Assembly (NCBI GenBank): GCA_040902225.1
Contig: JBBDXT010000004.1
Coordinates: forward strand, 764,965-828,964
Reading direction: 5' to 3'
From: Chloroflexota bacterium
GTDB taxonomy: Bacteria; Chloroflexota; Limnocylindria; QHBO01
Length of the DNA: 64,000 nt
In this document: positions 1-64,000 of the stretch, piece by piece
How positions within the stretch are numbered: the stretch's first letter is position 1
Layout: every line of letters begins with the position of its first letter
The notes under the pieces: generated by a model
Database searches by the model: none
Told to the model about the DNA's origin: nothing
Seen by the model: only the letters and a program-made list of their open reading frames with translations
Position numbers and translations under genes: made by a program

Positions 1-231
1 CTGCGCGCGGGCGATGACCGCATCACCCTCCTCACGTGCCCGCTCGGTGATGCGGGTCGCCTCCTCGGTGACGCGCCGGGCCTGGGCAACCTCGGGCGGA
101 ACCGCCACTCGCAGCTGGTCGATCAGCTCCAGGATCGCCGCCTGATCGAGCACCACGTTGTTGGTGAGGGGCAGCTTCTTGGCGCTGGCGGCGAGGGACT
201 CCAACCGCTCAACGAGGAAGATGATATCCGT
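1..231 (-). CDS. DivIVA/ATPase-like coiled-coil protein, 3' part cut by window edge
   Basis: The visible 77 codons read DIIFLVERLESLAASAKK, then PLTNNVVLDQ and ELIDQLRVAVPPEVAQARR, then a charged helix rich in Glu and Arg. This matches the small coiled-coil proteins, often annotated as ATPase or F0 subunit b-like, that sit directly downstream of coaD in many Gram-positive and Chloroflexota genomes. Family members normally start MDII. Here the codon before GAT-ATC-ATC is ACG (231..229), and no ATG, GTG or TTG was found in frame upstream well into coaD. A clean GGGAGG (245..240) lies 8 nt upstream of that ACG, so a non-canonical ACG start, or a sequence error, is likely. The gene lies 59 bp after coaD and probably belongs to the recG-rsmD-coaD operon. 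Its function is unknown; membership of the family is fairly sure. Confidence 0.7.
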
Positions 232-290
232 GGCTGCAACCTCCCGCGACGTCTCGTTCGTGGCGGGATTATAGTCGCGCGCCCGTGCCC

Positions 291-782
291 TCAGTCTGGC
301 GTCGAGAAGCGCGTGCGCAGCGCAAGGGCGACCGGCTCCGGCACCATCCCGGCGATCTCGCCGCCGAATTGGGCGACCTCCTTGGCCAGGCTGCTGGAGA
401 GGTAGCCGTAGTCGAGGGCCGACATCAGGAAGACCGTGTCGACTCCGGGCTGCAGCTTGCGATTGGTGTGCGCCATCTGGAGCTCGGCCTCGAAGTCGCT
501 CACCGCGCGCAGGCCGCGGACGATGAATTCGGCGTCGTGGCGACGTGCGAAGTCGACCGTCAGTCCGTCGAACCCGGCAACCTCCACGTTCGCCCCGAAG
601 TCGGCGACCGCCTCCCGAATCTGCGCGATCCGCTCGTCGACGCTGAAGAGTGGTGACTTGCGCGGGTTGTTGAGGACGCCGACCACCAGCCGATCGAAGA
701 GCGCGGCGGCGCGGCGGGCGACGTCGAGGTGCGCGTTCGTCATCGGGTCGAACGAGCCGGGGAAGACCGCGATGCGGCTCAT
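291..782 (-). CDS. coaD: Phosphopantetheine adenylyltransferase
   Basis: This enzyme makes dephospho-CoA from 4'-phosphopantetheine and ATP, the fourth step of CoA synthesis. It has 163 residues, the usual length. The nucleotidyltransferase signature GSFDPMTNAHLD lies at residues 9-20, the substrate-binding GLRAVSDFEAE at 90-100, and the C-terminal SSSLAKEV motif at 129-136. The normally invariant TxGH is TNAH here: His18 is kept and the preceding Gly is Ala. The start ATG overlaps the rsmD stop as TGATG, which fixes the start and suggests translational coupling. A longer in-frame reading upstream runs into rsmD and lacks family similarity. Confidence 0.96.
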   Translation of the reverse strand: MSRIAVFPGSFDPMTNAHLDVARRAAALFDRLVVGVLNNPRKSPLFSVDERIAQIREAVADFGANVEVAGFDGLTVDFARRHDAEFIVRGLRAVSDFEAELQMAHTNRKLQPGVDTVFLMSALDYGYLSSSLAKEVAQFGGEIAGMVPEPVALALRTRFSTPD

Positions 783-1342
783 CACTCCTCCACTCCATCG
801 CCCTTGTCGTCCACCACCAGGAAGGTCAGTGTCGTTTCGCCGAAGCGTCGCTCGCGCCATCTGGCGAGCCCGCGCAGCTCCGGAATCGGAGTGCGCCAAT
901 GGTGCTTCACCACGACCGACGCACCCGGCGCGAGGCGTGCCAGCAGCCGCTCGAGCGGCGCGAGGATAGCACGCTCCTCGTACGGCGGATCCAGGAAGAC
1001 CAGGTCAGGTGCCTTCGCCGCATGATGGGCGAGGTGGCGCCCGACATCCTCCTGATGCACCGCTCCCCGATCCTCCAGGCCGGTGCGCCGCAGGTTCTCG
1101 CGGATCGCGGCGACGGCCTGGCGGGCAACCTCCACGAAGTCGCAGTGGGCCGCCCCGCGCGACAGGGCCTCGATGCCGATGGCTCCGCTGCCGGCGTAGA
1201 GGTCGAGCACCTGCGCGTCCGCCGTGCGGTCGGCCAGGATGGCGAAGAGCGTCTCCTTGACGCGATCGGTGATCGGCCGCGTGGCGGTGCCACGCGGCGC
1301 GACCAACAGGCGACCGCGCGCGGTGCCGGCGATGACGCGCAT
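782..1342 (-). CDS. rsmD: 16S rRNA (guanine966-N2)-methyltransferase RsmD
   Basis: It methylates G966 of 16S rRNA during small-subunit assembly, using SAM. The 186-aa protein opens with MRVIAGTARGRLL, has the SAM-binding motif LDLYAGSGAIGIEAL at 46-60 and the catalytic DPPY at 118-121. The acidic end of the second strand (FVEVARQ, 69-75) is also present. Its ATG overlaps the recG stop (TGATG) and its own stop overlaps the coaD start in the same way. The three genes are therefore one tight operon; rsmD-coaD is a widely conserved pair. Confidence 0.96.
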   Translation of the reverse strand: MRVIAGTARGRLLVAPRGTATRPITDRVKETLFAILADRTADAQVLDLYAGSGAIGIEALSRGAAHCDFVEVARQAVAAIRENLRRTGLEDRGAVHQEDVGRHLAHHAAKAPDLVFLDPPYEERAILAPLERLLARLAPGASVVVKHHWRTPIPELRGLARWRERRFGETTLTFLVVDDKGDGVEE

Positions 1343-3438
1343 CAGGCCGCGTCCCCCTCGTCCTCGGCGCTGGCCAGGTCGTCCCGCATCCTGATCAGCT
1401 CTGGGCGCGTCGTCAGCGTGGGATCGGCGCCGACCAGCCGTCGCGCGAGCGTCCCGGCCCGTTCGGCGAGCGCCAGGTGACGCGGTTCAAAGAGGGACGC
1501 CACCTTGAGCGGAGGCAGACCCGACTGACGGGTGCCGAGGACGTTGCCCGCGCCGCGCAGCCGGAGGTCCGCCTCGGCGATCGCGAATCCGTCGTTCGAA
1601 CCGCGCACTACCTCAAGCCGCTCCCTCGACCGCTCGTCGACGGCGTCGGTGAGCAGGATGCAGAAGGACTGCTGCTCGCCACGACCCACCCGTCCGCGGA
1701 GCTGGTGGAGCTGGGCCAGGCCAAAGCGGTCGGCGTCCTCGACCAGCATCACCGTCGCGTTCGGCACGTCGATCCCGACCTCGATCACGGTGGTCGCGAC
1801 GAGCAGGTCCAGCTCCCCGGCCGCGAAGGCGGCCATCGTCGCGTCGCGGCTGTCCGCGCGCTGCTGCCCGTGGACAAGGCCGATCCGCAGTCCGGGCAGC
1901 GCCGAATGTAGCCGTTCGAATTCCGCCTCGGCAGACGCCGCGCTGAGCGCCTCGCTCTCCGCCACCAGGGGGACCACCACGAACGACTGCCGGCCCGCGG
2001 CCGCCTCGGAGGCGAGGAACGCCTCGATGCGCGGCAGGGCGGCTCGATTGCGCACCTCGGTCCGGATCGCGCGCCGTCCCGGTGGCATCTCGCGAATGGT
2101 GCTGATCGCCATGTCCGCGTAGAAGGTGAGCGCCAGCGTGCGAGGAATCGGGGTCGCGGTCAGCGCCAGCAGATGCGGCTCGCGACCGGCGCCCTTCGCC
2201 TGCAGCGCCGCGCGCTGTGCCACGCCAAATCGATGCTGCTCATCGACCACGGCCAGCGCCAGGCGGTCGAACGAGACCGCCTCGGCAATCACGGCGTGCG
2301 TCCCGATCACGACCTCCGCCTCCCCCGCTCCGATCGCATCGTGGATGCGGCCCTTGGCCGCCGCGCCGAGCGATCCTGAAAGGAACTCCGCGCGGACGCC
2401 GAGCGCCTCGAGGAGCGGCGCCAATCCGAGGTAATGCTGTCGGGCCAGGATCTCGGTCGGCGCCATCAGCGCCCCTTGCCATCCCGCGCGCACGACGCCC
2501 GCCAGCGCCACCGCCGCAACCGCCGTCTTGCCACTCCCCACGTCGCCCTGCAGGAGCCGCCGCATGGGCTCGTCGGAGGCGAGGTCGGCGATGATCTCGT
2601 CCACGGCCCGGCGCTGGTCTGCGGTCAGCGCGAAGGGCAGCGCGCCCAGCAGCGCCGTCAGCTCCTGCTCGTGGATTGCGACCCCGGCTGCCCGCTCGCC
2701 GGCCCGTGCCTCGCGCGCCTGCGCCATGCTGAGCTGGAGGGCCAGCAGCTCGTCGAAGGCGAGCCGATCGAGGGCGGCCGGCACGTCTGCCGCCTCCTCG
2801 GGAAAGTGCGCGGCGCGCAGGGCATCGGCCAGGACGGGCAGGTCGCCGCGCTCCGCCGGTTGCAGCGGATCCTCGACGGCAGGCAGCGCACGCTCCAGCA
2901 CCCGCGCCAGCAGCTCACGGACGCGACGCTGGGTGACGCCGCCCACCAGCCGATAGATTGGCACGACCCGAGCCGTATGGACCGACTCGTGCCCGACCGG
3001 CGAGAAGTCGGGCGAGGTGAACTGCGGACGCCAGCCGCGGTAGGTGACCTTGCCGCTCACCACGACTTCGGACCCCTTCTGCAGCCTGCGCTCGACGTAC
3101 CGCCTTCCGAACCAGATCGCCTCTGCCGTGCCGCTGGCATCTGCCAGCTGGGCGATCACTCGCTGGGGTCGCCTGCCGAAGCCCGGCTCAATCGTGACCT
3201 CCACGACCTTGGCGCGCGCCGACTGCTTCTCGTCGGCGACGAGCTCCCCCAGCGGGCGCAGGTCGCTGAAGTCGTCGTAGCGAAACGGGAGGTAGAAGAG
3301 CGCCTGGCGTGGGGTCCCAATGCCCAGCTTTCCGAACGCGGCCACCCCGCGTGCCAGCTCGGGCAGGACCGAGCGGATCGGCCGGTCGAGATCCTCCGCC
3401 GAGAGCGGCCGTGCGGCCAGGCGCGGGCTCGATTGCAT
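1342..3438 (-). CDS. recG: ATP-dependent DNA helicase RecG
   Basis: This branch-migration helicase acts on stalled forks, R-loops and Holliday junctions. It has 698 residues, close to the 693 of the E. coli enzyme. It shows an N-terminal wedge/OB domain (about 60-170, including GKVTYRGWRPQF), Walker A GDVGSGKTAVAAV near 300, the DEQH box (VVDEQHRFG) near 400, and the C-terminal motif QLRGRVGRGEQQSFC. It is the first gene of the recG-rsmD-coaD operon. No Shine-Dalgarno precedes its ATG: the start codon lies directly against a 9-bp inverted repeat (3439-3468). Confidence 0.97.
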   Translation of the reverse strand: MQSSPRLAARPLSAEDLDRPIRSVLPELARGVAAFGKLGIGTPRQALFYLPFRYDDFSDLRPLGELVADEKQSARAKVVEVTIEPGFGRRPQRVIAQLADASGTAEAIWFGRRYVERRLQKGSEVVVSGKVTYRGWRPQFTSPDFSPVGHESVHTARVVPIYRLVGGVTQRRVRELLARVLERALPAVEDPLQPAERGDLPVLADALRAAHFPEEAADVPAALDRLAFDELLALQLSMAQAREARAGERAAGVAIHEQELTALLGALPFALTADQRRAVDEIIADLASDEPMRRLLQGDVGSGKTAVAAVALAGVVRAGWQGALMAPTEILARQHYLGLAPLLEALGVRAEFLSGSLGAAAKGRIHDAIGAGEAEVVIGTHAVIAEAVSFDRLALAVVDEQHRFGVAQRAALQAKGAGREPHLLALTATPIPRTLALTFYADMAISTIREMPPGRRAIRTEVRNRAALPRIEAFLASEAAAGRQSFVVVPLVAESEALSAASAEAEFERLHSALPGLRIGLVHGQQRADSRDATMAAFAAGELDLLVATTVIEVGIDVPNATVMLVEDADRFGLAQLHQLRGRVGRGEQQSFCILLTDAVDERSRERLEVVRGSNDGFAIAEADLRLRGAGNVLGTRQSGLPPLKVASLFEPRHLALAERAGTLARRLVGADPTLTTRPELIRMRDDLASAEDEGDAA

Positions 3439-3468
3439 GGCCCGATCGTAGCGTGCTAGGATCGGGCC
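3433..3468 (+). promoter_or_regulatory. Inverted repeat and candidate rpmB promoter between recG and rpmB
   Basis: A perfect 9-bp inverted repeat, GGCCCGATC (3439-3447) and GATCGGGCC (3460-3468), is separated by 12 bases and sits immediately next to the recG start codon. On the plus strand TTGCAT (3433-3438), an 18-bp spacer and TAGGAT (3457-3462) resemble -35 and -10 boxes for rpmB, so the second arm overlaps the -10. It could be an operator controlling both divergent genes or an RNA hairpin at the recG 5' end. The symmetry is seen directly; the function is inferred. Confidence 0.45.
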
Positions 3469-3524
3469 GTTCCGGCAGCGCCGAGGTCTGGTGCGCCGGT
3501 TCGTTCATGAAATGGAGACCCCCG

Positions 3525-3716
3525 ATGGCTCGAGCATGTGACATCTGCGGCAAGCGGCCGATCACCGGCTGGAACCCGCAGTCGGTCGGCATGAACCGCA
3601 AGCGCGCGCTGCGCCGCTGGCTCCCGAACCTGCAGCCGATGGTGGTCCAGCGCAACGGCTCGCCGGTCCGCATCAAGGCCTGCTCGCGCTGCATTCGGAC
3701 CGCCGAGAAGGTCTGA
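3525..3716 (+). CDS. rpmB: 50S ribosomal protein L28, zinc-ribbon form
   Basis: A structural protein of the large ribosomal subunit. The 63-aa protein starts MARACDICGKRP and ends ACSRCIRTAEKV. Cys5/Cys8 and Cys53/Cys56 form the four-cysteine zinc ribbon of C+ L28. The start is set by GGAG (3514-3517) 7 nt upstream of ATG and by family alignment. It is one of very few plus-strand genes in the first 24 kb and converges with dtd, with one base between the two stop codons. It is probably transcribed from the promoter-like sequence at 3433-3462. Confidence 0.95.
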   Translation: MARACDICGKRPITGWNPQSVGMNRKRALRRWLPNLQPMVVQRNGSPVRIKACSRCIRTAEKV

Positions 3717-3717
3717 C

Positions 3718-4167
3718 TCAGCCCTCGGCGCCCGCCTCGATCACGAGGGTGAACGGTCCATCGTTCACCAGCTCGAGCTCCATCTCCGCCCCGAAGCGCC
3801 CGGTCGCCACCGTCCGGCCACCCTCGCGCAGCCGCTCCACGAAGCGATCCACCAGCGGCTCGGCCACCTCGGGCGGCGCAGCCAGTGCGAAGCCTGGTCG
3901 CCGGCCACGGCGCAGGTCCGCGAGGAGCGTGAACTGGCTCACCACCAGGAACGCGCCGTCGACCTCGTCGATCGCCAGGTTCGTCCGTCCGTCCGCATCC
4001 TCGAAGTAGCGGAGGCCAAGCAGCCGGGCCGCCAGGCGATCGGCCAGCTCTGGCGTATCTCCCGCCCCGATCCCCACCAGCACAGCGGCACCTCGACCGA
4101 TCGCGCCCAGGACCACCCCATCAGCACGCACCTCTGCACGGCTGACCCGCTGGACGACGAGGCGCAC
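3718..4167 (-). CDS. dtd: D-aminoacyl-tRNA deacylase
   Basis: It hydrolyses D-aminoacyl-tRNAs (and mischarged glycyl-tRNA), protecting translation from D-amino acids. The 149-aa product starts at GTG (VRLVVQRVSRAEV). The two DTD signatures are present: SQFTLLAD in the middle and NDGPFTLVIE (Gly-cisPro region) near the C-terminus. It is the last gene of the long ileS-led operon and begins a few bases after the stop of the lipoprotein gene. An upstream in-frame ATG at 4239 would overlap that gene heavily and adds a non-homologous Arg-rich stretch, so GTG is preferred. Confidence 0.93.
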   Translation of the reverse strand: MRLVVQRVSRAEVRADGVVLGAIGRGAAVLVGIGAGDTPELADRLAARLLGLRYFEDADGRTNLAIDEVDGAFLVVSQFTLLADLRRGRRPGFALAAPPEVAEPLVDRFVERLREGGRTVATGRFGAEMELELVNDGPFTLVIEAGAEG

Positions 4168-4171
4168 GGAC

Positions 4172-5758
4172 CTACGAGCCCGAGGATGGGAGGGGGCTCG
4201 TGATCGGCGCGGAATTCTCGCCCTCCCGCGGCGGCCCAAGCGCAGCCTCCGTGAAGAGGGCCCGGGCGTTCCAGATCATCCATCCCTGGGCGCCGTTATC
4301 GCTGGCAGCCTTCATCTCCTGGAGCACCTGGCCAGCGGTGTAGGGCGCGAAGGGGCCGTAGCCGAAGTCCTGGATCCACGGCCGGATCACCATCGGCAGG
4401 CGGGCCCGCTGCTGGTTCATGATCTTGAGTGTCTCGTCGATCACCTCGTAGGGGTGGTCGTTCGGGACCTTGAAGCCGAAGGTGAACGGGCCGTAATGGC
4501 TCGGGTAGACCATCGGTGAGAAGTAGTCGACGTATGGCATGATGACTTCGGGGCGCTGACCGATCCCCTGGTCATCGGTGGCGATGAAGCTGATCGGGAA
4601 GACGTCGGCCGAGAAGAAGGCGCGCTTCGTGAGCAGGGCATCCGAGACGAGCCGGAAGAGACGCCGGATCGCCGGCAGCCGGAACGACTGCGTGTTCGGC
4701 AGGTTGGTGTCGGCGGTCGCATAGTCGCCGTCGCTGAAGAAGCGCACGTAATCGAGCTGTACCTCGTCGAAGCCCTTGTCGGCGAGGTCGGCGGCCAGAG
4801 CCGCGATGTACTCGGCCACCCCGTGGTTGTAGGGATCCAGCCAGATGCCGCCCCCGTAGTCACGCCACGGCTCGCCCGTCGCAGCGTTCCTGACGGCCAG
4901 CTCCGGGCGCGCGTTTCCGAGGGTGTTGTCCTTCATCACCACCATGCGGGCGATGGTGTAGATGCCGCGCTCCTTCAGTTTGGGCAGCAGCTCGTCGAGC
5001 TGGAAGAGCGGAGCCTCCATGACCGCCCCGACCGCGCTGGCGGCGGGCAGATCGGTGGACCAGTACAAGTTGCCGGCGGTCTCCTTGACGTCGATCACCA
5101 TCGCGTTGACCTCGGTCCGATCGATCAGGTCGAGCATGGCGTCGAGGCGGCCGGTTGCCTCGAACACGGCCGATGGCGCGTAGAGCGCTCGCGCCACGAA
5201 TGGGGTCAGCGCGACGTCCTTGGTCATCTGCGCATCGATCGGAATCACGCCCAGCCGATAGCCTGGCATCTTGTAGATGAGGTCCCCATGCTCCGGGACG
5301 CCGGGGAGGGTGTAGCGCCCGAGGGTGTCGGTCACCGCCGGCTGAGCTTCCCCATCGACGAAGACGCGGACCCCGGCGATCGGCTTTCCGTCGCCATCGG
5401 TCACCGCGCCGCTCACCACGTTCGGACGCAGCGCGATGGTCAGCCCCTTCTCGTCGGGGACGGTGCCGGTCCCGGCGTCGAACCCATTCGCGCTCACCTC
5501 GACGGTGGCGCCGCTCAGTGCCGTGATCGTGGCCGTCCCGTCCGCGCCGGTGGTCGCCGTGCCGTCCCCCGACCGCAGCATCGCGTTGGGCACCGGCGCC
5601 TGGTTGGTCCGATCCTCGACGGTCACGACCACCTCGCGTGGCGGCTCGGGCGTCGGGCTCTCCTTGGGCCCCGGCCCGGAGCAACCGATCACGATTGCGG
5701 CCAGCAGCACCGCGACGATGGCCGATCGAGCGCGACCGGCGGGGGGTCGCTGCATCAC
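4172..5758 (-). CDS. Putative GHL10/DUF4015-type glycoside hydrolase lipoprotein
   Basis: This 528-aa protein has a lipoprotein signal peptide: a hydrophobic segment (about 13-25) ending in the lipobox VIGC. A Pro-rich linker and two beta-sandwich repeats of the carboxypeptidase-regulatory type follow (about 42-112 and 115-187). The C-terminal TIM-barrel-like domain (about 190-510) has VIDVKETAGNLYW, ARMVVMKD, the likely catalytic region EVQLDYVRFFSDG, and SPMVYPSHYGP. This is the arrangement of the putative glycosyl hydrolase family DUF4015. The substrate is unknown but probably an extracellular polysaccharide, given membrane anchoring. GTG at 5758 overlaps the rpe stop; ATG at 5755 is an alternative start. 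Confidence 0.85.
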   Translation of the reverse strand: MMQRPPAGRARSAIVAVLLAAIVIGCSGPGPKESPTPEPPREVVVTVEDRTNQAPVPNAMLRSGDGTATTGADGTATITALSGATVEVSANGFDAGTGTVPDEKGLTIALRPNVVSGAVTDGDGKPIAGVRVFVDGEAQPAVTDTLGRYTLPGVPEHGDLIYKMPGYRLGVIPIDAQMTKDVALTPFVARALYAPSAVFEATGRLDAMLDLIDRTEVNAMVIDVKETAGNLYWSTDLPAASAVGAVMEAPLFQLDELLPKLKERGIYTIARMVVMKDNTLGNARPELAVRNAATGEPWRDYGGGIWLDPYNHGVAEYIAALAADLADKGFDEVQLDYVRFFSDGDYATADTNLPNTQSFRLPAIRRLFRLVSDALLTKRAFFSADVFPISFIATDDQGIGQRPEVIMPYVDYFSPMVYPSHYGPFTFGFKVPNDHPYEVIDETLKIMNQQRARLPMVIRPWIQDFGYGPFAPYTAGQVLQEMKAASDNGAQGWMIWNARALFTEAALGPPREGENSAPITSPLPSSGS

Positions 5759-6426
5759 GCGAGCGCCGCCGCGCGGAGCGCCCGCACGGTCGGCCCGAGG
5801 TCGCCCGCCTGGCCGTACAGTGCCGACCCCGCGACCATGATCTCGCCGCCGGCGGCATGAGCCGCGCCGATCGTCTCGAGATTCACTCCCCCATCCACGC
5901 CGATCGGGAGCGAGAGCCCGCGACGCTCGATCTCGTCACGCAGCTGCGCCATCTTCGGCAGCACCTCGGCCAGGAAGGCCTGCCCGCCGCGCCCGGGGTG
6001 GACTGTCATCACCAGCAGCAGATCGATCGCCTCGAGGTATGGCAGCACCGCGTCGGCGGGCGTCTCCGGATTGATGGCCAGTCCCGCCCCGCGCCCGTAG
6101 CCATGGATCGCGCCGATCACCTCGCCGGGGTCGTCATCGGCCTCGACATGCGCCACGATCAGGTCGCTTCCTGCGTCGGCGAAGGCGCGCGCCTGGCGCA
6201 GTGGCTGGGAGACCATCAGGTGGGCGTGATACGGCACCGATGCGAAGGCGCGGACCGCCTGGACCACGACCGGGCCGATGGTCAGGTTCTCGACGAAATG
6301 GCCATCCATCACGTCCAGGTGGATCGAGTCAGCCCCACCCTCCACCGCCCGACGGACTTCATCGCCGAGCCGGGCATGGTCGGCATTCAAGAGGCTGGCG
6401 CTGATCTGCGCCGGGCGCGGGTTCAT
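5755..6426 (-). CDS. rpe: Ribulose-phosphate 3-epimerase
   Basis: It interconverts ribulose 5-phosphate and xylulose 5-phosphate in the pentose phosphate pathway. The 223-aa TIM barrel shows ISASLLNAD at the N-terminus, the metal/catalytic motif HLDVMDGHFVENLTIG (about 36-51), HLMVSQP, the catalytic VHPGRGGQAF, and VDGGVNLET with the phosphate-binding AGSALYG near the end. ATG overlaps the rlmN stop and the gene's own stop overlaps the next start, so it is internal to the ileS-dtd operon. Confidence 0.96.
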   Translation of the reverse strand: MNPRPAQISASLLNADHARLGDEVRRAVEGGADSIHLDVMDGHFVENLTIGPVVVQAVRAFASVPYHAHLMVSQPLRQARAFADAGSDLIVAHVEADDDPGEVIGAIHGYGRGAGLAINPETPADAVLPYLEAIDLLLVMTVHPGRGGQAFLAEVLPKMAQLRDEIERRGLSLPIGVDGGVNLETIGAAHAAGGEIMVAGSALYGQAGDLGPTVRALRAAALA

Positions 6427-7565
6427 GCCGTGACCACCGGCGGCGCCGGCCGGATCGGCTTGCCGGCGAGCTGCGCGTGGAGCTGGCCACAGGCCGCCTC
6501 GATCTCCCGGCCGCGCGTGTCGCGCACCGTGACTGGCACGCCGGCGTTCTGGATGGTGGCCGCGAAGGCGCGGACCCCCGCCCTGTCGGTTCCGCTCCAG
6601 CGGGATCCCGGCGTCGGGTTCAGCGGGATCAGGTTGACGTGACAGAGCCAGCCGTGCGCCAGGGTTGCCAGGCCGGCAGCCTGTTCGGCGTCGTCATTCA
6701 TCCCGTCGATCAGCACGTATTCGAGGCTGACCCGACGCCGCGTGCGGGAGGCGAAGCGCCGACCGGCCGCCACGACCTGGGCGATCGGCCACTTGCGGTT
6801 GATCGGAACCAGCTCGTCGCGCAGCTCGTCGCTGGCAGCGTGCAGGCTGATCGCCAGGTTGACCTGCGGCAGCTCCTCGATCATGCGGTCGATCCCCGGC
6901 ACCACACCCGACGTGCTGACCGTGATGTGCCGTGCGCCGATCCCCAGACGAGCCGGATCGTTCAGCAGGCGCACCGCCGCGAAGACCGGGTCGACGTTGT
7001 TCAGTGGCTCGCCCATCCCCATGAAGACGATGTTGTAGTGGCTGCGACCACCTCCGGGTCGCCAATCTGCGCCAAGCGCGAGCCACGGATCGCGATGCCA
7101 GTGCAGCACCTGGTCAACGATCTCGCCGGCGGTGAGCTGCCTGCCGAACCCGGCCTGTCCCGTCGCGCAGAACGGACAGGCAACGGCGCAGCCCGCCTGG
7201 GAGCTGATGCAGATGGTCGTGCGCCCGGTGCCGGCGCCGCGACCCGGGTATCGCATCAGGACCGACTCGATGCGCTGGCCATCGGCCAGCTCGTGCACCG
7301 CCTTTGCGGTCAGCCCCCCATCGGCGACCTGCGTGTGACTGCCGACGATCGAGGAGAAATCGAATGCCTCCGTCACCGCCGAGCGCAGCGGACGGGGCAG
7401 GTCGGTCAGGTCATGCAGCCCGCCGACGGTTGGGCGATGCGCACCCGCCAGCACCTGCACGGCCCGATACGCGGGCTCACCGCGGGCGGTGAGCCACGCG
7501 GTGAGCGTATTCAGATCGACCTCGCTGATCGCCGGATGCGTCCCGGCGAGCGGACGTTCAGTCAC
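6423..7565 (-). CDS. rlmN: Dual-specificity 23S rRNA/tRNA adenine-C2 methyltransferase RlmN
   Basis: This radical-SAM enzyme methylates C2 of A2503 in 23S rRNA and A37 in some tRNAs. It has 380 residues. The 4Fe-4S ligands are in CAVACPFCATGQAGF, with the following FMGMGEPLNN and ISLHAASDELRDELVP typical of RlmN. The catalytic methyl-carrying cysteine is in EIEAACGQL near the C-terminus. The start is GTG. The gene overlaps the upstream peptidase by 8 nt and the downstream rpe by 4 nt, giving strict coupling. Confidence 0.96.
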   Translation of the reverse strand: MTERPLAGTHPAISEVDLNTLTAWLTARGEPAYRAVQVLAGAHRPTVGGLHDLTDLPRPLRSAVTEAFDFSSIVGSHTQVADGGLTAKAVHELADGQRIESVLMRYPGRGAGTGRTTICISSQAGCAVACPFCATGQAGFGRQLTAGEIVDQVLHWHRDPWLALGADWRPGGGRSHYNIVFMGMGEPLNNVDPVFAAVRLLNDPARLGIGARHITVSTSGVVPGIDRMIEELPQVNLAISLHAASDELRDELVPINRKWPIAQVVAAGRRFASRTRRRVSLEYVLIDGMNDDAEQAAGLATLAHGWLCHVNLIPLNPTPGSRWSGTDRAGVRAFAATIQNAGVPVTVRDTRGREIEAACGQLHAQLAGKPIRPAPPVVTA

Positions 7566-8304
7566 GACGCCCCAGGATCATCATCAGGTAGTAGAAGAAG
7601 GTCAGCAGTGCTGCCAGCGCAGCGGCGACGTAGGTCCAGGCCGCTGCCTTGAGCACCTCGCGGGCGCCGACCTGGCGCTCGCCACTGATCCCGAGGCCGC
7701 TGACGAAGGCCAGCGCCTTTCCGGACGCGCCGATCTCGACCGGCAGCGTCACAAAGGTGAACACCACGGCCGCCCCGAAGACGATCAGGCCGACCCAGGC
7801 CAGTCCCAGCAGGTTGAACCACACACCTGCGATGATCAGCCACGGCGCCAGGCCCGAGCCCAGCTGCGCCGCGGGCACGATCGTCTGCCGCACCGCCATC
7901 CACGGGTCGCGCTCCCGGTCCTGCAGGGCGTGACCGACCTCGTGCGCGATGACCGCCGCGGCGGCGACCGAGAGGGTGCCCGAACCGGCGGGGAATCCAA
8001 CCGTTCGATCACGCGGGTTGTAGATGCCGAGCTGGCTGGTACCCGCCACCGCGGAGCTGACGCGCAGCACCTTGCCGCGCGGGTCGTAGTGGTCGGTCAG
8101 CTGACCCGGCACCGGCTCGATCTGGACGTCGGTGAGGCCCTGCCGGTCGAGCAGACGGCGGGCAAAATCAAAGGCTGAAAGGTCAATCCCGGAGTCGACC
8201 TTCGACCACCGGGCATAGGTCGAGCGAACTCGCCAAGCGGCCCATCCGGTGATGGCGAGGCTCGGGAGCATGACAAGCACGATGTACGGCAGGAAACCAC
8301 CCAT
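7558..8304 (-). CDS. YugP-like membrane zinc metallopeptidase
   Basis: This 248-aa protein belongs to the Zn_peptidase_2/YugP family. One N-terminal membrane segment (about 5-24) is followed by a cytoplasmic domain with the zinc motif HEVGHALQDR at 121-130, which has the family HExGHxxQ form. Three further hydrophobic segments (about 145-168, 170-192, 220-243) follow. The natural substrate of the family is not established. A strong AAGGAGGT lies 13 nt upstream of ATG, longer spacing than usual, and a TATACT box (8343..8338) lies further upstream. It may thus have its own promoter inside the long operon. Confidence 0.88.
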   Translation of the reverse strand: MGGFLPYIVLVMLPSLAITGWAAWRVRSTYARWSKVDSGIDLSAFDFARRLLDRQGLTDVQIEPVPGQLTDHYDPRGKVLRVSSAVAGTSQLGIYNPRDRTVGFPAGSGTLSVAAAAVIAHEVGHALQDRERDPWMAVRQTIVPAAQLGSGLAPWLIIAGVWFNLLGLAWVGLIVFGAAVVFTFVTLPVEIGASGKALAFVSGLGISGERQVGAREVLKAAAWTYVAAALAALLTFFYYLMMILGRRD

Positions 8305-8388
8305 GGTTGTTGCTGCTACCTCCTTGGAAGCGCGCCGAGTATAGCCGAGCCTCCCTTTCGCCTCCGTGAAGGCGCGGTGAAGATGGCG

Positions 8389-9336
8389 CTACGCGGGGGC
8401 CGTTCCGCCGCCGAGCAGGACGTGCTCGCGCGGCAGGCCCCGACGCCAGGCGTCGGCCGGCATGATCGGCCTTCCCTCGGGCTGGACGAGCTCCAGCGCC
8501 AGCGCACCCTGTCCGCAGGCCACCAGCGGCCAGTCGCCGGGGAACAGGGTGCCGACCAGGGGTCCATCCACTCCCGCCACCGGATGGGCGGCGCGGACGT
8601 GGAGCCGCCGCCCGTCGAGCGTGGTCCAGGCCCCCGGCCAGGGCTGCAGGGCGCGCACCCGCCGGTCCACGAGCGTGGCGCTCTGGCGCCAATCGATCCA
8701 GCCATCACTGCGGCTGAAGGGACGGACGAGGGTGGCCTGGCTCTCATCCTGCGGCGTCGTCACGATCTCACCCGCGACCCAGGCATCCAGCGCCTGGGGC
8801 ACGACCGCGGCGGCGACCTGCGCGAGGCGCTCCTCGAGCTCGGGCGTCGTCTCGCGGCTGGTGAGCGTGACCGGCCACTGGGCAACGATCGGACCGGCGT
8901 CCAGCTCGGCGGTCATGACCATCAGCGAGACCCCGCCCTCGGCGTCCCCGGCAAGAATCGTCGAGGCCACCGGCGCCGCGCCGCGATGGCGCGGCAGCAG
9001 CGAGGGATGCACGTTGAGCGGCGGGCGCGACGCGACGCCCAGCAGGTCGGTTGGCACGAGCTGGCCGTAGGCAGCCAGCAGCAGCCCGTCGGGCGCGAAG
9101 CGCCGGAGGAGCGCCCTTCCTTCGTCCGAGCGCAGGCGGCGCGGCGTCTCAACGGCGACGTCGTGCTCTCGCGCCCAGGCGGCGACGGGTGAAGGACGGG
9201 TCTGGAGCCCGCGACCGGCCGGCTTGTCCGGCTGGCTGACGACCAGCAGGTCGTCGCACAGCGCCGGGAGACGCGAGAGGAGCGGGACGGCGAACGATCC
9301 AGTGCCGAGAAACGCGACGCGGCCCAGCGGCGGCAC
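8389..9336 (-). CDS. fmt: Methionyl-tRNA formyltransferase
   Basis: It formylates initiator Met-tRNA with 10-formyl-tetrahydrofolate. The 315-aa protein has the N-terminal Rossmann start VAFLGTGSFAVPLL, the signature HPSLLPRHRGAAPVA and the downstream Asp in AELDAGPIVAQW. A C-terminal OB-like domain (about 210-310) is present. The start is GTG, overlapping the def stop as TAGTG. def and fmt act on the same nascent formyl-Met system and are commonly adjacent. Confidence 0.95.
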   Translation of the reverse strand: MPPLGRVAFLGTGSFAVPLLSRLPALCDDLLVVSQPDKPAGRGLQTRPSPVAAWAREHDVAVETPRRLRSDEGRALLRRFAPDGLLLAAYGQLVPTDLLGVASRPPLNVHPSLLPRHRGAAPVASTILAGDAEGGVSLMVMTAELDAGPIVAQWPVTLTSRETTPELEERLAQVAAAVVPQALDAWVAGEIVTTPQDESQATLVRPFSRSDGWIDWRQSATLVDRRVRALQPWPGAWTTLDGRRLHVRAAHPVAGVDGPLVGTLFPGDWPLVACGQGALALELVQPEGRPIMPADAWRRGLPREHVLLGGGTAPA

Positions 9337-9851
9337 TAGATCCCCGCGGTCGTCGGTTCCTCCACCTCGCTCGGATGCTCGCTGACGCGAACCAGCTCTT
9401 CGAGCGAATCGAGGTAGTCGATGTACAGGGCGCCGTTCAGGTGATCGATCTCGTGCTGCAGCGCGCGCGCGAACAGCTCCTCTCCCTTGACGCGGAACTC
9501 CTTGCCATGCCGATCACGGGCCTTGACCGTGACCTTGGCGTGACGGTGCACCTCCGCCACGAAGCCCGGGACGGACAGGCAGCCCTCCCAGTCGATCACG
9601 TCGCCACTGGCTCGGATGATCTGCGGATTGATCAGCTCGGTCACCTTCTCCTCGAGCTCGATCACCGCGACCTGCAGCGGCACACCGATCTGGTTGGCTG
9701 CCAGCCCGATCCCCGGCGCGTCACGCATCGTATCGACCATCTCCTGCAGGAGCCGATGCAGCGACGCATCGAAATGCGTCACCTTCCTGGCGCGCTGGTG
9801 CAGGATCGGCTCGTCGGCGGTCAGGATCGGACGGTTGGCCATCGTTCGCAT
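9336..9851 (-). CDS. def: Peptide deformylase
   Basis: It removes the formyl group from nascent proteins using a metal-bound water. All three signatures are present in the 171-aa protein: GIGLAANQ (47-54), EGCLS (89-93) with the metal-binding Cys, and HEIDH (133-137). The C-terminus is acidic and short. Two candidate starts exist, ATG at 9851 and ATG at 9842 (MANRPIL); neither has a strong Shine-Dalgarno. The gene overlaps fmt by one base. Confidence 0.95.
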   Translation of the reverse strand: MRTMANRPILTADEPILHQRARKVTHFDASLHRLLQEMVDTMRDAPGIGLAANQIGVPLQVAVIELEEKVTELINPQIIRASGDVIDWEGCLSVPGFVAEVHRHAKVTVKARDRHGKEFRVKGEELFARALQHEIDHLNGALYIDYLDSLEELVRVSEHPSEVEEPTTAGI

Positions 9852-9896
9852 TGTACCGATCCGCGGATCGCATCCCTCCCGGGTGGACCGCTGCCC

Positions 9897-12263
9897 CTAG
9901 AGCAACGATTCGGGGTCGACATCAATCCCCACGCCGGACGGAACGCGCTCCAGCGCCGCCGCCCGGGCCACCTCGTCCTGCGCGCGAATCACGACCTGGA
10001 AGCGCCAGCGCCCCGCGCGGCGAGGGACGTACGATGGGAGCGGCCCGTGCACCTCGACCCCCGGCTGGGCGACCGCCGTCGCCGCATCACGTCCGCGGGC
10101 CTCCGCCCGGCCGCGATCGGGATCGGCGACCAGCAGCCGCGCGAGGACGCTCGCCGGCGGATAGCCGAGCAGCCGGCGCCGAGGCAGCTCCTCATCGGCG
10201 AACCCGTCGACGTCCATGCGTGCCGCCGCGCGGATGGCGTAATGACCCGCGGCGTAGGTCTGGATGAGCACCCGCCCGGGCTGCTCCCCCCGTCCGGCGC
10301 GCCCGGCCACCTGGGCCAGGAGCTGGAAGGTGCGCTCCGGGGCGAGGTAGTCCGGCAGGTTGAGGGTCACGTCTGCGGCGATCACCGCGGCAAGGGTCAC
10401 GCTGGGCAGGTCGAGCCCCTTGGCGGCCAGCTGGGTCCCCACCAGGACATCGACGCGGCCGTCGCGGAAGTCGTCGTAGATCGCCTCGAAACCGCGACGC
10501 GCTGCGAGGGCATCGGAGTCGAGGCGGGACACGCGCAAGTGGGGAAAGCGGGTGCGCAGCTCGGCCTCGACCCGCTGTGTCCCGGCTCCGAAATAGCGGA
10601 TCCGGCTGCTGCCGCAGTGCGGGCACTTCTCGGGCGCCCGCGCCGTCCGGCCGCAATGGTGGCAGCGCAGCTGCGACCCGCTCAGATGGAAGACGAACGG
10701 CAGGTCGCAGTCGGGGCAGCGCAGGCTCTCGCCGCAATCGCGGCAGAGCACGAAGGTCGCGGCTCCGCGACGGTTCATCAGCAGGATCGCCTGCTCGCTG
10801 CCCTGCCGCAGACCCGACAGCGCGGCGGTCAGCGGTCGCGAGAAGATCGAGCGATTTCCCTCGGCCAGCTCGGCGCGCAGATCCACGATCTCGACTGACG
10901 GCGTCCGGCCCACCCGCCGCTCCACCAGGCGGGCCCGATCGACCAGTCCGCCGCGAACGCGGGCCAGGGTGACCACGTCGGGGGTGGCGGTCCCCATCAT
11001 CACGCGCGCCCCGGTCAGCGCGGCGCGCCTTCGCGCGACCCAGCGGGCGTCGTAGCGCGGCGTTCGATCCGCCTTGTAGGCGCCATCATGCGCCTCGTCG
11101 ACCACGATCAGCTGCAGATCGGAGAGCGGCGCGAAGGCCGCCATGCGGGTCCCCACCACCACGCGCGCCTCACCACGCAGGATCCGCCACCAGGTGTCGT
11201 GGCGCTCGCCCGCCGACAGGCCGGAGTGCAGCACCGCCAGCTGGTCGCCGACCAGCGACGCGACACGGTCCGCCAGCTGGGTCACCAGCGAGACCTCCGG
11301 CACGAGCACGATCGCCGTGCCTCCGCCGGCCGCCAGCAGCGAGCCCAGCGCGGCCAGGTAGACATCGGTCTTGCCGGCGGCGGCGACCCCGTCCAGCAGC
11401 AGCTCGCTGCCCGCCGCAAGCCCCTGCAGCTGGGCCAGGGCCGCCTGCTGCTCCCCGGCGAGGCGGTGCTCGCGCGCGACCTCGGTCGGCCGGTGCGCTC
11501 GCGGGTCACGCTCGATCGTCTGCCAGTCCATCGTCGCCGCGCCGCGGGCCACCAGGCGCCGCCCCGCAGCCAACACCGACGAGGAATCGACGCCGATCTC
11601 CTCTGCCAGCTCCGGCACGCTTCGCACTTCGCTGCCCAGGGCGTCCAGGATGGCGCGCTGGAGGGGCGCGGCGCGGCCTGGCGCATCGGCCTCTGGCAGG
11701 CGGCGCAGCGTCCTCACGCGGCGCGCCTGTAGCTCCGGCGGTCGCAGCGACCAGCGAGCAGCAAGGGCCCCGGAGCGGCGCAGTCCATCAGCCGCGGCGC
11801 TCCAGCGCGGGCCGAGCAGGCGCTTCAATATGGCATCGCTGATCTCGTCCGAATTCGAGAGTGCGGCACGTAACGGATCGGGCAGGAGGCTGACATCGGG
11901 CGAGGTCCAGCGCCGCTCCAGGCGAGACTCGAGGCCGGGCGGGAGCATCGCTACGATCGTGGCGCCGAGAGGCGCGCAGTAGTACCCCGCGATCTCCTCG
12001 GCCAGGGCGAGCAGATCGGGCGTCAGCATCGGCACGGAGACGACCGCCTCGACCGACTTCAGCTCGATCCCCGGATCGGGTTCCGGAGTCCCTGGGAGCA
12101 GGTAGCCGAGCGCCAGCCTGCGGCCATACGGAACGAGCAGCAGGGAGCCCGGCGCGGGCGCTCCGAGCTCAGGGTCCAGGCGGTAGCTGAACGCTCGCTC
12201 CGGCCGGTCGGCGAGCGCTTCGACCGCGACGCGCACAGTCTCCCCGGCGGCCACCTCGGCCAC
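9897..12263 (-). CDS. priA: Primosomal replication protein N' (PriA helicase)
   Basis: It restarts collapsed replication forks by loading the replicative helicase. The 788-aa protein has an N-terminal 3'-DNA-binding domain and a Walker A variant GVAAAGKTDVY where many homologues have GVTGSGKTEVY. The Walker B is VVDEAHDGAYK. A zinc region with paired cysteines follows (CRDCG, CPDCD, CHHCG, CPHCG), then the helicase motif GTQLAAKGLDLP and QVAGRAGRG. The GTG start lies 5 bases after the gmk stop. All ATPase and zinc residues look intact, so it should be an active helicase. Confidence 0.95.
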   Translation of the reverse strand: MAEVAAGETVRVAVEALADRPERAFSYRLDPELGAPAPGSLLLVPYGRRLALGYLLPGTPEPDPGIELKSVEAVVSVPMLTPDLLALAEEIAGYYCAPLGATIVAMLPPGLESRLERRWTSPDVSLLPDPLRAALSNSDEISDAILKRLLGPRWSAAADGLRRSGALAARWSLRPPELQARRVRTLRRLPEADAPGRAAPLQRAILDALGSEVRSVPELAEEIGVDSSSVLAAGRRLVARGAATMDWQTIERDPRAHRPTEVAREHRLAGEQQAALAQLQGLAAGSELLLDGVAAAGKTDVYLAALGSLLAAGGGTAIVLVPEVSLVTQLADRVASLVGDQLAVLHSGLSAGERHDTWWRILRGEARVVVGTRMAAFAPLSDLQLIVVDEAHDGAYKADRTPRYDARWVARRRAALTGARVMMGTATPDVVTLARVRGGLVDRARLVERRVGRTPSVEIVDLRAELAEGNRSIFSRPLTAALSGLRQGSEQAILLMNRRGAATFVLCRDCGESLRCPDCDLPFVFHLSGSQLRCHHCGRTARAPEKCPHCGSSRIRYFGAGTQRVEAELRTRFPHLRVSRLDSDALAARRGFEAIYDDFRDGRVDVLVGTQLAAKGLDLPSVTLAAVIAADVTLNLPDYLAPERTFQLLAQVAGRAGRGEQPGRVLIQTYAAGHYAIRAAARMDVDGFADEELPRRRLLGYPPASVLARLLVADPDRGRAEARGRDAATAVAQPGVEVHGPLPSYVPRRAGRWRFQVVIRAQDEVARAAALERVPSGVGIDVDPESLL

Positions 12264-12268
12264 CCTGC

Positions 12269-12907
12269 TCAGACCTGGACGCGCCGCGGTGGGTCGCGTC
12301 GGGCTTCGGCCTGGATGATCTCCCAGATCTGCTCGACGGCGTCATCCGGATGATCGGTCTGGTTCACGATCGCGTAGTCGTAGTCACCCGCGGCCGCCAT
12401 CTCCGCCTCGGCGTTGTGCCGTCGCAGCGCACGCGCGTGGCCGTCCTCCGACCCGCGGCGCGCGAGTCGCTGGTCGAGATCCTCGATCGAGGGAGGCATG
12501 ATGAAGATCAGGAGCGCATCCGGCACCAGCGCGCGAACGGTTCGCGCACCCTGCGGATCGATGGTCAGGATCGCATCGCGTCCGGCCGCCAGGATGCCAC
12601 GCACCTGGTCGACCGGCGTGCCATACAGCTGGTCGTGGACGATCGCATGCTCGAGCAGGCCATCGCGGTCACGAAGCTGCTGGAACTCCTCCGGGCTCAG
12701 AAAGTGGTAATGCACCTTGTCGATCTCGCCGTCGCGTCGCTCCCGGGTCGTGGCCGTGACGATCGGAACGACCTGCGGATGGCGTCGCGACAGCTCCGCC
12801 ACGATCGTGCTCTTGCCGACCCCCGACGGGCCGGAGACCACGACCAGCAGCGGGTTGGGGAAGGCAAGGCGCTTGGCGGGCCTGGGAGCGGGGCGATCGC
12901 CGCTCAA
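12269..12907 (-). CDS. gmk: Guanylate kinase
   Basis: It phosphorylates GMP to GDP. In 212 residues it shows the P-loop VVSGPSGVGKST (about 23-34), the GMP-binding TATTRERRDGE and VHYHFLS, and DPQGARTVR. The most likely start is TTG at 12907, overlapping the rluD stop as TTGA and leaving a 20-residue basic, Pro-rich extension before the kinase core. No nearer ATG fits. It lies between rluD and priA in the ileS operon. Confidence 0.95.
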   Translation of the reverse strand: MSGDRPAPRPAKRLAFPNPLLVVVSGPSGVGKSTIVAELSRRHPQVVPIVTATTRERRDGEIDKVHYHFLSPEEFQQLRDRDGLLEHAIVHDQLYGTPVDQVRGILAAGRDAILTIDPQGARTVRALVPDALLIFIMPPSIEDLDQRLARRGSEDGHARALRRHNAEAEMAAAGDYDYAIVNQTDHPDDAVEQIWEIIQAEARRDPPRRVQV

Positions 12908-13887
12908 CCCGTTGTCTCCACGACCGCTGCGCCAATTCCGGCCGGAAGCCGGTCGGTGACGATCCCGCTCGCCACCAGCGAGGCGGAGAGGTCCGATGGC
13001 AGCTCGCTCCAGGCCGTGAGCCGCCGCCCGTCGATCGGGCGGTCGAGGGTCAGGCGCGCGGCGTGCAGGAACTGTCGCTCCAGGCCGCCCGGCCCGATTC
13101 CGCCGCCGTAGCGCGTGTCCCCGGCGATCGGCAGCCCGAGGTAGGCGAGGTGCGCACGCAGCTGATGGGTCCTGCCGGTGAGCGGGTGGAGCGCCAGCAG
13201 CGAATGCCCGTCAGCGCTGCCGAGCGTCTCGTACTCGGTCACCGCCTCGCGGCCGCCGACGACCACCGCCATCCGCTGCCGGTCGCGCGGATCGCGCCCG
13301 ACCGGCGCCTCGATCCGGCCGCGCGGCGCTGGGGGTGCGCCCCGCACCAGCGCCAGGTACTCCTTCTCGACGCTGCGAGCGCCGAACTGCTGCATCAGGC
13401 TGGCCTGCGCGGCATCCGTCTTGGCGACCAGGATCAGGCCCGAGGTCTGCTTGTCGAGCCGATGCACGATCCCCGGCCGCCCGACGCCGGCGATCGATCC
13501 GAGCCGCTCGCCACGCTCCTCCGCGCGCCCGACCAGCGCATGGACGAGGGTCCCGGTGGAGTGCCCGTGGCTCGGATGCACAACCAGCCCGGCCGGCTTG
13601 TCGACGATCAGCATCGACGCATCCTCGTAGGCGATCCGCAGCGGGATCGATTCGCCGTGCAGCGTTGGATCGGGGGGCGCCGACAGCTCGACGCGGATGA
13701 GCTCACCACCGCGCAGCCGGTCCGACGCGCGCGCGCGCCGGCCGTCGACCAGAGCACGCCCGTCCGAGATGAGCCGCTGCGCGTGGGCCCGGCTGATCTC
13801 CGCGACGGCGCTCACCGCCAGGTCGAATCGCCCGCTCGAGGCTGCCCCCGTCACCACGCGGTCACCGACCGTGGCCGCATCGCTCAC
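12904..13887 (-). CDS. rluD: RluA-family 23S rRNA pseudouridine synthase (RluD-like)
   Basis: This 327-aa protein has an N-terminal S4 RNA-binding domain (about 20-75, ISRAHAQRLISDGRALVDG). The RluA catalytic domain follows with GRPGIVHRLDKQTSGLILVAK, where the Asp after HRL is the nucleophile, and LHPLTGRTHQLRAHL near the C-terminus. The family isomerises uridines in 23S rRNA; the closest functional match is RluD, but exact sites cannot be set from sequence. The start is GTG, overlapping the lspA stop as GTGA. The reading frame is open for another 1.3 kb upstream, but that is antisense-like noise over lspA and ileS. Confidence 0.92.
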   Translation of the reverse strand: MSDAATVGDRVVTGAASSGRFDLAVSAVAEISRAHAQRLISDGRALVDGRRARASDRLRGGELIRVELSAPPDPTLHGESIPLRIAYEDASMLIVDKPAGLVVHPSHGHSTGTLVHALVGRAEERGERLGSIAGVGRPGIVHRLDKQTSGLILVAKTDAAQASLMQQFGARSVEKEYLALVRGAPPAPRGRIEAPVGRDPRDRQRMAVVVGGREAVTEYETLGSADGHSLLALHPLTGRTHQLRAHLAYLGLPIAGDTRYGGGIGPGGLERQFLHAARLTLDRPIDGRRLTAWSELPSDLSASLVASGIVTDRLPAGIGAAVVETTG

Positions 13888-14393
13888 GCGGTTGCCTCGC
13901 GTCGGTCCGGGCTGCTCAGGAAGAGGTAGACGACCAGGATGCCGATACCGACCACGACCGACGAATCGGCGACATTGAAGGTCGGCCAGCGCGTGTCCCC
14001 GATGCCGACCGAGAGCCAGTCGGTCACGTAGCCCTGGCGGAGCCGGTCGATGAAGTTGCCGAGCGTCCCGCCCAGGACGATCCCGAGCACGACGTGAAGC
14101 CAGGTGGTTCGATCGCGCAGGCTCCGGTGGAAGTAGGCGACCATGCCAATCGAGAGCACGGACACGATCAGAAAGAGGACGGTGCCGCCCTGGAAGAGGC
14201 TGAATGCCGCCCCGCGATTCTGTGCGTGCCAGATCTGCACCAGGTCCCCCAGCAGTCGAGCCTGCTGACCGACCGCCAGGTTCGTGACCACCAGCGCCTT
14301 CGTGAGCTGGTCGGCCGCCAGGATGGTCAGAGCGGTGAGCAGCAGGACGACGGCCTTCGCGAATCCGCCGTTCGTCATTCCCTCGCTGCTCAC
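13884..14393 (-). CDS. lspA: Lipoprotein signal peptidase (SPase II)
   Basis: A membrane aspartyl protease that cleaves prolipoprotein signal peptides after lipidation. It has 169 residues with four membrane segments and both catalytic regions: NRGAAFS and GNFIDRLRQGYVTDW (first Asp), and FNVADSSVVVG (second Asp). The GTG start (14393) precedes an alternative ATG five codons in. The usual lspA-rluD pairing is kept. Its substrates include the lipoprotein at 4172-5758 in the same operon. Confidence 0.95.
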   Translation of the reverse strand: MSSEGMTNGGFAKAVVLLLTALTILAADQLTKALVVTNLAVGQQARLLGDLVQIWHAQNRGAAFSLFQGGTVLFLIVSVLSIGMVAYFHRSLRDRTTWLHVVLGIVLGGTLGNFIDRLRQGYVTDWLSVGIGDTRWPTFNVADSSVVVGIGILVVYLFLSSPDRREATA

Positions 14394-14420
14394 GTGACCG
14401 ATGGTACGCGATGCGCCGCG

Positions 14421-17400
14421 TCAGGCGCGGCGCAGGCTCAGGCGCAACCCGCCCTCGGGCAACGCCGCCTCCTCGACGGCAGCGCTCCGGCCCAGATCGG
14501 TGTCGCCGCCGAGCTCGAGTGTGACCGCCAGGATCTCGGCGGCCAGCCAGTCGCGATGTGGGATCAGCTGTGCGACGAGGGTGGGCGCACCGTCGATTGA
14601 CGCGTCCACGCGATCGCTCACCTCGAGCCCCGCCGTCTTGCGCAGCCCCTGGAGCCGATGCGCCACCTCGCGCGCAAGCCCCTCGGCCTGCAGCTCGGGC
14701 GTCAGATGCGTGTCGAGCGCGACCAGCAGGTCGCCCGCCTCCGCGACCTCGTGGCCGGGTCGTGCGCGCGCCGTCAGCTCGAATTCGTCGGGAGCCAGCG
14801 AGACCCCGCCCGCCTCCGCTCCCCCGCCCTCGAGGAGCCGCCAGTCGCCGGTCCTGGCCGCGGCCAGGACCCTTCCCACGTCGGCGCCGTGGCGCGGGCC
14901 GATCACCGGCAGGAGCGGATAGAGCGTGCGCTCCACGAGCTCCGACGCGTCGGTAAGCACCTCGAGCGACTTGGCGTTGAGCTCGTCGAGGATCTCGGCC
15001 TGCAGCTCTGCCGCGGTGGCCGAGTCCGGGCTCAATTGCCCATTGGCCGACGCGGGCAGCTTGACGCGCACGCTCGCCAGCGGCTGGCGTGTCTTGAGCC
15101 CCGAAGCCGCCCTGGCGGTGCGGCCCAGCGACACGACCTCGCGCGCCAGCGAGACGGCAGCGTCGATGTCGGGCTGCGACCGGCCGGGGACGCGATCGGG
15201 GTAGTCGGTGAGGTGGACGCTGTCGGTCGCGGCCGGGTCGACGGCGACCACCAGGTTGCCCCACATCGCATCGGCCAGGTGGGGCACGAACGGCGCGAGC
15301 AGACGGGCGACGGTGGCCAGCACCTCGTGCAGCGTGGCGTACGCCGCGCGCTTGTCGTCGTCCAGCTCGCCCTTCCAGAAGCGCCGGCGATTGCGCCTCA
15401 CGTACCAGTTGGAGAGGTCCTCGACGAAGCCCTCGATCGCTCGCGCGGCGCGAGCAGCGTCATGGGTGTCCAGCGCGCGGCGCACGTCGCCGACCACCGC
15501 GTCCAGCCGCGACAGGACCCATCGGTCCAGCAGGGTGCGCGCCGACTCCGACGCCACATCGGCCTGCGGGGGGGTCCAGCCATCGAGCCGCGCATAGGTG
15601 ACCAGGAATCCGTAGGTATTCCAGAGGGGCAGGAAGAAGCGGCGCACGACCTCGTGACCGGGGCCGTACCCAAAGTTCAGGTTGACGGCCGGGTTGGCGG
15701 CCGAGTACATCCAGCGCATCACATCGGCGCCGATCTGCTCCGCCGCCTCGTCGAAGGGAATGGCGTTCCCACGGCTCTTGTGCATCTCCTCGCCATGCTC
15801 GTCCAGAACGGTGGCGTACCCGAAGATCGTTCGGGTCATCGGGGCGCCGGCCAGGACGGTCGACATCGTCAGCAGGGCGTAGAACCAGTTGCGGAACTGG
15901 CCGGGAAAGGCCTCGACCAGGAAGTCGGCCGGGAACCACTCCGCCCAGTAGTCGCGATCGGTGTTCCAGCGCAGCGTGCTGAAGCCCACGATCCCGGCGT
16001 CGAGCCACGGGTTGCCGACGTCGCCGATCCGCCGCGAGCGCCCGCCGCACGATGGGCAGTCGATCTCGACCATGTCGATGAATGGCTTGTGCGGCGAGTG
16101 CCCAGCGAACGCCTCCCAGCCGGCCACCGCCCGCTGCTCGAGCTCGTCGCGCGACCCGATCACCTCCCAGGCCGCGCAGTCGGCGCATTCCCAGATCGGC
16201 AGCGCCAACCCGTAGTAGCGCTTCTTGCTGATCATCCAGTCGCTCATGTTTCGCAGCCAGTCCAGCTCGCGCTCCTCCAGGCCGATCCCCGGCGGGAGCC
16301 AGGAGATCTGGCGCGTCACCGCGCCGATCGGCTCACGGAGCGGGTCCATCGCGATGAACCACTCATCCACCAGGCGAAAGACGAGCTGTGTCCCGCAGCG
16401 CCAGCAGACCGGGTAGTGGTGCAGGTAGCGCTCGCGGCTCACCAGCAGGCCCTTGCGCTCGAGGTCGGTTGCCACGTCGGTGGCGAGATCCGCCGCGGGG
16501 TCCTCGGTGGCACCGGCGAAGCGACCCGTCTGCCAGCCATAGCCGTCACGGAAGATGCCGAACTCGTCGATCGGATCGAGGACCGCCAGCCCGTCGCGCT
16601 TGGCCAGGGCGAAGTCCTCCTGCCCGCAGGCAGGGGCGATGTGCACGATGCCGGTTCCCTCTTCGTCCGAGACCTCGGTCCACTCGATCACGCGGTGCTC
16701 GATGCCCGACTGGATCGGCAGCTCGTCGAATGGGCCGGCATAGGCCAGCCCGATCAGCTCGCGACCCTTCGCCTCGCGAGCGATGGTCGCATCGGGCATG
16801 ACCCGGGGCTGCGAGCCGTGCGAGATCCACGAACGCCGCCCGTCGCTGCCCTCGACCAGCACGTAGGTGAGCTCCGGATGAACCGCTGCCGCCACGTTGC
16901 TGGAGAGGGTCCAGGGGGTCGTGGTCCATACCAGGAGGTCCTCGCCGTCGTGGCCGGGGCTGGTGATCGGCAGCCGGATCGTGAGCGACAGGTGCCGGAT
17001 CTCACGGTAGCCCTCGGTCGCGATCTCCATGTTCGAGAGCCCGGTGCCGCAGCGCGGGCACCACGGCATCACGTCGTGGCCCTTATAGATCAGGCCCCGT
17101 GCGTGGCATTCCTTCAGGAAGGCCCAGATCGTGTAGTTGTTCTCGTCGCTGTTGGTGAAGTAGCTGTGCTCCCAGTCCATCCACATGCCGAGCCGCTTGC
17201 TCTGCTCGGTCTGGAGGGCCGCGAAGGTGTTGACCCGCTCCTTGCACAGCTCCACGAAGCGGTCGATCCCGAACTCCTCGATCTGGCGCTTGTTGTTGAA
17301 GCCGAGCTGCTTCTCGACGTCGACCTCGATCCACAAGCCCTGGCAGTCGAACCCGTTCTGGTAGCGCTGCCGCTCGCCGAGCATGGTGTGGTAGCGCTGG

Positions 17401-17606
17401 TAGAGGTCTTTGTAGGTGCGGCCCCAGGCGTGGTGCACACCCATCGGGCCGTTGGCCGTGATCGGGCCGTCCAGGAAGCTGAAGCGACGCTCCGCCCGCT
17501 CGTTGCGCGCGAGGTAGCGCTCCATCGTCCGCCGCTCGCGCCAGACCTCGATCTGCTCCCGCTCGACGGCGGGGACATCCAGCTTTCCGGATACCGGTTT
17601 GAACAC
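14421..17606 (-). CDS. ileS: Isoleucyl-tRNA synthetase, IleRS2-like with swapped GXHH signature
   Basis: It charges tRNA-Ile. The 1061-aa protein has a catalytic domain, a CP1 editing domain (about 190-400), zinc-type cysteine pairs (CPRCG, CWRCG, CADC, CPSCG), KMSKS as MHKSRGN and a C-terminal anticodon-binding region. The class I signature normally written HIGH is GVHH at residues 56-59 (GPMGVHHAWGRTYKD; codons 17441..17430), so the first and third positions are swapped. The GXHH variant is known from a subset of IleRS2 enzymes linked to very high mupirocin resistance. The GTG start is chosen because GGAG lies 5-6 nt upstream and MFKPVSGKLDV opens the protein; GTG at 17612 is an alternative. 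A T-box leader lies upstream. Confidence 0.96.
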   Translation of the reverse strand: MFKPVSGKLDVPAVEREQIEVWRERRTMERYLARNERAERRFSFLDGPITANGPMGVHHAWGRTYKDLYQRYHTMLGERQRYQNGFDCQGLWIEVDVEKQLGFNNKRQIEEFGIDRFVELCKERVNTFAALQTEQSKRLGMWMDWEHSYFTNSDENNYTIWAFLKECHARGLIYKGHDVMPWCPRCGTGLSNMEIATEGYREIRHLSLTIRLPITSPGHDGEDLLVWTTTPWTLSSNVAAAVHPELTYVLVEGSDGRRSWISHGSQPRVMPDATIAREAKGRELIGLAYAGPFDELPIQSGIEHRVIEWTEVSDEEGTGIVHIAPACGQEDFALAKRDGLAVLDPIDEFGIFRDGYGWQTGRFAGATEDPAADLATDVATDLERKGLLVSRERYLHHYPVCWRCGTQLVFRLVDEWFIAMDPLREPIGAVTRQISWLPPGIGLEERELDWLRNMSDWMISKKRYYGLALPIWECADCAAWEVIGSRDELEQRAVAGWEAFAGHSPHKPFIDMVEIDCPSCGGRSRRIGDVGNPWLDAGIVGFSTLRWNTDRDYWAEWFPADFLVEAFPGQFRNWFYALLTMSTVLAGAPMTRTIFGYATVLDEHGEEMHKSRGNAIPFDEAAEQIGADVMRWMYSAANPAVNLNFGYGPGHEVVRRFFLPLWNTYGFLVTYARLDGWTPPQADVASESARTLLDRWVLSRLDAVVGDVRRALDTHDAARAARAIEGFVEDLSNWYVRRNRRRFWKGELDDDKRAAYATLHEVLATVARLLAPFVPHLADAMWGNLVVAVDPAATDSVHLTDYPDRVPGRSQPDIDAAVSLAREVVSLGRTARAASGLKTRQPLASVRVKLPASANGQLSPDSATAAELQAEILDELNAKSLEVLTDASELVERTLYPLLPVIGPRHGADVGRVLAAARTGDWRLLEGGGAEAGGVSLAPDEFELTARARPGHEVAEAGDLLVALDTHLTPELQAEGLAREVAHRLQGLRKTAGLEVSDRVDASIDGAPTLVAQLIPHRDWLAAEILAVTLELGGDTDLGRSAAVEEAALPEGGLRLSLRRA

Positions 17607-17616
17607 GACCACTCCA

Positions 17617-17895
17617 CTCAAAAAGAAAACCCGTCCCTGATCCGGGACGGGAAGCTGACTCCCCGCGGTACCACCCGCGCTTGACCGATGCCGCCGATCG
17701 ACCTCGATCCTCTCGTCGCGCCTCGCTATCGGGGGGCCGGCCCGGGAGGCGTTACCACGGCGCTCGCCGCTTGGCACCTCCGGCTCGGGAGGGATCGCCC
17801 GCCGTCTCGAGGCCGCCCGCTCACACCATCCGGGCTCGCTGCATGCTCGATCTCGACGCGAACGCTGGCTCCGTCATCGCCGTCTTCGATTGCGC
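17617..17895 (-). promoter_or_regulatory. T-box riboswitch, isoleucine-specific, upstream of ileS
   Basis: The leader RNA contains the invariant T-box sequence GGGTGGTACCGCGG (TGGTACCGCG at 17673..17664), whose TGGT bulge can pair with the ACCA end of uncharged tRNA-Ile. Upstream, AGCGAGCCCGG...GGTGTGAG (about 17842-17819) matches the distal Stem I loops. An ATC triplet at 17795..17793 in the returning strand of Stem I is the probable specifier. Downstream is a terminator with a T-run. When tRNA-Ile is uncharged the antiterminator should form and ileS plus the downstream operon be read. Exact stem limits need folding. Confidence 0.9.
17621..17651 (-). terminator. T-box-controlled intrinsic terminator
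   Basis: Read on the minus strand, an 8-bp perfect hairpin CCCGTCCC/GGGACGGG (17651..17630, 6-nt loop) is followed by TTTTCTTTTT. It lies between the T-box sequence and the ileS start, exactly where the terminator alternative of a transcriptional T-box is expected. Confidence 0.9.
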
Positions 17896-17897
17896 GG

Positions 17898-17927
17898 ATC
17901 GTCGCAGCGCAGCGCCCGGCTTGTCAA
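17898..17927 (-). promoter_or_regulatory. Probable promoter of the ileS operon
   Basis: A perfect TTGACA (17927..17922) is followed after 18 bases by GACGAT (17903..17898), which keeps the A2, A5 and T6 positions of a -10 box. It lies just downstream of the stop of the membrane-protein gene and upstream of T-box Stem I. Moderately convincing because of position. Confidence 0.5.
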
Positions 17928-17932
17928 TCTCG

Positions 17933-19063
17933 TTAGGCGAGGATGGTTCGAGTCAGCATGGCGAGTGCCGCCAGGCTGCTGACCATCACCAGCCCGCCGA
18001 GGCGCGGATACCAGACTCGCGCGATGAGCGCGCCGATCGCGCCGAGCGGACCGACAAGCACCAGGGCGGCCAGCAGGATCCGCGCCTCGTCGATGGGGAG
18101 CGCCGGCCGGCCGGTGACCGTGACCGCGGTCCAGGCAATGGCTGCGCCGATCAGGGGGAGCGCGATCGGAAGGGCCGCAACCACCGCCTCCGGTCCGGGC
18201 ACGGACAGCCACGCGGGCCGCTGCCATTGGGCGCGCTCTCGCCGGCGCGCGACTCGTGGCGTGGCGGCGGGCGTGAAGACGGCCTCGCCTGATGCAGCGA
18301 AAACGGGTGCGGGCACCGCTTCCGGCGCGGCCGGTGCTTCGGGCACGACCTGCGCAGCCGCGCCGGCTCGCTCCGCCTCGGCGGCCACCTGGGCGGCTGC
18401 CCGCTCCGCCGCGAGCCGCTGCTCGATGAGCGTTCGCTCGATGCCCGTCAGCACGCGTGGCGCAGCGGGCGCCGGCGGCCGTGGAGCTACAGGTGGCGCC
18501 GGCGGCGCAGCCCGTCGCGCGGCCACCTCGTCCAGGCGCTCCTGGAGGCGGACGGCATGGGTCATTGCTGCCAGCAGGTCGCTCTCGACGGCGGCCGCGA
18601 TCGCCAGGCGGCCGTGGTCCGTCGGCGCCACGATGAGTGGCGGGCGGCGGGAGAGACGGATCAGCTCGATCGGCTCGTCGCCCCGCAGCACGGCTGGCCC
18701 GACGGCCCAGCCCAGGGCTCCGAAGCGCGGCTGGAGCGCTGCGGCGTTCTCGCCACCGACCGCAACTCGCGTCACCGGTCCGCGCACCAGGCGGTAGCGA
18801 CGCTCGCCGCCGAGCCAGTGCAGCCGCAGGACACCGGGCTCGACGAGCAGGCGATACGACGCGACGAGCGCCACCAGGTAGGCCGCGACCAGGGCGGCCA
18901 GGGCCCCAGCCCCAACCAGCGAGATGCCGCCCGGGCCGCCGAGCAGCAGCCCGCCGGTCACCGCAGCCGCTGCGATCAGCACAAAGGCGACCGGCGCCGC
19001 GAAGAGACGGACTCGATCGCGGGCGAGCCGAACGGAGGTGATCTGGGTCGTCAGCTCGGACAT
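17933..19063 (-). CDS. Membrane protein with PH-like domain, unknown function
   Basis: I do not recognise this 376-aa protein. It has two hydrophobic segments near the N-terminus (about 22-46 and 48-70). A compact beta-rich region follows (about 72-165, YRLLVEPGVLRLHWLGGERRY region), resembling bacterial PH-like domains. Next comes an Ala/Pro-rich helical linker (about 170-285), then three C-terminal membrane segments (about 293-318, 325-347, 352-374). It begins 3 bases after the stop of the glycosyltransferase, so the two are probably co-expressed, perhaps in envelope polysaccharide production. The PH assignment is tentative. Confidence 0.75.
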   Translation of the reverse strand: MSELTTQITSVRLARDRVRLFAAPVAFVLIAAAAVTGGLLLGGPGGISLVGAGALAALVAAYLVALVASYRLLVEPGVLRLHWLGGERRYRLVRGPVTRVAVGGENAAALQPRFGALGWAVGPAVLRGDEPIELIRLSRRPPLIVAPTDHGRLAIAAAVESDLLAAMTHAVRLQERLDEVAARRAAPPAPPVAPRPPAPAAPRVLTGIERTLIEQRLAAERAAAQVAAEAERAGAAAQVVPEAPAAPEAVPAPVFAASGEAVFTPAATPRVARRRERAQWQRPAWLSVPGPEAVVAALPIALPLIGAAIAWTAVTVTGRPALPIDEARILLAALVLVGPLGAIGALIARVWYPRLGGLVMVSSLAALAMLTRTILA

Positions 19064-19066
19064 CGG

Positions 19067-20569
19067 TCAGACCTTCTCGGTGACGCGATACTCCAGGTAG
19101 CGCCCGGTCAGCAGGCGAGTCTGCGCGTCCAACGCGGGCAGATTGCTGAAGAAGATACCCACGAAGGGGAGGCCGGTCCAGCCTGCGTACACGAGCAGCT
19201 TGCGGAACCAGCCCCAGTCGGATGGCCACGGCGGCACGATTCGGTGCTCGACCCAGATCAGCACGATCAGCGCGACGAGCCCGATCGACAGCATGCTGGA
19301 GGCGTAGATCGGCAGGTTCTGGCCAAGCGTCGTCCGAGCAAAGGCCGGGTTGATAACGAGCGGCACCGCCGCGCCGAAGATCACCACGAACGGCGCGATC
19401 GCCCAGTTGATGTGCTCGCCGAAGAGGTTGAGGATGCGCCAGGCGCGCGACCAGAACGGGATCTCGCGATGCGCGATCGCGTTCTGTACCACGTACGGCA
19501 GGTCGGTGACTCCCCACGCCCAGCGGCGTGCCTGGAGGTACTGGCTGGCCAGCGAGCCCCAGTAGGTCTTGGCTCGCACCGCGTCCCCGTAGATCGGGAT
19601 GAAGAGCGGCACCGCCCGGAACCGATCGCCGAACGTGAAGAAGCTCTTCCAGTAGAAGCGGCTGTCCTCGGGGATCGCATCGGTCGCCCAGTAGCCCACC
19701 TCGTGAACCATGTGCAGGGTCGTCGAATAGCTGCCGAAGCTCTGCAGCTTCTCCGGGAGCACGCTGCGCCACATCTGCAGCTGGGTGAGGACCGCCGCGA
19801 AGAGCCGCAACAGGAGCGGCGCCTCCCATATGTTGTTGTGAAAGTACGGGACCGGCTGGTAGAGCTGGGTGTCGCGATTGGGGTCGGTGACGTGCACCCA
19901 GCTCAGATAGTTGAAGTACTCGGGATGGACCCGGTAGTCGGCATCGAGGTCAGTCACCATCAGGAGGCTGGGGTCCATGCCACGCTCGCGCACGAGGAGC
20001 CGATACAGCCACCGCCCGCCGAAGGCCATCGCGCTGCTCTTGCCGACCACGATCCCCGGTTCGAGCGGGTCGAGGATGTGCAGGAAATCGGCGAAGGCCG
20101 AGGCGAATTCGGTCCGCAGCGCCTCCACGTTGGCAATTCCAGCGGCATCGGTCTCGCGCGTGATGATCGCGCAGATCTTGCGCTCGGCCGGCCAATCAGC
20201 CTCCGCCAGGGCCCGGACGGTGTGGCGCAGCTTCTCCAGCGACTCGGTGTAGGTCGGGATCAGGGCGAGGTGCGTGTAGGACCGCCAGTCCGGCAGAGCC
20301 GGATCGTCGAGTGCCTCCAGCCGTCCACGCCAGTCCGTGTCGAGCACCCTGCGGATGCGGCGGTAGGCGACGATCACCGCCCCGGAAAACCAGAGAGCGC
20401 GACAGAGCCAGTAGAAGTCGAAGCTCAGCACGAAATAGGCCACCAGCCACGGGTAGCTGAAGCTGAGCCAGATCGGGCCGATGATGACCGCCCAGCTGAC
20501 CGTTCCCGGGACCATCTCTAGCAGTCGCTGCAGCCAGAGATAGCGCTCCTGTGTTCGCGCCTCGGACAT
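19067..20569 (-). CDS. Membrane glycosyltransferase, family 2-like
   Basis: This 500-aa protein has two N-terminal membrane segments (about 25-45 and 47-66) and a cytoplasmic GT-A domain. The latter shows IPTYTES (104-110), the metal-binding DLDAD (207-211) and the QxxRW-like motif QARRWAWG near 355. At least three C-terminal membrane segments follow. This is the layout of processive GT2 enzymes (cellulose/hyaluronan synthase-like), so it likely makes or extends an envelope polysaccharide. The product and sugar donor cannot be told. It lies just upstream of the PH-like membrane gene. Confidence 0.88.
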   Translation of the reverse strand: MSEARTQERYLWLQRLLEMVPGTVSWAVIIGPIWLSFSYPWLVAYFVLSFDFYWLCRALWFSGAVIVAYRRIRRVLDTDWRGRLEALDDPALPDWRSYTHLALIPTYTESLEKLRHTVRALAEADWPAERKICAIITRETDAAGIANVEALRTEFASAFADFLHILDPLEPGIVVGKSSAMAFGGRWLYRLLVRERGMDPSLLMVTDLDADYRVHPEYFNYLSWVHVTDPNRDTQLYQPVPYFHNNIWEAPLLLRLFAAVLTQLQMWRSVLPEKLQSFGSYSTTLHMVHEVGYWATDAIPEDSRFYWKSFFTFGDRFRAVPLFIPIYGDAVRAKTYWGSLASQYLQARRWAWGVTDLPYVVQNAIAHREIPFWSRAWRILNLFGEHINWAIAPFVVIFGAAVPLVINPAFARTTLGQNLPIYASSMLSIGLVALIVLIWVEHRIVPPWPSDWGWFRKLLVYAGWTGLPFVGIFFSNLPALDAQTRLLTGRYLEYRVTEKV

Positions 20570-20625
20570 GGCCCCCTCGTCTGGGTCGCCGCCGTCGTCG
20601 CGGACGGCGACGAGCGCAGCGGTCG

Positions 20626-21585
20626 TTAGTAGACCGGCGTCAGCCAGTCGCGGTAGGCGTCAGAGCGACCGCGCACCGCGTCGAAGTAGAGCTGGTGCAG
20701 GCGGTGCGTGATGGGGCCAACCTTGCCAGTCCCGATCTGCCGCCGGTCGACCTCGACCACCGGAGCCAGCTGGGCGCCCGTCCCGCACAGGAAGACCTCG
20801 TCGGCCATGTACAGCTCAGTGCGGTCGATGCTGCGCTCCTTGACCGGGAGGCCGAGGTCGCCGGCCATCGTGATCATGTGCTCGCGCGTGATCCCCTCCA
20901 GGATGTTGTCGCTGCCCGGGGGCGTGATCAGGGTCCCTTCGCGCACGATGAAAAGGTTCTCCGCGCTGCCCTCGCTGACGTGGCCATCGTGCGTCAGCAT
21001 GATCGCCTCGTCGAAGCCGTTCATCTGTGCCTCGCTCTTGGCGAAGGCGCCGTTCACATACGAGCCGGTGATCTTGCTGCGAGCCGGGATGGCGTTGTCA
21101 TCGGTCCTGCGCCAGGTGCTCACCTGGGCCCGGATCCCCGCCTCGGTGTCGATGTACTTGCCGAACGGCACCGCGAAGATGGTGAGGTCGGACTCGAGGT
21201 TGTGGAGGCGAACGCCGATGATCTCGCTCGACTTGTAGCAGATCGGTCGGATGTAGGCATCCTCGCGGAAGCCGTCTCGCCGAAGGAGCTCGACGGTGAT
21301 CCCGACGAGCTCCTCTGGGGTGTGTCGCAGCTCCAGCTGGAGGAGCCTGACGGACCGATGAATCCGCTCGAAATGCGCCAGAAGGTCGAGCCCGTAGAGC
21401 TGTTCCTGCTCGGCGTTCCAATAGCAGCGGACGCCCTCGAAGACGGCCGTGCCGTAATTGAAGGCGTGGGTCATCACACTGATCTTGGCTTCGGCAAGGG
21501 GCACGAAATCCCCGCGGAAGTAGGCCCACAGACCTGCCGTGCGGTCCGCCTCGGCGGTGGCCGTGGCGGTTTGCTGCTTCAGCAA
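20626..21585 (-). CDS. ilvE: Branched-chain amino acid aminotransferase
   Basis: A PLP enzyme for the last step of Leu, Ile and Val synthesis. The 319-aa protein has the fold-type IV motifs ISVMTHAFNYGTAVFEGVR (35-53), AYIRPICY (110-117), the PLP-binding lysine in SKITGSYVNGAFAKSEA (Lys171), and the phosphate-binding VSEGSAENLF. The chosen start is TTG at 21585, preceded by GAGGAGG with 5-nt spacing; no ATG fits. A TATACT box (21649..21644) about 60 nt upstream is a likely -10. The larger open frame upstream overlaps the exchanger gene and is not homologous. Confidence 0.95.
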   Translation of the reverse strand: MLKQQTATATAEADRTAGLWAYFRGDFVPLAEAKISVMTHAFNYGTAVFEGVRCYWNAEQEQLYGLDLLAHFERIHRSVRLLQLELRHTPEELVGITVELLRRDGFREDAYIRPICYKSSEIIGVRLHNLESDLTIFAVPFGKYIDTEAGIRAQVSTWRRTDDNAIPARSKITGSYVNGAFAKSEAQMNGFDEAIMLTHDGHVSEGSAENLFIVREGTLITPPGSDNILEGITREHMITMAGDLGLPVKERSIDRTELYMADEVFLCGTGAQLAPVVEVDRRQIGTGKVGPITHRLHQLYFDAVRGRSDAYRDWLTPVY

Positions 21586-21692
21586 CGTGACCTCCTCAGT
21601 CGCCGGGCCGCGCCCCGACGAGCGCGGACCTATCGGCGCTGGCAGTATACGGCGCCCCGCACCACGCTTGGCCGCGGTGGGCATCGGCTCAC

Positions 21693-22808
21693 TCAGTGCC
21701 CCACCGCCGCTCCAGCCGGCAGCAGCAATGCCGCAGCCACGTATGCGAGGTAGATCGGGCCGCCGATCAGCAGCGACCAGGCGCTGAGCCGGCCGCGCCG
21801 CAGCATGACACCGAAGATGAGGAGCGTGGAGACGAAGGCGGCGCCGGCCGACGCGAACGCGAGTGCACTGCTGGCCTTGAAGGTCCACTCCGTGAACAGG
21901 ATGCCCAGCACGGTGGGCAGGCAGCTCTGGAAGACCATGGCGCCGCTGATGTTGCCCATCGCCAGCGTGTCCTTGCCGGATCGCACCCAGATCACGCTGT
22001 TGAACTTCTCCGGCAGCTCTGTGGCGATCGGCGCGATGACCAGGGCCAGGATCCTTGGATCCAGCCCAATGGTGCTCGACAGGTTCTCCACCGCCCCGAC
22101 GAAGACCTGGGCGCCCACGATGATCAGGGCTAGCGCGGCGATCACCTGCGTGACGATGATGCGAAGCCGTGGATGGTCGACCGCTTCGCCTGGCCCACGC
22201 CCGTGCGGAAAGACGTCGAGGTCGACGAGCGGTTCTGGGGCGCGCCTGGTCAGCCGGCTGAGGTGGAGCCGGTTGAGCTCGCTCGAGTCGCCCTCCTCCG
22301 CGGGATCGGTGAAATGGGCTCGCACGTAGACGGCATACAGGATGACAAGCCCAGCGGCGATGAGCCAGCGCCCGGCCTCCAGCTCGGGTGGCAGAAAGGC
22401 GCAGCCGATGGCAGCGGAATAGGCGACCAGGAAGTAGATCACATCTCGGCCCAGGACCCGTACGTTGATGTTCATCTGGGTCCCACGCCGTCCGTTGCGA
22501 GCAAGGAGGACGATCGCTGTTCCGGTCACGAACATCGCGAGCGTCGAGAGCATGAACGGTGCGCCGAGGATGGCGCCCACGCCGATCTCGGCCGAGTTCG
22601 GCGAACCGCCGCCGAAGATCGTCGGCCCCACGATGGCGATGACGGGGATGAGGGTCTCCGGCATCGCCGTCGCGACTGCCGCGAGCACGCTGCCGACCGC
22701 CCCCTCGGCCAGGTTCAGTCGGTGCCCGAACCACTCGATCCCGTTGGTGAACAGCTCGGCGCCGAGCAGGATGACCACCAGCGCGACGAACAGCAGAACC
22801 AGATCCAT
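21693..22808 (-). CDS. Sodium/calcium exchanger (CaCA superfamily) membrane protein
   Basis: This 371-aa, roughly ten-helix protein has the two inverted alpha-repeats of cation/Ca2+ antiporters. The first is LAAVATAMPETLIPV with GAILGAPF, the second VIAPIATELPEKFNSV with MGNISGAMVFQ. A charged cytoplasmic loop (about 165-215) separates the halves. It should exchange Ca2+ for Na+ or H+ across the cytoplasmic membrane; ion specificity is not deducible. It lies between rpsR and ilvE with its own start and no overlap. Confidence 0.88.
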   Translation of the reverse strand: MDLVLLFVALVVILLGAELFTNGIEWFGHRLNLAEGAVGSVLAAVATAMPETLIPVIAIVGPTIFGGGSPNSAEIGVGAILGAPFMLSTLAMFVTGTAIVLLARNGRRGTQMNINVRVLGRDVIYFLVAYSAAIGCAFLPPELEAGRWLIAAGLVILYAVYVRAHFTDPAEEGDSSELNRLHLSRLTRRAPEPLVDLDVFPHGRGPGEAVDHPRLRIIVTQVIAALALIIVGAQVFVGAVENLSSTIGLDPRILALVIAPIATELPEKFNSVIWVRSGKDTLAMGNISGAMVFQSCLPTVLGILFTEWTFKASSALAFASAGAAFVSTLLIFGVMLRRGRLSAWSLLIGGPIYLAYVAAALLLPAGAAVGH

Positions 22809-22849
22809 TGGCCTTCAGCCCTGTCCCTTCGATGGGCCCAAGATCGGGG

Positions 22850-23119
22850 TTATGGGCGCAGGTGCTGTGGTGCCACCGGCAGCAGAGCGACGTGCCTGGC
22901 GCGCTTCAGCGCCACGGTCAGCATGCGCTGGTGGCGCGCACAGGTGCCGGTCTTGCGCCGCGGCTCGATCTTCGCGCGCTCGGACAGGTAGCGACGCAGG
23001 CGGTTGACCTCCTTGTAGTCGATCGCCTCCGCCTTGTCGACGCAGAAGTTGCAGACCTTGCGCCGGCGTCGATCGCGGTAGTAGTCCGCCGTTTCGCGGC
23101 GGGAACGTGGGCTTGCCAT
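22850..23119 (-). CDS. rpsR: 30S ribosomal protein S18, zinc-binding form
   Basis: The 89-aa protein includes KVCNFCVDK (Cys23, Cys26) and TGTCARHQ (Cys60, His63), the ligands of the C+ form of S18, and the conserved [19 protein letters not shown]. The C-terminus is longer than average. It is the last gene of rpsF-ssb-rpsR; rplI, often next, is absent here and replaced by the exchanger gene. Confidence 0.96.
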
Positions 23120-23151
23120 GCTCTAGATCGCTTCCTCTCGCGTCATGTCAG

Positions 23152-23610
23152 CTAGAACGGGATGTCGTCGACGTCGATCGCATCGACCTCGGCAGCGGCC
23201 GGCTGTGCCGCCGCACCGCGAGGCCGGACTGCCGGTGGGGCGTCGGAAGCACCCTCGCCGAAGCCGCCACCCTCGCCGGGCTCGCGGCGCTCGAGCGACT
23301 GCACCCGGGCGAAACGGATCTCGAGCGACGTCCGCTTCTGACCGTCCTTGCCTTCCCACTCACGGGCGCGCAGCGCGCCCTCGGCGAAGACCTTGTGCCC
23401 CTTGCGCAGCCGCTCGGCGGCGCGCTCGGCGGCCTGCTCCCACAGCTCGACGCGGAACCACTGGGTCTCCTCCTGCCATTCGCCGTCGGGACCCTTGGAT
23501 CGGTCATTGACGGCCACGCGCAGCTCGGCGACCGCCTTGCCGCCGGGGGTGTAGCGCAACTCGGGGTCGGCCCCAAGGTTGCCGATGATCATCATCTTGT
23601 TCAGGGTCAT
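23152..23610 (-). CDS. ssb: Single-stranded DNA-binding protein
   Basis: The 152-aa protein has the OB-fold with MTLNKMMIIGNLGADPELRY, TQWFRVELWEQAAE and an acidic tail ending VDDIPF, the tip that recruits partner proteins such as PriA and RecG. GGAGGAGAG precedes ATG. The linker contains an Arg-Pro and Gly-rich segment. It lies between rpsF and rpsR, the common arrangement. Confidence 0.97.
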   Translation of the reverse strand: MTLNKMMIIGNLGADPELRYTPGGKAVAELRVAVNDRSKGPDGEWQEETQWFRVELWEQAAERAAERLRKGHKVFAEGALRAREWEGKDGQKRTSLEIRFARVQSLERREPGEGGGFGEGASDAPPAVRPRGAAAQPAAAEVDAIDVDDIPF

Positions 23611-23638
23611 GGTGCTGCTCTCCTCCGACCCGCCAGGG

Positions 23639-24064
23639 TCATGCCTGGGCGGCTACCTCGTCTTCGTCGCCGACCCCGTCTGGGAGCTCATCGGCCAGGA
23701 GGTCGTCTGCCTCATCGAGCTCAGCGGGGATCACCTCTTCGGCGTCCAGCATGTCGTCATCGGCCCGCCCCAGAGCCTTGTCTTCGAGCACGGTCACCAA
23801 GTGACGCAGGATCTCCTCGGTGATCAGGATCCCACGTTCGATGCTGCGGACCTCGGCGGGTGCGATGTCGAAGTGGATCAGGAAGTAACTCGCCTCACGG
23901 AAGTGCTTGATGTCGTAGGCGAGGCGACGCTTGCCCCACGGCGAGACCTTGGTGAGTGCCCCGCCGGCGTTGACAATGGCACGCGTCACCTTCTCGACCG
24001 CCGCCTGGAGCTTGTCGTCCTCCAGGTCCGGCCGGAACAGGAGCATCAGTTCGTAACGGCGCAT
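23639..24064 (-). CDS. rpsF: 30S ribosomal protein S6
   Basis: The 141-aa protein begins MRRYELMLLFRPDLED and includes SPWGKRRLAYDIKHFREASYF. An acidic C-terminal tail of about 45 residues is longer than usual. AGGAGAGG precedes the ATG. An in-frame extension upstream lacks S6 similarity and was discarded. First gene of rpsF-ssb-rpsR, served by the promoter at 24177-24205. Confidence 0.96.
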   Translation of the reverse strand: MRRYELMLLFRPDLEDDKLQAAVEKVTRAIVNAGGALTKVSPWGKRRLAYDIKHFREASYFLIHFDIAPAEVRSIERGILITEEILRHLVTVLEDKALGRADDDMLDAEEVIPAELDEADDLLADELPDGVGDEDEVAAQA

Positions 24065-24176
24065 CGGCCGACCTCTCCTCTCTATGGGCTTGCGGCACCC
24101 TCGGCTTGCGCCGTGACGGGTGCGGCAGAAAGGAGCCCATCTCGCGAAACGACCTCCATCGCTGGAGGCCATCCGG

Positions 24177-24205
24177 AGTATACGGTTCCGGGCACCTCGT
24201 CGCAA
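24177..24205 (-). promoter_or_regulatory. Promoter of rpsF-ssb-rpsR
   Basis: TTGCGA (24205..24200), a 17-bp spacer and TATACT (24182..24177) form a near-consensus housekeeping promoter facing rpsF. Another TATACT on the plus strand (24225-24230) faces the CpaE-like gene but lacks a clear -35. The region is thus a divergent promoter; the TATACT form recurs upstream of secD and ilvE. Confidence 0.75.
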
Positions 24206-24267
24206 TGCGTGCGGGGTGGCACCCTATACTGGGCGACCGATTGGCTCCACCCTCGACGAGGAACCGC

Positions 24268-25479
24268 GTGCCGGCCAACCCGATCCTGATCTGCGCACCC
24301 AGCCCGGAGCTGCGCGCCCGCCTCGAGCAGCTGCGCGAGGCAGGCTACGTCACCACGGCCGTCGAGACGGCGGCGGATTCCGTCAACGCGCTGGGCGCAG
24401 TGCCCTTCGACCTGATCATTGCCGAGGGACTTGCCGTGTCAGGGGCGATCGGCCGCATTCGCGGCGCAACCCCGAGGCAGGTTCCGCTGATCGTCGTCTC
24501 CCCCGCCGGCGACGTGGAGGCCCGCATCGCCTTCCTCGAGGCCGGGGCCGACGACGTGATCGCCGCGAGCTTCGCAAGGACAGAGCTCGAGGCTCGCGTC
24601 GAGGCGCTCCTGATCCGGACCGGCAAGGCTCGTCCGGAGGGTGCGGCGGGGACCGGGGCTGGCACGATCGTGACCTTCTTCTCACCCAAGGGCGGGGTCG
24701 GAACGACGACGCTCGCGGTGAACTCGGCCGTGCTGCTGGCCGCCGGTCCCAACGCGATGCAGGGCCACGCCGCGCGTGTCCTGTTGATCGACCTGGACCT
24801 GCAGTTCGGCCAGGTCGCGACGCACCTGAACCTCTCACCGCGCTACGACATCGCCGACCTGTGCGGCGACGAGCAGGCACTGGCCGATCCCATCCTGGCT
24901 GCGGGCTACCTGACCCTGCACGCGTCAGGTGTCAGCGTGCTTGCCGGACCCTCGAACCCGGAGGCTGACTTCCGGGTGACCGTCGACCAGCTCGAGAAGG
25001 CGCTCCGCATCCTGCGTCCTGGATTCGACCATGTCCTGGTCGATTGCGGATCGCGCCTCGACCCCCGCACGCTGTGGATGCTCGAGCAGGCCGACACCCA
25101 CGTATTCGTCATCTTCCCGGAGATCGCGGCCCTCCGCGCCTCGACGCAGATGCTCGGCTTCCTGGCGGAGACCGCGACGCTGCGGGCCACGACGCACCTC
25201 GTCGTCAACCATATCTTCCCCAAGGAGCTGCTCAAGACGCGGGACGTCGAGAACCTGCTCCGCGCCAAGCCGGTGGCCGAGATCCCGTACTCTGAGATCG
25301 ACATGATCCGCGCAGTGAACGAGGGCGTGCCGGTGGTCTTCAGCCGCCCCAGCTCTCCCGCCTCGCGGGCGATCCAGGTCCTGACGGTGGCGATCGTCGG
25401 CGCCGAGTGGCGTCAACGGCCGAGTACAAAGAAGAGCCAGGCGCCCCGTCGCCGCGGGCTGCACCTCGGTCGACGCTGA
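24268..25479 (+). CDS. cpaE: CpaE/TadZ-like Flp pilus localisation ATPase
   Basis: The 403-aa protein joins an N-terminal receiver-like domain (about 1-118) to a MinD/ParA-type ATPase. The receiver-like domain lacks an obvious phospho-acceptor Asp (IIAEG in its place). The ATPase has a deviant Walker A SPKGGVGTTTLAVN (139-152), LLIDLDLQFGQ and VDCGSRLDPRTLWML. This is the layout of CpaE/TadZ, which position Flp/Tad pilus machines. The start is GTG with GAGGA 5 nt upstream; a longer in-frame ATG would cover the divergent promoter. No other tad/cpa genes are in the window. Confidence 0.85.
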   Translation: MPANPILICAPSPELRARLEQLREAGYVTTAVETAADSVNALGAVPFDLIIAEGLAVSGAIGRIRGATPRQVPLIVVSPAGDVEARIAFLEAGADDVIAASFARTELEARVEALLIRTGKARPEGAAGTGAGTIVTFFSPKGGVGTTTLAVNSAVLLAAGPNAMQGHAARVLLIDLDLQFGQVATHLNLSPRYDIADLCGDEQALADPILAAGYLTLHASGVSVLAGPSNPEADFRVTVDQLEKALRILRPGFDHVLVDCGSRLDPRTLWMLEQADTHVFVIFPEIAALRASTQMLGFLAETATLRATTHLVVNHIFPKELLKTRDVENLLRAKPVAEIPYSEIDMIRAVNEGVPVVFSRPSSPASRAIQVLTVAIVGAEWRQRPSTKKSQAPRRRGLHLGRR

Positions 25480-25487
25480 GGCGGGGT

Positions 25488-25573
25488 TGGTGCCGGAGGA
25501 GGGATTCGAACCCCCACGCCCTTGCGGGCGGCCGGGTTTAAACCGGCCGCGTCTGCCATTCCGCCACTCCGGC
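25488..25573 (-). tRNA. tRNA-Leu (anticodon UAA)
   Basis: Full class II cloverleaf beginning GCCGGAGTGGCGGAA, anticodon loop TTTAAAC (UAA) on a 6-bp GC-rich stem, long variable arm, GGTTCGAATCC T-loop, acceptor end TCCGGCA and encoded CCA. It lies between the cpaE-like gene and asd. Confidence 0.97.
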
Positions 25574-25591
25574 CCTGGACGAGGTGGTGCG

Positions 25592-26635
25592 TCAGCCTAG
25601 CCGATCCGCAGGCACCAACAGCTCGGCGATCTGGATGGCGTTGAGGGCAGCGCCCTTGCGCAGGTTGTCGGCCACGCTGAACCACTCGAGCGCGTGGTCG
25701 TCATCGGGGTCCTGGCGGATGCGCCCGACGAAGCACGGGTCGCGGCCGGCAGCCTGCAACGGCGTGGGGTAGACGCCGGCTGCCGTGTCGTCGAGGACCT
25801 CCACGCCGGGGGCATCGCGCAGGATCGCGCGCGCCTCATCGGCGGAGATTGCCCGGTCGAACTCGGCGTGGACGGAGATGGCGTGGCCGATGACCGTCGG
25901 CACGCGCACGCACGTGGCCGTGACCCGGAGATCCGGCAGGCCGAGCACCTTGCGCGTCTCCTCGCCCAGCTTGACCTCCTCACCGGTGTAGCCGTTCGGG
26001 CGTACTGACCCGATGTGCGGGATGACGTTCATGGCCAGTGGATGTGCGAACACACGCCCGCAGGAGACCACATCGCGGCCCAGGCCCGTGCCCACCACGT
26101 CGGGCTGGCGCGCGGCCACCACGATCTGCTCCACGAGCTCATTGGCGCCGGCCTGCCCCGCCCCCGACGCGGCCTGGTACGACGACATGATCACGCGCCG
26201 GACACCGGCCCCACGGTGGAGGGCAGCGAGCGGCATGACCAGGGTGAGCATCGTGCAGTTCGGGCTCGCGATGATGCCCTTCGGTCGATGATGCGCCGCC
26301 TCGGGGTTGACCTCGGGCACGACGAGCGGCACGTCGGGGTCCATGCGCCAGGCGGCCGAGTTGTCGACCACGACCGCCCCGCGCGCCGCCGCAATGGGCG
26401 CCCACTCGACGGATGCCTCGTCAGGCGTGTCGAAGAGCGCCAGGTCGACGCCATCGAACGATTCCGGGCTGATGGCGACCACGGGCACTGCCCGTCCACG
26501 GTGCGTCAGCATCCGTCCCGCTGAACGCGCCGTGGCGATTGGCACCAACTCGGTGATGCCCAGGTCGCGCTCCTCGAGGATGCGCATGATCTCGCCGCCC
26601 ACGGCGCCGGTGGCACCCACCACCGCCAGCTTCAC
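25592..26635 (-). CDS. asd: Aspartate-semialdehyde dehydrogenase
   Basis: It reduces aspartyl phosphate to the semialdehyde feeding Lys, Thr, Met and diaminopimelate synthesis. The 347-aa protein has the NADP-binding [11 protein letters not shown] (5-15), the catalytic Cys127 in [17 protein letters not shown], and the catalytic His in [14 protein letters not shown] overlaps the lysC stop (GTGA), making a two-gene pathway operon. Confidence 0.97.
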
Positions 26636-27906
26636 GAGCCGATCTCGGGGGCGGCGGGCGCGACGGTCGTGGGTTCCTCGCGATAGATCGCGGGGTCGGC
26701 GAGCCGGAATCGATCATGGACGACCTGCACTGCACGCTCGATCTCGGCGGCGCGAACTACGCACGAGATGCGGATCGGCGAGGTGGAGATGATCTCGATG
26801 TTGATGCCGGCGTCGGCAAGCGCGTCGAACATGTCGGCGGCGACACCGGGATGCGTCTTCATGCCCGCTCCGACCAGCGACACGCGGGCGATGTCGTCGT
26901 CTGTCAGGACGTCTGACGCTCCGACGTCGATGCGCACCTGCTCCAGCGCCGCCCGCGCCCGCCGCAGGTCCTCCTTGGGAAGCGTGAAGGAGATGTCGGT
27001 ATGGCCGGCGGCTGACACGTTCTGCACGATCATGTCGATGTTGACGCCGGCGTCGGCCAGCGGGCGGAAGACGCGGGCCGCGATTCCCGGTCGATCCGGC
27101 ACGCCCAGGATCGTGACCTTCGCCTCTGAGGTGTCATGGGCAATCCCCGCGATGATCGCCTGCTCCATCCGTTCACCCTCCGCTGTGACCCACGTTCCCT
27201 CCGCGTCGCCGAGGGACGATCGAACGTGGATCGGAATCCCGTGATTCCGCGCCGTCTCCACGCATCGTGACATCAGCACGCGTGCCCCGCTGGTGGCCAG
27301 CTCAAGCATCTCCTCGTAGGAGACGGCGGCCAGCTTGCGAGCGTCGGGGACGACGCGTGGGTCGGCAGTGAAGACTCCGTCGACATCGGTGTAGATCTCG
27401 CAGACGTCAGCCCCCAGCGCGGCGGCCAGGGCGACGGCGGTCATGTCTGACCCGCCGCGGCCGAGCGTGGTCACGTCGTCGGTGGTCGAGACGCCCTGGA
27501 AGCCGGCCACGATGGCGATGGTGCCCGCCTCCAGCGCCTCGGCGACGCGGTTGGCGCTGACCTCGACGATCCGAGCTCGCCCGTGGGTCGCGTCGGTGAT
27601 GATGCCGGCCTGCGCGCCGGTGAACGAGACCGCATCACGCCCAAGGTCGATGATGGCCATCGAGACGAGCGCCATCGAGATGCGTTCGCCGGCGGTCAGA
27701 AGCATGTCCAGCTCGCGCTCGTGCGGATCGGACGACACTTCTGCGGCAAGCCCCATCAGATCGTCGGTCGCGTCTCCCATGGCCGATACGACCACGCAGA
27801 TGCGATCCCCGGCGGCCGCGGAGGCCACGACGCGTTCAGCGACGCGCTTGATCCGCTCCGCGTCGCCGATGGACGTGCCGCCGTACTTCTGGACGATGGT
27901 GGCCAT
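26632..27906 (-). CDS. lysC: Aspartate kinase
   Basis: It phosphorylates aspartate, the entry to the aspartate family pathway. The 424-aa protein has the kinase motif KYGGTSIGD (7-15), [11 protein letters not shown] and [13 protein letters not shown] in the catalytic domain (1-250). Two ACT domains follow (about 262-335 and 343-410, [16 protein letters not shown]), so feedback inhibition by Lys and/or Thr is expected. asd follows with overlapping codons. No Shine-Dalgarno is visible, so the message may be leaderless or weakly translated. Confidence 0.96.
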
Positions 27907-27967
27907 GCACGGGAGGGTACGACGTTAGCCAACCCCAGGCCAGATCCTGCGCATACTGTCGGATGTG

Positions 27968-28240
27968 ATGTCCTACGACGATCTCCTGGCCCTTGTGCGA
28001 CGGTACGACGGGAAGACGCTGGAAACGCTCACTGGTAAACGATTTCGCGTCGGCATCTACCGAGATTGCGCATTCTTCACGCCTGAGTCGTCCGGGTACG
28101 GACAGAGTGATGGCCGAGCTGCTGCGGAGCGGTTCGTTGCCCGATATAACGCTATCGGCAGCCTTCGGCCGAGCGCCTATTCCCGTGTCACGCGAAATGC
28201 GTCTTACTACCTCGCGTTGATTCGGGCCGACTCCCACTAG
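27968..28240 (+). CDS. Small conserved-looking protein, unknown
   Basis: I do not recognise this 90-residue protein. It opens [20 protein letters not shown], contains [19 protein letters not shown], and ends with [18 protein letters not shown], suggesting a compact alpha/beta fold. ATG at 27968 is preceded in frame by GTG; no clear Shine-Dalgarno is seen, so it may be nearly leaderless, with CATACT at 27952 as a weak -10. It is divergent from lysC. Its reading frame has normal codon use for this genome. Confidence 0.6.
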
Positions 28241-28317
28241 AATCCGTCCGGGCCGCGAATACGATCAAGTGGACGTCAATCCCAGGTCACGACCGAGCAG
28301 TTTCGGAGAAGCCCGCC

Positions 28318-28776
28318 ATGAAGGACAAGCGGAAGTCGGCCAAGAGCACGACCCCGATCTTCACGGACGAGGAACGAGCCGCGATGAGGGCGCGCGCCCA
28401 AGAGCAGAAGGCGGCCGCGCGCCGCGGCCCGCGCGCACAAAAGGCGGACGGCGAAAGCGACGTGCTGGCGAAGATCGCCGAGATGCCGGAGCCGGATCGC
28501 GCCATGGCCAAGCGGCTCCATGCGATCATCAAAGCCAGCGCGCCAGCCCTCTCGCCGAAAACCTGGTACGGGATGCCCGCGTATGCGAAGGACGGCAAGG
28601 TCGTCTGCTTCTTCACAAGCGCAGATAAGTTCAAGTCGCGGTACGCGACGTTCGGCTTCAATGACGACGCGAACCTCGACGAAGGCGCCATGTGGCCGAC
28701 GTCCTTCGCGCTGAAGGAGCTCACTGCCGCCGAAGAGGCAAGGATCGCGGCGCTCGTGAAGAAAGCGGTGAGCTGA
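28318..28776 (+). CDS. YdhG/DUF1801-family protein
   Basis: The 152-aa protein has a basic 45-residue N-terminus and a DUF1801-like domain (about 50-150). That domain has [23 protein letters not shown] (split by Pro) and [19 protein letters not shown], as in the YdhG/frataxin-like iron-chaperone-related family. Biochemical function of the family is poorly defined. GGAG lies 9 nt before ATG. The stop is next to the tRNA-Cys 3' end, which lies on the opposite strand. Confidence 0.8.
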
Positions 28777-28850
28777 TGGAGGCGACGACGGGACTCGAAC
28801 CCGTGTAAACGGTTTTGCAGACCGCTCCCTGGCCACTCGGGCACGTCGCC
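28777..28850 (-). tRNA. tRNA-Cys (anticodon GCA)
   Basis: A 74-nt cloverleaf starting GGCGACGTGCCCGAGTGG, loop TCTGCAAAA (GCA), T-loop GGTTCGAGTCC, discriminator U73 as required for Cys, encoded CCA. Last of four closely spaced minus-strand tRNAs. Confidence 0.96.
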
Positions 28851-28865
28851 ATGCTCATCTCGCGC

Positions 28866-28939
28866 TGGCTGCCCCGCGAGGATTCGAACCTCGGTTCACG
28901 GATCCAAAGTCCGCTGTCCTACCACTAGACGACGGGGCA
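28866..28939 (-). tRNA. tRNA-Gln (anticodon UUG)
   Basis: Cloverleaf starting TGCCCCGTCGTCTAGTGG with the U1-A72 pair typical of tRNA-Gln, loop CTTTGGAT (UUG), T-loop GGTTCGAATCC, encoded CCA. Clustered with Cys, Gly and Phe tRNAs. Confidence 0.96.
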
Positions 28940-28997
28940 ATCGCCTCGCCTCACGCTAGCAGGTCGATCGCTCCACGAGCCAGCCCGGACACAAGAA

Positions 28998-29073
28998 TGG
29001 AGCGGAAGACGGGACTCGAACCCGCGACCCTCACCTTGGCAAGGTGATGCTCTACCAACTGAGCCACTTCCGC
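28998..29073 (-). tRNA. tRNA-Gly (anticodon GCC)
   Basis: Cloverleaf starting GCGGAAGTGGCTCAGTTGG, anticodon stem CACCT with loop TTGCCAA (GCC), T-loop GGTTCGAGTCC, U73 and encoded CCA. Confidence 0.96.
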
Positions 29074-29099
29074 CCGCTCGGCCGATGATACCGCGTGGC

Positions 29100-29176
29100 T
29101 GGTGCCGAGGGTCAGAATCGAACTGACGACACCCGCCTCTTCAGGGCGGTGCTCTACCAACTGAGCTACCTCGGCC
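29100..29176 (-). tRNA. tRNA-Phe (anticodon GAA)
   Basis: Cloverleaf starting GGCCGAGGTAGCTCAGTTGG, stem CGCCC with loop CTGAAGA (GAA), T-loop AGTTCGATTCT, A73 and encoded CCA. First of the four-tRNA cluster in transcription order. Confidence 0.96.
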
Positions 29177-29272
29177 CGCCCCATCGATCCGCACCCTGCG
29201 GCCCGCTCGTGGTCGCGTCTCGGCTGGCGACGATAGCACAGGGTCCGATTGAGCGGCAAGCAACGGCCCGGC

Positions 29273-30247
29273 TCACGAAATCTGGCTTGGGTCCTGCCCG
29301 AACTGCCCGGCCAGGCCGCGCAGGACGGCGATCCGCTCCGCGATCGGCGGGTGCGTATCCCACATGCTCTTGGCCCGGGTCTCGAAGCTCTTGATCGGAT
29401 TCACGATGTAGAGATGCTGGGTCGCCCGGTTGGCGACCTCGAGCACGTCGGGGTCTTCGGCAATCGTGCGCAGCGCCCGCGCCAGGCCGATCGGGTTGCG
29501 CGTCAACTCCACCGCCGAGACATCGGCCAGGGACTCGCGCTGCCGGCTGACCGCCAGCTGGACCATGCGGCCGATGAGCGGCGCCACGATGGCAAGGACC
29601 AGCGCGACGATGAAGAGGATTGCTGCCAGGCCTCCCCCACCCCGATCTCGGTCGCCGCCGTCGCGGCGCCCGCCGCCCCAGAAGGTGAAGCGCAGGAACC
29701 AGTCCGCCAGGAGGGCGATGCTGCCGACCAGCACGCCGACCAGCAGCGCGAAGCGGATGTCGAAGTTGCCGACATGGCTCAGCTCATGGGCGATCACGCC
29801 CTGGAGCTGCTCGCGGTCCATCTTCTCGAGCAAGCCAGTGGTGACCGCCACGGACGCGTGCTTCGGATCGCGCCCCGTGGCGAACGCGTTCGGGGCGGAG
29901 TCGTCGATCACGTACACCTTCGGCATCGGCAGCCCGCTGGCGATCGTCATCTCGGTCACGACGTTGAGCAGTTGGCGATATTGGTCGGGTGGATCCTGCT
30001 GTGGCACCTCCCTGGCGCCGCTGGATAGCAGCACCAGCCGGTCGCCCCCGAAAAACGAGCCGACGCTCATGACCGATGCCACGACCAGGGCGATCACCAC
30101 GCCACCCCAGCCGAAGCCGCTCGCATACCCGATGGCGGCGCCGAGCGCCGCCAGGACGATCGCGACCACGAACACCAGGATCCACGAGTTGCGCCGATTG
30201 CGAGCGATCTCGCGGAAGAAGGTGCTCGGCGCCGGGCTCGCGGTCAT
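29273..30247 (-). CDS. htpX: HtpX-type membrane zinc metalloprotease
   Basis: The 324-aa M48 protease has two N-terminal membrane segments (about 22-42 and 47-66), the zinc motif IAHELSHVGN (HELSH at 154-158), and two further hydrophobic segments (about 165-187 and 205-227). The third zinc ligand is expected in the ELTRNPIGLARAL region, and DTHPPIAERIAVL lies near the end. It degrades damaged membrane proteins. It sits 31 bp after lemA, a common HtpX-LemA pairing. A short Gly/Arg/Asp-rich loop lies between helices. Confidence 0.93.
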   Translation of the reverse strand: MTASPAPSTFFREIARNRRNSWILVFVVAIVLAALGAAIGYASGFGWGGVVIALVVASVMSVGSFFGGDRLVLLSSGAREVPQQDPPDQYRQLLNVVTEMTIASGLPMPKVYVIDDSAPNAFATGRDPKHASVAVTTGLLEKMDREQLQGVIAHELSHVGNFDIRFALLVGVLVGSIALLADWFLRFTFWGGGRRDGGDRDRGGGGLAAILFIVALVLAIVAPLIGRMVQLAVSRQRESLADVSAVELTRNPIGLARALRTIAEDPDVLEVANRATQHLYIVNPIKSFETRAKSMWDTHPPIAERIAVLRGLAGQFGQDPSQIS

Positions 30248-30278
30248 CGCCGCTGTCCCGGTGAAGGGGAAATCGGTC

Positions 30279-30890
30279 CTAGGCCTCCGCCTGCGGCGGT
30301 GGCGCGGACTGCGGCGGTTCGTCGCGCAGGTTCACGGTCGGGACCACCGCATCGGCCTCCTCGATCTGGAAGTAGTCGCGCTCCTTGAATCCGAACATCC
30401 CGGCGATCACGACGCTCGGGAAGGTCTGGATCGAGGTGTTGAAGTCCCGCACGGTGCTGTTGAAGTGCTGCCGCGCGAAGCCGATCTGGTTCTCCGTGGT
30501 GGTCAGCTCCTCCTGGAGCTGGAGGACGTTCTGGTTCGCCTTCAGGTCGGGGTAGTTCTCGACCAGGGCGAACAGCTGGCGCAGCGCGCCGGTCAGGAAG
30601 TTTTCAGCCTGGGCGGACTGCGCCGCCCCGGCGGCCCCCGCCTGCGAGGCGCTGACGGCGGCCCCGCGGGCCTCGATGACCTTGGTCAGCGTCTCCTGCT
30701 CAAAGTCCATGTAGCCCTTGACGGCGTTGACGAGGTTCGGGATCAGGTCGTGCCGCCGCTTCAGCTGGACGCTGATCTGGTTCCACGCCTCGTCGACGCC
30801 GTTGCGGCGCTGGATCAGCCCGTTGTAGATGAAGACGACGAAGGCGGCGAGGACGACCAGGACGATCAGGACGATCCAAATGGGGTCCAT
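30279..30890 (-). CDS. lemA: LemA family protein
   Basis: The 203-aa protein has one N-terminal membrane segment (about 4-22), RRNGVDEAWNQISVQLKRR and DLIPNLVNAVKGY, and a long helical bundle with the conserved ENYPDLKANQNVLQLQEELT and RQHFNSTVRDFN. It ends in a Pro/Gln-rich tail. LemA proteins are membrane-anchored, of unclear function, and are regularly paired with HtpX, as here. Confidence 0.93.
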   Translation of the reverse strand: MDPIWIVLIVLVVLAAFVVFIYNGLIQRRNGVDEAWNQISVQLKRRHDLIPNLVNAVKGYMDFEQETLTKVIEARGAAVSASQAGAAGAAQSAQAENFLTGALRQLFALVENYPDLKANQNVLQLQEELTTTENQIGFARQHFNSTVRDFNTSIQTFPSVVIAGMFGFKERDYFQIEEADAVVPTVNLRDEPPQSAPPPQAEA

Positions 30891-30975
30891 GTCAGGTCAT
30901 TCTCCAGATGCAATGGTTGGTTCGGCCATCGTAGCAGCCCTCCCTCTGGACCGAGACGTATCCTCATGCCTGCTC

Positions 30976-32028
30976 ATGTTCTCGAAGACGGTGATCGCCA
31001 TGACGGGCGGTCAGTTCACCGACTTCTCCCCGTACGTCGCCTCGATCAACGAGGCTGGCATGGTCGCGTTCCAGGCGGCATTGCACGATGGCTCCATGGG
31101 AGTCTTCATCGGGAGTGGCGCTCCCGAAGCGGAGCCTGCAGGGCCGTCGCTGGCCAGGGTGTCGAGCCATCCTGACCTCAACGATGCCGGCGACACGGCC
31201 TTCTACGGGGGTGACGAGGATGGCGTCGATGGCGTTTACCTGCTCCGCGCGAAGGCCCTCCATCGCCTCGCCGCGCCCGACGGCGAGCTCTCGGCGATCG
31301 GCCCACTGGGCCCGACGATCGACGAGGCAGGCCGGGTAGCCTTCCGCGCCCATCGCATCGGTGGCGTCAGCGGCATCTTCACCGCGGACGACACTGCCGT
31401 CACGACCGTCGCCGACACCAGCGAAGGGTGGAGCCGATTTCATGGGCTGCCCGTGATCGCCCCTGACGGAAGCGTGGTGTTCCGTGCGGATCGCAAGGGC
31501 GGCGTGGAGGGCATTTACGCTGCGGACGGCCCATCGACCCACGCCATCGTTGAGACCGGGCGATTGTTCAGCAGGCTGGCGCGCTTTCCCTCCGCCACCG
31601 ATGACGGGACCGTGGCGTTCGCCGCGACGCTCCGCGCTGGCGGCGAGGGAATCTTCTCCGCCGACGGAAGGCGGATCACCCAGGTCCTCGGGCCTGATGG
31701 CGCCTTTGAGAGCTGTCGCGGCGCCCTGCTGGCCGACCACGGTGTCCTGGTCGCGATCGCCAGGCCGCGCGGCGCTGGCCTGGGCCTCTTCGCCGGGCCG
31801 GATCCAGAGTTTGACCGGATCATCTCCATCGGCGACGAGCTGCTCGATTCAGAGGTTTCCGATCTCGCCGCGAACCCGGTGTCGCTCAACAGCAGCGGCC
31901 AGGTGGCAATTCGCATCCGGCTGGCGGATGAACGACAGCTCATCCTGCGAGCGGATCCTGTCGGCAATTGGGTGGATCGCTGGGTGGTGGGCGGTGAGGG
32001 ACTCGAACCCCCGACCCCCTCGGTGTAA
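30976..32028 (+). CDS. Tandem-repeat protein with N-x-x-G-x-VAF motifs (DUF7453-like)
   Basis: The 350-aa protein consists of six to seven repeats of about 45 residues, each with (I/L)N(E/D)AGxVAFxA followed by GIF or GVY. Examples are INEAGMVAFQA, LNDAGDTAFYG, IDEAGRVAFRA, TDDGTVAFAA and LNSSGQVAIRI. It resembles beta-propeller-like tandem repeat proteins often seen secreted, but no signal peptide is visible and the function is unknown. The start at 30976 is where repeat similarity begins; ATG at 30913 is possible. The last 44 bp lie antisense to tRNA-Val, so the final residues are tRNA-derived. Confidence 0.7.
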   Translation: MFSKTVIAMTGGQFTDFSPYVASINEAGMVAFQAALHDGSMGVFIGSGAPEAEPAGPSLARVSSHPDLNDAGDTAFYGGDEDGVDGVYLLRAKALHRLAAPDGELSAIGPLGPTIDEAGRVAFRAHRIGGVSGIFTADDTAVTTVADTSEGWSRFHGLPVIAPDGSVVFRADRKGGVEGIYAADGPSTHAIVETGRLFSRLARFPSATDDGTVAFAATLRAGGEGIFSADGRRITQVLGPDGAFESCRGALLADHGVLVAIARPRGAGLGLFAGPDPEFDRIISIGDELLDSEVSDLAANPVSLNSSGQVAIRIRLADERQLILRADPVGNWVDRWVVGGEGLEPPTPSV

Positions 32029-32061
32029 GCGAGGTGCTCTGACCAGCTGAGCTAACCGCCC
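31985..32061 (-). tRNA. tRNA-Val (anticodon UAC)
   Basis: Cloverleaf starting GGGCGGTTAGCTCAGCTGG, stem CTCGC with loop TTACACC (UAC), T-loop GGTTCGAGTCC, encoded CCA. Its 3' half overlaps, on the opposite strand, the last codons of the repeat-protein gene. Confidence 0.96.
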
Positions 32062-32122
32062 GTCGGGATGGTACATGCGAGACGCCGCCTCTTCGGCGGC
32101 GTCATCGGTCTCGTCAGGGAAT

Positions 32123-32207
32123 TGGTGCCCAGGCCGGGACTTGAACCCGGATGAGTTGCCTCATACGCCCCTCAAACGTACGCGTATACCAATTCCGCCA
32201 CCTGGGC
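32123..32207 (-). tRNA. tRNA-Leu (anticodon GAG)
   Basis: Class II cloverleaf starting GCCCAGGTGGCGGAATTGG, stem TACGT with loop TTGAGGG (GAG), variable arm about 14 nt, T-loop GGTTCAAGTCC, encoded CCA. Confidence 0.94.
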
Positions 32208-32217
32208 ATCGGAAGGG

Positions 32218-32305
32218 TGGTACCGAGGGAGGGACTTGAACCCACACGACCGTAATGGTCACTAGGTCCTGAACCTAGCGCGTCTGCCTATTCCGCCACC
32301 TCGGC
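32218..32305 (-). tRNA. tRNA-Leu (anticodon CAG)
   Basis: Class II cloverleaf starting GCCGAGGTGGCGGAATAGG, stem CTAGG with loop TTCAGGA (CAG), long variable arm, T-loop GGTTCAAGTCC, encoded CCA. It is 10 bp from the Leu(GAG) gene. Confidence 0.95.
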
Positions 32306-32386
32306 ACGTGTTCTCGCGGGTCGTTTCCAGCGAGGCGGCCGATGATAGCACAGGGCTCCGGGCTCCCCGGAGCAGGGTCTGCCGCC

Positions 32387-32608
32387 TCAGGTGGTCTGCG
32401 GCAGCAGGTTCAGCAGGCTGAAGATGACGAACAGGGCCGCCAGCAGGATGGTCAGCCGAAAGAGCGTCCGCTCGATGCCACGCCGGCTGCGGTAGGCGGT
32501 CACTTCGCCGCCGAATGCGCCACCCAGCCCGGTTCCGCGCTGCTGCAGCAGGATCGCGGCGATGAGGGCCACGGCCAGGATTCCCTGGGCGACGACAAGT
32601 GGATTCAT
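32387..32608 (-). CDS. secG: Preprotein translocase subunit SecG
   Basis: The 73-aa protein has two membrane helices (about 3-22 and 50-70) joined by the conserved loop LQQRGTGLGGAFGG. It is an accessory subunit of SecYEG at the cytoplasmic membrane. It follows gpmI, as in many Gram-positive-like genomes (tpiA-gpmI-secG). An open frame extends upstream into gpmI but only this part matches SecG. Confidence 0.93.
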   Translation of the reverse strand: MNPLVVAQGILAVALIAAILLQQRGTGLGGAFGGEVTAYRSRRGIERTLFRLTILLAALFVIFSLLNLLPQTT

Positions 32609-32652
32609 GGGTCGGGAGTGTATCAAACGGCGCCGCGTTGGGCTCCGGCGCC

Positions 32653-34197
32653 TCAGTCGACGACGAGGCTGCGTCCGGTCATCGACCCGGGTGCGGGAAC
32701 TCCCATCAGCTCGCAGATGGTCGGCGCGACGTCGGCCAGGGTGCCGTCCCGAAGGCGGACCGATTGGCGCTGCGGATCGACCAGCACGAACGGGACGGGG
32801 GCGGTGGTGTGCTTCGTCTGAGGCGCGCCGGACGGGTCGCGCATCTCCTCGATGTTCCCGTGGTCGGCGGTCACGATGAGCGCTCCACCGGCGCCCAGGC
32901 ACGCTTCCACGAGGCGCGCGAGGCAGCCGTCGATGAACTCGGCGGCCCGCACGGCCGCGTCCCAGACCCCGGTATGCGCAACCATGTCGGGGTTGGCGTA
33001 ATTGACCAGGACAAAGTCGAACGCGCCGGAGCCGATGGCGGACACGACCTCGTCGGTGATCGGCTCCGCGCTCATCTCCGGAGCCAGGTCATAGGTCGGG
33101 ACATCGCGCCGCGACGGAACGAGCAGGCGCTCCTCGCCTGGGAACGCGGCCTCCACGCCGCCATTGAAGAAGTAGGTCACGTGGGCGTACTTCTCGGTCT
33201 CGGCGACGTGCAGCTGGCGCAGGTGGAGCCGCGACAGGAGGCTTGCCAGCGAATCGATCACGACCGGCGGAAAGGCCACTGCCACCGGCAGGTCGTCGGC
33301 AGTCTGATACTCGGTCAGGGTGGCCACCGCCAGCCCAACCGGTCGGCGGCCGCGATCGAACGCATCGAAGTCCTTGAGGACGAGTGCGCGGGTGAGCTGC
33401 CGGGCGCGATCGGCTCGGAAATTCAGGTACACGACCGAGTCGTGGTCCCCCATCCCCTGGTACCCCGCCACCACGGCGGGCCGGATGAATTCGTCGCTCT
33501 CGCCCCGGGCATGGGGAAGCTCGACCGCCTCGACCGGGGTGGCCGCGGTCTCGCCATGCCCGTGCACGATCGCCTCCCAGGCCGATGCGATCCGGTCCCA
33601 GCGGCCGTCCCGATCCATGGCGTAGAAGCGGCCGCTGACCGTGGCAATGGTGGCGTGACCGGCGATGTGACGCATCAGTGCCGGCATGAGCTCCGCGGCT
33701 GAGCGCGGCGCCGTGTCCCGCCCGTCAGTGATGGCATGCAGCAGTACCTGCTCGGCTGGGAGGCCGGCGCGCTTCGCCAGCTCGACCATTGCCAGCACGT
33801 GCTCGTCGACGGCATGCACGCCGCCCGGGCCGATCAGCGCCAGCAGGTGCATTCGCGTTCGGTGCTCGAGCGCATGGCGCGTCGCTGCGAGGAGCACCGG
33901 GTTGCTGAAGAAGCTGCTGTCGGCGATCGCCCCATTGATGCGCGGCAGGTCCTGCAGCACGGGGAAGCCGGCGCCGAGGTTCAGGTGACCGACCTCCGAG
34001 TTGCCCATCTGCCCCGCTGGCAGGCCGACCGCCTCGCCCGACGCCTCCAGCCGAGCCGTCGGCCAATCAGATGTGAGGCTGTCCCAGGTCGGCATGCGCG
34101 CCGACAGGAGAGCATTTCGCGCCGGGTCGTCGGAGAGGCCGAAGCCGTCGAGCACGCACAGGACGACGGGGCGTGGCGGCGTGATGGCCTCGCTCAC
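32653..34197 (-). CDS. gpmI: 2,3-bisphosphoglycerate-independent phosphoglycerate mutase
   Basis: A manganese enzyme converting 3- to 2-phosphoglycerate. The 514-aa protein has the N-terminal metal motif VLCVLDGFGLS, the phosphoserine region MGNSEVGHLNLGAG, HAITDGRDTAP, VYLNFRADRARQLT, and the second metal cluster VNYANPDMVAHTG with VTADHGNIEEM. The start is GTG, overlapping the tpiA stop (GTGA). Full length and all metal ligands are present. Confidence 0.97.
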   Translation of the reverse strand: MSEAITPPRPVVLCVLDGFGLSDDPARNALLSARMPTWDSLTSDWPTARLEASGEAVGLPAGQMGNSEVGHLNLGAGFPVLQDLPRINGAIADSSFFSNPVLLAATRHALEHRTRMHLLALIGPGGVHAVDEHVLAMVELAKRAGLPAEQVLLHAITDGRDTAPRSAAELMPALMRHIAGHATIATVSGRFYAMDRDGRWDRIASAWEAIVHGHGETAATPVEAVELPHARGESDEFIRPAVVAGYQGMGDHDSVVYLNFRADRARQLTRALVLKDFDAFDRGRRPVGLAVATLTEYQTADDLPVAVAFPPVVIDSLASLLSRLHLRQLHVAETEKYAHVTYFFNGGVEAAFPGEERLLVPSRRDVPTYDLAPEMSAEPITDEVVSAIGSGAFDFVLVNYANPDMVAHTGVWDAAVRAAEFIDGCLARLVEACLGAGGALIVTADHGNIEEMRDPSGAPQTKHTTAPVPFVLVDPQRQSVRLRDGTLADVAPTICELMGVPAPGSMTGRSLVVD

Positions 34198-34979
34198 CCC
34201 CGCGCCTCGACGGCCAATCGCACGATCTGCGCGAAGCTGCCGGCGTTCAGCGAAGCGCCGCCGACCAGCGCCCCGTCGACGTCGGGCTCGCCGAGGAACT
34301 CCGCGGCGTTGTCCGGCGTACAGCTGCCCCCGTAGAGGATCGCGACCTCGTCCGCGCCCGCCGGATCGGACTCGGCCAGGATGGAGCGGATCTGCGCGGC
34401 CGCCGCCTGCGCATCCTCACCCGACGCGGCATCGCCGGTCCCGATCGCCCAGACCGGCTCGTAGGCGACCACCAGGCGGCTGCCGGCTATCCGGGGCAGG
34501 AGCGAGATGGCGGCGCGCAGCTGTCGTTCGATGACCGTGGCGGTCAGACCGGCCCGCCGCTCCTCGGCGCGCTCGCCGATCGCCGCGATCGGCACCAGCC
34601 CGTGGGCGACCGCGGACGCGACCTTGGCTGCCACCGCCACATCGGTCTCGTTGTCGTACTGCCTCCGCTCGGAGTGCCCCAGGATCACGTACTGGGCCAC
34701 CTCGGCCACCATCAGCGGGGAGGTCTCACCGGTGAATGCGCCAGCCTCCTCGGCGTGCATCGTCTGTGCCCCGATGCCGAGCCGCCCTGGCTCGGTCGAT
34801 CCCCCACCGAGCGCGGCGGCGACCGCGGAGAGCCAGATCGTCGGCGGGCAGATCACCGACCGAGCGGCGAGGCCAGCGACGGCGTCGCGCACGTCGAGCG
34901 CCAGGGCCACTGCGAGGTCAGTGGAGGCGGGGTGCATCTTCCAGTTGCCGGCAATCAGGGGCGGGCGGGATGCGTTCAC
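34194..34979 (-). CDS. tpiA: Triosephosphate isomerase
   Basis: The 261-aa TIM barrel has AGNWKMH at the N-terminus (catalytic Lys), VILGHSERRQ (His), AYEPVWAIGTGDAAS (catalytic Glu and flexible loop) and LYGGSCTPDNA. The usual loop 6 ending is slightly altered. The GTG start overlaps the whiA stop (GTGA). Confidence 0.97.
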   Translation of the reverse strand: MNASRPPLIAGNWKMHPASTDLAVALALDVRDAVAGLAARSVICPPTIWLSAVAAALGGGSTEPGRLGIGAQTMHAEEAGAFTGETSPLMVAEVAQYVILGHSERRQYDNETDVAVAAKVASAVAHGLVPIAAIGERAEERRAGLTATVIERQLRAAISLLPRIAGSRLVVAYEPVWAIGTGDAASGEDAQAAAAQIRSILAESDPAGADEVAILYGGSCTPDNAAEFLGEPDVDGALVGGASLNAGSFAQIVRLAVEARG

Positions 34980-35857
34980 CTCAGCTCCTGTCTGCTCGTG
35001 CCCCGTCGCGTGCCGGCCGCATCGGCGGCCAGTTCGACCAGCCGTCGCAGCCGATGGTTCATCGCCGAGCGGCTGATGCCGAGGCTCGACGCAAGCGTAT
35101 CGAGATCGGCGTCAGGCTGGCGCCGTCGTTGCGCGGCCGCTTCGCGCAGCCCATCGGCCAGGCGCTCGAGCTCGCCGACGGCCTCCAGGCGGCCGATCGC
35201 CTGTAGCTGCCGGTCGGCCGCCCGCACCGTGCGCGCCAGGTTCGCCTCCTCGGCATTCAGCAGGCGGTTGAGCCGATTGCGCACGTCCCGGCTGACGCGG
35301 CTCGTCTCGAAGTCGAGCAGGGCGCGGTTGGCGCCGACCAGGCGCAGGAGTCCGGCGATCTCCTCCTGGCCCTTGAGGTAGACCACCTGCCGTCCACGGC
35401 GCTCCATGCGGGAGCTGCGCACCTCACTCGCCTCCAGCAGGCGCTGCAGCTGAACCGCGCTGCGGCGGTCCCGGAGCACGAATTCGACGTGCGGGCCGCC
35501 GGGTCCGCCACTGACCGAGCCGGCGCTGAGCAGCAGGCCTCGGAGGAAGGCCCGGCGATCGCAGGCCCTAGCCGTCACCGGCTCCCACGACGAGGGCAGC
35601 GCGCCCTCGAGTTCGACCCGCAGGTGGTGCCGGCCCGGGCCGTGAGGGGCGGTCGCGGCGGCGCCTGGCGCGGTTGCGGCGACGCCGATCGAGGCCGCCA
35701 GCCGGACCGCGATGCGCGCGGTCGCGTGGTCCAGGGTGCGAACTCCGCCATCGGCGCCGGCCGACTGCAGGAGGCCGACCAGCTCGGCTCGCCGGCAGCA
35801 GGCACGAGCGGGACGGATGCGGGCCAGCTCCCCACGCAGCTCGCTGGCGACCAGCAT
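34976..35857 (-). CDS. whiA: WhiA (DUF199) family DNA-binding regulator
   Basis: The 293-aa protein has the duplicated degenerate LAGLIDADG-like fold (about 1-200, with CCRRAELVGLL and RRAFLRGLLLSAGSVS). A C-terminal helix-turn-helix (about 235-285, LDTLASSLGISRSAMNHRLRRL) follows. In Actinobacteria WhiA controls division and sporulation genes; elsewhere it affects cell division. The order rapZ-yvcK-whiA is the classical conserved cluster. Confidence 0.94.
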   Translation of the reverse strand: MLVASELRGELARIRPARACCRRAELVGLLQSAGADGGVRTLDHATARIAVRLAASIGVAATAPGAAATAPHGPGRHHLRVELEGALPSSWEPVTARACDRRAFLRGLLLSAGSVSGGPGGPHVEFVLRDRRSAVQLQRLLEASEVRSSRMERRGRQVVYLKGQEEIAGLLRLVGANRALLDFETSRVSRDVRNRLNRLLNAEEANLARTVRAADRQLQAIGRLEAVGELERLADGLREAAAQRRRQPDADLDTLASSLGISRSAMNHRLRRLVELAADAAGTRRGTSRQELR

Positions 35858-35869
35858 GCGGTGGCCGCG

Positions 35870-37189
35870 TCAGCCGGCGGAGGCGGTCGGCTGGGAGACC
35901 GTTCGCCGCTGGCGTGGCCGCTCGGCGCGATCCTGCTGCTGGATCCGCATCAGCGCCGCGGCCAGCTTCGCCGGATCGTGCCGGTGCGCATTGTTGACGT
36001 CGACGAGGTCCTCCTCGACGATGGTGACCTCGAACCCCTCGAGGCGCCGTACGTCGACCTGCACCGGCTGCCCCAGCCAGCCGTCGGGGCGCCGCGCCTC
36101 GTGGTTGTCATTCAGCAGGACGTAGTCAAACAGGCCGTCCCCGACGTGCTCGATGAGCGCCTCGAGGTGCTGCGCGGCGGAGTAGAAGCCGGTCTCTCCG
36201 GGCTGCGTCGCGACGTTGCAGACGTAGGCGCGGATCCCGTTCGCCGCCGATACCGCATCGCGAATGTCGCTGATCAGAAGGTTCGGCAGCACGGAGGAAT
36301 AGAGGCTGCCGGGGCCGACCACCACCAGGTCCGCCTCGAGGATCCGCTCGATCGCCTCGGGATTGGCGCGCACGTCGGCAGGCTCGATCGAGACCGTCGC
36401 GATCGGCTCATCGGCGGCGCTGATGGAGGCCTGCCCCAACAGGCGACGGCCCGACTCGAGGGTCGCGGCCAGGTTGAGCGGCACGCTGGTGGCCGGCAGC
36501 ACCTGGCCCCGAACCGCCAGGACGCGGTTCGACTCGCGCACCGCCTCCTCGAAGTCGCCGGTCACCGCAGTCATGGCGGCGATGAACAGGTTCCCGAAGG
36601 CGTGGTCGTCGAGCCCGGAGCCCGGCGGGAATCGGTACTGCATGAGCTGTGTCATGAGCGGCTCGGCATCGGCCAGGGCGGCGATGCAGTTGCGGATGTC
36701 GCCGGGCGGCGCGATCCCCAGCTGCTGGCGCAGGCGGCCGCTGCTTCCGCCGTCATCGGCAAGGGTCACGATGGCGGTGATGTTGGCGGAGTAGCCCTTC
36801 AGGCCACGCAGCAGCGTGGAGAGCCCCGTCCCCCCACCGAGCGCCACGATCCGCGGCCCGCGCGCCAGGTAGCGCTTCGTGTAGAGCACCTCCAGCACCG
36901 AGTCGCCGCGAGTGACGAAGGGCGAGACGATGCTGCGCATCAGCCCCCACACGCCGACCGAGGTGAGCAGAATCCCGCCGAGGGCCACGAGCAAGGCGCG
37001 AACTGGGCGGTCGAGGCCTGCGCCGGTGAGCGTGACGATGAACGAGTCATCGGGCAGGCCGCGATAGAACTCGACCAGCATGATGGCGGCGCCAAGGCCA
37101 AGAACCGTGATCCCGAAGAAGAGGACCAGCAGCCAGCGCTTGAGGTGCATCCCCGGGTAGAGCCAGCGAGGGAGGCGCGGCCGCTTCAT
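35870..37189 (-). CDS. yvcK: YvcK/GlmR-like UDP-sugar-binding regulator with membrane anchor
   Basis: The 439-aa protein has two N-terminal membrane helices (about 18-42 and 65-88). The CofD-like domain follows with RIVALGGGTGLSTLLRGLK, TLADDGGSSGRLRQ, PPGDIRNCIAALA and VVGPGSLYSSVLPNLL. YvcK/GlmR links carbon metabolism and cell-wall precursor supply by binding UDP-GlcNAc. The membrane-anchored form is known from Chloroflexota and some Gram-positives. ATGA overlap with rapZ. Confidence 0.94.
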   Translation of the reverse strand: MKRPRLPRWLYPGMHLKRWLLVLFFGITVLGLGAAIMLVEFYRGLPDDSFIVTLTGAGLDRPVRALLVALGGILLTSVGVWGLMRSIVSPFVTRGDSVLEVLYTKRYLARGPRIVALGGGTGLSTLLRGLKGYSANITAIVTLADDGGSSGRLRQQLGIAPPGDIRNCIAALADAEPLMTQLMQYRFPPGSGLDDHAFGNLFIAAMTAVTGDFEEAVRESNRVLAVRGQVLPATSVPLNLAATLESGRRLLGQASISAADEPIATVSIEPADVRANPEAIERILEADLVVVGPGSLYSSVLPNLLISDIRDAVSAANGIRAYVCNVATQPGETGFYSAAQHLEALIEHVGDGLFDYVLLNDNHEARRPDGWLGQPVQVDVRRLEGFEVTIVEEDLVDVNNAHRHDPAKLAAALMRIQQQDRAERPRQRRTVSQPTASAG

Positions 37190-38133
37190 CGTTCGAGCTC
37201 GCGGTGGAAGACGGCGACGGAGACGCCACCGAGGCTCCCCAGCCGCTCGGCCAGCTCCTCGGCCAGCGCGATCGAGCGGTGGTAGCCGCCGGTGCAGCCG
37301 AGCGCCACCGTCAGCCGGGTCTTGCCCTCCGACCGGTAGGCCGGCACGGTCAGCTGGAGCAGCTCGACAACCAGCTCGATGAATCGGCCGGCGGCCGGCT
37401 GACCGAGCACGTAGTCACGTACCGGGGTCTGGAGCCCCGACAGCGGCTTCAGGTCGGGGACGTAATATGGGTTGGTCAGGAAGCGGACGTCGAAGACGAG
37501 GTCGGCGTCGATCGGGATGCCGAACTTGAAGCCGAAGGTCAGGATGTCGATCAGCAGCTCGTCGGCGGCGCTCTCACGCGGCACGTGGCGGAAGAGCTGC
37601 TCCTTCAGCTGGCCGATCGAGAGGCCGCTGGTATCGATCACCTGGTCGGCGAGCTGCCGGGCGCGGGCGAGGCGCTCCCGCTCCAGCAGAATCCCCGCCT
37701 GCACGCCGCTCCGCGTCTCGAGCGGATGGCGGTGGCGCGTCTCACTGAAGCGGCTGACCAGGACCGCGTCGCTCGCCTCCAGGTAGAGGACCTGCATCGG
37801 AACGCCCCGTTCGGCGAGCGCGGCGCGCGCCGCCTCGATGGCCGGGGCCGGATCGCCGGCCCGGATGTCGAGCACCAGGGCCACGTTGCGAAACCGGGCC
37901 GGGTCCTCGTCGCGCAGGGCCAGGAAGCGATCCAGCAGGTCGGGCGGAAGGTTGTCGACGCAGTAGTAGCCGAGATCCTCGAACAGCTTGCTGGCCTGGC
38001 TCTTGCCAGCACCCGACAGCCCGCTGATGACCACCACCTGACCATCGCTGCCTGCCCGGGTGGCGCGTCCGGTCGCCTCGGCGCGAGTCCGCGGGACGGT
38101 CGCCGGGGCGGCGGGACCTGCTGCTCGTGCCAT
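37186..38133 (-). CDS. rapZ: RapZ/YvcJ-family nucleotide-binding protein
   Basis: The 315-aa protein has a Pro/Ala/Arg-rich 30-residue extension. Walker A VVISGLSGAGKSQASKLFED is followed by YYCVDNLPPDLL, VFDVRFLTNPYYV, and the conserved C-terminal GCTGGYHRSIALAEELA. In E. coli RapZ controls GlmS RNA decay and senses GlcN6P; in Firmicutes the homologue YvcJ has GTPase/ATPase activity. It heads the rapZ-yvcK-whiA-tpiA-gpmI-secG run; a TATACT box at 38169..38164 is a likely -10. Confidence 0.94.
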   Translation of the reverse strand: MARAAGPAAPATVPRTRAEATGRATRAGSDGQVVVISGLSGAGKSQASKLFEDLGYYCVDNLPPDLLDRFLALRDEDPARFRNVALVLDIRAGDPAPAIEAARAALAERGVPMQVLYLEASDAVLVSRFSETRHRHPLETRSGVQAGILLERERLARARQLADQVIDTSGLSIGQLKEQLFRHVPRESAADELLIDILTFGFKFGIPIDADLVFDVRFLTNPYYVPDLKPLSGLQTPVRDYVLGQPAAGRFIELVVELLQLTVPAYRSEGKTRLTVALGCTGGYHRSIALAEELAERLGSLGGVSVAVFHRELER

Positions 38134-38172
38134 GCGCCCTCCTCGTCGCCGGGATCGAGGTCGAGTATAGCC

Positions 38173-39147
38173 TCAGCCAGCCTCGAGACCGGAGAGGCCG
38201 GCCAGCAGTCCGGCGACCGTAGCCGCCGCGCTGTCATGCAGCGCGTCGAGGTCGTAGCCGCCTTCGAGGGTGAGCGCAATGCCCCCAACCCCACCGGCTC
38301 GCGCCATGCGCCCGACCGCCTCGGCCACGCTCCGGTAGCCGGCCGCCGTCACCTCGAGCTGGGCCAGCGGGTCAAGCCGATGGGCGTCGTAGCCGGCCGA
38401 GACCAGGATCGCGGCGGGGGCGAATGCCTCGACCGCGGGCAGGAGCCGCGTCAGCCAGGCCTCGGTGAAGGCATCGTCGCCGCTCCCTGGGGCGAGTGGA
38501 ACGTTATGCTTGCTGCCGAGCCCCGGACCCGTCCCCCGCTCCGCGGCTTCGCCGCTCCCTGGGTAGAGCGGCATCTGGTGGGTCGAGGCGTAGCACAGGT
38601 CGGGATCGCCATCGAAGATCGACTGCGTGCCGTCGCCGTGATGCACGTCCCAGTCGAGGATCGCGATCCGTTGGGCGAGGCCGGAGGCTCGCAGGGCGAG
38701 TGCCGCCACGGACACGTTGTTCAGCAGGCAGAAGCCGGCTGCCCGATTGCGGCGGGCATGGTGCCCGGGCGGACGCACCGCGGCGAAGGCCACGTCAACA
38801 TCCCCCGCCGCGGCAGCGCGCGCCGCCTGGATCGTGACTCCCGCGGCCAGGCGCGCGGCCACCATCGAGTCCGGGCCGATGAACGTATCCGGGTCGATCC
38901 AGCCGCCACCCTCACGTGCCACTTCGTCGAGCAGCGCGAGGAACGGCGCAGGGTGCACTCGCTCCAGATCGGCCGCCTCTGCGGGCTCGACCGCAGGTCG
39001 CCCGAGGCTCGCCCCTGCAGAGGCGGCGCCATCGGCGACTCCCGACGCTGCGGCCGACAGGCGTTCCGGTCGCTCGGGATGGGCCGGCGGACGGTGCCCC
39101 GCCATCGCCTCGTCGGTGAGCAGCAGCACGCGACCGCCGGTGGCCAT
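38173..39147 (-). CDS. Histone deacetylase-family (class II HDAC/AcuC-like) amidohydrolase
   Basis: The 324-aa protein has the zinc deacetylase landmarks: HPERPERL, VRPPGHHA with tandem His, GFCLLNNVSVAA, ILDWDVHHGDGTQSIF (zinc ligands), SAGYDAHRLDPL and TLEGGYDL. Likely substrates are acetylated proteins or polyamines (acetylpolyamine amidohydrolase/AcuC-like); sequence alone cannot decide. It begins 5 bp after tatC and is probably in the tat operon. Confidence 0.92.
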   Translation of the reverse strand: MATGGRVLLLTDEAMAGHRPPAHPERPERLSAAASGVADGAASAGASLGRPAVEPAEAADLERVHPAPFLALLDEVAREGGGWIDPDTFIGPDSMVAARLAAGVTIQAARAAAAGDVDVAFAAVRPPGHHARRNRAAGFCLLNNVSVAALALRASGLAQRIAILDWDVHHGDGTQSIFDGDPDLCYASTHQMPLYPGSGEAAERGTGPGLGSKHNVPLAPGSGDDAFTEAWLTRLLPAVEAFAPAAILVSAGYDAHRLDPLAQLEVTAAGYRSVAEAVGRMARAGGVGGIALTLEGGYDLDALHDSAAATVAGLLAGLSGLEAG

Positions 39148-39152
39148 CGGTC

Positions 39153-39863
39153 CTAGCGCCGGATCATGCGGATGATCAGCAGCGACCCCTCGAACAGCAG
39201 GAACATCACGCCCGACAGGATGAGCGGCGAGATCGGGTCGCTGCCGGGGGTCAGCACGATGGCGAAGAGGACGATCGCGAGGATCGCCCATCGGCGTCGT
39301 GAGGCAAGGCGGCGGTGGTTCAGGATCCCCACCCGCGCCAGGCCGATGAGCACGATCGGGAACTCCAGGACCAGGCCGAAGGCCAGCATCATGGTCGTCA
39401 CGAAGCCGACGTAGGCGTCGATGGTCAGGTTCGGGCTGGCGAGCCCCACGGAGAAGTCGAGCAGGAAGCGCAACGTGTACGGGATGACGAGATAGCCGAC
39501 CACCACCCCGACCACGAAGAGCGCCATGGCGGCGATGATCACGGGCCAGATGAAGCGACGCTCGCGCTTGGTGAGGCCCGGCGCCACGAAGCGCCAGAGC
39601 TGGAACAGGATCACCGGCATGGCGATCCCGATGCCCAGGAAGCCGGCGATCTTCAGCTGGGCGGAGAGTGGTTCCGCCGGACTCAGGAAGAAGAGCTCGC
39701 GGTAGCCGTCCGGCAGCTGGTCGCGCAGGATGATCAGTACCTGGCGCGAGATGACGAAGCCGCCGATCGCGGCGACCAGGATCGATGCCACGATGATGAT
39801 CAGGCGGCGGCGCAGCTCGCCGAGATGCTCGATGAGGCTCATCGTCGGGCCTTCGTCGGTCAC
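39153..39863 (-). CDS. tatC: Sec-independent protein translocase TatC
   Basis: The 236-aa, six-helix protein has the N-terminal signature SLIEHLGELRRRL (first cytoplasmic loop) and the conserved central FGLVLEFPIVL. It receives twin-arginine signal peptides and forms the Tat receptor. GTG at 39863 is taken as start; an internal ATG eight codons in is possible. It is 55 bp downstream of tatA. Confidence 0.95.
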   Translation of the reverse strand: MTDEGPTMSLIEHLGELRRRLIIIVASILVAAIGGFVISRQVLIILRDQLPDGYRELFFLSPAEPLSAQLKIAGFLGIGIAMPVILFQLWRFVAPGLTKRERRFIWPVIIAAMALFVVGVVVGYLVIPYTLRFLLDFSVGLASPNLTIDAYVGFVTTMMLAFGLVLEFPIVLIGLARVGILNHRRLASRRRWAILAIVLFAIVLTPGSDPISPLILSGVMFLLFEGSLLIIRMIRR

Positions 39864-39918
39864 GCGTGCCTCATCTGCAGGTCATCGCCTCCCCCACCCG
39901 CTCAGACCCGGGGCTGGG

Positions 39919-40137
39919 TCAGGCCTGTGGCTTGTCGTCCGTGGTCGACGGCTCGGGGGGCGGGGCCGACTTGTTCGGCTCGCCGCGAATCGAGCTCTCG
40001 AGGTCGTTCGACGCCTTGCGGAACTCGCGCACGCCGCGGCCGATGGCGTTGCCGATGTCCGGCAGCTTGCCCGGGCCGAAGACGATCAGCACGACCACGA
40101 GCAGGATGATGAGCTCAGGCCAACCGATGGGTCCCAT
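39919..40137 (-). CDS. tatA: Sec-independent protein translocase TatA
   Basis: The 72-aa protein has one N-terminal helix (LIILLVVVLIVFGPGKLP), the FGPxKLP hinge, an amphipathic helix (IGNAIGRGVREFRKA) and an acidic/Pro tail. It is the pore-forming Tat subunit, directly upstream of tatC. No tatB is present, consistent with a TatAC system. Confidence 0.95.
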   Translation of the reverse strand: MGPIGWPELIILLVVVLIVFGPGKLPDIGNAIGRGVREFRKASNDLESSIRGEPNKSAPPPEPSTTDDKPQA

Positions 40138-40188
40138 GTGCTTGGCGGTTCCTCGTTGGCGGCGCGAGTCGCGCCGGGTGGCGTGGCG

Positions 40189-41019
40189 CTAGGCCGGCAG
40201 TGTAGCACCGGCCTCCTGCATGCGGCCGAGCCACGACTGGGCCGATGAGGCCGCGGCGGAGCGCCATCCATCGCCGCGCGATGCAGCCGCGATGCCGCGC
40301 GAGATGCTGACCAGCCCGGGCGCCGCTGTGCCGCGGCAATGTGCCAGTGCGGCCGCCAGATCGCCATCCTGGGCGCCGACACCGGGGACAAGGAAGCCGA
40401 GCGCGGGAACGAGCCGCCGAAGCCGCGCCAGCTCGGCCGGCGCGGTGGCCCCGACGACGAGCCCAACCCGTCCATCGGTCCACCTGCCGGCGGCCCAGGC
40501 CGCCACGTGCTCATGCAGCGGAGCACTGCCGATCAGCATGTCCTGCAGCGTGCCGGCACTCGGGTTGGTCGTGCGCGTGACGAGGTAGACGACCCGCCCC
40601 GGATAGGCCAGGAACGGCTCGACGGTGTCCTCGCCGAGGTACGGCGACAGCGTCACCGCGTCCGCCCCGAGCAGGCCGAAGAGGGAGGCTGCGTAGCGTT
40701 CGGCTGTCGAGCCGATGTCCCCGCGTTTGGCGTCGAGCACCAGGAAATGGTCGGCTGGCAGGTCGGCGACGAGGCGTTCGAGCGCAGCCCAGCCGGACGA
40801 GCCGAAGGCCTCGAAGAAGGCGACGTTGACCTTCACCGCCACCGCGTATTCGGACGCGGCCTCGACCAGGCCGCGCGCGAAGCGCTCAATCCCTGAAACG
40901 TCGCGCGGCAGCTCGTCGGGCAATGTATCCGGATGGGGATCGATCCCCAGGCAGAGGGGCGCGCCGAGCCGGGCAATTCGTGCACGAAGCCGGTCGAGGG
41001 GATCCGGTCGATCGCTCAT
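40189..41019 (-). CDS. pyrF: Orotidine 5'-phosphate decarboxylase, long (subfamily 2) type
   Basis: Final step of UMP synthesis. The 276-aa TIM barrel has the catalytic array VLDAKRGDIGSTAERYA (Lys-Asp charge network) and LGFLVPGVGAQDGD at the phosphate-binding end, as in the PyrF subfamily 2 of Actinobacteria and Chloroflexota. ATG overlaps the recJ stop (ATGA). Confidence 0.95.
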   Translation of the reverse strand: MSDRPDPLDRLRARIARLGAPLCLGIDPHPDTLPDELPRDVSGIERFARGLVEAASEYAVAVKVNVAFFEAFGSSGWAALERLVADLPADHFLVLDAKRGDIGSTAERYAASLFGLLGADAVTLSPYLGEDTVEPFLAYPGRVVYLVTRTTNPSAGTLQDMLIGSAPLHEHVAAWAAGRWTDGRVGLVVGATAPAELARLRRLVPALGFLVPGVGAQDGDLAAALAHCRGTAAPGLVSISRGIAAASRGDGWRSAAASSAQSWLGRMQEAGATLPA

Positions 41020-42800
41020 CTGGCAGACGACACCTCGAGCGGTGCTGCCTCTCCCACCGGGATGGGCGCGGTGCTGGCGGCGATGCGCCGCGCGGCGAGC
41101 GGGCTGACCGTCGCCTCGGCGTAGTCGACCACACGGATGCGCAGGCGAGGCAGTCCCTGGAAGAGGTCCCGCTCCAGGGTCCCGACCAGGTCGAGCGCGA
41201 CACCGGGCTCCGGCAGGGCCCGATCCGGCGGAGTCCCGAAGGCGATCGCATCGAACACCTCCGCGCCACGGCGCATCCGCAGAGCGACGTGATCTCCGGT
41301 GGCGCCGACGCGCCGCGCATCGGCGACCTGGAGTCCGGTCACTGCCAGCAGCGGTTCGACATGGCCTGGCCCGAACGGCGCCAGCCGGGCAATCTCCTCG
41401 GCGAGCGGCCAGCCGAGGTGCATCGCGGGCAGCACCAGGTCGACCATCAGCGCGGTGGCCCGCTCGGCGGGTCGCTCGGGATCGGGCGGGAACGGGCGCG
41501 GCAGGGCAGCAAAGGCGGCGACGAACTCGGCCCAGCCGTCGATCCGCAGGCTGAAGCCCCCTGCTGACGGATGGCCGCCGCGCTTGAGAAGCAGCGGAGC
41601 ACAGGCCTCCAGCGCGAGGGCAACGTGAAAGTCGACGGGGGCCCGGACCGATCCCCGCAGCTCGTCCTCCACCGCTGCGGCCACGGCCACCGGCCGTCCG
41701 AGCGTCTCGACCAGCTGATTCGCCACCAGCCCGAGCACGCCGGGCGCCCAGCCATCTCCGCGCAGAGCGAGCGGCCCGTGGCCAGGTTGCGTGGCGGCCA
41801 GTGCCACGGCCGCCTCGATGGTCGCGGCCGTGATGGCGCGCCTCTCAGCGTTCACCGCCTCGAGTGCCTCCGCGATCCGCTCCGCGGCGACTGGGTCCTC
41901 CTCGAGCATCAGTGACATGGCGAGCTCCGCGTCAGCGATGCGGCCGGCGGCGTTGATCCGCGGCGCGACCCCGAAGGCGAGATCCCGCGCGGTCGGCTCG
42001 GTGGGGATCTCCGCCGACCGGGCCAGCAGGGCACGAAGACCCGGTCGCGAGGTCACGGCCAGCTCGTCGAGGCCCAGCCGCACGATGGCACGACTCTCGC
42101 CCGTCATGGGAGCCATGTCGGCGATCGTGCCAATGGCCGCCACGCCCGCAAGGTCCGCGGCGGCCTGGCCGCGGCGCGTCAGCAGCGCCGACGCCAGCTT
42201 GAAGGCGAGGCCGGCGCCGGTCAGGTCGGGATCGGGATACGCGCAGTCCGGGCGGTGCGGGTCGACCACGGCGACCGCTCGCGGCAGGGGGCCAGATGGG
42301 AGATGGTGATCCGTCACGATCACCTCCATGCCCAGCCCGCGCGCTTCCTCGACCTCCGTCGCGCTGGTCACGCCACAGTCACAGGTGATGAGCAGGGTGA
42401 CCCCCGCCGCCGCCAGGCGCTCGAGGCCAACACGCGAGAGCCCGTACCCCTCGGCCAGGCGGGACGGCACGTGGCGCAGCGGCTCGACTCCCAGGGCCCG
42501 CAGAGCGAGCACCCAGACCACCACCGCCGTCATCCCATCGGCGTCATAGTCACCCCAGATCGCGATCCGCTCCCCCGCCTCGATGGCCCGCTCGATACGA
42601 TCGAGCGCCACATCGGCATCGGCCATCAGCGAGATGTCATGCAGCGATGCCTCGCCCGCATGCAGGAAGCGGCCAAGCTGTTCGTCGTCGCGGAAGCCGC
42701 GACGGGCCAGCAGGGTCGCCAGTGGGCGCCCGAAGCCGGCGAACGGCGGAGGCTCCGGAAACGGCTCCGGCAGCAGCCATTCGAGGCGCGGGACGATCAC
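41016..42800 (-). CDS. recJ: Single-stranded-DNA-specific exonuclease RecJ
   Basis: A 5'-3' exonuclease of recombination and mismatch repair. The 594-aa protein has the DHH phosphoesterase motifs WGDYDADGM, ITCDCGVT, VTDHHLP and VDPHRPDC, the DHHA1 motif KRGGHPSAGGFSLRI, and a C-terminal OB fold. The start is GTG. pyrF follows with a 4-nt overlap. Confidence 0.95.
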   Translation of the reverse strand: MIVPRLEWLLPEPFPEPPPFAGFGRPLATLLARRGFRDDEQLGRFLHAGEASLHDISLMADADVALDRIERAIEAGERIAIWGDYDADGMTAVVVWVLALRALGVEPLRHVPSRLAEGYGLSRVGLERLAAAGVTLLITCDCGVTSATEVEEARGLGMEVIVTDHHLPSGPLPRAVAVVDPHRPDCAYPDPDLTGAGLAFKLASALLTRRGQAAADLAGVAAIGTIADMAPMTGESRAIVRLGLDELAVTSRPGLRALLARSAEIPTEPTARDLAFGVAPRINAAGRIADAELAMSLMLEEDPVAAERIAEALEAVNAERRAITAATIEAAVALAATQPGHGPLALRGDGWAPGVLGLVANQLVETLGRPVAVAAAVEDELRGSVRAPVDFHVALALEACAPLLLKRGGHPSAGGFSLRIDGWAEFVAAFAALPRPFPPDPERPAERATALMVDLVLPAMHLGWPLAEEIARLAPFGPGHVEPLLAVTGLQVADARRVGATGDHVALRMRRGAEVFDAIAFGTPPDRALPEPGVALDLVGTLERDLFQGLPRLRIRVVDYAEATVSPLAARRIAASTAPIPVGEAAPLEVSSAR

Positions 42801-42871
42801 CCGGTCATGGTAGCCGCGACGGGCTTACCCGGGACGGATCGGCCGGTTATCGCCCGTCGTCAGCGGGCGAG

Positions 42872-43963
42872 TCAGCGAGCGGCCGGGCGTGCCTTGCGAG
42901 CGGCGTCGAGCGCGCGTGCCTTGCGTCGCGAGTCCCACTCGTACCAGGCTGCGAGCAGCTGGCTGGCGTTGAAGATGGACGAGTAGGTGCCGCTGATGAC
43001 GCCGATCAGCAGCGCCAGCGTGAAGGTTCGAATCGTGGCCGGACCGAGCAGCAGCAGGGCGGAGAGCGTCACCACCACGGTCAGACTGGTGTTGATGGAG
43101 CGACCCAGCGTCTGCAGGATCGAGTGGTTGACGATGGCGCCGAACGGCTCGCCGGCATGACGCACCCGGTTCTCCCGGATGCGGTCGAAGACCACGATCG
43201 TGTCGTGGACCGAGAAGCCGATGATGGTCAGCAGGGCGGTGACGAAGAGCGCGTCGAACTCGAGGCCGAAGAAGTAGCCGAGCATCGCGAAGATGCCGAC
43301 CACCACGATCACGTCGTGCAGCAGCGCGATGATTGCGGCGGTGCCGTAACGGAACCCGAAGCGGACCCACAGATATCCCAGGATGAAGAGCTCGCCGATC
43401 ACGATCAGGATGATCGAGCTCCGGATCAGCTCCGATCCGACCGTCGGTCCAACGGTGATGACGCTGCGCGGCTCCCCTTCGCCGAATCGGGCGATCAACT
43501 GCTTCTCGAGGTCATCGAACGGGGTCCCGGGGATCACCGGCACGGGGGTCGCGCTGGGCGTCGGGCTGGGCGATGGCGAGGGCGTCTCCGTGCCGCTCGG
43601 CTCGGGTGTCGGGCTTGGGGATGGCGAGGGCGTCTCTCCCGAGGGGAGAGGCGTCGGGGTGGGTGCCTGCGACACGCTGGGGATCGGTGTCGAGGGCGGC
43701 AGCAGGTCGATCGGGTCGGTCCGGATCTCGAGGAAGCCGTCACCGGCGTCGCGGACGATCGCCTCTGGATGGCCGAGTTCGACAAGGGCGGCCTGCACCT
43801 CGACCGCCGTTGGCCGCTCGGCGTAGCGAACCTGCCAGACCGTCCCGCCGGTGTAGTCGATCGACGGCTTCAGGCCGCCGAGCAGGATGAAGATCAGCCC
43901 GGGGATGGTGATCAGCGCGCTGAAGGCGAAGTACCAGTTGCGCTTGCCGACGATGTCATACAT
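42872..43963 (-). CDS. secF: Protein translocase subunit SecF with Pro/Ser/Thr-rich insertion
   Basis: The 363-aa protein has one N-terminal helix, a large extracytoplasmic domain and five C-terminal helices with the signature GFSVHDTIVVFDRIREN. SecDF uses proton motive force to pull substrates out of SecYEG. The extracytoplasmic loop carries a low-complexity stretch of about 45 residues rich in TP and SP dipeptides (about 95-148), absent from ordinary SecF and encoded by two imperfect 29-bp direct repeats. It lies 4 bp after secD. Confidence 0.94.
   Translation of the reverse strand: MYDIVGKRNWYFAFSALITIPGLIFILLGGLKPSIDYTGGTVWQVRYAERPTAVEVQAALVELGHPEAIVRDAGDGFLEIRTDPIDLLPPSTPIPSVSQAPTPTPLPSGETPSPSPSPTPEPSGTETPSPSPSPTPSATPVPVIPGTPFDDLEKQLIARFGEGEPRSVITVGPTVGSELIRSSIILIVIGELFILGYLWVRFGFRYGTAAIIALLHDVIVVVGIFAMLGYFFGLEFDALFVTALLTIIGFSVHDTIVVFDRIRENRVRHAGEPFGAIVNHSILQTLGRSINTSLTVVVTLSALLLLGPATIRTFTLALLIGVISGTYSSIFNASQLLAAWYEWDSRRKARALDAARKARPAAR
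43560..43636. repeat. Two 29-bp direct repeats in secF
   Basis: 43560-43588 and 43608-43636 are identical except for two bases. They encode repeated Pro/Ser-rich sequence, consistent with expansion by slippage or unequal recombination inside secF. Confidence 0.85.
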
Positions 43964-43967
43964 GTCG

Positions 43968-45302
43968 TCAGCGCTCCACGTGATACAGCTCGATGCGCCG
44001 GCCCCAATCGGTGCGTACCACCATCCGCAGAATCGTCCGGGTGACGGTCACTGCGCTGAACATCGAGATCAGCACGCCGACGATCAGCACCAGCGCGAAG
44101 CCGCGCACAACCGTGGTCCCCTGCCAGTAGAGCCAGGAGGCGACCAGCAGCGAGCTGACGTTCGAGTCCAGGATGCTCGACCAAGCCCGGTTGAACCCAG
44201 CCTCGATCGCCGGCCCCAGCGTCTTGCCGAGCCGGATCTCCTCCTTCATGCGCTCGAAGATGAGGATGTTGGCGTCCACCGCCATGCCGATCGACAGGAT
44301 GAAGGCAGCAACCCCGGCCAGCGTCAGCGTGACGCCGATCAGTCGGAAGACCGCGTACGTCACGAGCGAGTAGAAGATCAGCGCTCCGGCCGCCAGGACG
44401 CCGGGCAGCCGGTAGTGGGCGATCATGAAGAGGAGCACCAGCGTGAGGCCGATCGCCCCCGCGACGAGCGCCTGGGCGAGGAAGTCCGCCCCGAGCGTTG
44501 GGGCGACGGTCTCGACGCCCTGCTCGCTCAGCGAGACCGGCAGCGCGCCGAAGCGCAGCGTGTTGTACAAGTTGGTGCGCTCGATCTCGTTCGCCTGGCC
44601 GGGCGGTCCGACGGTGATGATGGTCTGGCCACCGCAGATCGCGCCGTTGATGGTCGGCGTGGTGATGACGCGCCCGTCGAGAGCGATGGGCCCCGGGTTA
44701 TTGACGTTGGCCGTGGTGAATTGGCACCACGCTTCGGACGCTGGGCTGGCCAGCGTGAAGCCGACACCGATCTGGCCGCTGTTCGTGCCCGGGTTCACGC
44801 TCCCAGGATCAATCCTGCTGCCGTCGAAGAGGACCGCCACGGACCCGTCGGCGATGAGGGGACGGATGTCCTGGTCGACCGTCAGCGCCTGGCCCTTGGG
44901 ATCGATGAACTGCAGCTGCCCGGTCGAGCCGACCAGGCTGCGAACCTGGTCCTCGTCGCCGCTGGAGAGGCCCGGTATCTCGACCACGATGCGCCGCTGG
45001 TTGCCACTCACCTCGGTCCGGACCTGCGGCTCGGAGACGCCGAGGCCGCCAACACGGCGCTCGATGATGTTGCGCGCGGTCTCGATCTGCTCGTCCGTGA
45101 CCGCCTGGCCCGACTGGGGAGTCACCGCCAGCGTGACCCGGATCCCGCCCTGCAGGTCCAGGCCCAGCACGGTCTTCAGCTCGTGGCCGAAGATGTTGGA
45201 GGGCAGCCACGTCAAACCGAGCGTCTGTCGGGGGAGGTCGATGAAGATCGCCAGCAGGAGGGTGACGAGGATCACCCACGGGGCGGTGCGGCGCCAGGTC
45301 AT
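43968..45302 (-). CDS. secD: Protein translocase subunit SecD
   Basis: The 444-aa protein has an N-terminal helix, a large extracytoplasmic domain with GLDLQGGIRVTL (P1 signature) and GQLQFIDPKG, and the C-terminal RND-like helices with LSIGMAVDANILIFERMKEEI. The start is ATG at 45302 (MTWRRTAPW); a longer frame upstream is unsupported. A promoter at 45387-45415 serves secDF. Confidence 0.95.
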   Translation of the reverse strand: MTWRRTAPWVILVTLLLAIFIDLPRQTLGLTWLPSNIFGHELKTVLGLDLQGGIRVTLAVTPQSGQAVTDEQIETARNIIERRVGGLGVSEPQVRTEVSGNQRRIVVEIPGLSSGDEDQVRSLVGSTGQLQFIDPKGQALTVDQDIRPLIADGSVAVLFDGSRIDPGSVNPGTNSGQIGVGFTLASPASEAWCQFTTANVNNPGPIALDGRVITTPTINGAICGGQTIITVGPPGQANEIERTNLYNTLRFGALPVSLSEQGVETVAPTLGADFLAQALVAGAIGLTLVLLFMIAHYRLPGVLAAGALIFYSLVTYAVFRLIGVTLTLAGVAAFILSIGMAVDANILIFERMKEEIRLGKTLGPAIEAGFNRAWSSILDSNVSSLLVASWLYWQGTTVVRGFALVLIVGVLISMFSAVTVTRTILRMVVRTDWGRRIELYHVER

Positions 45303-45386
45303 GTGTGAGCCAGGTGAACCTCTCGCTCCGGTCGTCGCGGCTGCCGCAGACACCAAACGCGCCGCACACTTGCGGCGGGCCGCGCC

Positions 45387-45415
45387 AGTATAGGCACGCT
45401 CAGATGGGCCCGCAA
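45387..45415 (-). promoter_or_regulatory. Promoter of secD-secF
   Basis: TTGCGG (45415..45410), 17-bp spacer and TATACT (45392..45387), the same form as the rpsF promoter. It lies just past the uvrC stop; the expected transcript start is about 80 nt upstream of the secD ATG. Confidence 0.7.
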
Positions 45416-45417
45416 TC

Positions 45418-47397
45418 TCAGGCCAGCATCCCTTCGCGGGCCAGGTGGCGCTTCAGGCGATCGGCCAGCTCGCGAGGAATTCCGGGCGTCTCCGCGAGCT
45501 CATCGACCGACGCCTCCCAGATCCGGCGCACGCTGCCGAACCGCTTGAGGAGCGCCTTCTGGCGCACCGGGCCGATCCCCTCCACCTCGTCGAAGACGCT
45601 GGCCAGCGCGCTGCGGCTTCGGACGGAGCGGTGATAGGTGATGGCGAACCGGTGCGCTTCGTCGCGGATGCGCTGCACCAGGTACAGCCCCTGGCTCTTG
45701 GGGGGGAGGATGATCGGCTCCGGTCGGCCGGGCAGGTACAGCTCCTCGAAGCGCTTCGCCAGCCCCGCCACCGGCACCTCGCCGAGGTCCAGCTCGCGCA
45801 GCACGCCCACGGCGGCGGAGAGCTGCCCCTTGCCCCCGTCCACGATCACGAGGTCCGGCAGGGCCCAGCCGGCATCGCGCGCCGCCGACGGACGCGCGGC
45901 AGGATCGACGTCACGCTCATCGGCCTCCTCTCCGAGCCCCTCGACCGCCGGGTCGGCCCCCACCGCCGCCAGCGAGAGGGCCCCGGTCTCCGCGCGCAGG
46001 CGCGACGCGCGCGAGAAGCGGCGACGGATCACCTCGGCCATCATGCGGAAGTCGTCGGGGGTGTCGCCGGATCGGATCCGGAAGCGTCGGTACTCCCGCG
46101 GCTCGGGGCGACCGGTGACGAAGACGACCATGCTGCCGACCGCGCTCGTGCCCTGGATATTGCTCATGTCGTAGCACTCGATCCGCTCGGGTGCCCGTCC
46201 CAGTCCGAGCGCGGTGGCCAGCGCCTCCAGCGCTTCGTCGCGCTTGCCGGCGTCCGCGAGCCACTCGGCCCGCTCGCGCGACAGGGCCTCGACCGCGTTC
46301 TGGGTGGCGAGCGCCACCAGCCGGCGCTTGTCCCCTCGCTCGGGGACGGTCAACGCGACCCGCGACCCGCGGCGGTCCGCAAGGAAAGCGGCCAGGGCAT
46401 CGGCATCCGACGGTGCGAACGGCAGGACCACCTCGCGTGGCGGCCGTTCGGTCGCCAGGTAGTACTGGGGCAGGAAGGAGCCGAGCACATCGGCATCGGT
46501 GACGTCGCGTGCTCCCTCCACGATGAAGTGCTCGCGGCCGATCATCTTCCCGTTGCGGATGACGAAGAGCTGGAGGCAGGCCTCTCCCTCCTCCCGCGCG
46601 ATCCCGATCACGTCCTGCTCGGCGCGGCTGTAGGCGGCGACCTTCTGCTGCTCGATCGTGCGCTCGACGGCGCGCAGCTTGTCGCGGGCGACGGCGGCCT
46701 GCTCGTAGCGGAGTGCGAGTGAGTGGTCCTGCATCTCGCCGCGCAGCTCATCGGCGATCCCCTCCTGGCGTCCCTCCAGGAAGTCGACCACGCGGTCGAT
46801 GGTGGCCCGGTATTCAGCCTTCTCGATCGCCTGGATGCACGGCCCCTGGCATCGGTTGATGTAGTAGAGGAGGCACGGGCGCTCGAGGACCCGCTTCCCG
46901 TCGGGGATCTCCAGGTTGCAGGTCCGGAACGGAAAGATCTTGCGCAGCAGCTTCAGCGTCTCGTCGACGCTCGAGGCTGATGCGTACGGGCCGAAGTAGC
47001 GGCTGCCGTCACGGCTCAGCTTCCGCGTGCGCACGATCCGGGGAAAGTCCTCGCCCAGCGTGATCTTCACGAACGGGTAGCTCTTGTCGTCTCGGAGACG
47101 GATGTTGAAGCGGGGCCGATGCTCCTTGATCAGGTTGGACTCGAGCAGGTAGGCCTCGCTGACCGTGTCGGTGACGATGTATTCGATATCCGCCACCTCG
47201 GCGACCATGCGCAGGATCCGCGAGTCGAGGCCCGCCTTGGATCCGAAGTACGAACGGACCCGATGACGCAGCACGTCAGCCTTGCCGACGTAGAGGACGC
47301 GGCCGTGCGGCCCCTTCATCAGGTACACGCCAGGGGCCAGCGGGAGCTGGCGCAGGACCGTGCGCAGGTGCCCCTCGTTGTGCCCGTTGAGGGTCAT
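45418..47397 (-). CDS. uvrC: Excinuclease ABC subunit C
   Basis: It makes the dual incisions of nucleotide excision repair. The 659-aa protein has the GIY-YIG domain (PLAPGVYLMKGPHGRVLYVGKAD, split by context), a UVR motif (VDFLEGRQEGIADELRG), and the RNase H-like domain with IECYDMSNIQGTSAVGSM and LVIVDGGKGQL. A C-terminal HhH tail (VEGIGPVRQKALLKRFG) completes it. uvrA lies at the far end of the window. Confidence 0.96.
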   Translation of the reverse strand: MTLNGHNEGHLRTVLRQLPLAPGVYLMKGPHGRVLYVGKADVLRHRVRSYFGSKAGLDSRILRMVAEVADIEYIVTDTVSEAYLLESNLIKEHRPRFNIRLRDDKSYPFVKITLGEDFPRIVRTRKLSRDGSRYFGPYASASSVDETLKLLRKIFPFRTCNLEIPDGKRVLERPCLLYYINRCQGPCIQAIEKAEYRATIDRVVDFLEGRQEGIADELRGEMQDHSLALRYEQAAVARDKLRAVERTIEQQKVAAYSRAEQDVIGIAREEGEACLQLFVIRNGKMIGREHFIVEGARDVTDADVLGSFLPQYYLATERPPREVVLPFAPSDADALAAFLADRRGSRVALTVPERGDKRRLVALATQNAVEALSRERAEWLADAGKRDEALEALATALGLGRAPERIECYDMSNIQGTSAVGSMVVFVTGRPEPREYRRFRIRSGDTPDDFRMMAEVIRRRFSRASRLRAETGALSLAAVGADPAVEGLGEEADERDVDPAARPSAARDAGWALPDLVIVDGGKGQLSAAVGVLRELDLGEVPVAGLAKRFEELYLPGRPEPIILPPKSQGLYLVQRIRDEAHRFAITYHRSVRSRSALASVFDEVEGIGPVRQKALLKRFGSVRRIWEASVDELAETPGIPRELADRLKRHLAREGMLA

Positions 47398-48605
47398 GGC
47401 TGGCTGGGCGAAGGGCTCGGGGACGGGCTCTCCAGGGGCCGAGCCAGCTCGCTCTGGATGAACGCCTGCAGCGGCCCGTAGTCGCTTCCCGAGCTGCGCC
47501 CGATGACGACCAGGATGTACTGGCCGATGCTGTTGGTGGTCGCCTCCAGGATCACTCCCTCGCTCAGTTCGATGCGCCGATCGGCACGGAGATGACCGGA
47601 GATCAGGTAGAGGTCGATCGCCGACAGGTCGGTGGCCATCTGGCCCTTGAGCGCGTCCATGAGCGCCAGCCCAGGGCCGAGCGCGCCGATGCCGCCGCCC
47701 AGCTTGCCACGAATGGCGGTGAGCACCCGCTGCTGGCGAACGGATCGGGCGAAGTCGTTCGATTCAGCCTGCGCGCTCGTGTACCGGGTGCGCGAGTAGT
47801 CCAGCGAGCGCGTGCCGTCGAGGAAGATCGGTCCGGACTCGAAGGACCCGCCGTCCCAGTTGCCGGCGTTGTACTTGTTCTCGTTCCAGGTGTAGGCGAA
47901 CGCGATCGGATTGTCGACCGTCACGCCGCCAACGCTGTCGACCATTGCCTTGAACCCGGCGAAGTCCAGCGCGATCCAGTGTTCGATGCTGAGCCCCGTC
48001 ACCTTGGACAGGACCGCGGTGGCAGACGTCCCGGCCTCGTAGGCGCCGCCGCGCACGTACCCATCGGCGAAGGCTTCGTTGATCCTGGCGTTGTCGGGGA
48101 TCTCGGGGAGGCCCTCGATCCACAGGTCGCGGGGGATCGGGATCATGGTGGTCGTATCGGTCTTCGGATCGATCGAGAGGATGTTGATCGAGTCGGCCAG
48201 GTAGATACCGCCCGTGTGCCCGGGCCCGCCATACCCGTAGATGGCGACGTTCACGCGCTCGCTGCCCATCAGGGGGAAGAGGAGCGAGGAGGACAGGGAG
48301 CCGGCCGAGCTGACCTCGTCATTGAATGCCGCGACGCGCTGCCAGAGGAGCCACCCGCCGGTGCATCCGCTCAGCAGCACGATCACCAGGAGCAGGAGCA
48401 GGTTGCGCTTCCAGCGACGCGGGCGGGGTGCCGCGGCCCGCGATCGCCGCGGGGGGCTCAGGGGATCGATGCCGCGCGCGCGAAGCACCTGCTCGCGTTC
48501 GATTGCCTCACGGATCCTGCGCGCGCGGGGACTCTCGGTGGCGTGGCGGGGCCGGCGGTCGCGCCGGTTCATTGGCAGCTCATCGGTTCGGCAGAGTCTT
48601 CTCAT
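47394..48605 (-). CDS. LytR-CpsA-Psr (LCP) family cell-envelope ligase
   Basis: The 403-aa protein has a basic cytoplasmic N-terminus and one membrane helix (about 68-90). The extracytoplasmic LCP domain shows NILSIDPKTDTTTMIPIPRD, KVTGLSIEHWIALDFAGF, DSVGGVTVDNP, and the catalytic LDYSRTRYTSAQAESNDFAR. LCP proteins attach anionic glycopolymers to peptidoglycan. The protein ends in an SPSPSPS tail. ATG at 48605 is used; ATG at 48572 (MNRRDRRP) is as plausible, as neither has a good Shine-Dalgarno. ATGA overlap with uvrC. Confidence 0.88.
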   Translation of the reverse strand: MRRLCRTDELPMNRRDRRPRHATESPRARRIREAIEREQVLRARGIDPLSPPRRSRAAAPRPRRWKRNLLLLLVIVLLSGCTGGWLLWQRVAAFNDEVSSAGSLSSSLLFPLMGSERVNVAIYGYGGPGHTGGIYLADSINILSIDPKTDTTTMIPIPRDLWIEGLPEIPDNARINEAFADGYVRGGAYEAGTSATAVLSKVTGLSIEHWIALDFAGFKAMVDSVGGVTVDNPIAFAYTWNENKYNAGNWDGGSFESGPIFLDGTRSLDYSRTRYTSAQAESNDFARSVRQQRVLTAIRGKLGGGIGALGPGLALMDALKGQMATDLSAIDLYLISGHLRADRRIELSEGVILEATTNSIGQYILVVIGRSSGSDYGPLQAFIQSELARPLESPSPSPSPSQP

Positions 48606-48684
48606 GCGGGATCGGGCGGACGACAGGATATCCTGATAAGCCGGCGATCATGCGCCGGTAAGGCTGCCCGCCGATCCTGACGGC

Positions 48685-49590
48685 ATGGCGCTGGCCCAGG
48701 CCGTCACCCCGCCCGTGGCACGGTTGCTCGACGCGCTGGATGCCGAGCAGCGAGCCGCGGCGACCCTGCCGGATGGGCCGGCGCAGATCATCGCTCCGGC
48801 CGGCAGCGGAAAGACCACGACGCTCATCGCCCGGCTCGGCGTGCTCCTGACCCGCGGCGTGGCAGCCGAGCGGGTCGAGGTGCGGACCCTCCACGCCCTC
48901 GCGCGCCAGGTGCTCCTCGACGCGGGTGAGCCGGTCCATCTGCTGGCGGACCGCATGCCACTGCTGCGCGCGGCGCGGAGGCGCGTGGTCGCCGGGCGAG
49001 CCCCAGACGACCCGCCGGTCCCTGAGCCCGCCGCTCTCGACACGCTGCTGTCGGCCTGGAAGGTCGAGGGGAGGCCCCCGCCCGAGGCCGCGCTGCCGGC
49101 CCTCTCCATCTTCAGCGACCTCCTGGCCGCGCGGGGTGCGCTCGGTTTCGACGACCTCGTGGTTCGGGCGGTCGACCTCCTCGAGCGCGACCCCGCACTC
49201 CGGCAACGATGGCAGAGCCGCTTCAGCCACCTGGCGGTCGACGAGTTCCAGGACGTCGATGCGGCTCAGCTGCGCATGGTCCGTATCCTCGCCGAGCCGG
49301 AGCAGAACCTGTTCGTGGTCGGTGACGACGACCAGACGATCGTCAGAACTCGCACATATAGCGGCCTTAGCGAGCGAGGTGGCCGGAGACGCGACCGCGC
49401 TGCTACTCCGAGTGGTCGAGCTCGATGTCGGCCGGAGCACCGACGAGGTGAAGAGGCTTGTTGCCTAAGCTTAGATCGGAAGATGAAGCCTGGAGTGCGC
49501 GGGTGACCCGGGCAACGATCAGGAGTCCGATCACGAGCGCCTCGCCGTCGGGCGAGACCGAGGTGAGCCGCATCTGCAGGGAGCTCGGCA
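48685..49590 (+). pseudogene. Decayed UvrD/Rep-like SF1 helicase (copy A)
   Basis: Residues 1-220 match the intact helicase at 59858-61543: Walker A APAGSGKTTTLIARLG, SAWKVEGR, FDDLVVRAVD, DEFQDVDAAQLRMVR and VGDDDQTI. Two lesions are visible. A 93-bp in-frame deletion after GVAAER removes the motif Ia region (TFNRDAAAEL); in the intact copy the lost segment is bounded by ATCGGGGTC and ATCGAGGTC. The helicase then stops at 49342, where the 46-bp repeat begins and about 800 bp of the second half are missing. A short piece at 49497-49590 reading RVTRAT ... VSRICRELG may be the C-terminal remnant (ALTRAT ... PSRFLEEMG in the intact copy). Not expected to be active. Confidence 0.8.
49343..49388. 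repeat. 46-bp dispersed repeat, copy 1
   Basis: Begins TCAGAACTCGCACATATAGC and ends GGCCGGAG. It matches 56261-56306 at 45 of 46 positions. Here it marks the point where the helicase pseudogene is broken. Read in frame on the plus strand it encodes SELAHIAALASEVAG, continuing in unique sequence to a stop at 49468 (DATALLLRVVELDVGR, then STDEVKRLVA). The start of such an ORF is missing here. Confidence 0.85.
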
Positions 49591-49720
49591 AGCCGGGCGG
49601 CGCCTTCCGCCGCCCGACGGCTTGCGCTCCGCGGCCGGGAGGTGGCCCAGCTGGGGCCGCGAACTCCCGCATCCCTTGTTAATCTCGGTAACGCCTGCCC
49701 GAATCGGTGACGTCTGTCGC

Positions 49721-50224
49721 ATGCCCGACCTCGCCAAAGATCGCTCGTTCCTGATCCGCCCGGACCGGGAGCAAGAGCCGCCGCAAGGAATCGCGAACCT
49801 GCTTCGGATCGAGGGCAGTCGGATGGCGGGTCGTGTGGCAGTCATCGAACATCCGATCGCGCCTGGCGTCCTGGTGCCGCCGCACACCCACACTCGCGAA
49901 GACGAGGTGAGCTACGTCGTACGTGGCACGATCGGGGCACGAGTGGGCGACGAGTTCATCACGGCGGCGCCAGGGGCGTACGTGATGAAGCCGCGCGGGA
50001 TTCCCCACGCGTTCTGGAACGCCGGGCCGGAGCCGGCCAGGATCGTCGAGATCATCGTCCCCGCCGGGTTCGAACGGTTCTTCGCCGAACTCGACGAGCT
50101 CGCACGACAGGGACCGCTTGACTCGCGTGCGCACGCGGCGCTCGGACAACGATATGGCGTGCGCTACCACGACGAATGGATCGCAGAGCTCGCTGAGCGC
50201 TTCGGTGTGCGCATACCGACCTGA
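49721..50224 (+). CDS. Cupin-domain protein
   Basis: The 167-aa protein has a single double-stranded beta-helix domain: PPHTHTREDEVSYVVRGTIG (metal-binding His/His/Glu) and the second motif PRGIPHAFWNAG. A C-terminal helical tail of about 55 residues follows. Such cupins are small sensors or oxygenase-like enzymes; no substrate can be assigned. The start ATG (MPDLAKDRS) was chosen because upstream residues lack similarity; no strong Shine-Dalgarno is seen. Confidence 0.85.
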   Translation: MPDLAKDRSFLIRPDREQEPPQGIANLLRIEGSRMAGRVAVIEHPIAPGVLVPPHTHTREDEVSYVVRGTIGARVGDEFITAAPGAYVMKPRGIPHAFWNAGPEPARIVEIIVPAGFERFFAELDELARQGPLDSRAHAALGQRYGVRYHDEWIAELAERFGVRIPT

Positions 50225-50352
50225 TGGTGTCGGCTACCCCTTCGGCCGGGATGCGTCGCGCATCCCTGATCCTCTCGGCGCGGGCCGGTGAGGCGCCGCT
50301 CAAATCCCTGCGATGCGGCGCTACGATTCCGCCAGAATGCTTGGGGACCACC

Positions 50353-51060
50353 ATGCCGAGCGATGCCCAGCAAATGCCCGAGGCAGCCGATGTCCCCGGC
50401 CTCGACCAGGCCGTGGAGACCTTGACCCGCGGCGCCGAGATCCTGCGATCCCTGAGCCTGCACGAAGAGGCCGGCGAGGTGATCGCGATCCTCGAGCGGC
50501 TGGGGCCGGGTCCTGCGGGCATCGGTCATAACGTCTTCCGGCGGGAGGGTGAGTACCGTCTCATCCTGTACGGGTCGGACGTCTTCCGGCTGAAGGAGAC
50601 GCTCGGGCTGTCGTACCTGGCAACGCTGCTGGCGCACCCGGGCCGCGAGATCCACGTGCTCGAGCTCGTCGGCAGCGACACGGCCCTGGCATCGCACGCC
50701 GGCCCGCTGCTCGACCCCGAGGCGCGGCGCGCCTATCGCGAGCGGATCGAGGAGCTCACAGCCGAGCTGGCTGAGGCGGAACGCTTCACCGATCCGGAGC
50801 GGGCGGCGCGACACCGCCAGGAGCTCAAGCTGCTGCGAGCGGAGCTCGCGCGGGGCGAGGGGCTCGGTGGGCGGGCGCGCGCCACGGGCTCGAACTCCGA
50901 ACGCGCTCGGCAAGCGGCCACGAAGGCCCTGAAGAGCGCGCTGGCTCGCATCGCCGCCGAAAGCCCCTCCCTCAGCCGGCACCTCGCCAGCACCGTCCGC
51001 ACGGGCACCTATTGCCGATACGACCCCGACCCCAGGCTGCCCATCTCCTGGCGTGTCTGA
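50353..51060 (+). CDS. Conserved hypothetical protein with winged-helix-like and coiled-coil regions
   Basis: The 235-aa protein has a short helical N-terminus and a beta-rich section (GEYRLILYGSDVFRLKETLG) followed by LSYLATLLAHPGREIHVLEL, resembling a small winged helix. A strongly charged coiled coil (about 115-180, DPEARRAYRERIEELTAELA) follows, then ALARIAAESPSLSRHLASTV and GTYCRYDPDP. This tail is recalled from the C-termini of large actinobacterial and chloroflexotal ATPase/TPR regulators; here it stands alone. Function unknown; a regulatory role is inferred only. Confidence 0.7.
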   Translation: MPSDAQQMPEAADVPGLDQAVETLTRGAEILRSLSLHEEAGEVIAILERLGPGPAGIGHNVFRREGEYRLILYGSDVFRLKETLGLSYLATLLAHPGREIHVLELVGSDTALASHAGPLLDPEARRAYRERIEELTAELAEAERFTDPERAARHRQELKLLRAELARGEGLGGRARATGSNSERARQAATKALKSALARIAAESPSLSRHLASTVRTGTYCRYDPDPRLPISWRV

Positions 51061-51125
51061 GGGCGCGACGCCGCTGTTCACCGTTGTGACGCCGTCCTTC
51101 ACGCCTCAGGGATAAAGGAGGCGTC

Positions 51126-52766
51126 ATGGCCACCATGCTCTCGGTCGATCCCGCCGCCGCCGGTGAGCGGTCGCCCATCGGTCCCGAGACCGTTGCCGAG
51201 CTCGAGCGCTTGATCGCGGCGACCGGTCTGGAGGCTTCACTTCGCGGTCGCTACTCCGTCGTCTTCGCCTTCCCAGGCATGGGCGTCGGGCAGCACTACC
51301 CCGAGCTGGCCGGCTGCACGCTGGAGGTCTGCACGTTCATCGACGAAGCCGGCGTCTTCGCGAAGCACGGCATCGAGGTAACCGGCCTCTCGGGCGAGCG
51401 GAGCGAACCACCTGCCGGCTGCCTGGCGATCCCGTTCCCGGTCGGCGTCATCGAGCAGTCCGACTTCGGTGGACCGATCGGCTTCGTCGAGCAGGACGGC
51501 CGCCGCTACGCGCAGCGTGCGACGCTCGTGATCTTCCCCGATGGCACCGGTGTCCGCCTCACGGGAATCGCGGACATCGTCGGGCACGTGCGGGCATGCC
51601 TCGACCTCGTGCTCGGCCACCGGCTCGAGCGCTTCCGACAGGCTGCGGTCGCGAGTGACGTCAGCCGCCTCCGCTCCACGGCGCAGCTCGGTCCGCTGCT
51701 GCCGAACGGGGCCGATTCGGTGGCCATCACCCGCGTCGATGTAACGATCCCGCTCGTGGTCAAGATGGCCGCGCCGGCCATCGTGCGCGAGGAGGCCGGC
51801 TACATGCGCCGCGTCAACGGCCTGCTGGAGCAGGCCGGTCGTCCGCGCCTCTTCCCGGCAGTCGTCGCCATCGGCGCCGACGAGGATCCGGCCTGGTATC
51901 TCATGGAGGCGGCCGATCCGGTGCCGCTCGACCGCCTCCTATTCGCGGACGAGGCGCGGACCGTCGTGGACTCGGCTCGGCGGCCACTGCTCACCGCGGG
52001 CATCGACCATCTCTCGGACCTCTATGAGCTCACTTTCCGGCGTGAGGTCTCGCCTGTGGCGCGGTACCACTACCGAGATCGATTCGCGGTCATCCCCGGG
52101 CGAGCCGACACGCGGCTCACCCACCAGCTGCTCGTCGGTGGCGGAGATCTCGACGAGCTGCTGAATCGGCCGATCGTCATCGATGGCTTCGCCTGCCACC
52201 CATATCGCCAACAGCTCGCCTTCCTGGAGCAGCATGTCGCCGATCTCGCTCAGCCCGTCGGTGCGTACCTCCACGGCGATGCCCACCTGCCGAACATGCT
52301 CCTTGCTGGCGACGAGTCGATCGTGTTCGTCGACCCCCGCGTGGTGTGGGACGGGAACGACGTCGGAGATCCAGGCTTCGGCGACCCGCTCTACGACTTC
52401 GCCACGCTGCTCCATAGCCTCCACGTGATGTCGGCCATCCTGCACGCCATCGAGGTGGAGGAGACAGTGGCGCTCCTGGCCTTCGAGGTGACGCCGGCGG
52501 GGATCCACGTGAGCTCGGGTACCCTCCGGATCCACGGCAACCCCGTGGTCGGGTCGTTCACGGCCACCGTCGCCGGCCGCCTGCCGCCTGACATCGCCGG
52601 CGCGAACTGGCAGGCGCGGCTCCATATCGGCACGGCCAACGCCCTCCTCGGCTGGCTCAAGTACGCGCGCTCGGTCCAGACCCGCGAGGCCTGGCTGGCC
52701 ATCTTCGTCTCGGTGCTCTACCACCTGGAAGTCGGGCGCCGACTGGTCATTGGAGAGGAGATCTGA
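51126..52766 (+). CDS. PrxQ-like redoxin domain fused to aminoglycoside-phosphotransferase-like kinase
   Basis: The 546-aa protein appears to be an unusual fusion. Residues about 40-165 resemble peroxiredoxin Q/BCP: VVFAFPGMGVG, AGCTLEVCTF with Cys64 and Cys69 in the CxxxxC spacing of PrxQ, and HGIEVTGLS. The usual Thr two before the peroxidatic Cys motif is replaced (ELAGC). Residues about 190-546 resemble APH/choline-kinase folds: VVKMAAP (ATP-binding Lys213), catalytic YLHGDAHLPNML (381-392) and metal-binding IVFVDPR (399-405), then GDPLYDFATLLH. AAAGGAGG precedes ATG. The partner gene starts 2 bp after the stop. The substrate is unknown. Confidence 0.8.
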   Translation: MATMLSVDPAAAGERSPIGPETVAELERLIAATGLEASLRGRYSVVFAFPGMGVGQHYPELAGCTLEVCTFIDEAGVFAKHGIEVTGLSGERSEPPAGCLAIPFPVGVIEQSDFGGPIGFVEQDGRRYAQRATLVIFPDGTGVRLTGIADIVGHVRACLDLVLGHRLERFRQAAVASDVSRLRSTAQLGPLLPNGADSVAITRVDVTIPLVVKMAAPAIVREEAGYMRRVNGLLEQAGRPRLFPAVVAIGADEDPAWYLMEAADPVPLDRLLFADEARTVVDSARRPLLTAGIDHLSDLYELTFRREVSPVARYHYRDRFAVIPGRADTRLTHQLLVGGGDLDELLNRPIVIDGFACHPYRQQLAFLEQHVADLAQPVGAYLHGDAHLPNMLLAGDESIVFVDPRVVWDGNDVGDPGFGDPLYDFATLLHSLHVMSAILHAIEVEETVALLAFEVTPAGIHVSSGTLRIHGNPVVGSFTATVAGRLPPDIAGANWQARLHIGTANALLGWLKYARSVQTREAWLAIFVSVLYHLEVGRRLVIGEEI

Positions 52767-52767
52767 C

Positions 52768-53250
52768 ATGACTGCACGGATCGACCTGGTCGCGCCGACG
52801 ACGCCATCCATCTCTCCCTATGTCGCCCGCCCAATCGCCTTCCATGAGCTGTGGCAGCCCGGCGGCTGGCGGCTCAAGGTCTACGGCATCGAGTACGAGC
52901 GCCCAGCTCCTCGACCGGAGCTCGTTGATGCCGCCAAGCGGCTGGCGCTCGAGGTGCTGCCGCCGGAGCCCGCCTACGCGGTCGGATTCATCGGCGCTCA
53001 CGACGCGCGGGGTGGCTGCTACGTCTTCGTCGACTGGTGGGCCGATGAGAATGAGCTGCACCACAAGAACTTCCTCGGACCGTCACCCGACGACCTTCGA
53101 TCAGCCGGACCCGACGACTCGGTGGCGTGTGTCTGGGACCTGGCAGTCATCGACTTCGAGCGACGCGCCTGGCACGAGCTCGTGGTCAAGCAGGCAGGCG
53201 CTCCTGATCTCGGGGCGTACCTCGCGCGCCGGTTCGAGGAGACGGTCTAG
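52768..53250 (+). CDS. Unrecognised 160-aa protein, partner of the redoxin-kinase
   Basis: I do not recognise the family with confidence. The protein is alpha/beta-like, with FHELWQPGGWRLKVYGIEY, AYAVGFIGAHDARGGCYVF, a striking VDWWADENELHHKNF and ACVWDLAVIDFERRAWHELV. There is no signal peptide or membrane segment. GGAGAGGAG precedes ATG and only one base separates it from the upstream stop, so it is almost surely co-translated with the redoxin-kinase. The conserved Trp, Asp, Glu and His cluster could form an active site. Confidence 0.8.
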   Translation: MTARIDLVAPTTPSISPYVARPIAFHELWQPGGWRLKVYGIEYERPAPRPELVDAAKRLALEVLPPEPAYAVGFIGAHDARGGCYVFVDWWADENELHHKNFLGPSPDDLRSAGPDDSVACVWDLAVIDFERRAWHELVVKQAGAPDLGAYLARRFEETV

Positions 53251-53311
53251 CGTCGCTTCCCGTCCCGAGAATCAAGTGTCGTGTGCAGTTGCAGGAGAGG
53301 AGGTCTGGGAA

Positions 53312-54154
53312 GTGACATCGGTTGAGACAGCGGGCGCCCTTGGGAGGGTGGTGGCACTTTGGCGTTACCCGGTCAAGTCAATGATGGGCGAGGAACTGAA
53401 TGCGGCAGATTTGACCGAGCGCGGGATCCATGGCGACCGCGCCTACGCCCTCATTGACAGCGAAACCGGCAAGGTGGCGAGCGCGAAGAACCCACGTAAG
53501 TGGCCGAATCTGTTCGACCATCGTGCCAGCTTCGTGGAGCCACCGAACAGAAACAACGCGTTCCCGCCAGTCCGCATCACGCTCCCCGACGGAAGCATGC
53601 TCACCAGCGATCAGCCTGACATCAATCGCCGACTTTCGGCGGAGCTGGGGCGAGAAGTGACGCTGACGGCGGCAGCGCCGAACGAGCCCGAGCTTGAGGA
53701 GTACTGGCCGAACATCGAAGGCCTGGCTCACAACGACCTCGTGACCGATGAGGCGATGCCCCACGGAACGTTTTTCGACCTATCGGTGCTCCACATCCTG
53801 ACGACGGCGACCCTTGACCGGCTCCGCGAGCTCTACCCCCAGGGACGCTTTGAGCCACGGCGCTTCCGTCCGAATATCATCATCGATCCCAACCCGGCGG
53901 AGGGCTTTGCGGAGAACGAATGGATCGGAACGGCGTTACGCATCGGGGCCGATGTTCGGGTGCAGATCACCGGTGGTTGCCCGCGGTGCGTCATGACGAC
54001 CCTGCCCCAGGTGGACCTGCCGAAGGATCCCGGTATCCTGCGAGCAGCGGCCCAGCACAACGACGTACACGTCGGGGTGTACGCGAAGGTGATCCAAGGT
54101 GGCAGAGTGCAGCGGGGCGACCGCGTCGCACTGCGAGTCCCGATGCCAGCGTAA
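53312..54154 (+). CDS. MOSC domain-containing protein
   Basis: The 280-aa protein has an N-terminal MOSC_N barrel (RVVALWRYPVKSMMGEEL, GIHGDRAYALID) and a C-terminal MOSC domain with FRPNIIIDP and the likely molybdopterin-related Cys in GGCPRCVMTTLPQ. MOSC proteins (YiiM, mARC, C-terminal MoCo sulfurase) bind or carry molybdenum cofactor and act on N-hydroxylated or similar compounds; the substrate is unknown. The GTG start has AGGAGG 8 nt upstream. Confidence 0.9.
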   Translation: MTSVETAGALGRVVALWRYPVKSMMGEELNAADLTERGIHGDRAYALIDSETGKVASAKNPRKWPNLFDHRASFVEPPNRNNAFPPVRITLPDGSMLTSDQPDINRRLSAELGREVTLTAAAPNEPELEEYWPNIEGLAHNDLVTDEAMPHGTFFDLSVLHILTTATLDRLRELYPQGRFEPRRFRPNIIIDPNPAEGFAENEWIGTALRIGADVRVQITGGCPRCVMTTLPQVDLPKDPGILRAAAQHNDVHVGVYAKVIQGGRVQRGDRVALRVPMPA

Positions 54155-54590
54155 CTTGTCTGGGCTCCCAGACCGGAGCGAGCATCGTTGGAGTGAAACC
54201 CGTTGAAACCCGCGACACGACTCTTTCCCGCCAATCATTTGTCAACGTACGAATAGGTGCTGCCATTTGCCGCAGGGTCAGGGCCCGTGGGAAGGAAGCG
54301 ACCTGCATTCAAGTGGCTAACAGCCAGCCGTAGTTCAGGGCTCGCACATATGCATCCGGACCGCGAGCCGTCCAGTCACTACGAGCCCGACGTGCCGCAC
54401 GGCGCAGCTTGGCCCGTCCCCTAGGGGCTTGGGTGGACCGACGCCGCCCGAGCTGAACGAAGGCGCGGCCGATCGTCTGCTCGCCTACCGCCACGCTCTA
54501 CTCCTCGATCCCCTCGAGCCGAACGATGTCGTCGGGCGAACGCAAACGCTTATCTGCCGGTTTCCCATGCCACGACCGCGCTCGTTGCGG
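54155..54590. other. Gene-poor spacer with degenerate repeat copy
   Basis: No convincing gene is seen. The stretch holds a 6-bp hairpin GTCTGG/CCAGAC just after the MOSC stop (54158-54173; no T-run, weak terminator at best) and the degenerate third copy of the dispersed repeat (54325-54351). A short minus-strand frame ends RLRSPDDIVRLEGIEE near 54510 and looks like the C-terminus of a lost gene. Confidence 0.5.
54325..54351. repeat. Degenerate copy 3 of the dispersed repeat
   Basis: 27 bp matching 56251-56277 with three mismatches (CAGCCGTAGTTCAGGGCTCG, then CACATAT). It shares the upstream CAGCCGTA flank with copy 2 that copy 1 lacks, and stops before the GCGAGCGAGG part. Confidence 0.65.
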
Positions 54591-55973
54591 TCACGCCGCA
54601 GCCGGCTTGATGTTCTGGTTCATCCGGAATAGGTTGCCCGGATCGTACGTGCGCTTGATCTGTGCCAGCCGCTGGTAGTTGTGGCGGTAACTCGCCGCCA
54701 CGCGATCTTCGCCTTCGTCCATCATGAAGTTCACATACGCGCCGCCGGCAGAATACGGATGCAGCGCGTTCCAGTAGTCGCGTACCCAGGCCGTGTGCGT
54801 TTCCATCGCGGCCGGGTCCGAATCGACGGCATAGATGACGTGTGAGAAGTTCGCGTCTCGGTAGCTCCAGGCCGAATCGCGCTCTCCGACGCGGTGCGCC
54901 GCGCCATCGACCGAGAAGGTGATCGCACCCGAGAGTGGGTTGGGAACGCTGGGTCCGTACTTCTGGTGCGCCGAGATCAGCTCATCACTCAGCTCCGTCA
55001 CAAAGTCGGCCTTCCAGTAGTTGAGGAAGCCCGGCGGGGAGACGGAGTCGAACACGGTCTGGAGCACCGGGAACGGCATCGGACCCAGGCCCACCAGCTC
55101 GGGCGCGCCGAACTCCGCCAGCGGCCGGACGACCTCTTCGGCCTGCTCCAGCGGGCCGACGTAGCAGAGGACGGCACCGCACACGTTCTGGTTGTGCAGA
55201 TGCTCCGGGAATGGAGGCTCCGGCTCGACGACCAAGAAGGCGAAGATGCCGTTCAGCTCCTCCGGCGCGTTGGCGATGAACTCGCGGTAGAACCTCATCA
55301 CCTCTGTGGCCTTGTCCAGCGACCAGATGATCGGCCCCGCGTAGACGGTGCTGACCGGGTGCAGCCTGAGCTCGAACGAGGTGACGATGCCGAAGTTGCC
55401 ACCGCCGCCGCGCAGCGCCCAGAAGAGGTCCGCGTTCTCCTGCTCGCTCGCCACGACGAACTGCCCGTCGGCGGTCACCACGTCGGCGGAGATCAGGTTG
55501 TCGCAGGCCAGGCCGAACGGCCGCGTGAGGTGGCCGATGCCACCGCCCAGCGTGAGGCCGGCGATGCCGGTGGTCGAGATGGCGCCGCCCGGCGTGGCGA
55601 GACCGAAGGCGTGGGTGGCGTGGTCGAGGTCGCCCCAGGTACAGCCGCCCTGGGCGCGGACCGTGCGCCTCCCCGGGTCCACCTGAATGCCCTTCATCGG
55701 CGACAGGTCGATGACCAGGCCGTCGTCGTTCGTGGCGAAGCCGGCCACATTGTGGCCGCCGCCACGGACCGAGAGGACGAGGCCCTCTTGCCGCGCGTAG
55801 TTGACGCAGGCCATCACGTCGGCCACGTCGGTGCAGCGGACGATGAACCGCGGGCGGCGGTCGATCATGGCATTGAAGACACGGCGCGCCCCCTCGTACT
55901 CCGCGTCGCCCGGCTGGATGAGCTGGCCCCGCAGGCTGCCCGCGAGTACCTCGACACCGGCTGCAATGGTCAT
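54591..55973 (-). CDS. Berberine-bridge-type FAD-linked oxidase
   Basis: The 460-aa protein has a PCMH-type FAD domain (about 30-205) with LSVRGGGHNVAGF, where the His is the usual covalent FAD site. GLACDNLISADVV is at the second covalent site, so the flavin is probably bicovalent. TLGGGIGHLTRPFG and ALRGGGGNFGIVTSFE follow, with a C-terminal BBE motif (YDPGNLFRMNQNI). Members oxidise sugars or secondary metabolites, reducing O2. AAGGAGGAG precedes ATG, and a 7-bp hairpin lies in the leader (56013-56033). Confidence 0.92.
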   Translation of the reverse strand: MTIAAGVEVLAGSLRGQLIQPGDAEYEGARRVFNAMIDRRPRFIVRCTDVADVMACVNYARQEGLVLSVRGGGHNVAGFATNDDGLVIDLSPMKGIQVDPGRRTVRAQGGCTWGDLDHATHAFGLATPGGAISTTGIAGLTLGGGIGHLTRPFGLACDNLISADVVTADGQFVVASEQENADLFWALRGGGGNFGIVTSFELRLHPVSTVYAGPIIWSLDKATEVMRFYREFIANAPEELNGIFAFLVVEPEPPFPEHLHNQNVCGAVLCYVGPLEQAEEVVRPLAEFGAPELVGLGPMPFPVLQTVFDSVSPPGFLNYWKADFVTELSDELISAHQKYGPSVPNPLSGAITFSVDGAAHRVGERDSAWSYRDANFSHVIYAVDSDPAAMETHTAWVRDYWNALHPYSAGGAYVNFMMDEGEDRVAASYRHNYQRLAQIKRTYDPGNLFRMNQNIKPAAA

Positions 55974-56012
55974 CGCTGTCTCCTCCTTCTCGTCGAGGTC
56001 GCAGCTGGACCG

Positions 56013-56033
56013 CCGCCCGTATTGCTCGGGCGG
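56013..56033 (-). promoter_or_regulatory. Hairpin in the leader of the FAD oxidase gene
   Basis: A perfect 7-bp stem CCGCCCG/CGGGCGG with loop TATTGCT lies about 40 nt upstream of the oxidase ATG, followed by the Shine-Dalgarno. It may affect translation or be a regulator site. No T-run follows, so it is not an intrinsic terminator. Confidence 0.35.
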
Positions 56034-56260
56034 TTACCGCTCGGGGGGCCAGCCCGAGAGGCCCTCCAGCGCGCGCGGCGCGATCCTCGAATACAAGCCC
56101 CGGCTCCCGACGCCAGATGATACGTGGTTCGCGTCCAGATTCTCGTTCTGGGCACCACCCATCGCTCGACCTCAATGCGATTCTCCCGCGTCTCAGACGA
56201 GAGAACAAGGCCTGACCAGCAAGGGGCAACGCAAGGGTGGCGACGACGATCAGCCGTAAT

Positions 56261-56306
56261 TCAGAACTCGCACATATAGCGGGCTTAGCGAGCGAGGTGG
56301 CCGGAG
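56261..56306. repeat. 46-bp dispersed repeat, copy 2, inside a short GTG ORF
   Basis: 45 of 46 identical to 49343-49388. Upstream a GTG at 56237 with AAGGGG 10 nt before it reads MATTISRNSELAHIAGLASE, so the repeat here includes a plausible start. Joining this start to the tail at copy 1 gives a hypothetical protein of about 49 residues ending STDEVKRLVA. The frame becomes antisense to the PIN remnant and SRPBCC gene after 56308. No known family is recognised. Confidence 0.7.
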
Positions 56307-56510
56307 GCCTGAGCGGGCGGTGCCTTGGGACATTGAGGTCGGACGCTCAAGAGGGCTTGCCCCTCCACGGGTCGGATGACCTCGATACCTCGCTCAGCCA
56401 GCCACTCGGTCAGTTGCTCGCCCTTGAGGTGATCCCGATCGCCGGTCGCGATCACCGGCGCGTCCCCGCAAGGGCAGCCGCGATCACCGGCGCATCTGAC
56501 GGATCACGTC
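56286..56510 (-). pseudogene. C-terminal remnant of a PIN-domain (VapC-like) toxin, frameshifted
   Basis: Reading from just past the SRPBCC stop gives DPSDAPVIAAALAG. After a one-base deletion in a G run the frame continues DAPVIATGDRDHLKGEQLTE, then WLAERGIEVIRPVEGQALL. These are the last PIN-domain motifs (acidic pairs before the ATGDRD loop). The N-terminal half with the first catalytic Asp is missing, and the end runs into the 46-bp repeat, ending GHLAR. The frame and truncation make it inactive. No intact antitoxin is seen. Confidence 0.65.
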
Positions 56511-56512
56511 GC

Positions 56513-56929
56513 CTACGTGGTCTCGGATTCGATCAGCTCCTTCATGCGGCGCATGCTCTGCTGGATCGGGCCGGGATCCATCGGTTCCGTCATGGACGGC
56601 ACATCAATGCTACCGGTGAGCTTGGTGCGATTGTCGCCTTCGGGTTCGAAGACCATCCGGGTGTGCATCTCGATGGGACCGTCGCGAATGACCATGCCGA
56701 ACGCGTGACCTTGTACGAATTCGACGATCTCCATCGTCCCTTCCACGGGGGCTCCCGTATGGGTGTGACGGCGCCGGATCACCCTTCCGAGCCCGATGGG
56801 TCCGTCGGTCAGCTGCTCGAGCTCCATCTCCGGGTCCCAGCGAGGGTGATTGCGGACGTGGTCGACAGCGAAGAACTTGAACACCACGCTCGGCGGCCGA
56901 TCAATCGTTGTTTCGAACTCAGTCCTCAT
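56513..56929 (-). CDS. SRPBCC (START-like) family protein
   Basis: The 138-aa protein has the helix-grip fold signature MRTEFETTIDRPPSVVFKFF, HPRWDPEMELEQLTDGPIG, TRMVFEPEGDNRTKLTGSID, and a long C-terminal helix (PIQQSMRRMKELIESE). Proteins of this kind bind hydrophobic ligands (polyketide cyclases, CoxG-like); no ligand can be named. ATG at 56929 is chosen by family alignment; the upstream open frame is non-homologous. Confidence 0.85.
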   Translation of the reverse strand: MRTEFETTIDRPPSVVFKFFAVDHVRNHPRWDPEMELEQLTDGPIGLGRVIRRRHTHTGAPVEGTMEIVEFVQGHAFGMVIRDGPIEMHTRMVFEPEGDNRTKLTGSIDVPSMTEPMDPGPIQQSMRRMKELIESETT

Positions 56930-57229
56930 GGTTCCGTACCCCAGCAGGCATTTTTCAGGTGACGCAGACGGTAGTGCATCGGGGAGAAGGCATGGCGATG
57001 AGCAGCTCATGAGTTCGCGGTACCCGCGCCACATACCCTTTCCCGTGGACGCGATGAACCGAATGAGGTTCGTGCCGGGCATGATCGTGGAGCGAGTTCG
57101 CGGCGGCGGCCCGCGAGCTGGCGAGCTGGGCACCGAAGGGTTCGAGTTCCACGCTGCCCACGGGAACCACACGTAGCTCCGGTAAGCCATCGTTGATCGC
57201 CCAGTAACCGGTTACGTCATCCTCGACCG
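56930..57229. other. Spacer with duplicated helicase 5' flank
   Basis: No supported gene. The minus strand reads LRVVPVGSVELEPFGAQLAS near 57170, which may be chance. The last 50 bp (ATCGTTGATCGCCCAGTAA at about 57189-57207, then GATGACGATCGCGCCATCC) are shared with the flank of the intact helicase (59817 onward), showing that the duplication included upstream sequence. Confidence 0.5.
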
Positions 57230-57610
57230 ATGACGATCGCGCCATCCACAGCCGCACGGGCGGCTGACGGCCTACTTGCGTCTCTCGACCCTGAGCAGCG
57301 CGCGGCCGCGATGCTGCCCGATGGGCCAGCCCTCATCATTGCCCCGGCCGGGAGCGGCAAGACGACGACCCTGATCGCGCGTCTCGGCGTCCTCGTTGAC
57401 CGCCGGGTTGCCGCCGACCGGATCGGGGTGGTCACCTTCAACCGTGACGCCGCGGCCGAGCTGGCGGCCCGCGTCGCCGGACGGCTGGCGCCCTACGTGC
57501 CAGGCGCCGCGGCGATCGAGGTCCGGACCCTGCACGCCATGGCCCGCCAGGTGCTGCTCGATGCCGGGCGCCCAGTCCGGCTGCTCCCCGACCGTCTCTA
57601 CCTGCTGCGG
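57230..57610 (+). pseudogene. Truncated UvrD/Rep-like helicase start (copy B)
   Basis: About 127 codons closely match the intact gene at 59858: both begin MTIAPS, followed by LDPEQRAAAMLPDGPA, APAGSGKTTTLIARLGVL, VVTFNRDAAAELAARV and RTLHAMARQVLLDAGRPVRL. Similarity stops at LLRAAR (about 57610), before Walker B, where a CcmF-like tail begins in another frame. Unlike copy A, motif Ia is intact. The frame stays open into the OsmC gene, but no ATPase could form from this fragment. Confidence 0.85.
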
Positions 57611-57683
57611 GCCGCTCGTGGCCGCCATGGTCTGGCTCGGCGGCGGGCTGATGCTCGCCCTTGTCGCCCGCCGCGCGCGGTAG
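57609..57683 (+). pseudogene. C-terminal scrap of a membrane protein, CcmF-like
   Basis: In a different frame from the helicase fragment, 24 codons read GPLVAAMVWLGGGLMLALVA then RRAR and stop TAG. The pattern PLVxxxxWLGGxxMxL with a basic end resembles the last membrane helix of the cytochrome c maturation protein CcmF. Only the very end is present, joined to the broken helicase; the family is a guess. Confidence 0.4.
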
Positions 57684-57802
57684 AGTCCGGGGTTGGTGTG
57701 CTCGTCTTCGGCGCGTGGCTGGTCCTCGTCGCAATCCTCGAGCCCGCGGTCCATCCACCGGCTGGCATCATTCTGCGTCACCAGATGAGAGGAGGCAGAC
57801 CG

Positions 57803-58318
57803 ATGGGCGGTGCGGGCATACGCAGGGCAATCGACGCGGCCAGCGCATATCTCCGAGAGCATCCGGAGGAGGCGCGATCGACCGACAGCGCCGCGACCGC
57901 CAGGCTCGTCGAGGGCCTCGTCGTTCGCGTTACTGGCCCCGGCGATGCGAGCATCACGACGGACATGGTTCGATCGGTGGGCGGCACGGCCACGGCGCCG
58001 TCGCCCGGCTGGCTGCTGCGGGCGGCCGAGGCGAGCTGCGTGGTCACGCTGATCGCGATGCGCGCGGCGGTGCTCGGTCTTGCTCTCGACAAGGTCGAGG
58101 TGACCGTAGACTCGGAGTCGGACGATCGAGGTCTCCTCGGTCTTGACGAAACGGTACCCGCCGGCCCGCTCAGCGGTCGTGTCTCCGTCGCGTTGGCGGC
58201 CGCCGGTGTCGATCCCGACACGCTGGAGGAGATCGCTCGCTGGGGTGTGAAGCACTGTCCGGTCTGCGACGCGCTGGAGCGGACCGTGCCAGTCCTAACC
58301 GAGGTCTCGACCAGCTGA
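57803..58318 (+). CDS. OsmC-family protein
   Basis: The 171-aa protein has the OsmC/Ohr architecture: a beta N-terminal half, the first Cys in AAEASCVVTLIAMRA, and KVEVTVDSESDDRGLLGL. The second Cys region is WGVKHCPVCDALERTVPV. Members reduce organic hydroperoxides or bind related compounds. AGAGGAGG precedes ATG by 8 nt, so it is a gene in its own right although the helicase fragment upstream is in the same open frame. Confidence 0.85.
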   Translation: MGGAGIRRAIDAASAYLREHPEEARSTDSAATARLVEGLVVRVTGPGDASITTDMVRSVGGTATAPSPGWLLRAAEASCVVTLIAMRAAVLGLALDKVEVTVDSESDDRGLLGLDETVPAGPLSGRVSVALAAAGVDPDTLEEIARWGVKHCPVCDALERTVPVLTEVSTS

Positions 58319-58780
58319 CCGCGGAACGGCTCAGTCGAGCGCTGCGCTCGGAACGTGGGATAGTGAGCAAATCGGCCCAGTTGTACGGTCACGAGTTCGA
58401 GTGGGCCGTCGCCGGCTTCAGGCTCAGATTGATAGGTTCAACAGTGCGCGAGCGGGGTGCGTGCCCGCTCGTGAGGACTCGAAACGGCGGATCGTCCCCG
58501 TACGATCAATGGCGTCATCAAAGGAGACGTCCTCAATGCCCATCCGCTCGGCGCTGGCCCACGCGGGAAGCGTCGGCGATGTCCAACCGATGCGTCTCGT
58601 AGGCAGTCAAGAAGCGCTGTGCTCGGCGGATCGTTCCGGAATGGGCGATCGAATAGCGGAGCCGAGCACCGAATCGGTGGATGGTGGGCGACATTGGACT
58701 CGAACCAGTGACCATTTGCATGTCAAGCATTTCCGCCTGAGCGCTGTGCTCTGAAGGCTGGGGCACAGGCGAAATCCGGT
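58319..58780. other. Spacer holding a tRNA-Val remnant; no supported protein gene
   Basis: The plus strand has AAAGGAG (58520-58526) before an ATG at 58536, but the following 70 codons show no recognisable features and end by reading through the tRNA remnant, so I do not call it. The remainder shows nothing recognisable besides the tRNA-like element at 58682-58752. Confidence 0.5.
58682..58752 (-). pseudogene. tRNA-Val(GAC) 3' remnant, possible attachment-site scar
   Basis: The minus strand ends ATGTCGCCCACCA with T-arm ACTGG TTCGAGT CCAAT (one mismatch), variable GGTC, and anticodon loop TTGACAT (GAC) flanked by TGC/GCA. A D-arm-like AGAGCAC lies further 5', separated by about 14 extra bases, and the 5' acceptor strand GGGCGAC is missing. 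The anticodon stem has only three pairs, so it is not a functional tRNA. tRNA 3' ends are common integration targets; no integrase lies nearby. Confidence 0.65.
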
Positions 58781-59629
58781 TCAGGTTGTCCGGTCACGCC
58801 TCCAGCGGGCCTCGGTGCTCGATGGCACCGGCGCCGCAACACTAGCCCGACGAATGGGCAGGATGGTCTGCGGAGCGCCTGCTTCCCCCAGGAAGTCCAG
58901 GATGATGCCGTTCAGCAGCTGCGGCTTCTCCATGAACGAGGCATGCGACGTTCCGGGGATCACGGCGAGCTGTCCCTGGGGCAGCGCCTCGTACAGAGCG
59001 ATGGTGTGGGCCGGGATCACGATGTCGTCGTCGCCGGCCATAACGAGGACCGGGATCTGGATCCTCGCCAGCTCGGCTGCCGCCAGAGCCGGCTCCTCAC
59101 GCCACATCCGCTGGAGCTTGCCGAAGATGACCGGGAAGTGATTCTGCCCGTCGGGTGAGACGGCCGCATAGCGCTCCCGAGGCGCGGCCCAGGCCTCATC
59201 GTCGGGCGTGGCGTCGGTCCACATGTCGGCGCCAATCAAGCCTTCGCGGTGGAAGTTGGCCCCGATCGTGACCAGCTTGCGGAGCAGTACCGGACGTTGG
59301 ATCGCGATGAGGAAGCCGATGATCCCTCCATCGCTGACGCCCACCAGATGCGCCGGCTCCCCGATGGTCTGCTCCAGGAAGCCGATGGTGTCATCCGCCA
59401 GGATCTGGTAACTGATCGGGCCTTCGACGTCCGGCGTATGCCCCCGGCCCCGCTGCTCAGGAACGAAGACCCGATACCGCTCAGCTAGCGCGCGCACCTG
59501 CGCCGCGAACGTGTGCACTCCTCCGAACCCGCCATGGAGAAGCACGAGTGGCTTGCCGGCGCCGCTCACCTCGTAGTACGTGTGGACGCCATTCACGTCC
59601 GCGTACCTACCGTCGCCCTTCCATGGCAC
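58781..59629 (-). CDS. Alpha/beta hydrolase
   Basis: The 282-aa protein has the oxyanion region LVLLHGGFGG, VPEQRGRGHTPD, the nucleophile elbow GVSDGGI (Ser), a cap region, the acid in MAGDDDIVI and the catalytic His in GTSHASFMEKP. It resembles haloalkane dehalogenase/esterase-type enzymes; the substrate is unknown. GTG at 59629 with AGGAG 9 nt upstream is chosen; an upstream ATG at 59674 lacks a good site. Confidence 0.9.
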   Translation of the reverse strand: MPWKGDGRYADVNGVHTYYEVSGAGKPLVLLHGGFGGVHTFAAQVRALAERYRVFVPEQRGRGHTPDVEGPISYQILADDTIGFLEQTIGEPAHLVGVSDGGIIGFLIAIQRPVLLRKLVTIGANFHREGLIGADMWTDATPDDEAWAAPRERYAAVSPDGQNHFPVIFGKLQRMWREEPALAAAELARIQIPVLVMAGDDDIVIPAHTIALYEALPQGQLAVIPGTSHASFMEKPQLLNGIILDFLGEAGAPQTILPIRRASVAAPVPSSTEARWRRDRTT

Positions 59630-59857
59630 TCTGCGTCGCTCCTGTTTGCCGTGGCCCAGTGGCGTGGGCCCCATCCTACGACGGACGACGGTACCGCCCC
59701 TTCAGCGCCGCTGACGCCGCCCGTGAGCATGCTCCGGGGTCAGGTTCCGTTCGACGTTGACGCGGTCTAGCTCTGAACGACCGCGCCGCGCAACGGACGC
59801 AGTCCCCGGTAAGCGATCGTTGATCGCCCAGTAAGCGGCGTTCGCGATCATCGGCCG

Positions 59858-61543
59858 ATGACGATCGCGCCATCCGCCGCCGCGTCGGCAACTGGGGCCC
59901 TGCTCGGGTCGCTCGATCCCGAGCAGCGGGCAGCCGCCATGCTGCCCGACGGGCCGGCCCAGGTCATCGCCCCGGCCGGCAGCGGCAAGACGACCACCCT
60001 GATCGCGCGTCTCGGCGTGCTCCTCGGCCGCGGGGTGGCCGCCGATCGGATCGGGGTCGTCACCTTCAACCGCGACGCTGCCGCCGAGCTGTCGGCGCGC
60101 ATCGCCAGCCGGCTCGCCCCGGAGGTGCCCGGCGCCGAGGCGATCGAGGTCCGGACGCTCCACGCCCTGGCGCGGCAGGTGTTGCTGGATGCCGGGCGCC
60201 CGGTCCGGCTGCTCCCCGACCGTCTCCCGCTGCTGCGCGCCGCGCGTCGGCGGGCGCTCGCCGAGCTGCGCGTCGCCCCGGACGGCGACGATTCCCCACC
60301 CGAGCCTCCCGATCCGGCGGCGCTCGACACCATCGTCTCGGCCTGGAAGGTCGAGGGCCGAACGCCGCCGCCCGAGGCGGCGGCCACGGTGGACGCCTTC
60401 GCGGCGCTGATGGCGATCCGAGGCCAGATCGACTTCGACGACCTGGTGGTGGGTGCGGTGGCGGCGCTCGAGGGCGATCCGCGGCTTCGCCGCCGGTGGC
60501 AGGCCCGCTTCAGCCACCTGTGCGTCGACGAGTTCCAGGACGTGGATGCCGCCCAGCTCCGGCTCGTGCGCCTCCTGGCCGCTCCCGAGGACAACCTGTT
60601 TGTGGTTGGTGATGATGATCAGACGATCTACGCCTGGCGCCTCGCGGACGTGCGTCGCATCCTTGGCTTCTCCGAGCTCTACCCGCGCGCCCGGCGTGTC
60701 CAGCTCGCCACCAACTACCGATGCCCGCCATCGGTCGTGGCAGCCTCGCGACGGCTGATCGCCGCCAACGCCGAGCGGTTCGAGAAGCGCATCGATGCGA
60801 CTCCCGGTCGCCGCACCGAGCCGACGGCGATCGTGATGGTGGCATCGGTGGGCCATGACTGGCCTGACCGGCTGGCGGCGCTCGCCGCCGCCGAGTCGTC
60901 AAACGGCGGCGGGTGCTGCATCCTCGCTCGGACCCGCGCCGAGCTGACTCCCGTGGCCCTCGCGCTGCTGCGGGCAGGCCAGCCGCACGCGACCACCCTG
61001 CCAACGCCGCTCGAGGCCGAACCGGTCCGCGCGCTGCTCAACGCCGTACGCCGCCTGCCACCGGCCGATCCCCCGTTTCCGGAGTTGCTTCGCGAGCGGG
61101 CCACGCGCGGGTGGCGACGCGGGGACGGCGACGACGCGCTGGGCGACGACGACCATGCCGCCATCGATGCCCTCCTCGGCTGGGCCGCGGCCTTCGCGCG
61201 ACTGGATCGTTTCCTGGCGGCCGGCGACGAGGTCCTCGCCCGCCTGACCCGGCTGCGCGACCCGGCTGCGCCGATCGAGCTGGTGACCGTGCACGGCGCC
61301 AAGGGACAGGAGTGGCCCACTGTCGTGGTCATCGGGTTCGAGGAGGAGCGCTTCCCCAACCGGCGAGCGCTCCTTGGGGCGCTGGACCCGCGGCGAGCCC
61401 TGGAGGAGGAACGGCGCCTCGGCTACGTCGCGCTCACCCGGGCAACGCGGAGGCTGGTACTCGCCTTCGACCCCGCGCGCCCATCACGCTTCCTGGAGGA
61501 GATGGGCTACAGCCCGACCTCGGGTGCGATCGCCGAGAGGTAG
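59858..61543 (+). CDS. UvrD/Rep-like SF1A DNA helicase, short form (intact copy C)
   Basis: The 561-aa protein has all SF1A motifs: Walker A APAGSGKTTTL, Ia VVTFNRDAAAEL, Walker B CVDEFQDVD, III VGDDDQTIYAWR, IV ATNYRCPP, V VTVHGAKGQEW and VI YVALTRATRRL. At 561 residues it is much shorter than UvrD or PcrA (about 720): the 1B and 2B insertions are reduced. It translocates 3'-5' on ssDNA by family rule; the role is unknown. It shares a 5' flank with copy B. No Shine-Dalgarno is obvious. Its 3' end overlaps the HD-domain gene by 37 bp on the opposite strand. Confidence 0.92.
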   Translation: MTIAPSAAASATGALLGSLDPEQRAAAMLPDGPAQVIAPAGSGKTTTLIARLGVLLGRGVAADRIGVVTFNRDAAAELSARIASRLAPEVPGAEAIEVRTLHALARQVLLDAGRPVRLLPDRLPLLRAARRRALAELRVAPDGDDSPPEPPDPAALDTIVSAWKVEGRTPPPEAAATVDAFAALMAIRGQIDFDDLVVGAVAALEGDPRLRRRWQARFSHLCVDEFQDVDAAQLRLVRLLAAPEDNLFVVGDDDQTIYAWRLADVRRILGFSELYPRARRVQLATNYRCPPSVVAASRRLIAANAERFEKRIDATPGRRTEPTAIVMVASVGHDWPDRLAALAAAESSNGGGCCILARTRAELTPVALALLRAGQPHATTLPTPLEAEPVRALLNAVRRLPPADPPFPELLRERATRGWRRGDGDDALGDDDHAAIDALLGWAAAFARLDRFLAAGDEVLARLTRLRDPAAPIELVTVHGAKGQEWPTVVVIGFEEERFPNRRALLGALDPRRALEEERRLGYVALTRATRRLVLAFDPARPSRFLEEMGYSPTSGAIAER

Positions 61544-62070
61544 CGGACCATGCGAGCCACGTGCTCGTCGAAGTCGAGGCCGATCTCCTCGGCGCCGGCC
61601 ATCAGCATCTCGCGCGGGACGGCGCGCGCAAAGGCCTTGTCCTTCATCCGCTTGCGAACGTTGGCCGGCTCGACGTCCTCGAGCTTGCGAGTGGGACGCA
61701 TCAGCGCGACCGCGACCAGGAAGCCGGCCAGCTCGTCGCAGGCATAGACCAGGTGGTCAAGTCGGCTTTCACGTGGGATTCCCAGGGCGTCGTTGTGCGA
61801 GCGCACGGCGTGGACCACCTCGTCGGGGTAGCCGAGCTCGACCAGCTCATCGGTACCCATCGCACCGTGCGTGGCAGCCTCGGGAAAGCGCTCGTAGTCG
61901 AGATCGTGCAGCAGGCCCGCGATCCCCCACATCTCGACGGTGGCGTTGTCGAGCCCGTCGTCGACGGCGTATCCACCCACGCCGGCCTCGACCAGCAGTC
62001 CGTGCTTGCGCAGCGACGGATTGACATTCCACTCGTAGAGCAGCGCAAGCGCCTCCGCCCGAGTCGGCAT
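61507..62070 (-). CDS. HD-domain phosphohydrolase-like protein
   Basis: The 187-aa protein has the metal-binding HD pair in GIAGLLHDLDYERF, a downstream conserved HGAMGTDELVELGYPDEVV and VRSHNDALG, and a helical end. HD-domain proteins act on nucleotides or related phosphates; the substrate is unknown. It is convergent with the helicase, sharing 37 bp, and lies 8 bp upstream of the uvrA stop region. Confidence 0.88.
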   Translation of the reverse strand: MPTRAEALALLYEWNVNPSLRKHGLLVEAGVGGYAVDDGLDNATVEMWGIAGLLHDLDYERFPEAATHGAMGTDELVELGYPDEVVHAVRSHNDALGIPRESRLDHLVYACDELAGFLVAVALMRPTRKLEDVEPANVRKRMKDKAFARAVPREMLMAGAEEIGLDFDEHVARMVRYLSAIAPEVGL

Positions 62071-62078
62071 CAGGGCAC

Positions 62079-64000
62079 CTAGCCAGCGACCGCGGCAGGC
62101 TCGCGACGGCGGGCGCGCCGCGCGGGAGCCTCCTCGCCCATCCCAAGGGCATGGCGCAGGTACCGCCCGGTGTGCGAGGCGCGCGTTCGCGCGATCTGCT
62201 CCGGCGTTCCGGCCGCGACGAGGTCGCCCCCGGCGGCGCCACCCTCCGGGCCGAGGTCGATGACCCAGTCGGCGCTCTTGATCACGTCGAGGTTGTGCTC
62301 GATCACCACCACCGTGTTGCCGGTCTCCACCAGGCGCCCCAGCACCTGCAGGAGGCGGGCCACGTCGTCGAAGTGCAGCCCGGTGGTCGGCTCATCGAGG
62401 ATGTAGAGGGTCTGGCCGGTGGCGCGCTTCGAGAGCTCGGTCGACAGCTTCACCCGCTGCGCCTCGCCGCCGGAGAGGGTCGTCGCCGGCTGGCCGAGGT
62501 GGATATAGCCCATCCCCACGTCGTGCAGCGTCTGCAGCTTGTTGCGGATCGACGGGACGGCGCTGAAGAAGGCGAGGGCCTCGTCGACCGTCATCTCCAG
62601 GATCTCGGCGACGTTGTGCCCCTTGTAATGGATCTCGAGCGTCTCGCGGTTGTAGCGCTTCCCCTTGCACACCTCGCACTGCACGTACACATCGGGCAGG
62701 AAGTGCATCTCGATCTGCACGATCCCCGCCCCCTCGCAGGCTTCGCAGCGCCCGCCCTTGACGTTGAAGCTGAAGCGTCCCGGCCGATACCCCCGCAGCC
62801 GCGACTCGGGAACTGCGGCCAGCAGCTCGCGCAGCGGTGCCCACAGCCCCGTGTAGGTCGCGGGGTTCGAGCGCGGGGTTCGCCCGATCGGGCTCTGGTC
62901 GATCTCGATCACCTTGTCGATGCGGTCGATCCCCTCGATCGCGTCGTGGGCGCCGGGACGCTCGCGGGAGCCCCAGATCCGCGCGGCCAGCGCTGGATAC
63001 AGGATCTGCGTCACGAGGCTCGACTTGCCCGAACCGCTCACCCCGGTGACGGCCACGAACCGGCCCAGCGGGAAGGCGATATCGACTCCGCGCAGGTTGT
63101 TCTCGCGCGCGCCGCGCACGGTCAGCCACTCCCCGCTGCCCCGGCGCCGCGTCGCCGGCACCGGCACTGCCCGGTCGCCGCGCAGGTAGGCCGCCGTGAT
63201 CGAGCGCTGGCTGGCCAGCAGCTCCGGCAGCGGCCCGGAGTGGATCAGCTCCCCGCCGTGCTCCCCCGCCCCAGGCCCGATGTCGATCACCCAGTCGGCG
63301 GCCCGGATCGTCTCCTCGTCGTGCTCGACCACGATCAGGGTGTTGCCGAGGTCACGCAGCCGCATCAGGGTCGCGATCAACCGGTCGTTGTCCCGCTGGT
63401 GCAGGCCGATCGACGGCTCGTCGAGGATGTAGAGGCACCCCATCAGGCTCGATCCGATCTGTGTCGCCAGCCGGATCCGCTGCGCCTCACCTCCGGAGAG
63501 CGAGCCGCTCGCCCGGTCGAGGGTCAGGTAGTCGAGCCCGACGTCGACCAGGAAGCCGAGCCGCGCGCGAATCTCCTTGAGCACCTGCCGCGCGATCTGG
63601 TTCTCGCGATCGGTGAGCAGGTCGGACAGGCCGGCATACCAGGCCAGCGCATCGGTCACCGCCAGCCGGGTCGTCTCGATGATGTTCCGATCGCCGACCG
63701 TCACGGAGAGCGATTCGGGCTTGAGGCGCATGCCGCCGCAGGTCGGGCACGGCCGCTGCGTCATGTAGCGCTCGATCTCGGTCTTGGTCGCCTCCGAGCT
63801 GGTCTCGCGATAGCGGCGCTCGAGGTTGGGCAGGACCCCTTCGAACGTGGTCGAGTAGGAGTGCTCCTGCCCCTGGCGCGACTTGTATCGGACCGTGACC
63901 CGCTCCCCGTGGTTGCCGCGGAGCAGGATCTCGCGCGCCTCGTCGGTGAGCTCGCCGATCGGCGTGTCCGTCCGGAACCCATACCGGTCCGCGACCGCCT
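62079..64000 (-). CDS. uvrA: Excinuclease ABC subunit A, 5' end beyond window
   Basis: The C-terminal 640 residues of UvrA. Visible are the first zinc module end (CPTCGGMRL), the first ABC signature [12 protein letters not shown], the second ATP-binding site [11 protein letters not shown], and the second zinc finger CEACEGAGI ... [10 protein letters not shown]. The second signature [14 protein letters not shown] and Walker [17 protein letters not shown] follow, with a short Ala/Arg-rich tail. With UvrC it carries out damage recognition in excision repair. The N-terminus is beyond 64000. Confidence 0.97.

Follow-up and report, generated by a model that had tools for sequence, protein, structure and literature searches.

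A rare pairing of a redoxin-like domain with an APH-like kinase, fused in a soil Chloroflexota bacterium

The DNA analysed here, a 64,000-nucleotide stretch referred to as the window, comes from a soil Chloroflexota bacterium. It contains a gene whose product joins a PrxQ/AhpC-like redoxin domain to an APH-fold kinase domain, followed by a gene for a small partner protein (Table 1). The redoxin and kinase occur together again on plasmids of Vibrio, as a fusion, and of Agrobacterium, as neighbouring genes. This recurrent pairing of a peroxiredoxin-like protein with an APH-fold kinase, fused or split by lineage, is good evidence of a functional link. Our favoured reading, which we hold tentatively, is of a kinase that acts on a small molecule and is coupled to a thiol-redox domain. 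It would derive from a rare module for an N-oxygenated, amide-ligated metabolite and would act locally in modification, detoxification or sensing. The system had been put forward as undescribed; consistent with this, our search of the open-access literature found no paper describing a redoxin-kinase unit, a result that does not prove absence.

Table 1. Features at the fusion locus (window coordinates).
Feature	Coordinates	Strand	Remarks
278-aa gene directly upstream of the fusion	50224..51060	+	Conserved there in the same-genus genome
Intergenic region	51061..51125	+	Two ~21-bp direct repeats GACGCC-N5-TCAC; palindrome TCAC-N4-GTGA at 51078-51089
Redoxin-kinase fusion, 546 aa	51126..52766	+	PrxQ/AhpC-like residues ~37-160; APH-like kinase residues ~190-540
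PrxQ/AhpC-like domain	51126..51605	+	Cp-type Cys64, Cr-type Cys69 (CX4C), Arg131; Leu61 replaces the TxxC threonine
APH-fold kinase domain	51690..52745	+	Lys213, Glu223, HGDxHxxN (Asp385, Asn390), Asp403-Pro-Arg invariant, six homologues
160-aa partner, family of unknown function (alignment A6)	52768..53250	+	
MOSC_N + MOSC domain protein	53312..54154	+	Downstream in the same-genus genome too

Domain content of the fusion protein

The fusion is one gene, with a single open frame and a strong Shine-Dalgarno sequence (AGGAGG) on its 5' side. The frame encodes the motifs AGC64TLEVC69TF, HGD385AHLPN390 and FVD403PR. These motifs and the Shine-Dalgarno sequence were all found as an earlier sequence-only reading of the locus had described them. 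That reading also placed the start of the partner 2 bp after the fusion stop codon; the actual spacing, between the TGA and the start of the 160-aa ORF, is 1 bp. The partner ORF has its own ribosome-binding site (GGAGAGGAG). Third-codon-position GC is high in both genes, as coding sequence here should show. The frame is uninterrupted not only in the window genome but also in independent records from a congener, a Thermoleophilaceae metagenome-assembled genome (MAG) and two Vibrio plasmids; we therefore rejected an assembly or frameshift artefact as the source of the fusion. Note that the AlphaFold model of the fusion (pLDDT 39) was too poor for structure searching. Hence, our fold assignments are made from profile matches and conserved residues.

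For the kinase half, Pfam family APH (PF01636) matched residues 195-430 with E=2.3e-6 and 28.0 bits, above the gathering cut-off of 23.2 bits. All four fusions matched the APH family at E<=1, the best at 6.5e-7. Six aligned kinases share an invariant Lys213, Glu223, HGDxHxxN (H383-G-D385-x-H-x-x-N390) and D403-Pro-Arg, so that both the catalytic Brenner motif, HxDxxxxN, and the metal-binding Asp are present. On sequence grounds, this set has the features of an active APH-fold enzyme. The Lys/Glu pair, HGDxHxxN and the metal-binding Asp are common to APH-type phosphotransferases. Conversely, the fusion kinase, of ~350 aa, has a distinctive PxGADS and GWLKY signature, and it matches no named subfamily at its cut-off. 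The named aminoglycoside kinase families (NCBIfam equivalogs) gave 13.5 and 13.1 bits, against cut-offs of 205 and 325.

Taken as a single sequence, the redoxin half gives weak matches (Pfam AhpC-TSA, 0.085, below the cut-off; NCBIfam PrxQ, 2.4e-4). A profile of the four fusions, searched against the PDB, retrieved 27 chains up to E 0.1, the best at 1.5e-5, and all were peroxiredoxin or AhpC. In a single hhalign profile comparison, the redoxin half aligned with a clear-cut peroxiredoxin of Agrobacterium (Pfam Redoxin, 9.8e-21), with a probability of 94% and E 1e-7. Profile matches thus bear out, for both halves, the proposal that PrxQ/BCP-like and APH-like domains lie in one protein. Cys64, Cys69 and Arg131 are invariant in six sequences, with the CX4C spacing of PrxQ. 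The CX4C pair and catalytic Arg are shared with PrxQ/BCP and AhpC peroxiredoxins. Unlike those proteins, the fusion lacks the TxxC threonine, has additional residues separating the conserved Pro from the Cys, and carries a C-terminal kinase.

The conserved catalytic motif of peroxiredoxins includes a Thr at -3 from the peroxidatic Cys (PMC3337327). At this position, otherwise Thr or Ser, all four fusions have Leu and the two Agrobacterium proteins have Ala. Since the threonine is replaced in every fusion, ordinary peroxidase activity of the redoxin half is doubtful; thiol reactivity, judged from the retained residues, is likely. Hence, the description of this half as a thiol peroxidase-like module holds for the redoxin fold and for Cp, Cr and Arg, but not for the TxxC threonine. 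Redox gating of the kinase, also suggested by the earlier reading, is a hypothesis. The Leu substitution and the weak single-sequence Pfam score could also mean that the redoxin half has decayed and lost any redox role, the two domains being fused for co-expression only. Given that Cp, Cr and Arg are invariant down to 25% identity, and that Agrobacterium retains a separate redoxin in the same operon, we consider such decay quite improbable.

Distribution of the fusion and of its partner

Among 177 genomes of the class, the fusion was found only in the window genome and one congener. In this same-genus genome, the fusion and partner are 81% and 78% identical to those of the window, and the genes are adjacent. 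They are also adjacent in the Thermoleophilaceae MAG, which represents another phylum and was drawn from a species-level genome collection (52-53% identity for the fusion and 56% for the partner). The 160-aa gene therefore lies directly after the fusion in three of three genomes and two phyla, an arrangement conserved between unrelated genomes. The pair proposed from the window alone thus occurs in two further genomes, one of them outside the phylum.

A kinase-domain profile detected the window genome and its congener, and no others, among 400 Chloroflexota genomes. Only the seed was recovered with the kinase-domain profile from 397 Actinomycetota genomes, and with a whole-protein profile from 299 Thermoleophilia genomes. 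We conclude that the redoxin-kinase family is very rare and scattered, with rarity surveyed in Chloroflexota and Actinomycetota genomes and occurrence elsewhere known from plasmids only. Such rarity fits an accessory, horizontally spread use. A phage or known anti-phage origin was considered and rejected: neither the fusion nor the partner matched any of 50,697 phage records, the fusion had no match in viral contigs, and there was no match in PADLOC.

The partner family is found more widely than the fusion. It is present in nine of the 400 Chloroflexota genomes, two with the fusion, adjacent in both, and seven without the kinase. Fusion and partner co-occur in this set with a Fisher value of 4.5e-4, although the two positive genomes are congeners. 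Several plasmids also carry the partner family and not the kinase. Because seven of the nine Chloroflexota genomes with the partner family are devoid of the fusion, the partner is a companion in this lineage rather than a dedicated subunit. Hence, the two-gene system first proposed is supported by adjacency in three genomes, but its 160-aa member belongs to a wider family, mostly found without the kinase. The unit with the widest support is instead redoxin plus kinase, fused in Vibrio and separate in Agrobacterium.

The partner itself matched nothing in Pfam, NCBIfam, PHROGs or PADLOC. Its AlphaFold model is of modest confidence (pLDDT 62, pTM 0.57) and had no match in the PDB below E 1e-3. 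We did not credit a similarity to ribosome-hibernation factors, which is a loose alpha-beta resemblance only. Nor did we credit a single marginal match, to actin depolymerizing factor, which the partner profile gave in a search of PDB sequences (E 0.042).

Members of the partner family occur in varied settings. On a Yersinia frederiksenii plasmid (L015 7410-8438), an isochorismatase-family protein has a C-terminal domain of this family. In Aureibacter, the gene is beside DJ-1/PfpI and GNAT genes. Xenorhabdus plasmid pXT29 (L016 6539-16381) has a homologue in an apparent biosynthetic cluster, together with MetRS-like, GNAT, adenylation-domain, rhodanese, PvdA and EctB genes. Elsewhere, the family is found beside a hydrolase and an MFS gene, or with no obvious companions.

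Plasmid relatives and the possible substrate

Two Vibrio plasmids encode the full-length fusion, with 25% identity over 94% of the query. The proteins, WP_043011706 (p319) and WP_235676593 (p1ST2), are annotated as hypothetical, and match the window fusion in domain order, CX4C, Arg and kinase motifs. The surroundings differ. In Vibrio, the fusion gene is flanked by one for an iron-containing redox enzyme (Haem_oxygenas_2 family) and one for an ATP-grasp protein. An MFS transporter gene lies upstream, and no 160-aa partner is annotated nearby. Two Agrobacterium pAt plasmids have a kinase of the same family (29% identity; WP_306019461, phosphotransferase) and a related redoxin (WP_306019459, peroxiredoxin). 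In contrast with the window fusion, these are two separate proteins encoded by one operon, in the order N-monooxygenase, kinase, ATP-grasp ligase, peroxiredoxin, epimerase and MFS transporter.

The ATP-grasp proteins of Vibrio and Agrobacterium are homologous (8e-10). Common to both plasmid clusters are the kinase, the redoxin, ATP-grasp, MFS and an enzyme of N-oxygenase type, either Haem_oxygenas_2 or Lys/Orn monooxygenase. For the Haem_oxygenas_2 protein, oxygenation of nitrogen is presumed from its family. That kinase and redoxin are joined in one protein in certain lineages, and encoded by separate genes of a similarly composed cluster in another, is our best evidence that they act in one process. 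This Rosetta-stone evidence, a full-length fusion in Vibrio against separate genes in one Agrobacterium operon, counts in favour of a combined kinase and redox enzyme. It suggests that the pairing recurs as a small-molecule module in biosynthesis-like clusters.

In our preferred reading, the APH-fold domain would move phosphate from ATP to a low-molecular-weight substrate, while the fused CX4C redoxin domain would act by thiol-redox chemistry on this compound or on a linked metabolite. The substrate in the plasmid clusters is probably an N-oxygenated, amide-ligated metabolite. Since an N-oxygenating enzyme, an ATP-grasp ligase and an MFS transporter accompany the module, an N-oxygenated amino-acid or dipeptide-type compound would be most likely. 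Note that identity between the Vibrio and window fusions is only 25%, so the window substrate may differ; we count this against a shared substrate. The chemistry could be more unusual still, with kinase and redoxin forming a single catalytic device in an undescribed pathway. Peroxiredoxins attack O-O bonds. By analogy, the redoxin Cys might attack an N-O bond activated by the kinase, which would phosphorylate an N-hydroxyl; in the plasmid clusters, the linked N-oxygenase would supply this group. A bond between nitrogen and a heteroatom could thereby be built or broken, and the changed substrate would then account for the Leu that replaces the TxxC threonine. We regard this route as speculative and very unlikely. 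The Agrobacterium and Vibrio clusters offer a tractable way to find the substrate, and could reveal new nitrogen chemistry or a redox-coupled kinase.

Apart from kinase and redoxin, no gene of the plasmid clusters has a homologue in the window or in loci L003 and L004. As the window locus has none of these biosynthesis genes nearby, modification, detoxification or sensing is the more likely local role. There, linked to a regulator-like fragment and to the small partner, the fusion probably modifies, detoxifies or senses a compound of the type made by the plasmid clusters; the partner may contribute to this.

APH enzymes inactivate antibiotic-like compounds by phosphorylation. Fusion and partner might therefore be a self-contained pair for resistance or detoxification, in which the kinase inactivates such a compound, the 160-aa protein deals with the product, and the redoxin clears any accompanying peroxide or thiol damage. 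The APH fold and the lack of local biosynthetic genes agree with this, as do several settings of the partner family, namely the isochorismatase fusion and the neighbourhoods with DJ-1/PfpI and GNAT genes or with a hydrolase and an MFS gene. Genes for a cupin, a BBE oxidase, an OsmC protein and a Polyketide_cyc2 protein, all near the window fusion, are also in keeping with it. However, the kinase is distant from all named aminoglycoside kinase families, with scores of ~13 bits where the cut-offs exceed 200, and the plasmid clusters indicate biosynthesis instead. We consider a resistance pair unlikely.

Surroundings of the fusion gene

Residues 105-278 of the protein encoded directly upstream of the fusion are 53% identical to the C-terminal end of a Streptomyces AAA ATPase. 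The ~21-bp repeats between the two genes recur, with one extra copy, in the same-genus genome (L002 1401-1490). The TCAC-N4-GTGA motif occurs 5 times in the window, where 0.73 are expected. From their arrangement, the intergenic repeats look operator-like. In the Thermoleophilaceae locus, we did not see the downstream MOSC gene in the corresponding place. Here, one 916-aa ORF combines a BTAD (SARP-type) domain, a cyclase-like stretch and, behind BTAD, the redoxin-kinase; the cyclase-like stretch is our own call and has no Pfam match. A Trans_reg_C domain is encoded just upstream, in a different frame, and we infer a full SARP-type regulator in this MAG.

These features raise the possibility that, in Chloroflexota and Thermoleophilia, the redoxin-kinase is the sensory or output part of SARP/AfsR-type regulation. 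Oxidation of Cys64 and Cys69 would switch the kinase-like domain, altering a fused or neighbouring regulator. The Thermoleophilaceae ORF with its upstream Trans_reg_C, the ATPase-like upstream gene of the window and the operator-like array before the fusion all fit. Conversely, the Proteobacterial homologues are among biosynthetic enzymes, not regulators, and the kinase keeps all catalytic residues, as in an enzyme. Furthermore, the MAG encodes Trans_reg_C in a frame other than that of BTAD, and the complete regulator is our reconstruction. We judge a regulatory part to be somewhat improbable, and retain the metabolite kinase as the better account.

A 65-bp direct repeat, at 49324-49388 and 56242-56306, flanks the segment with the cupin, 278-aa, fusion, partner, MOSC and BBE genes. 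Its 19-bp core is present at only these two sites in the whole genome, on the same strand, and the left copy of the repeat coincides exactly with the point at which a UvrD-like gene ceases to resemble the intact copy. The repeat is likely to be an island boundary. A UvrD-type helicase gene is present as two partial copies of its 5' part, at 48685-49353 and 57230-57568, and then as an intact copy at 59858-61543. Unrelated accessory genes come after each partial copy, as though DNA had repeatedly been added beside the uvrD start. At 57230-58318, a single frame runs from the UvrD N-terminal fragment into an OsmC-domain protein; this is probably a junction ORF, with OsmC being the real gene.
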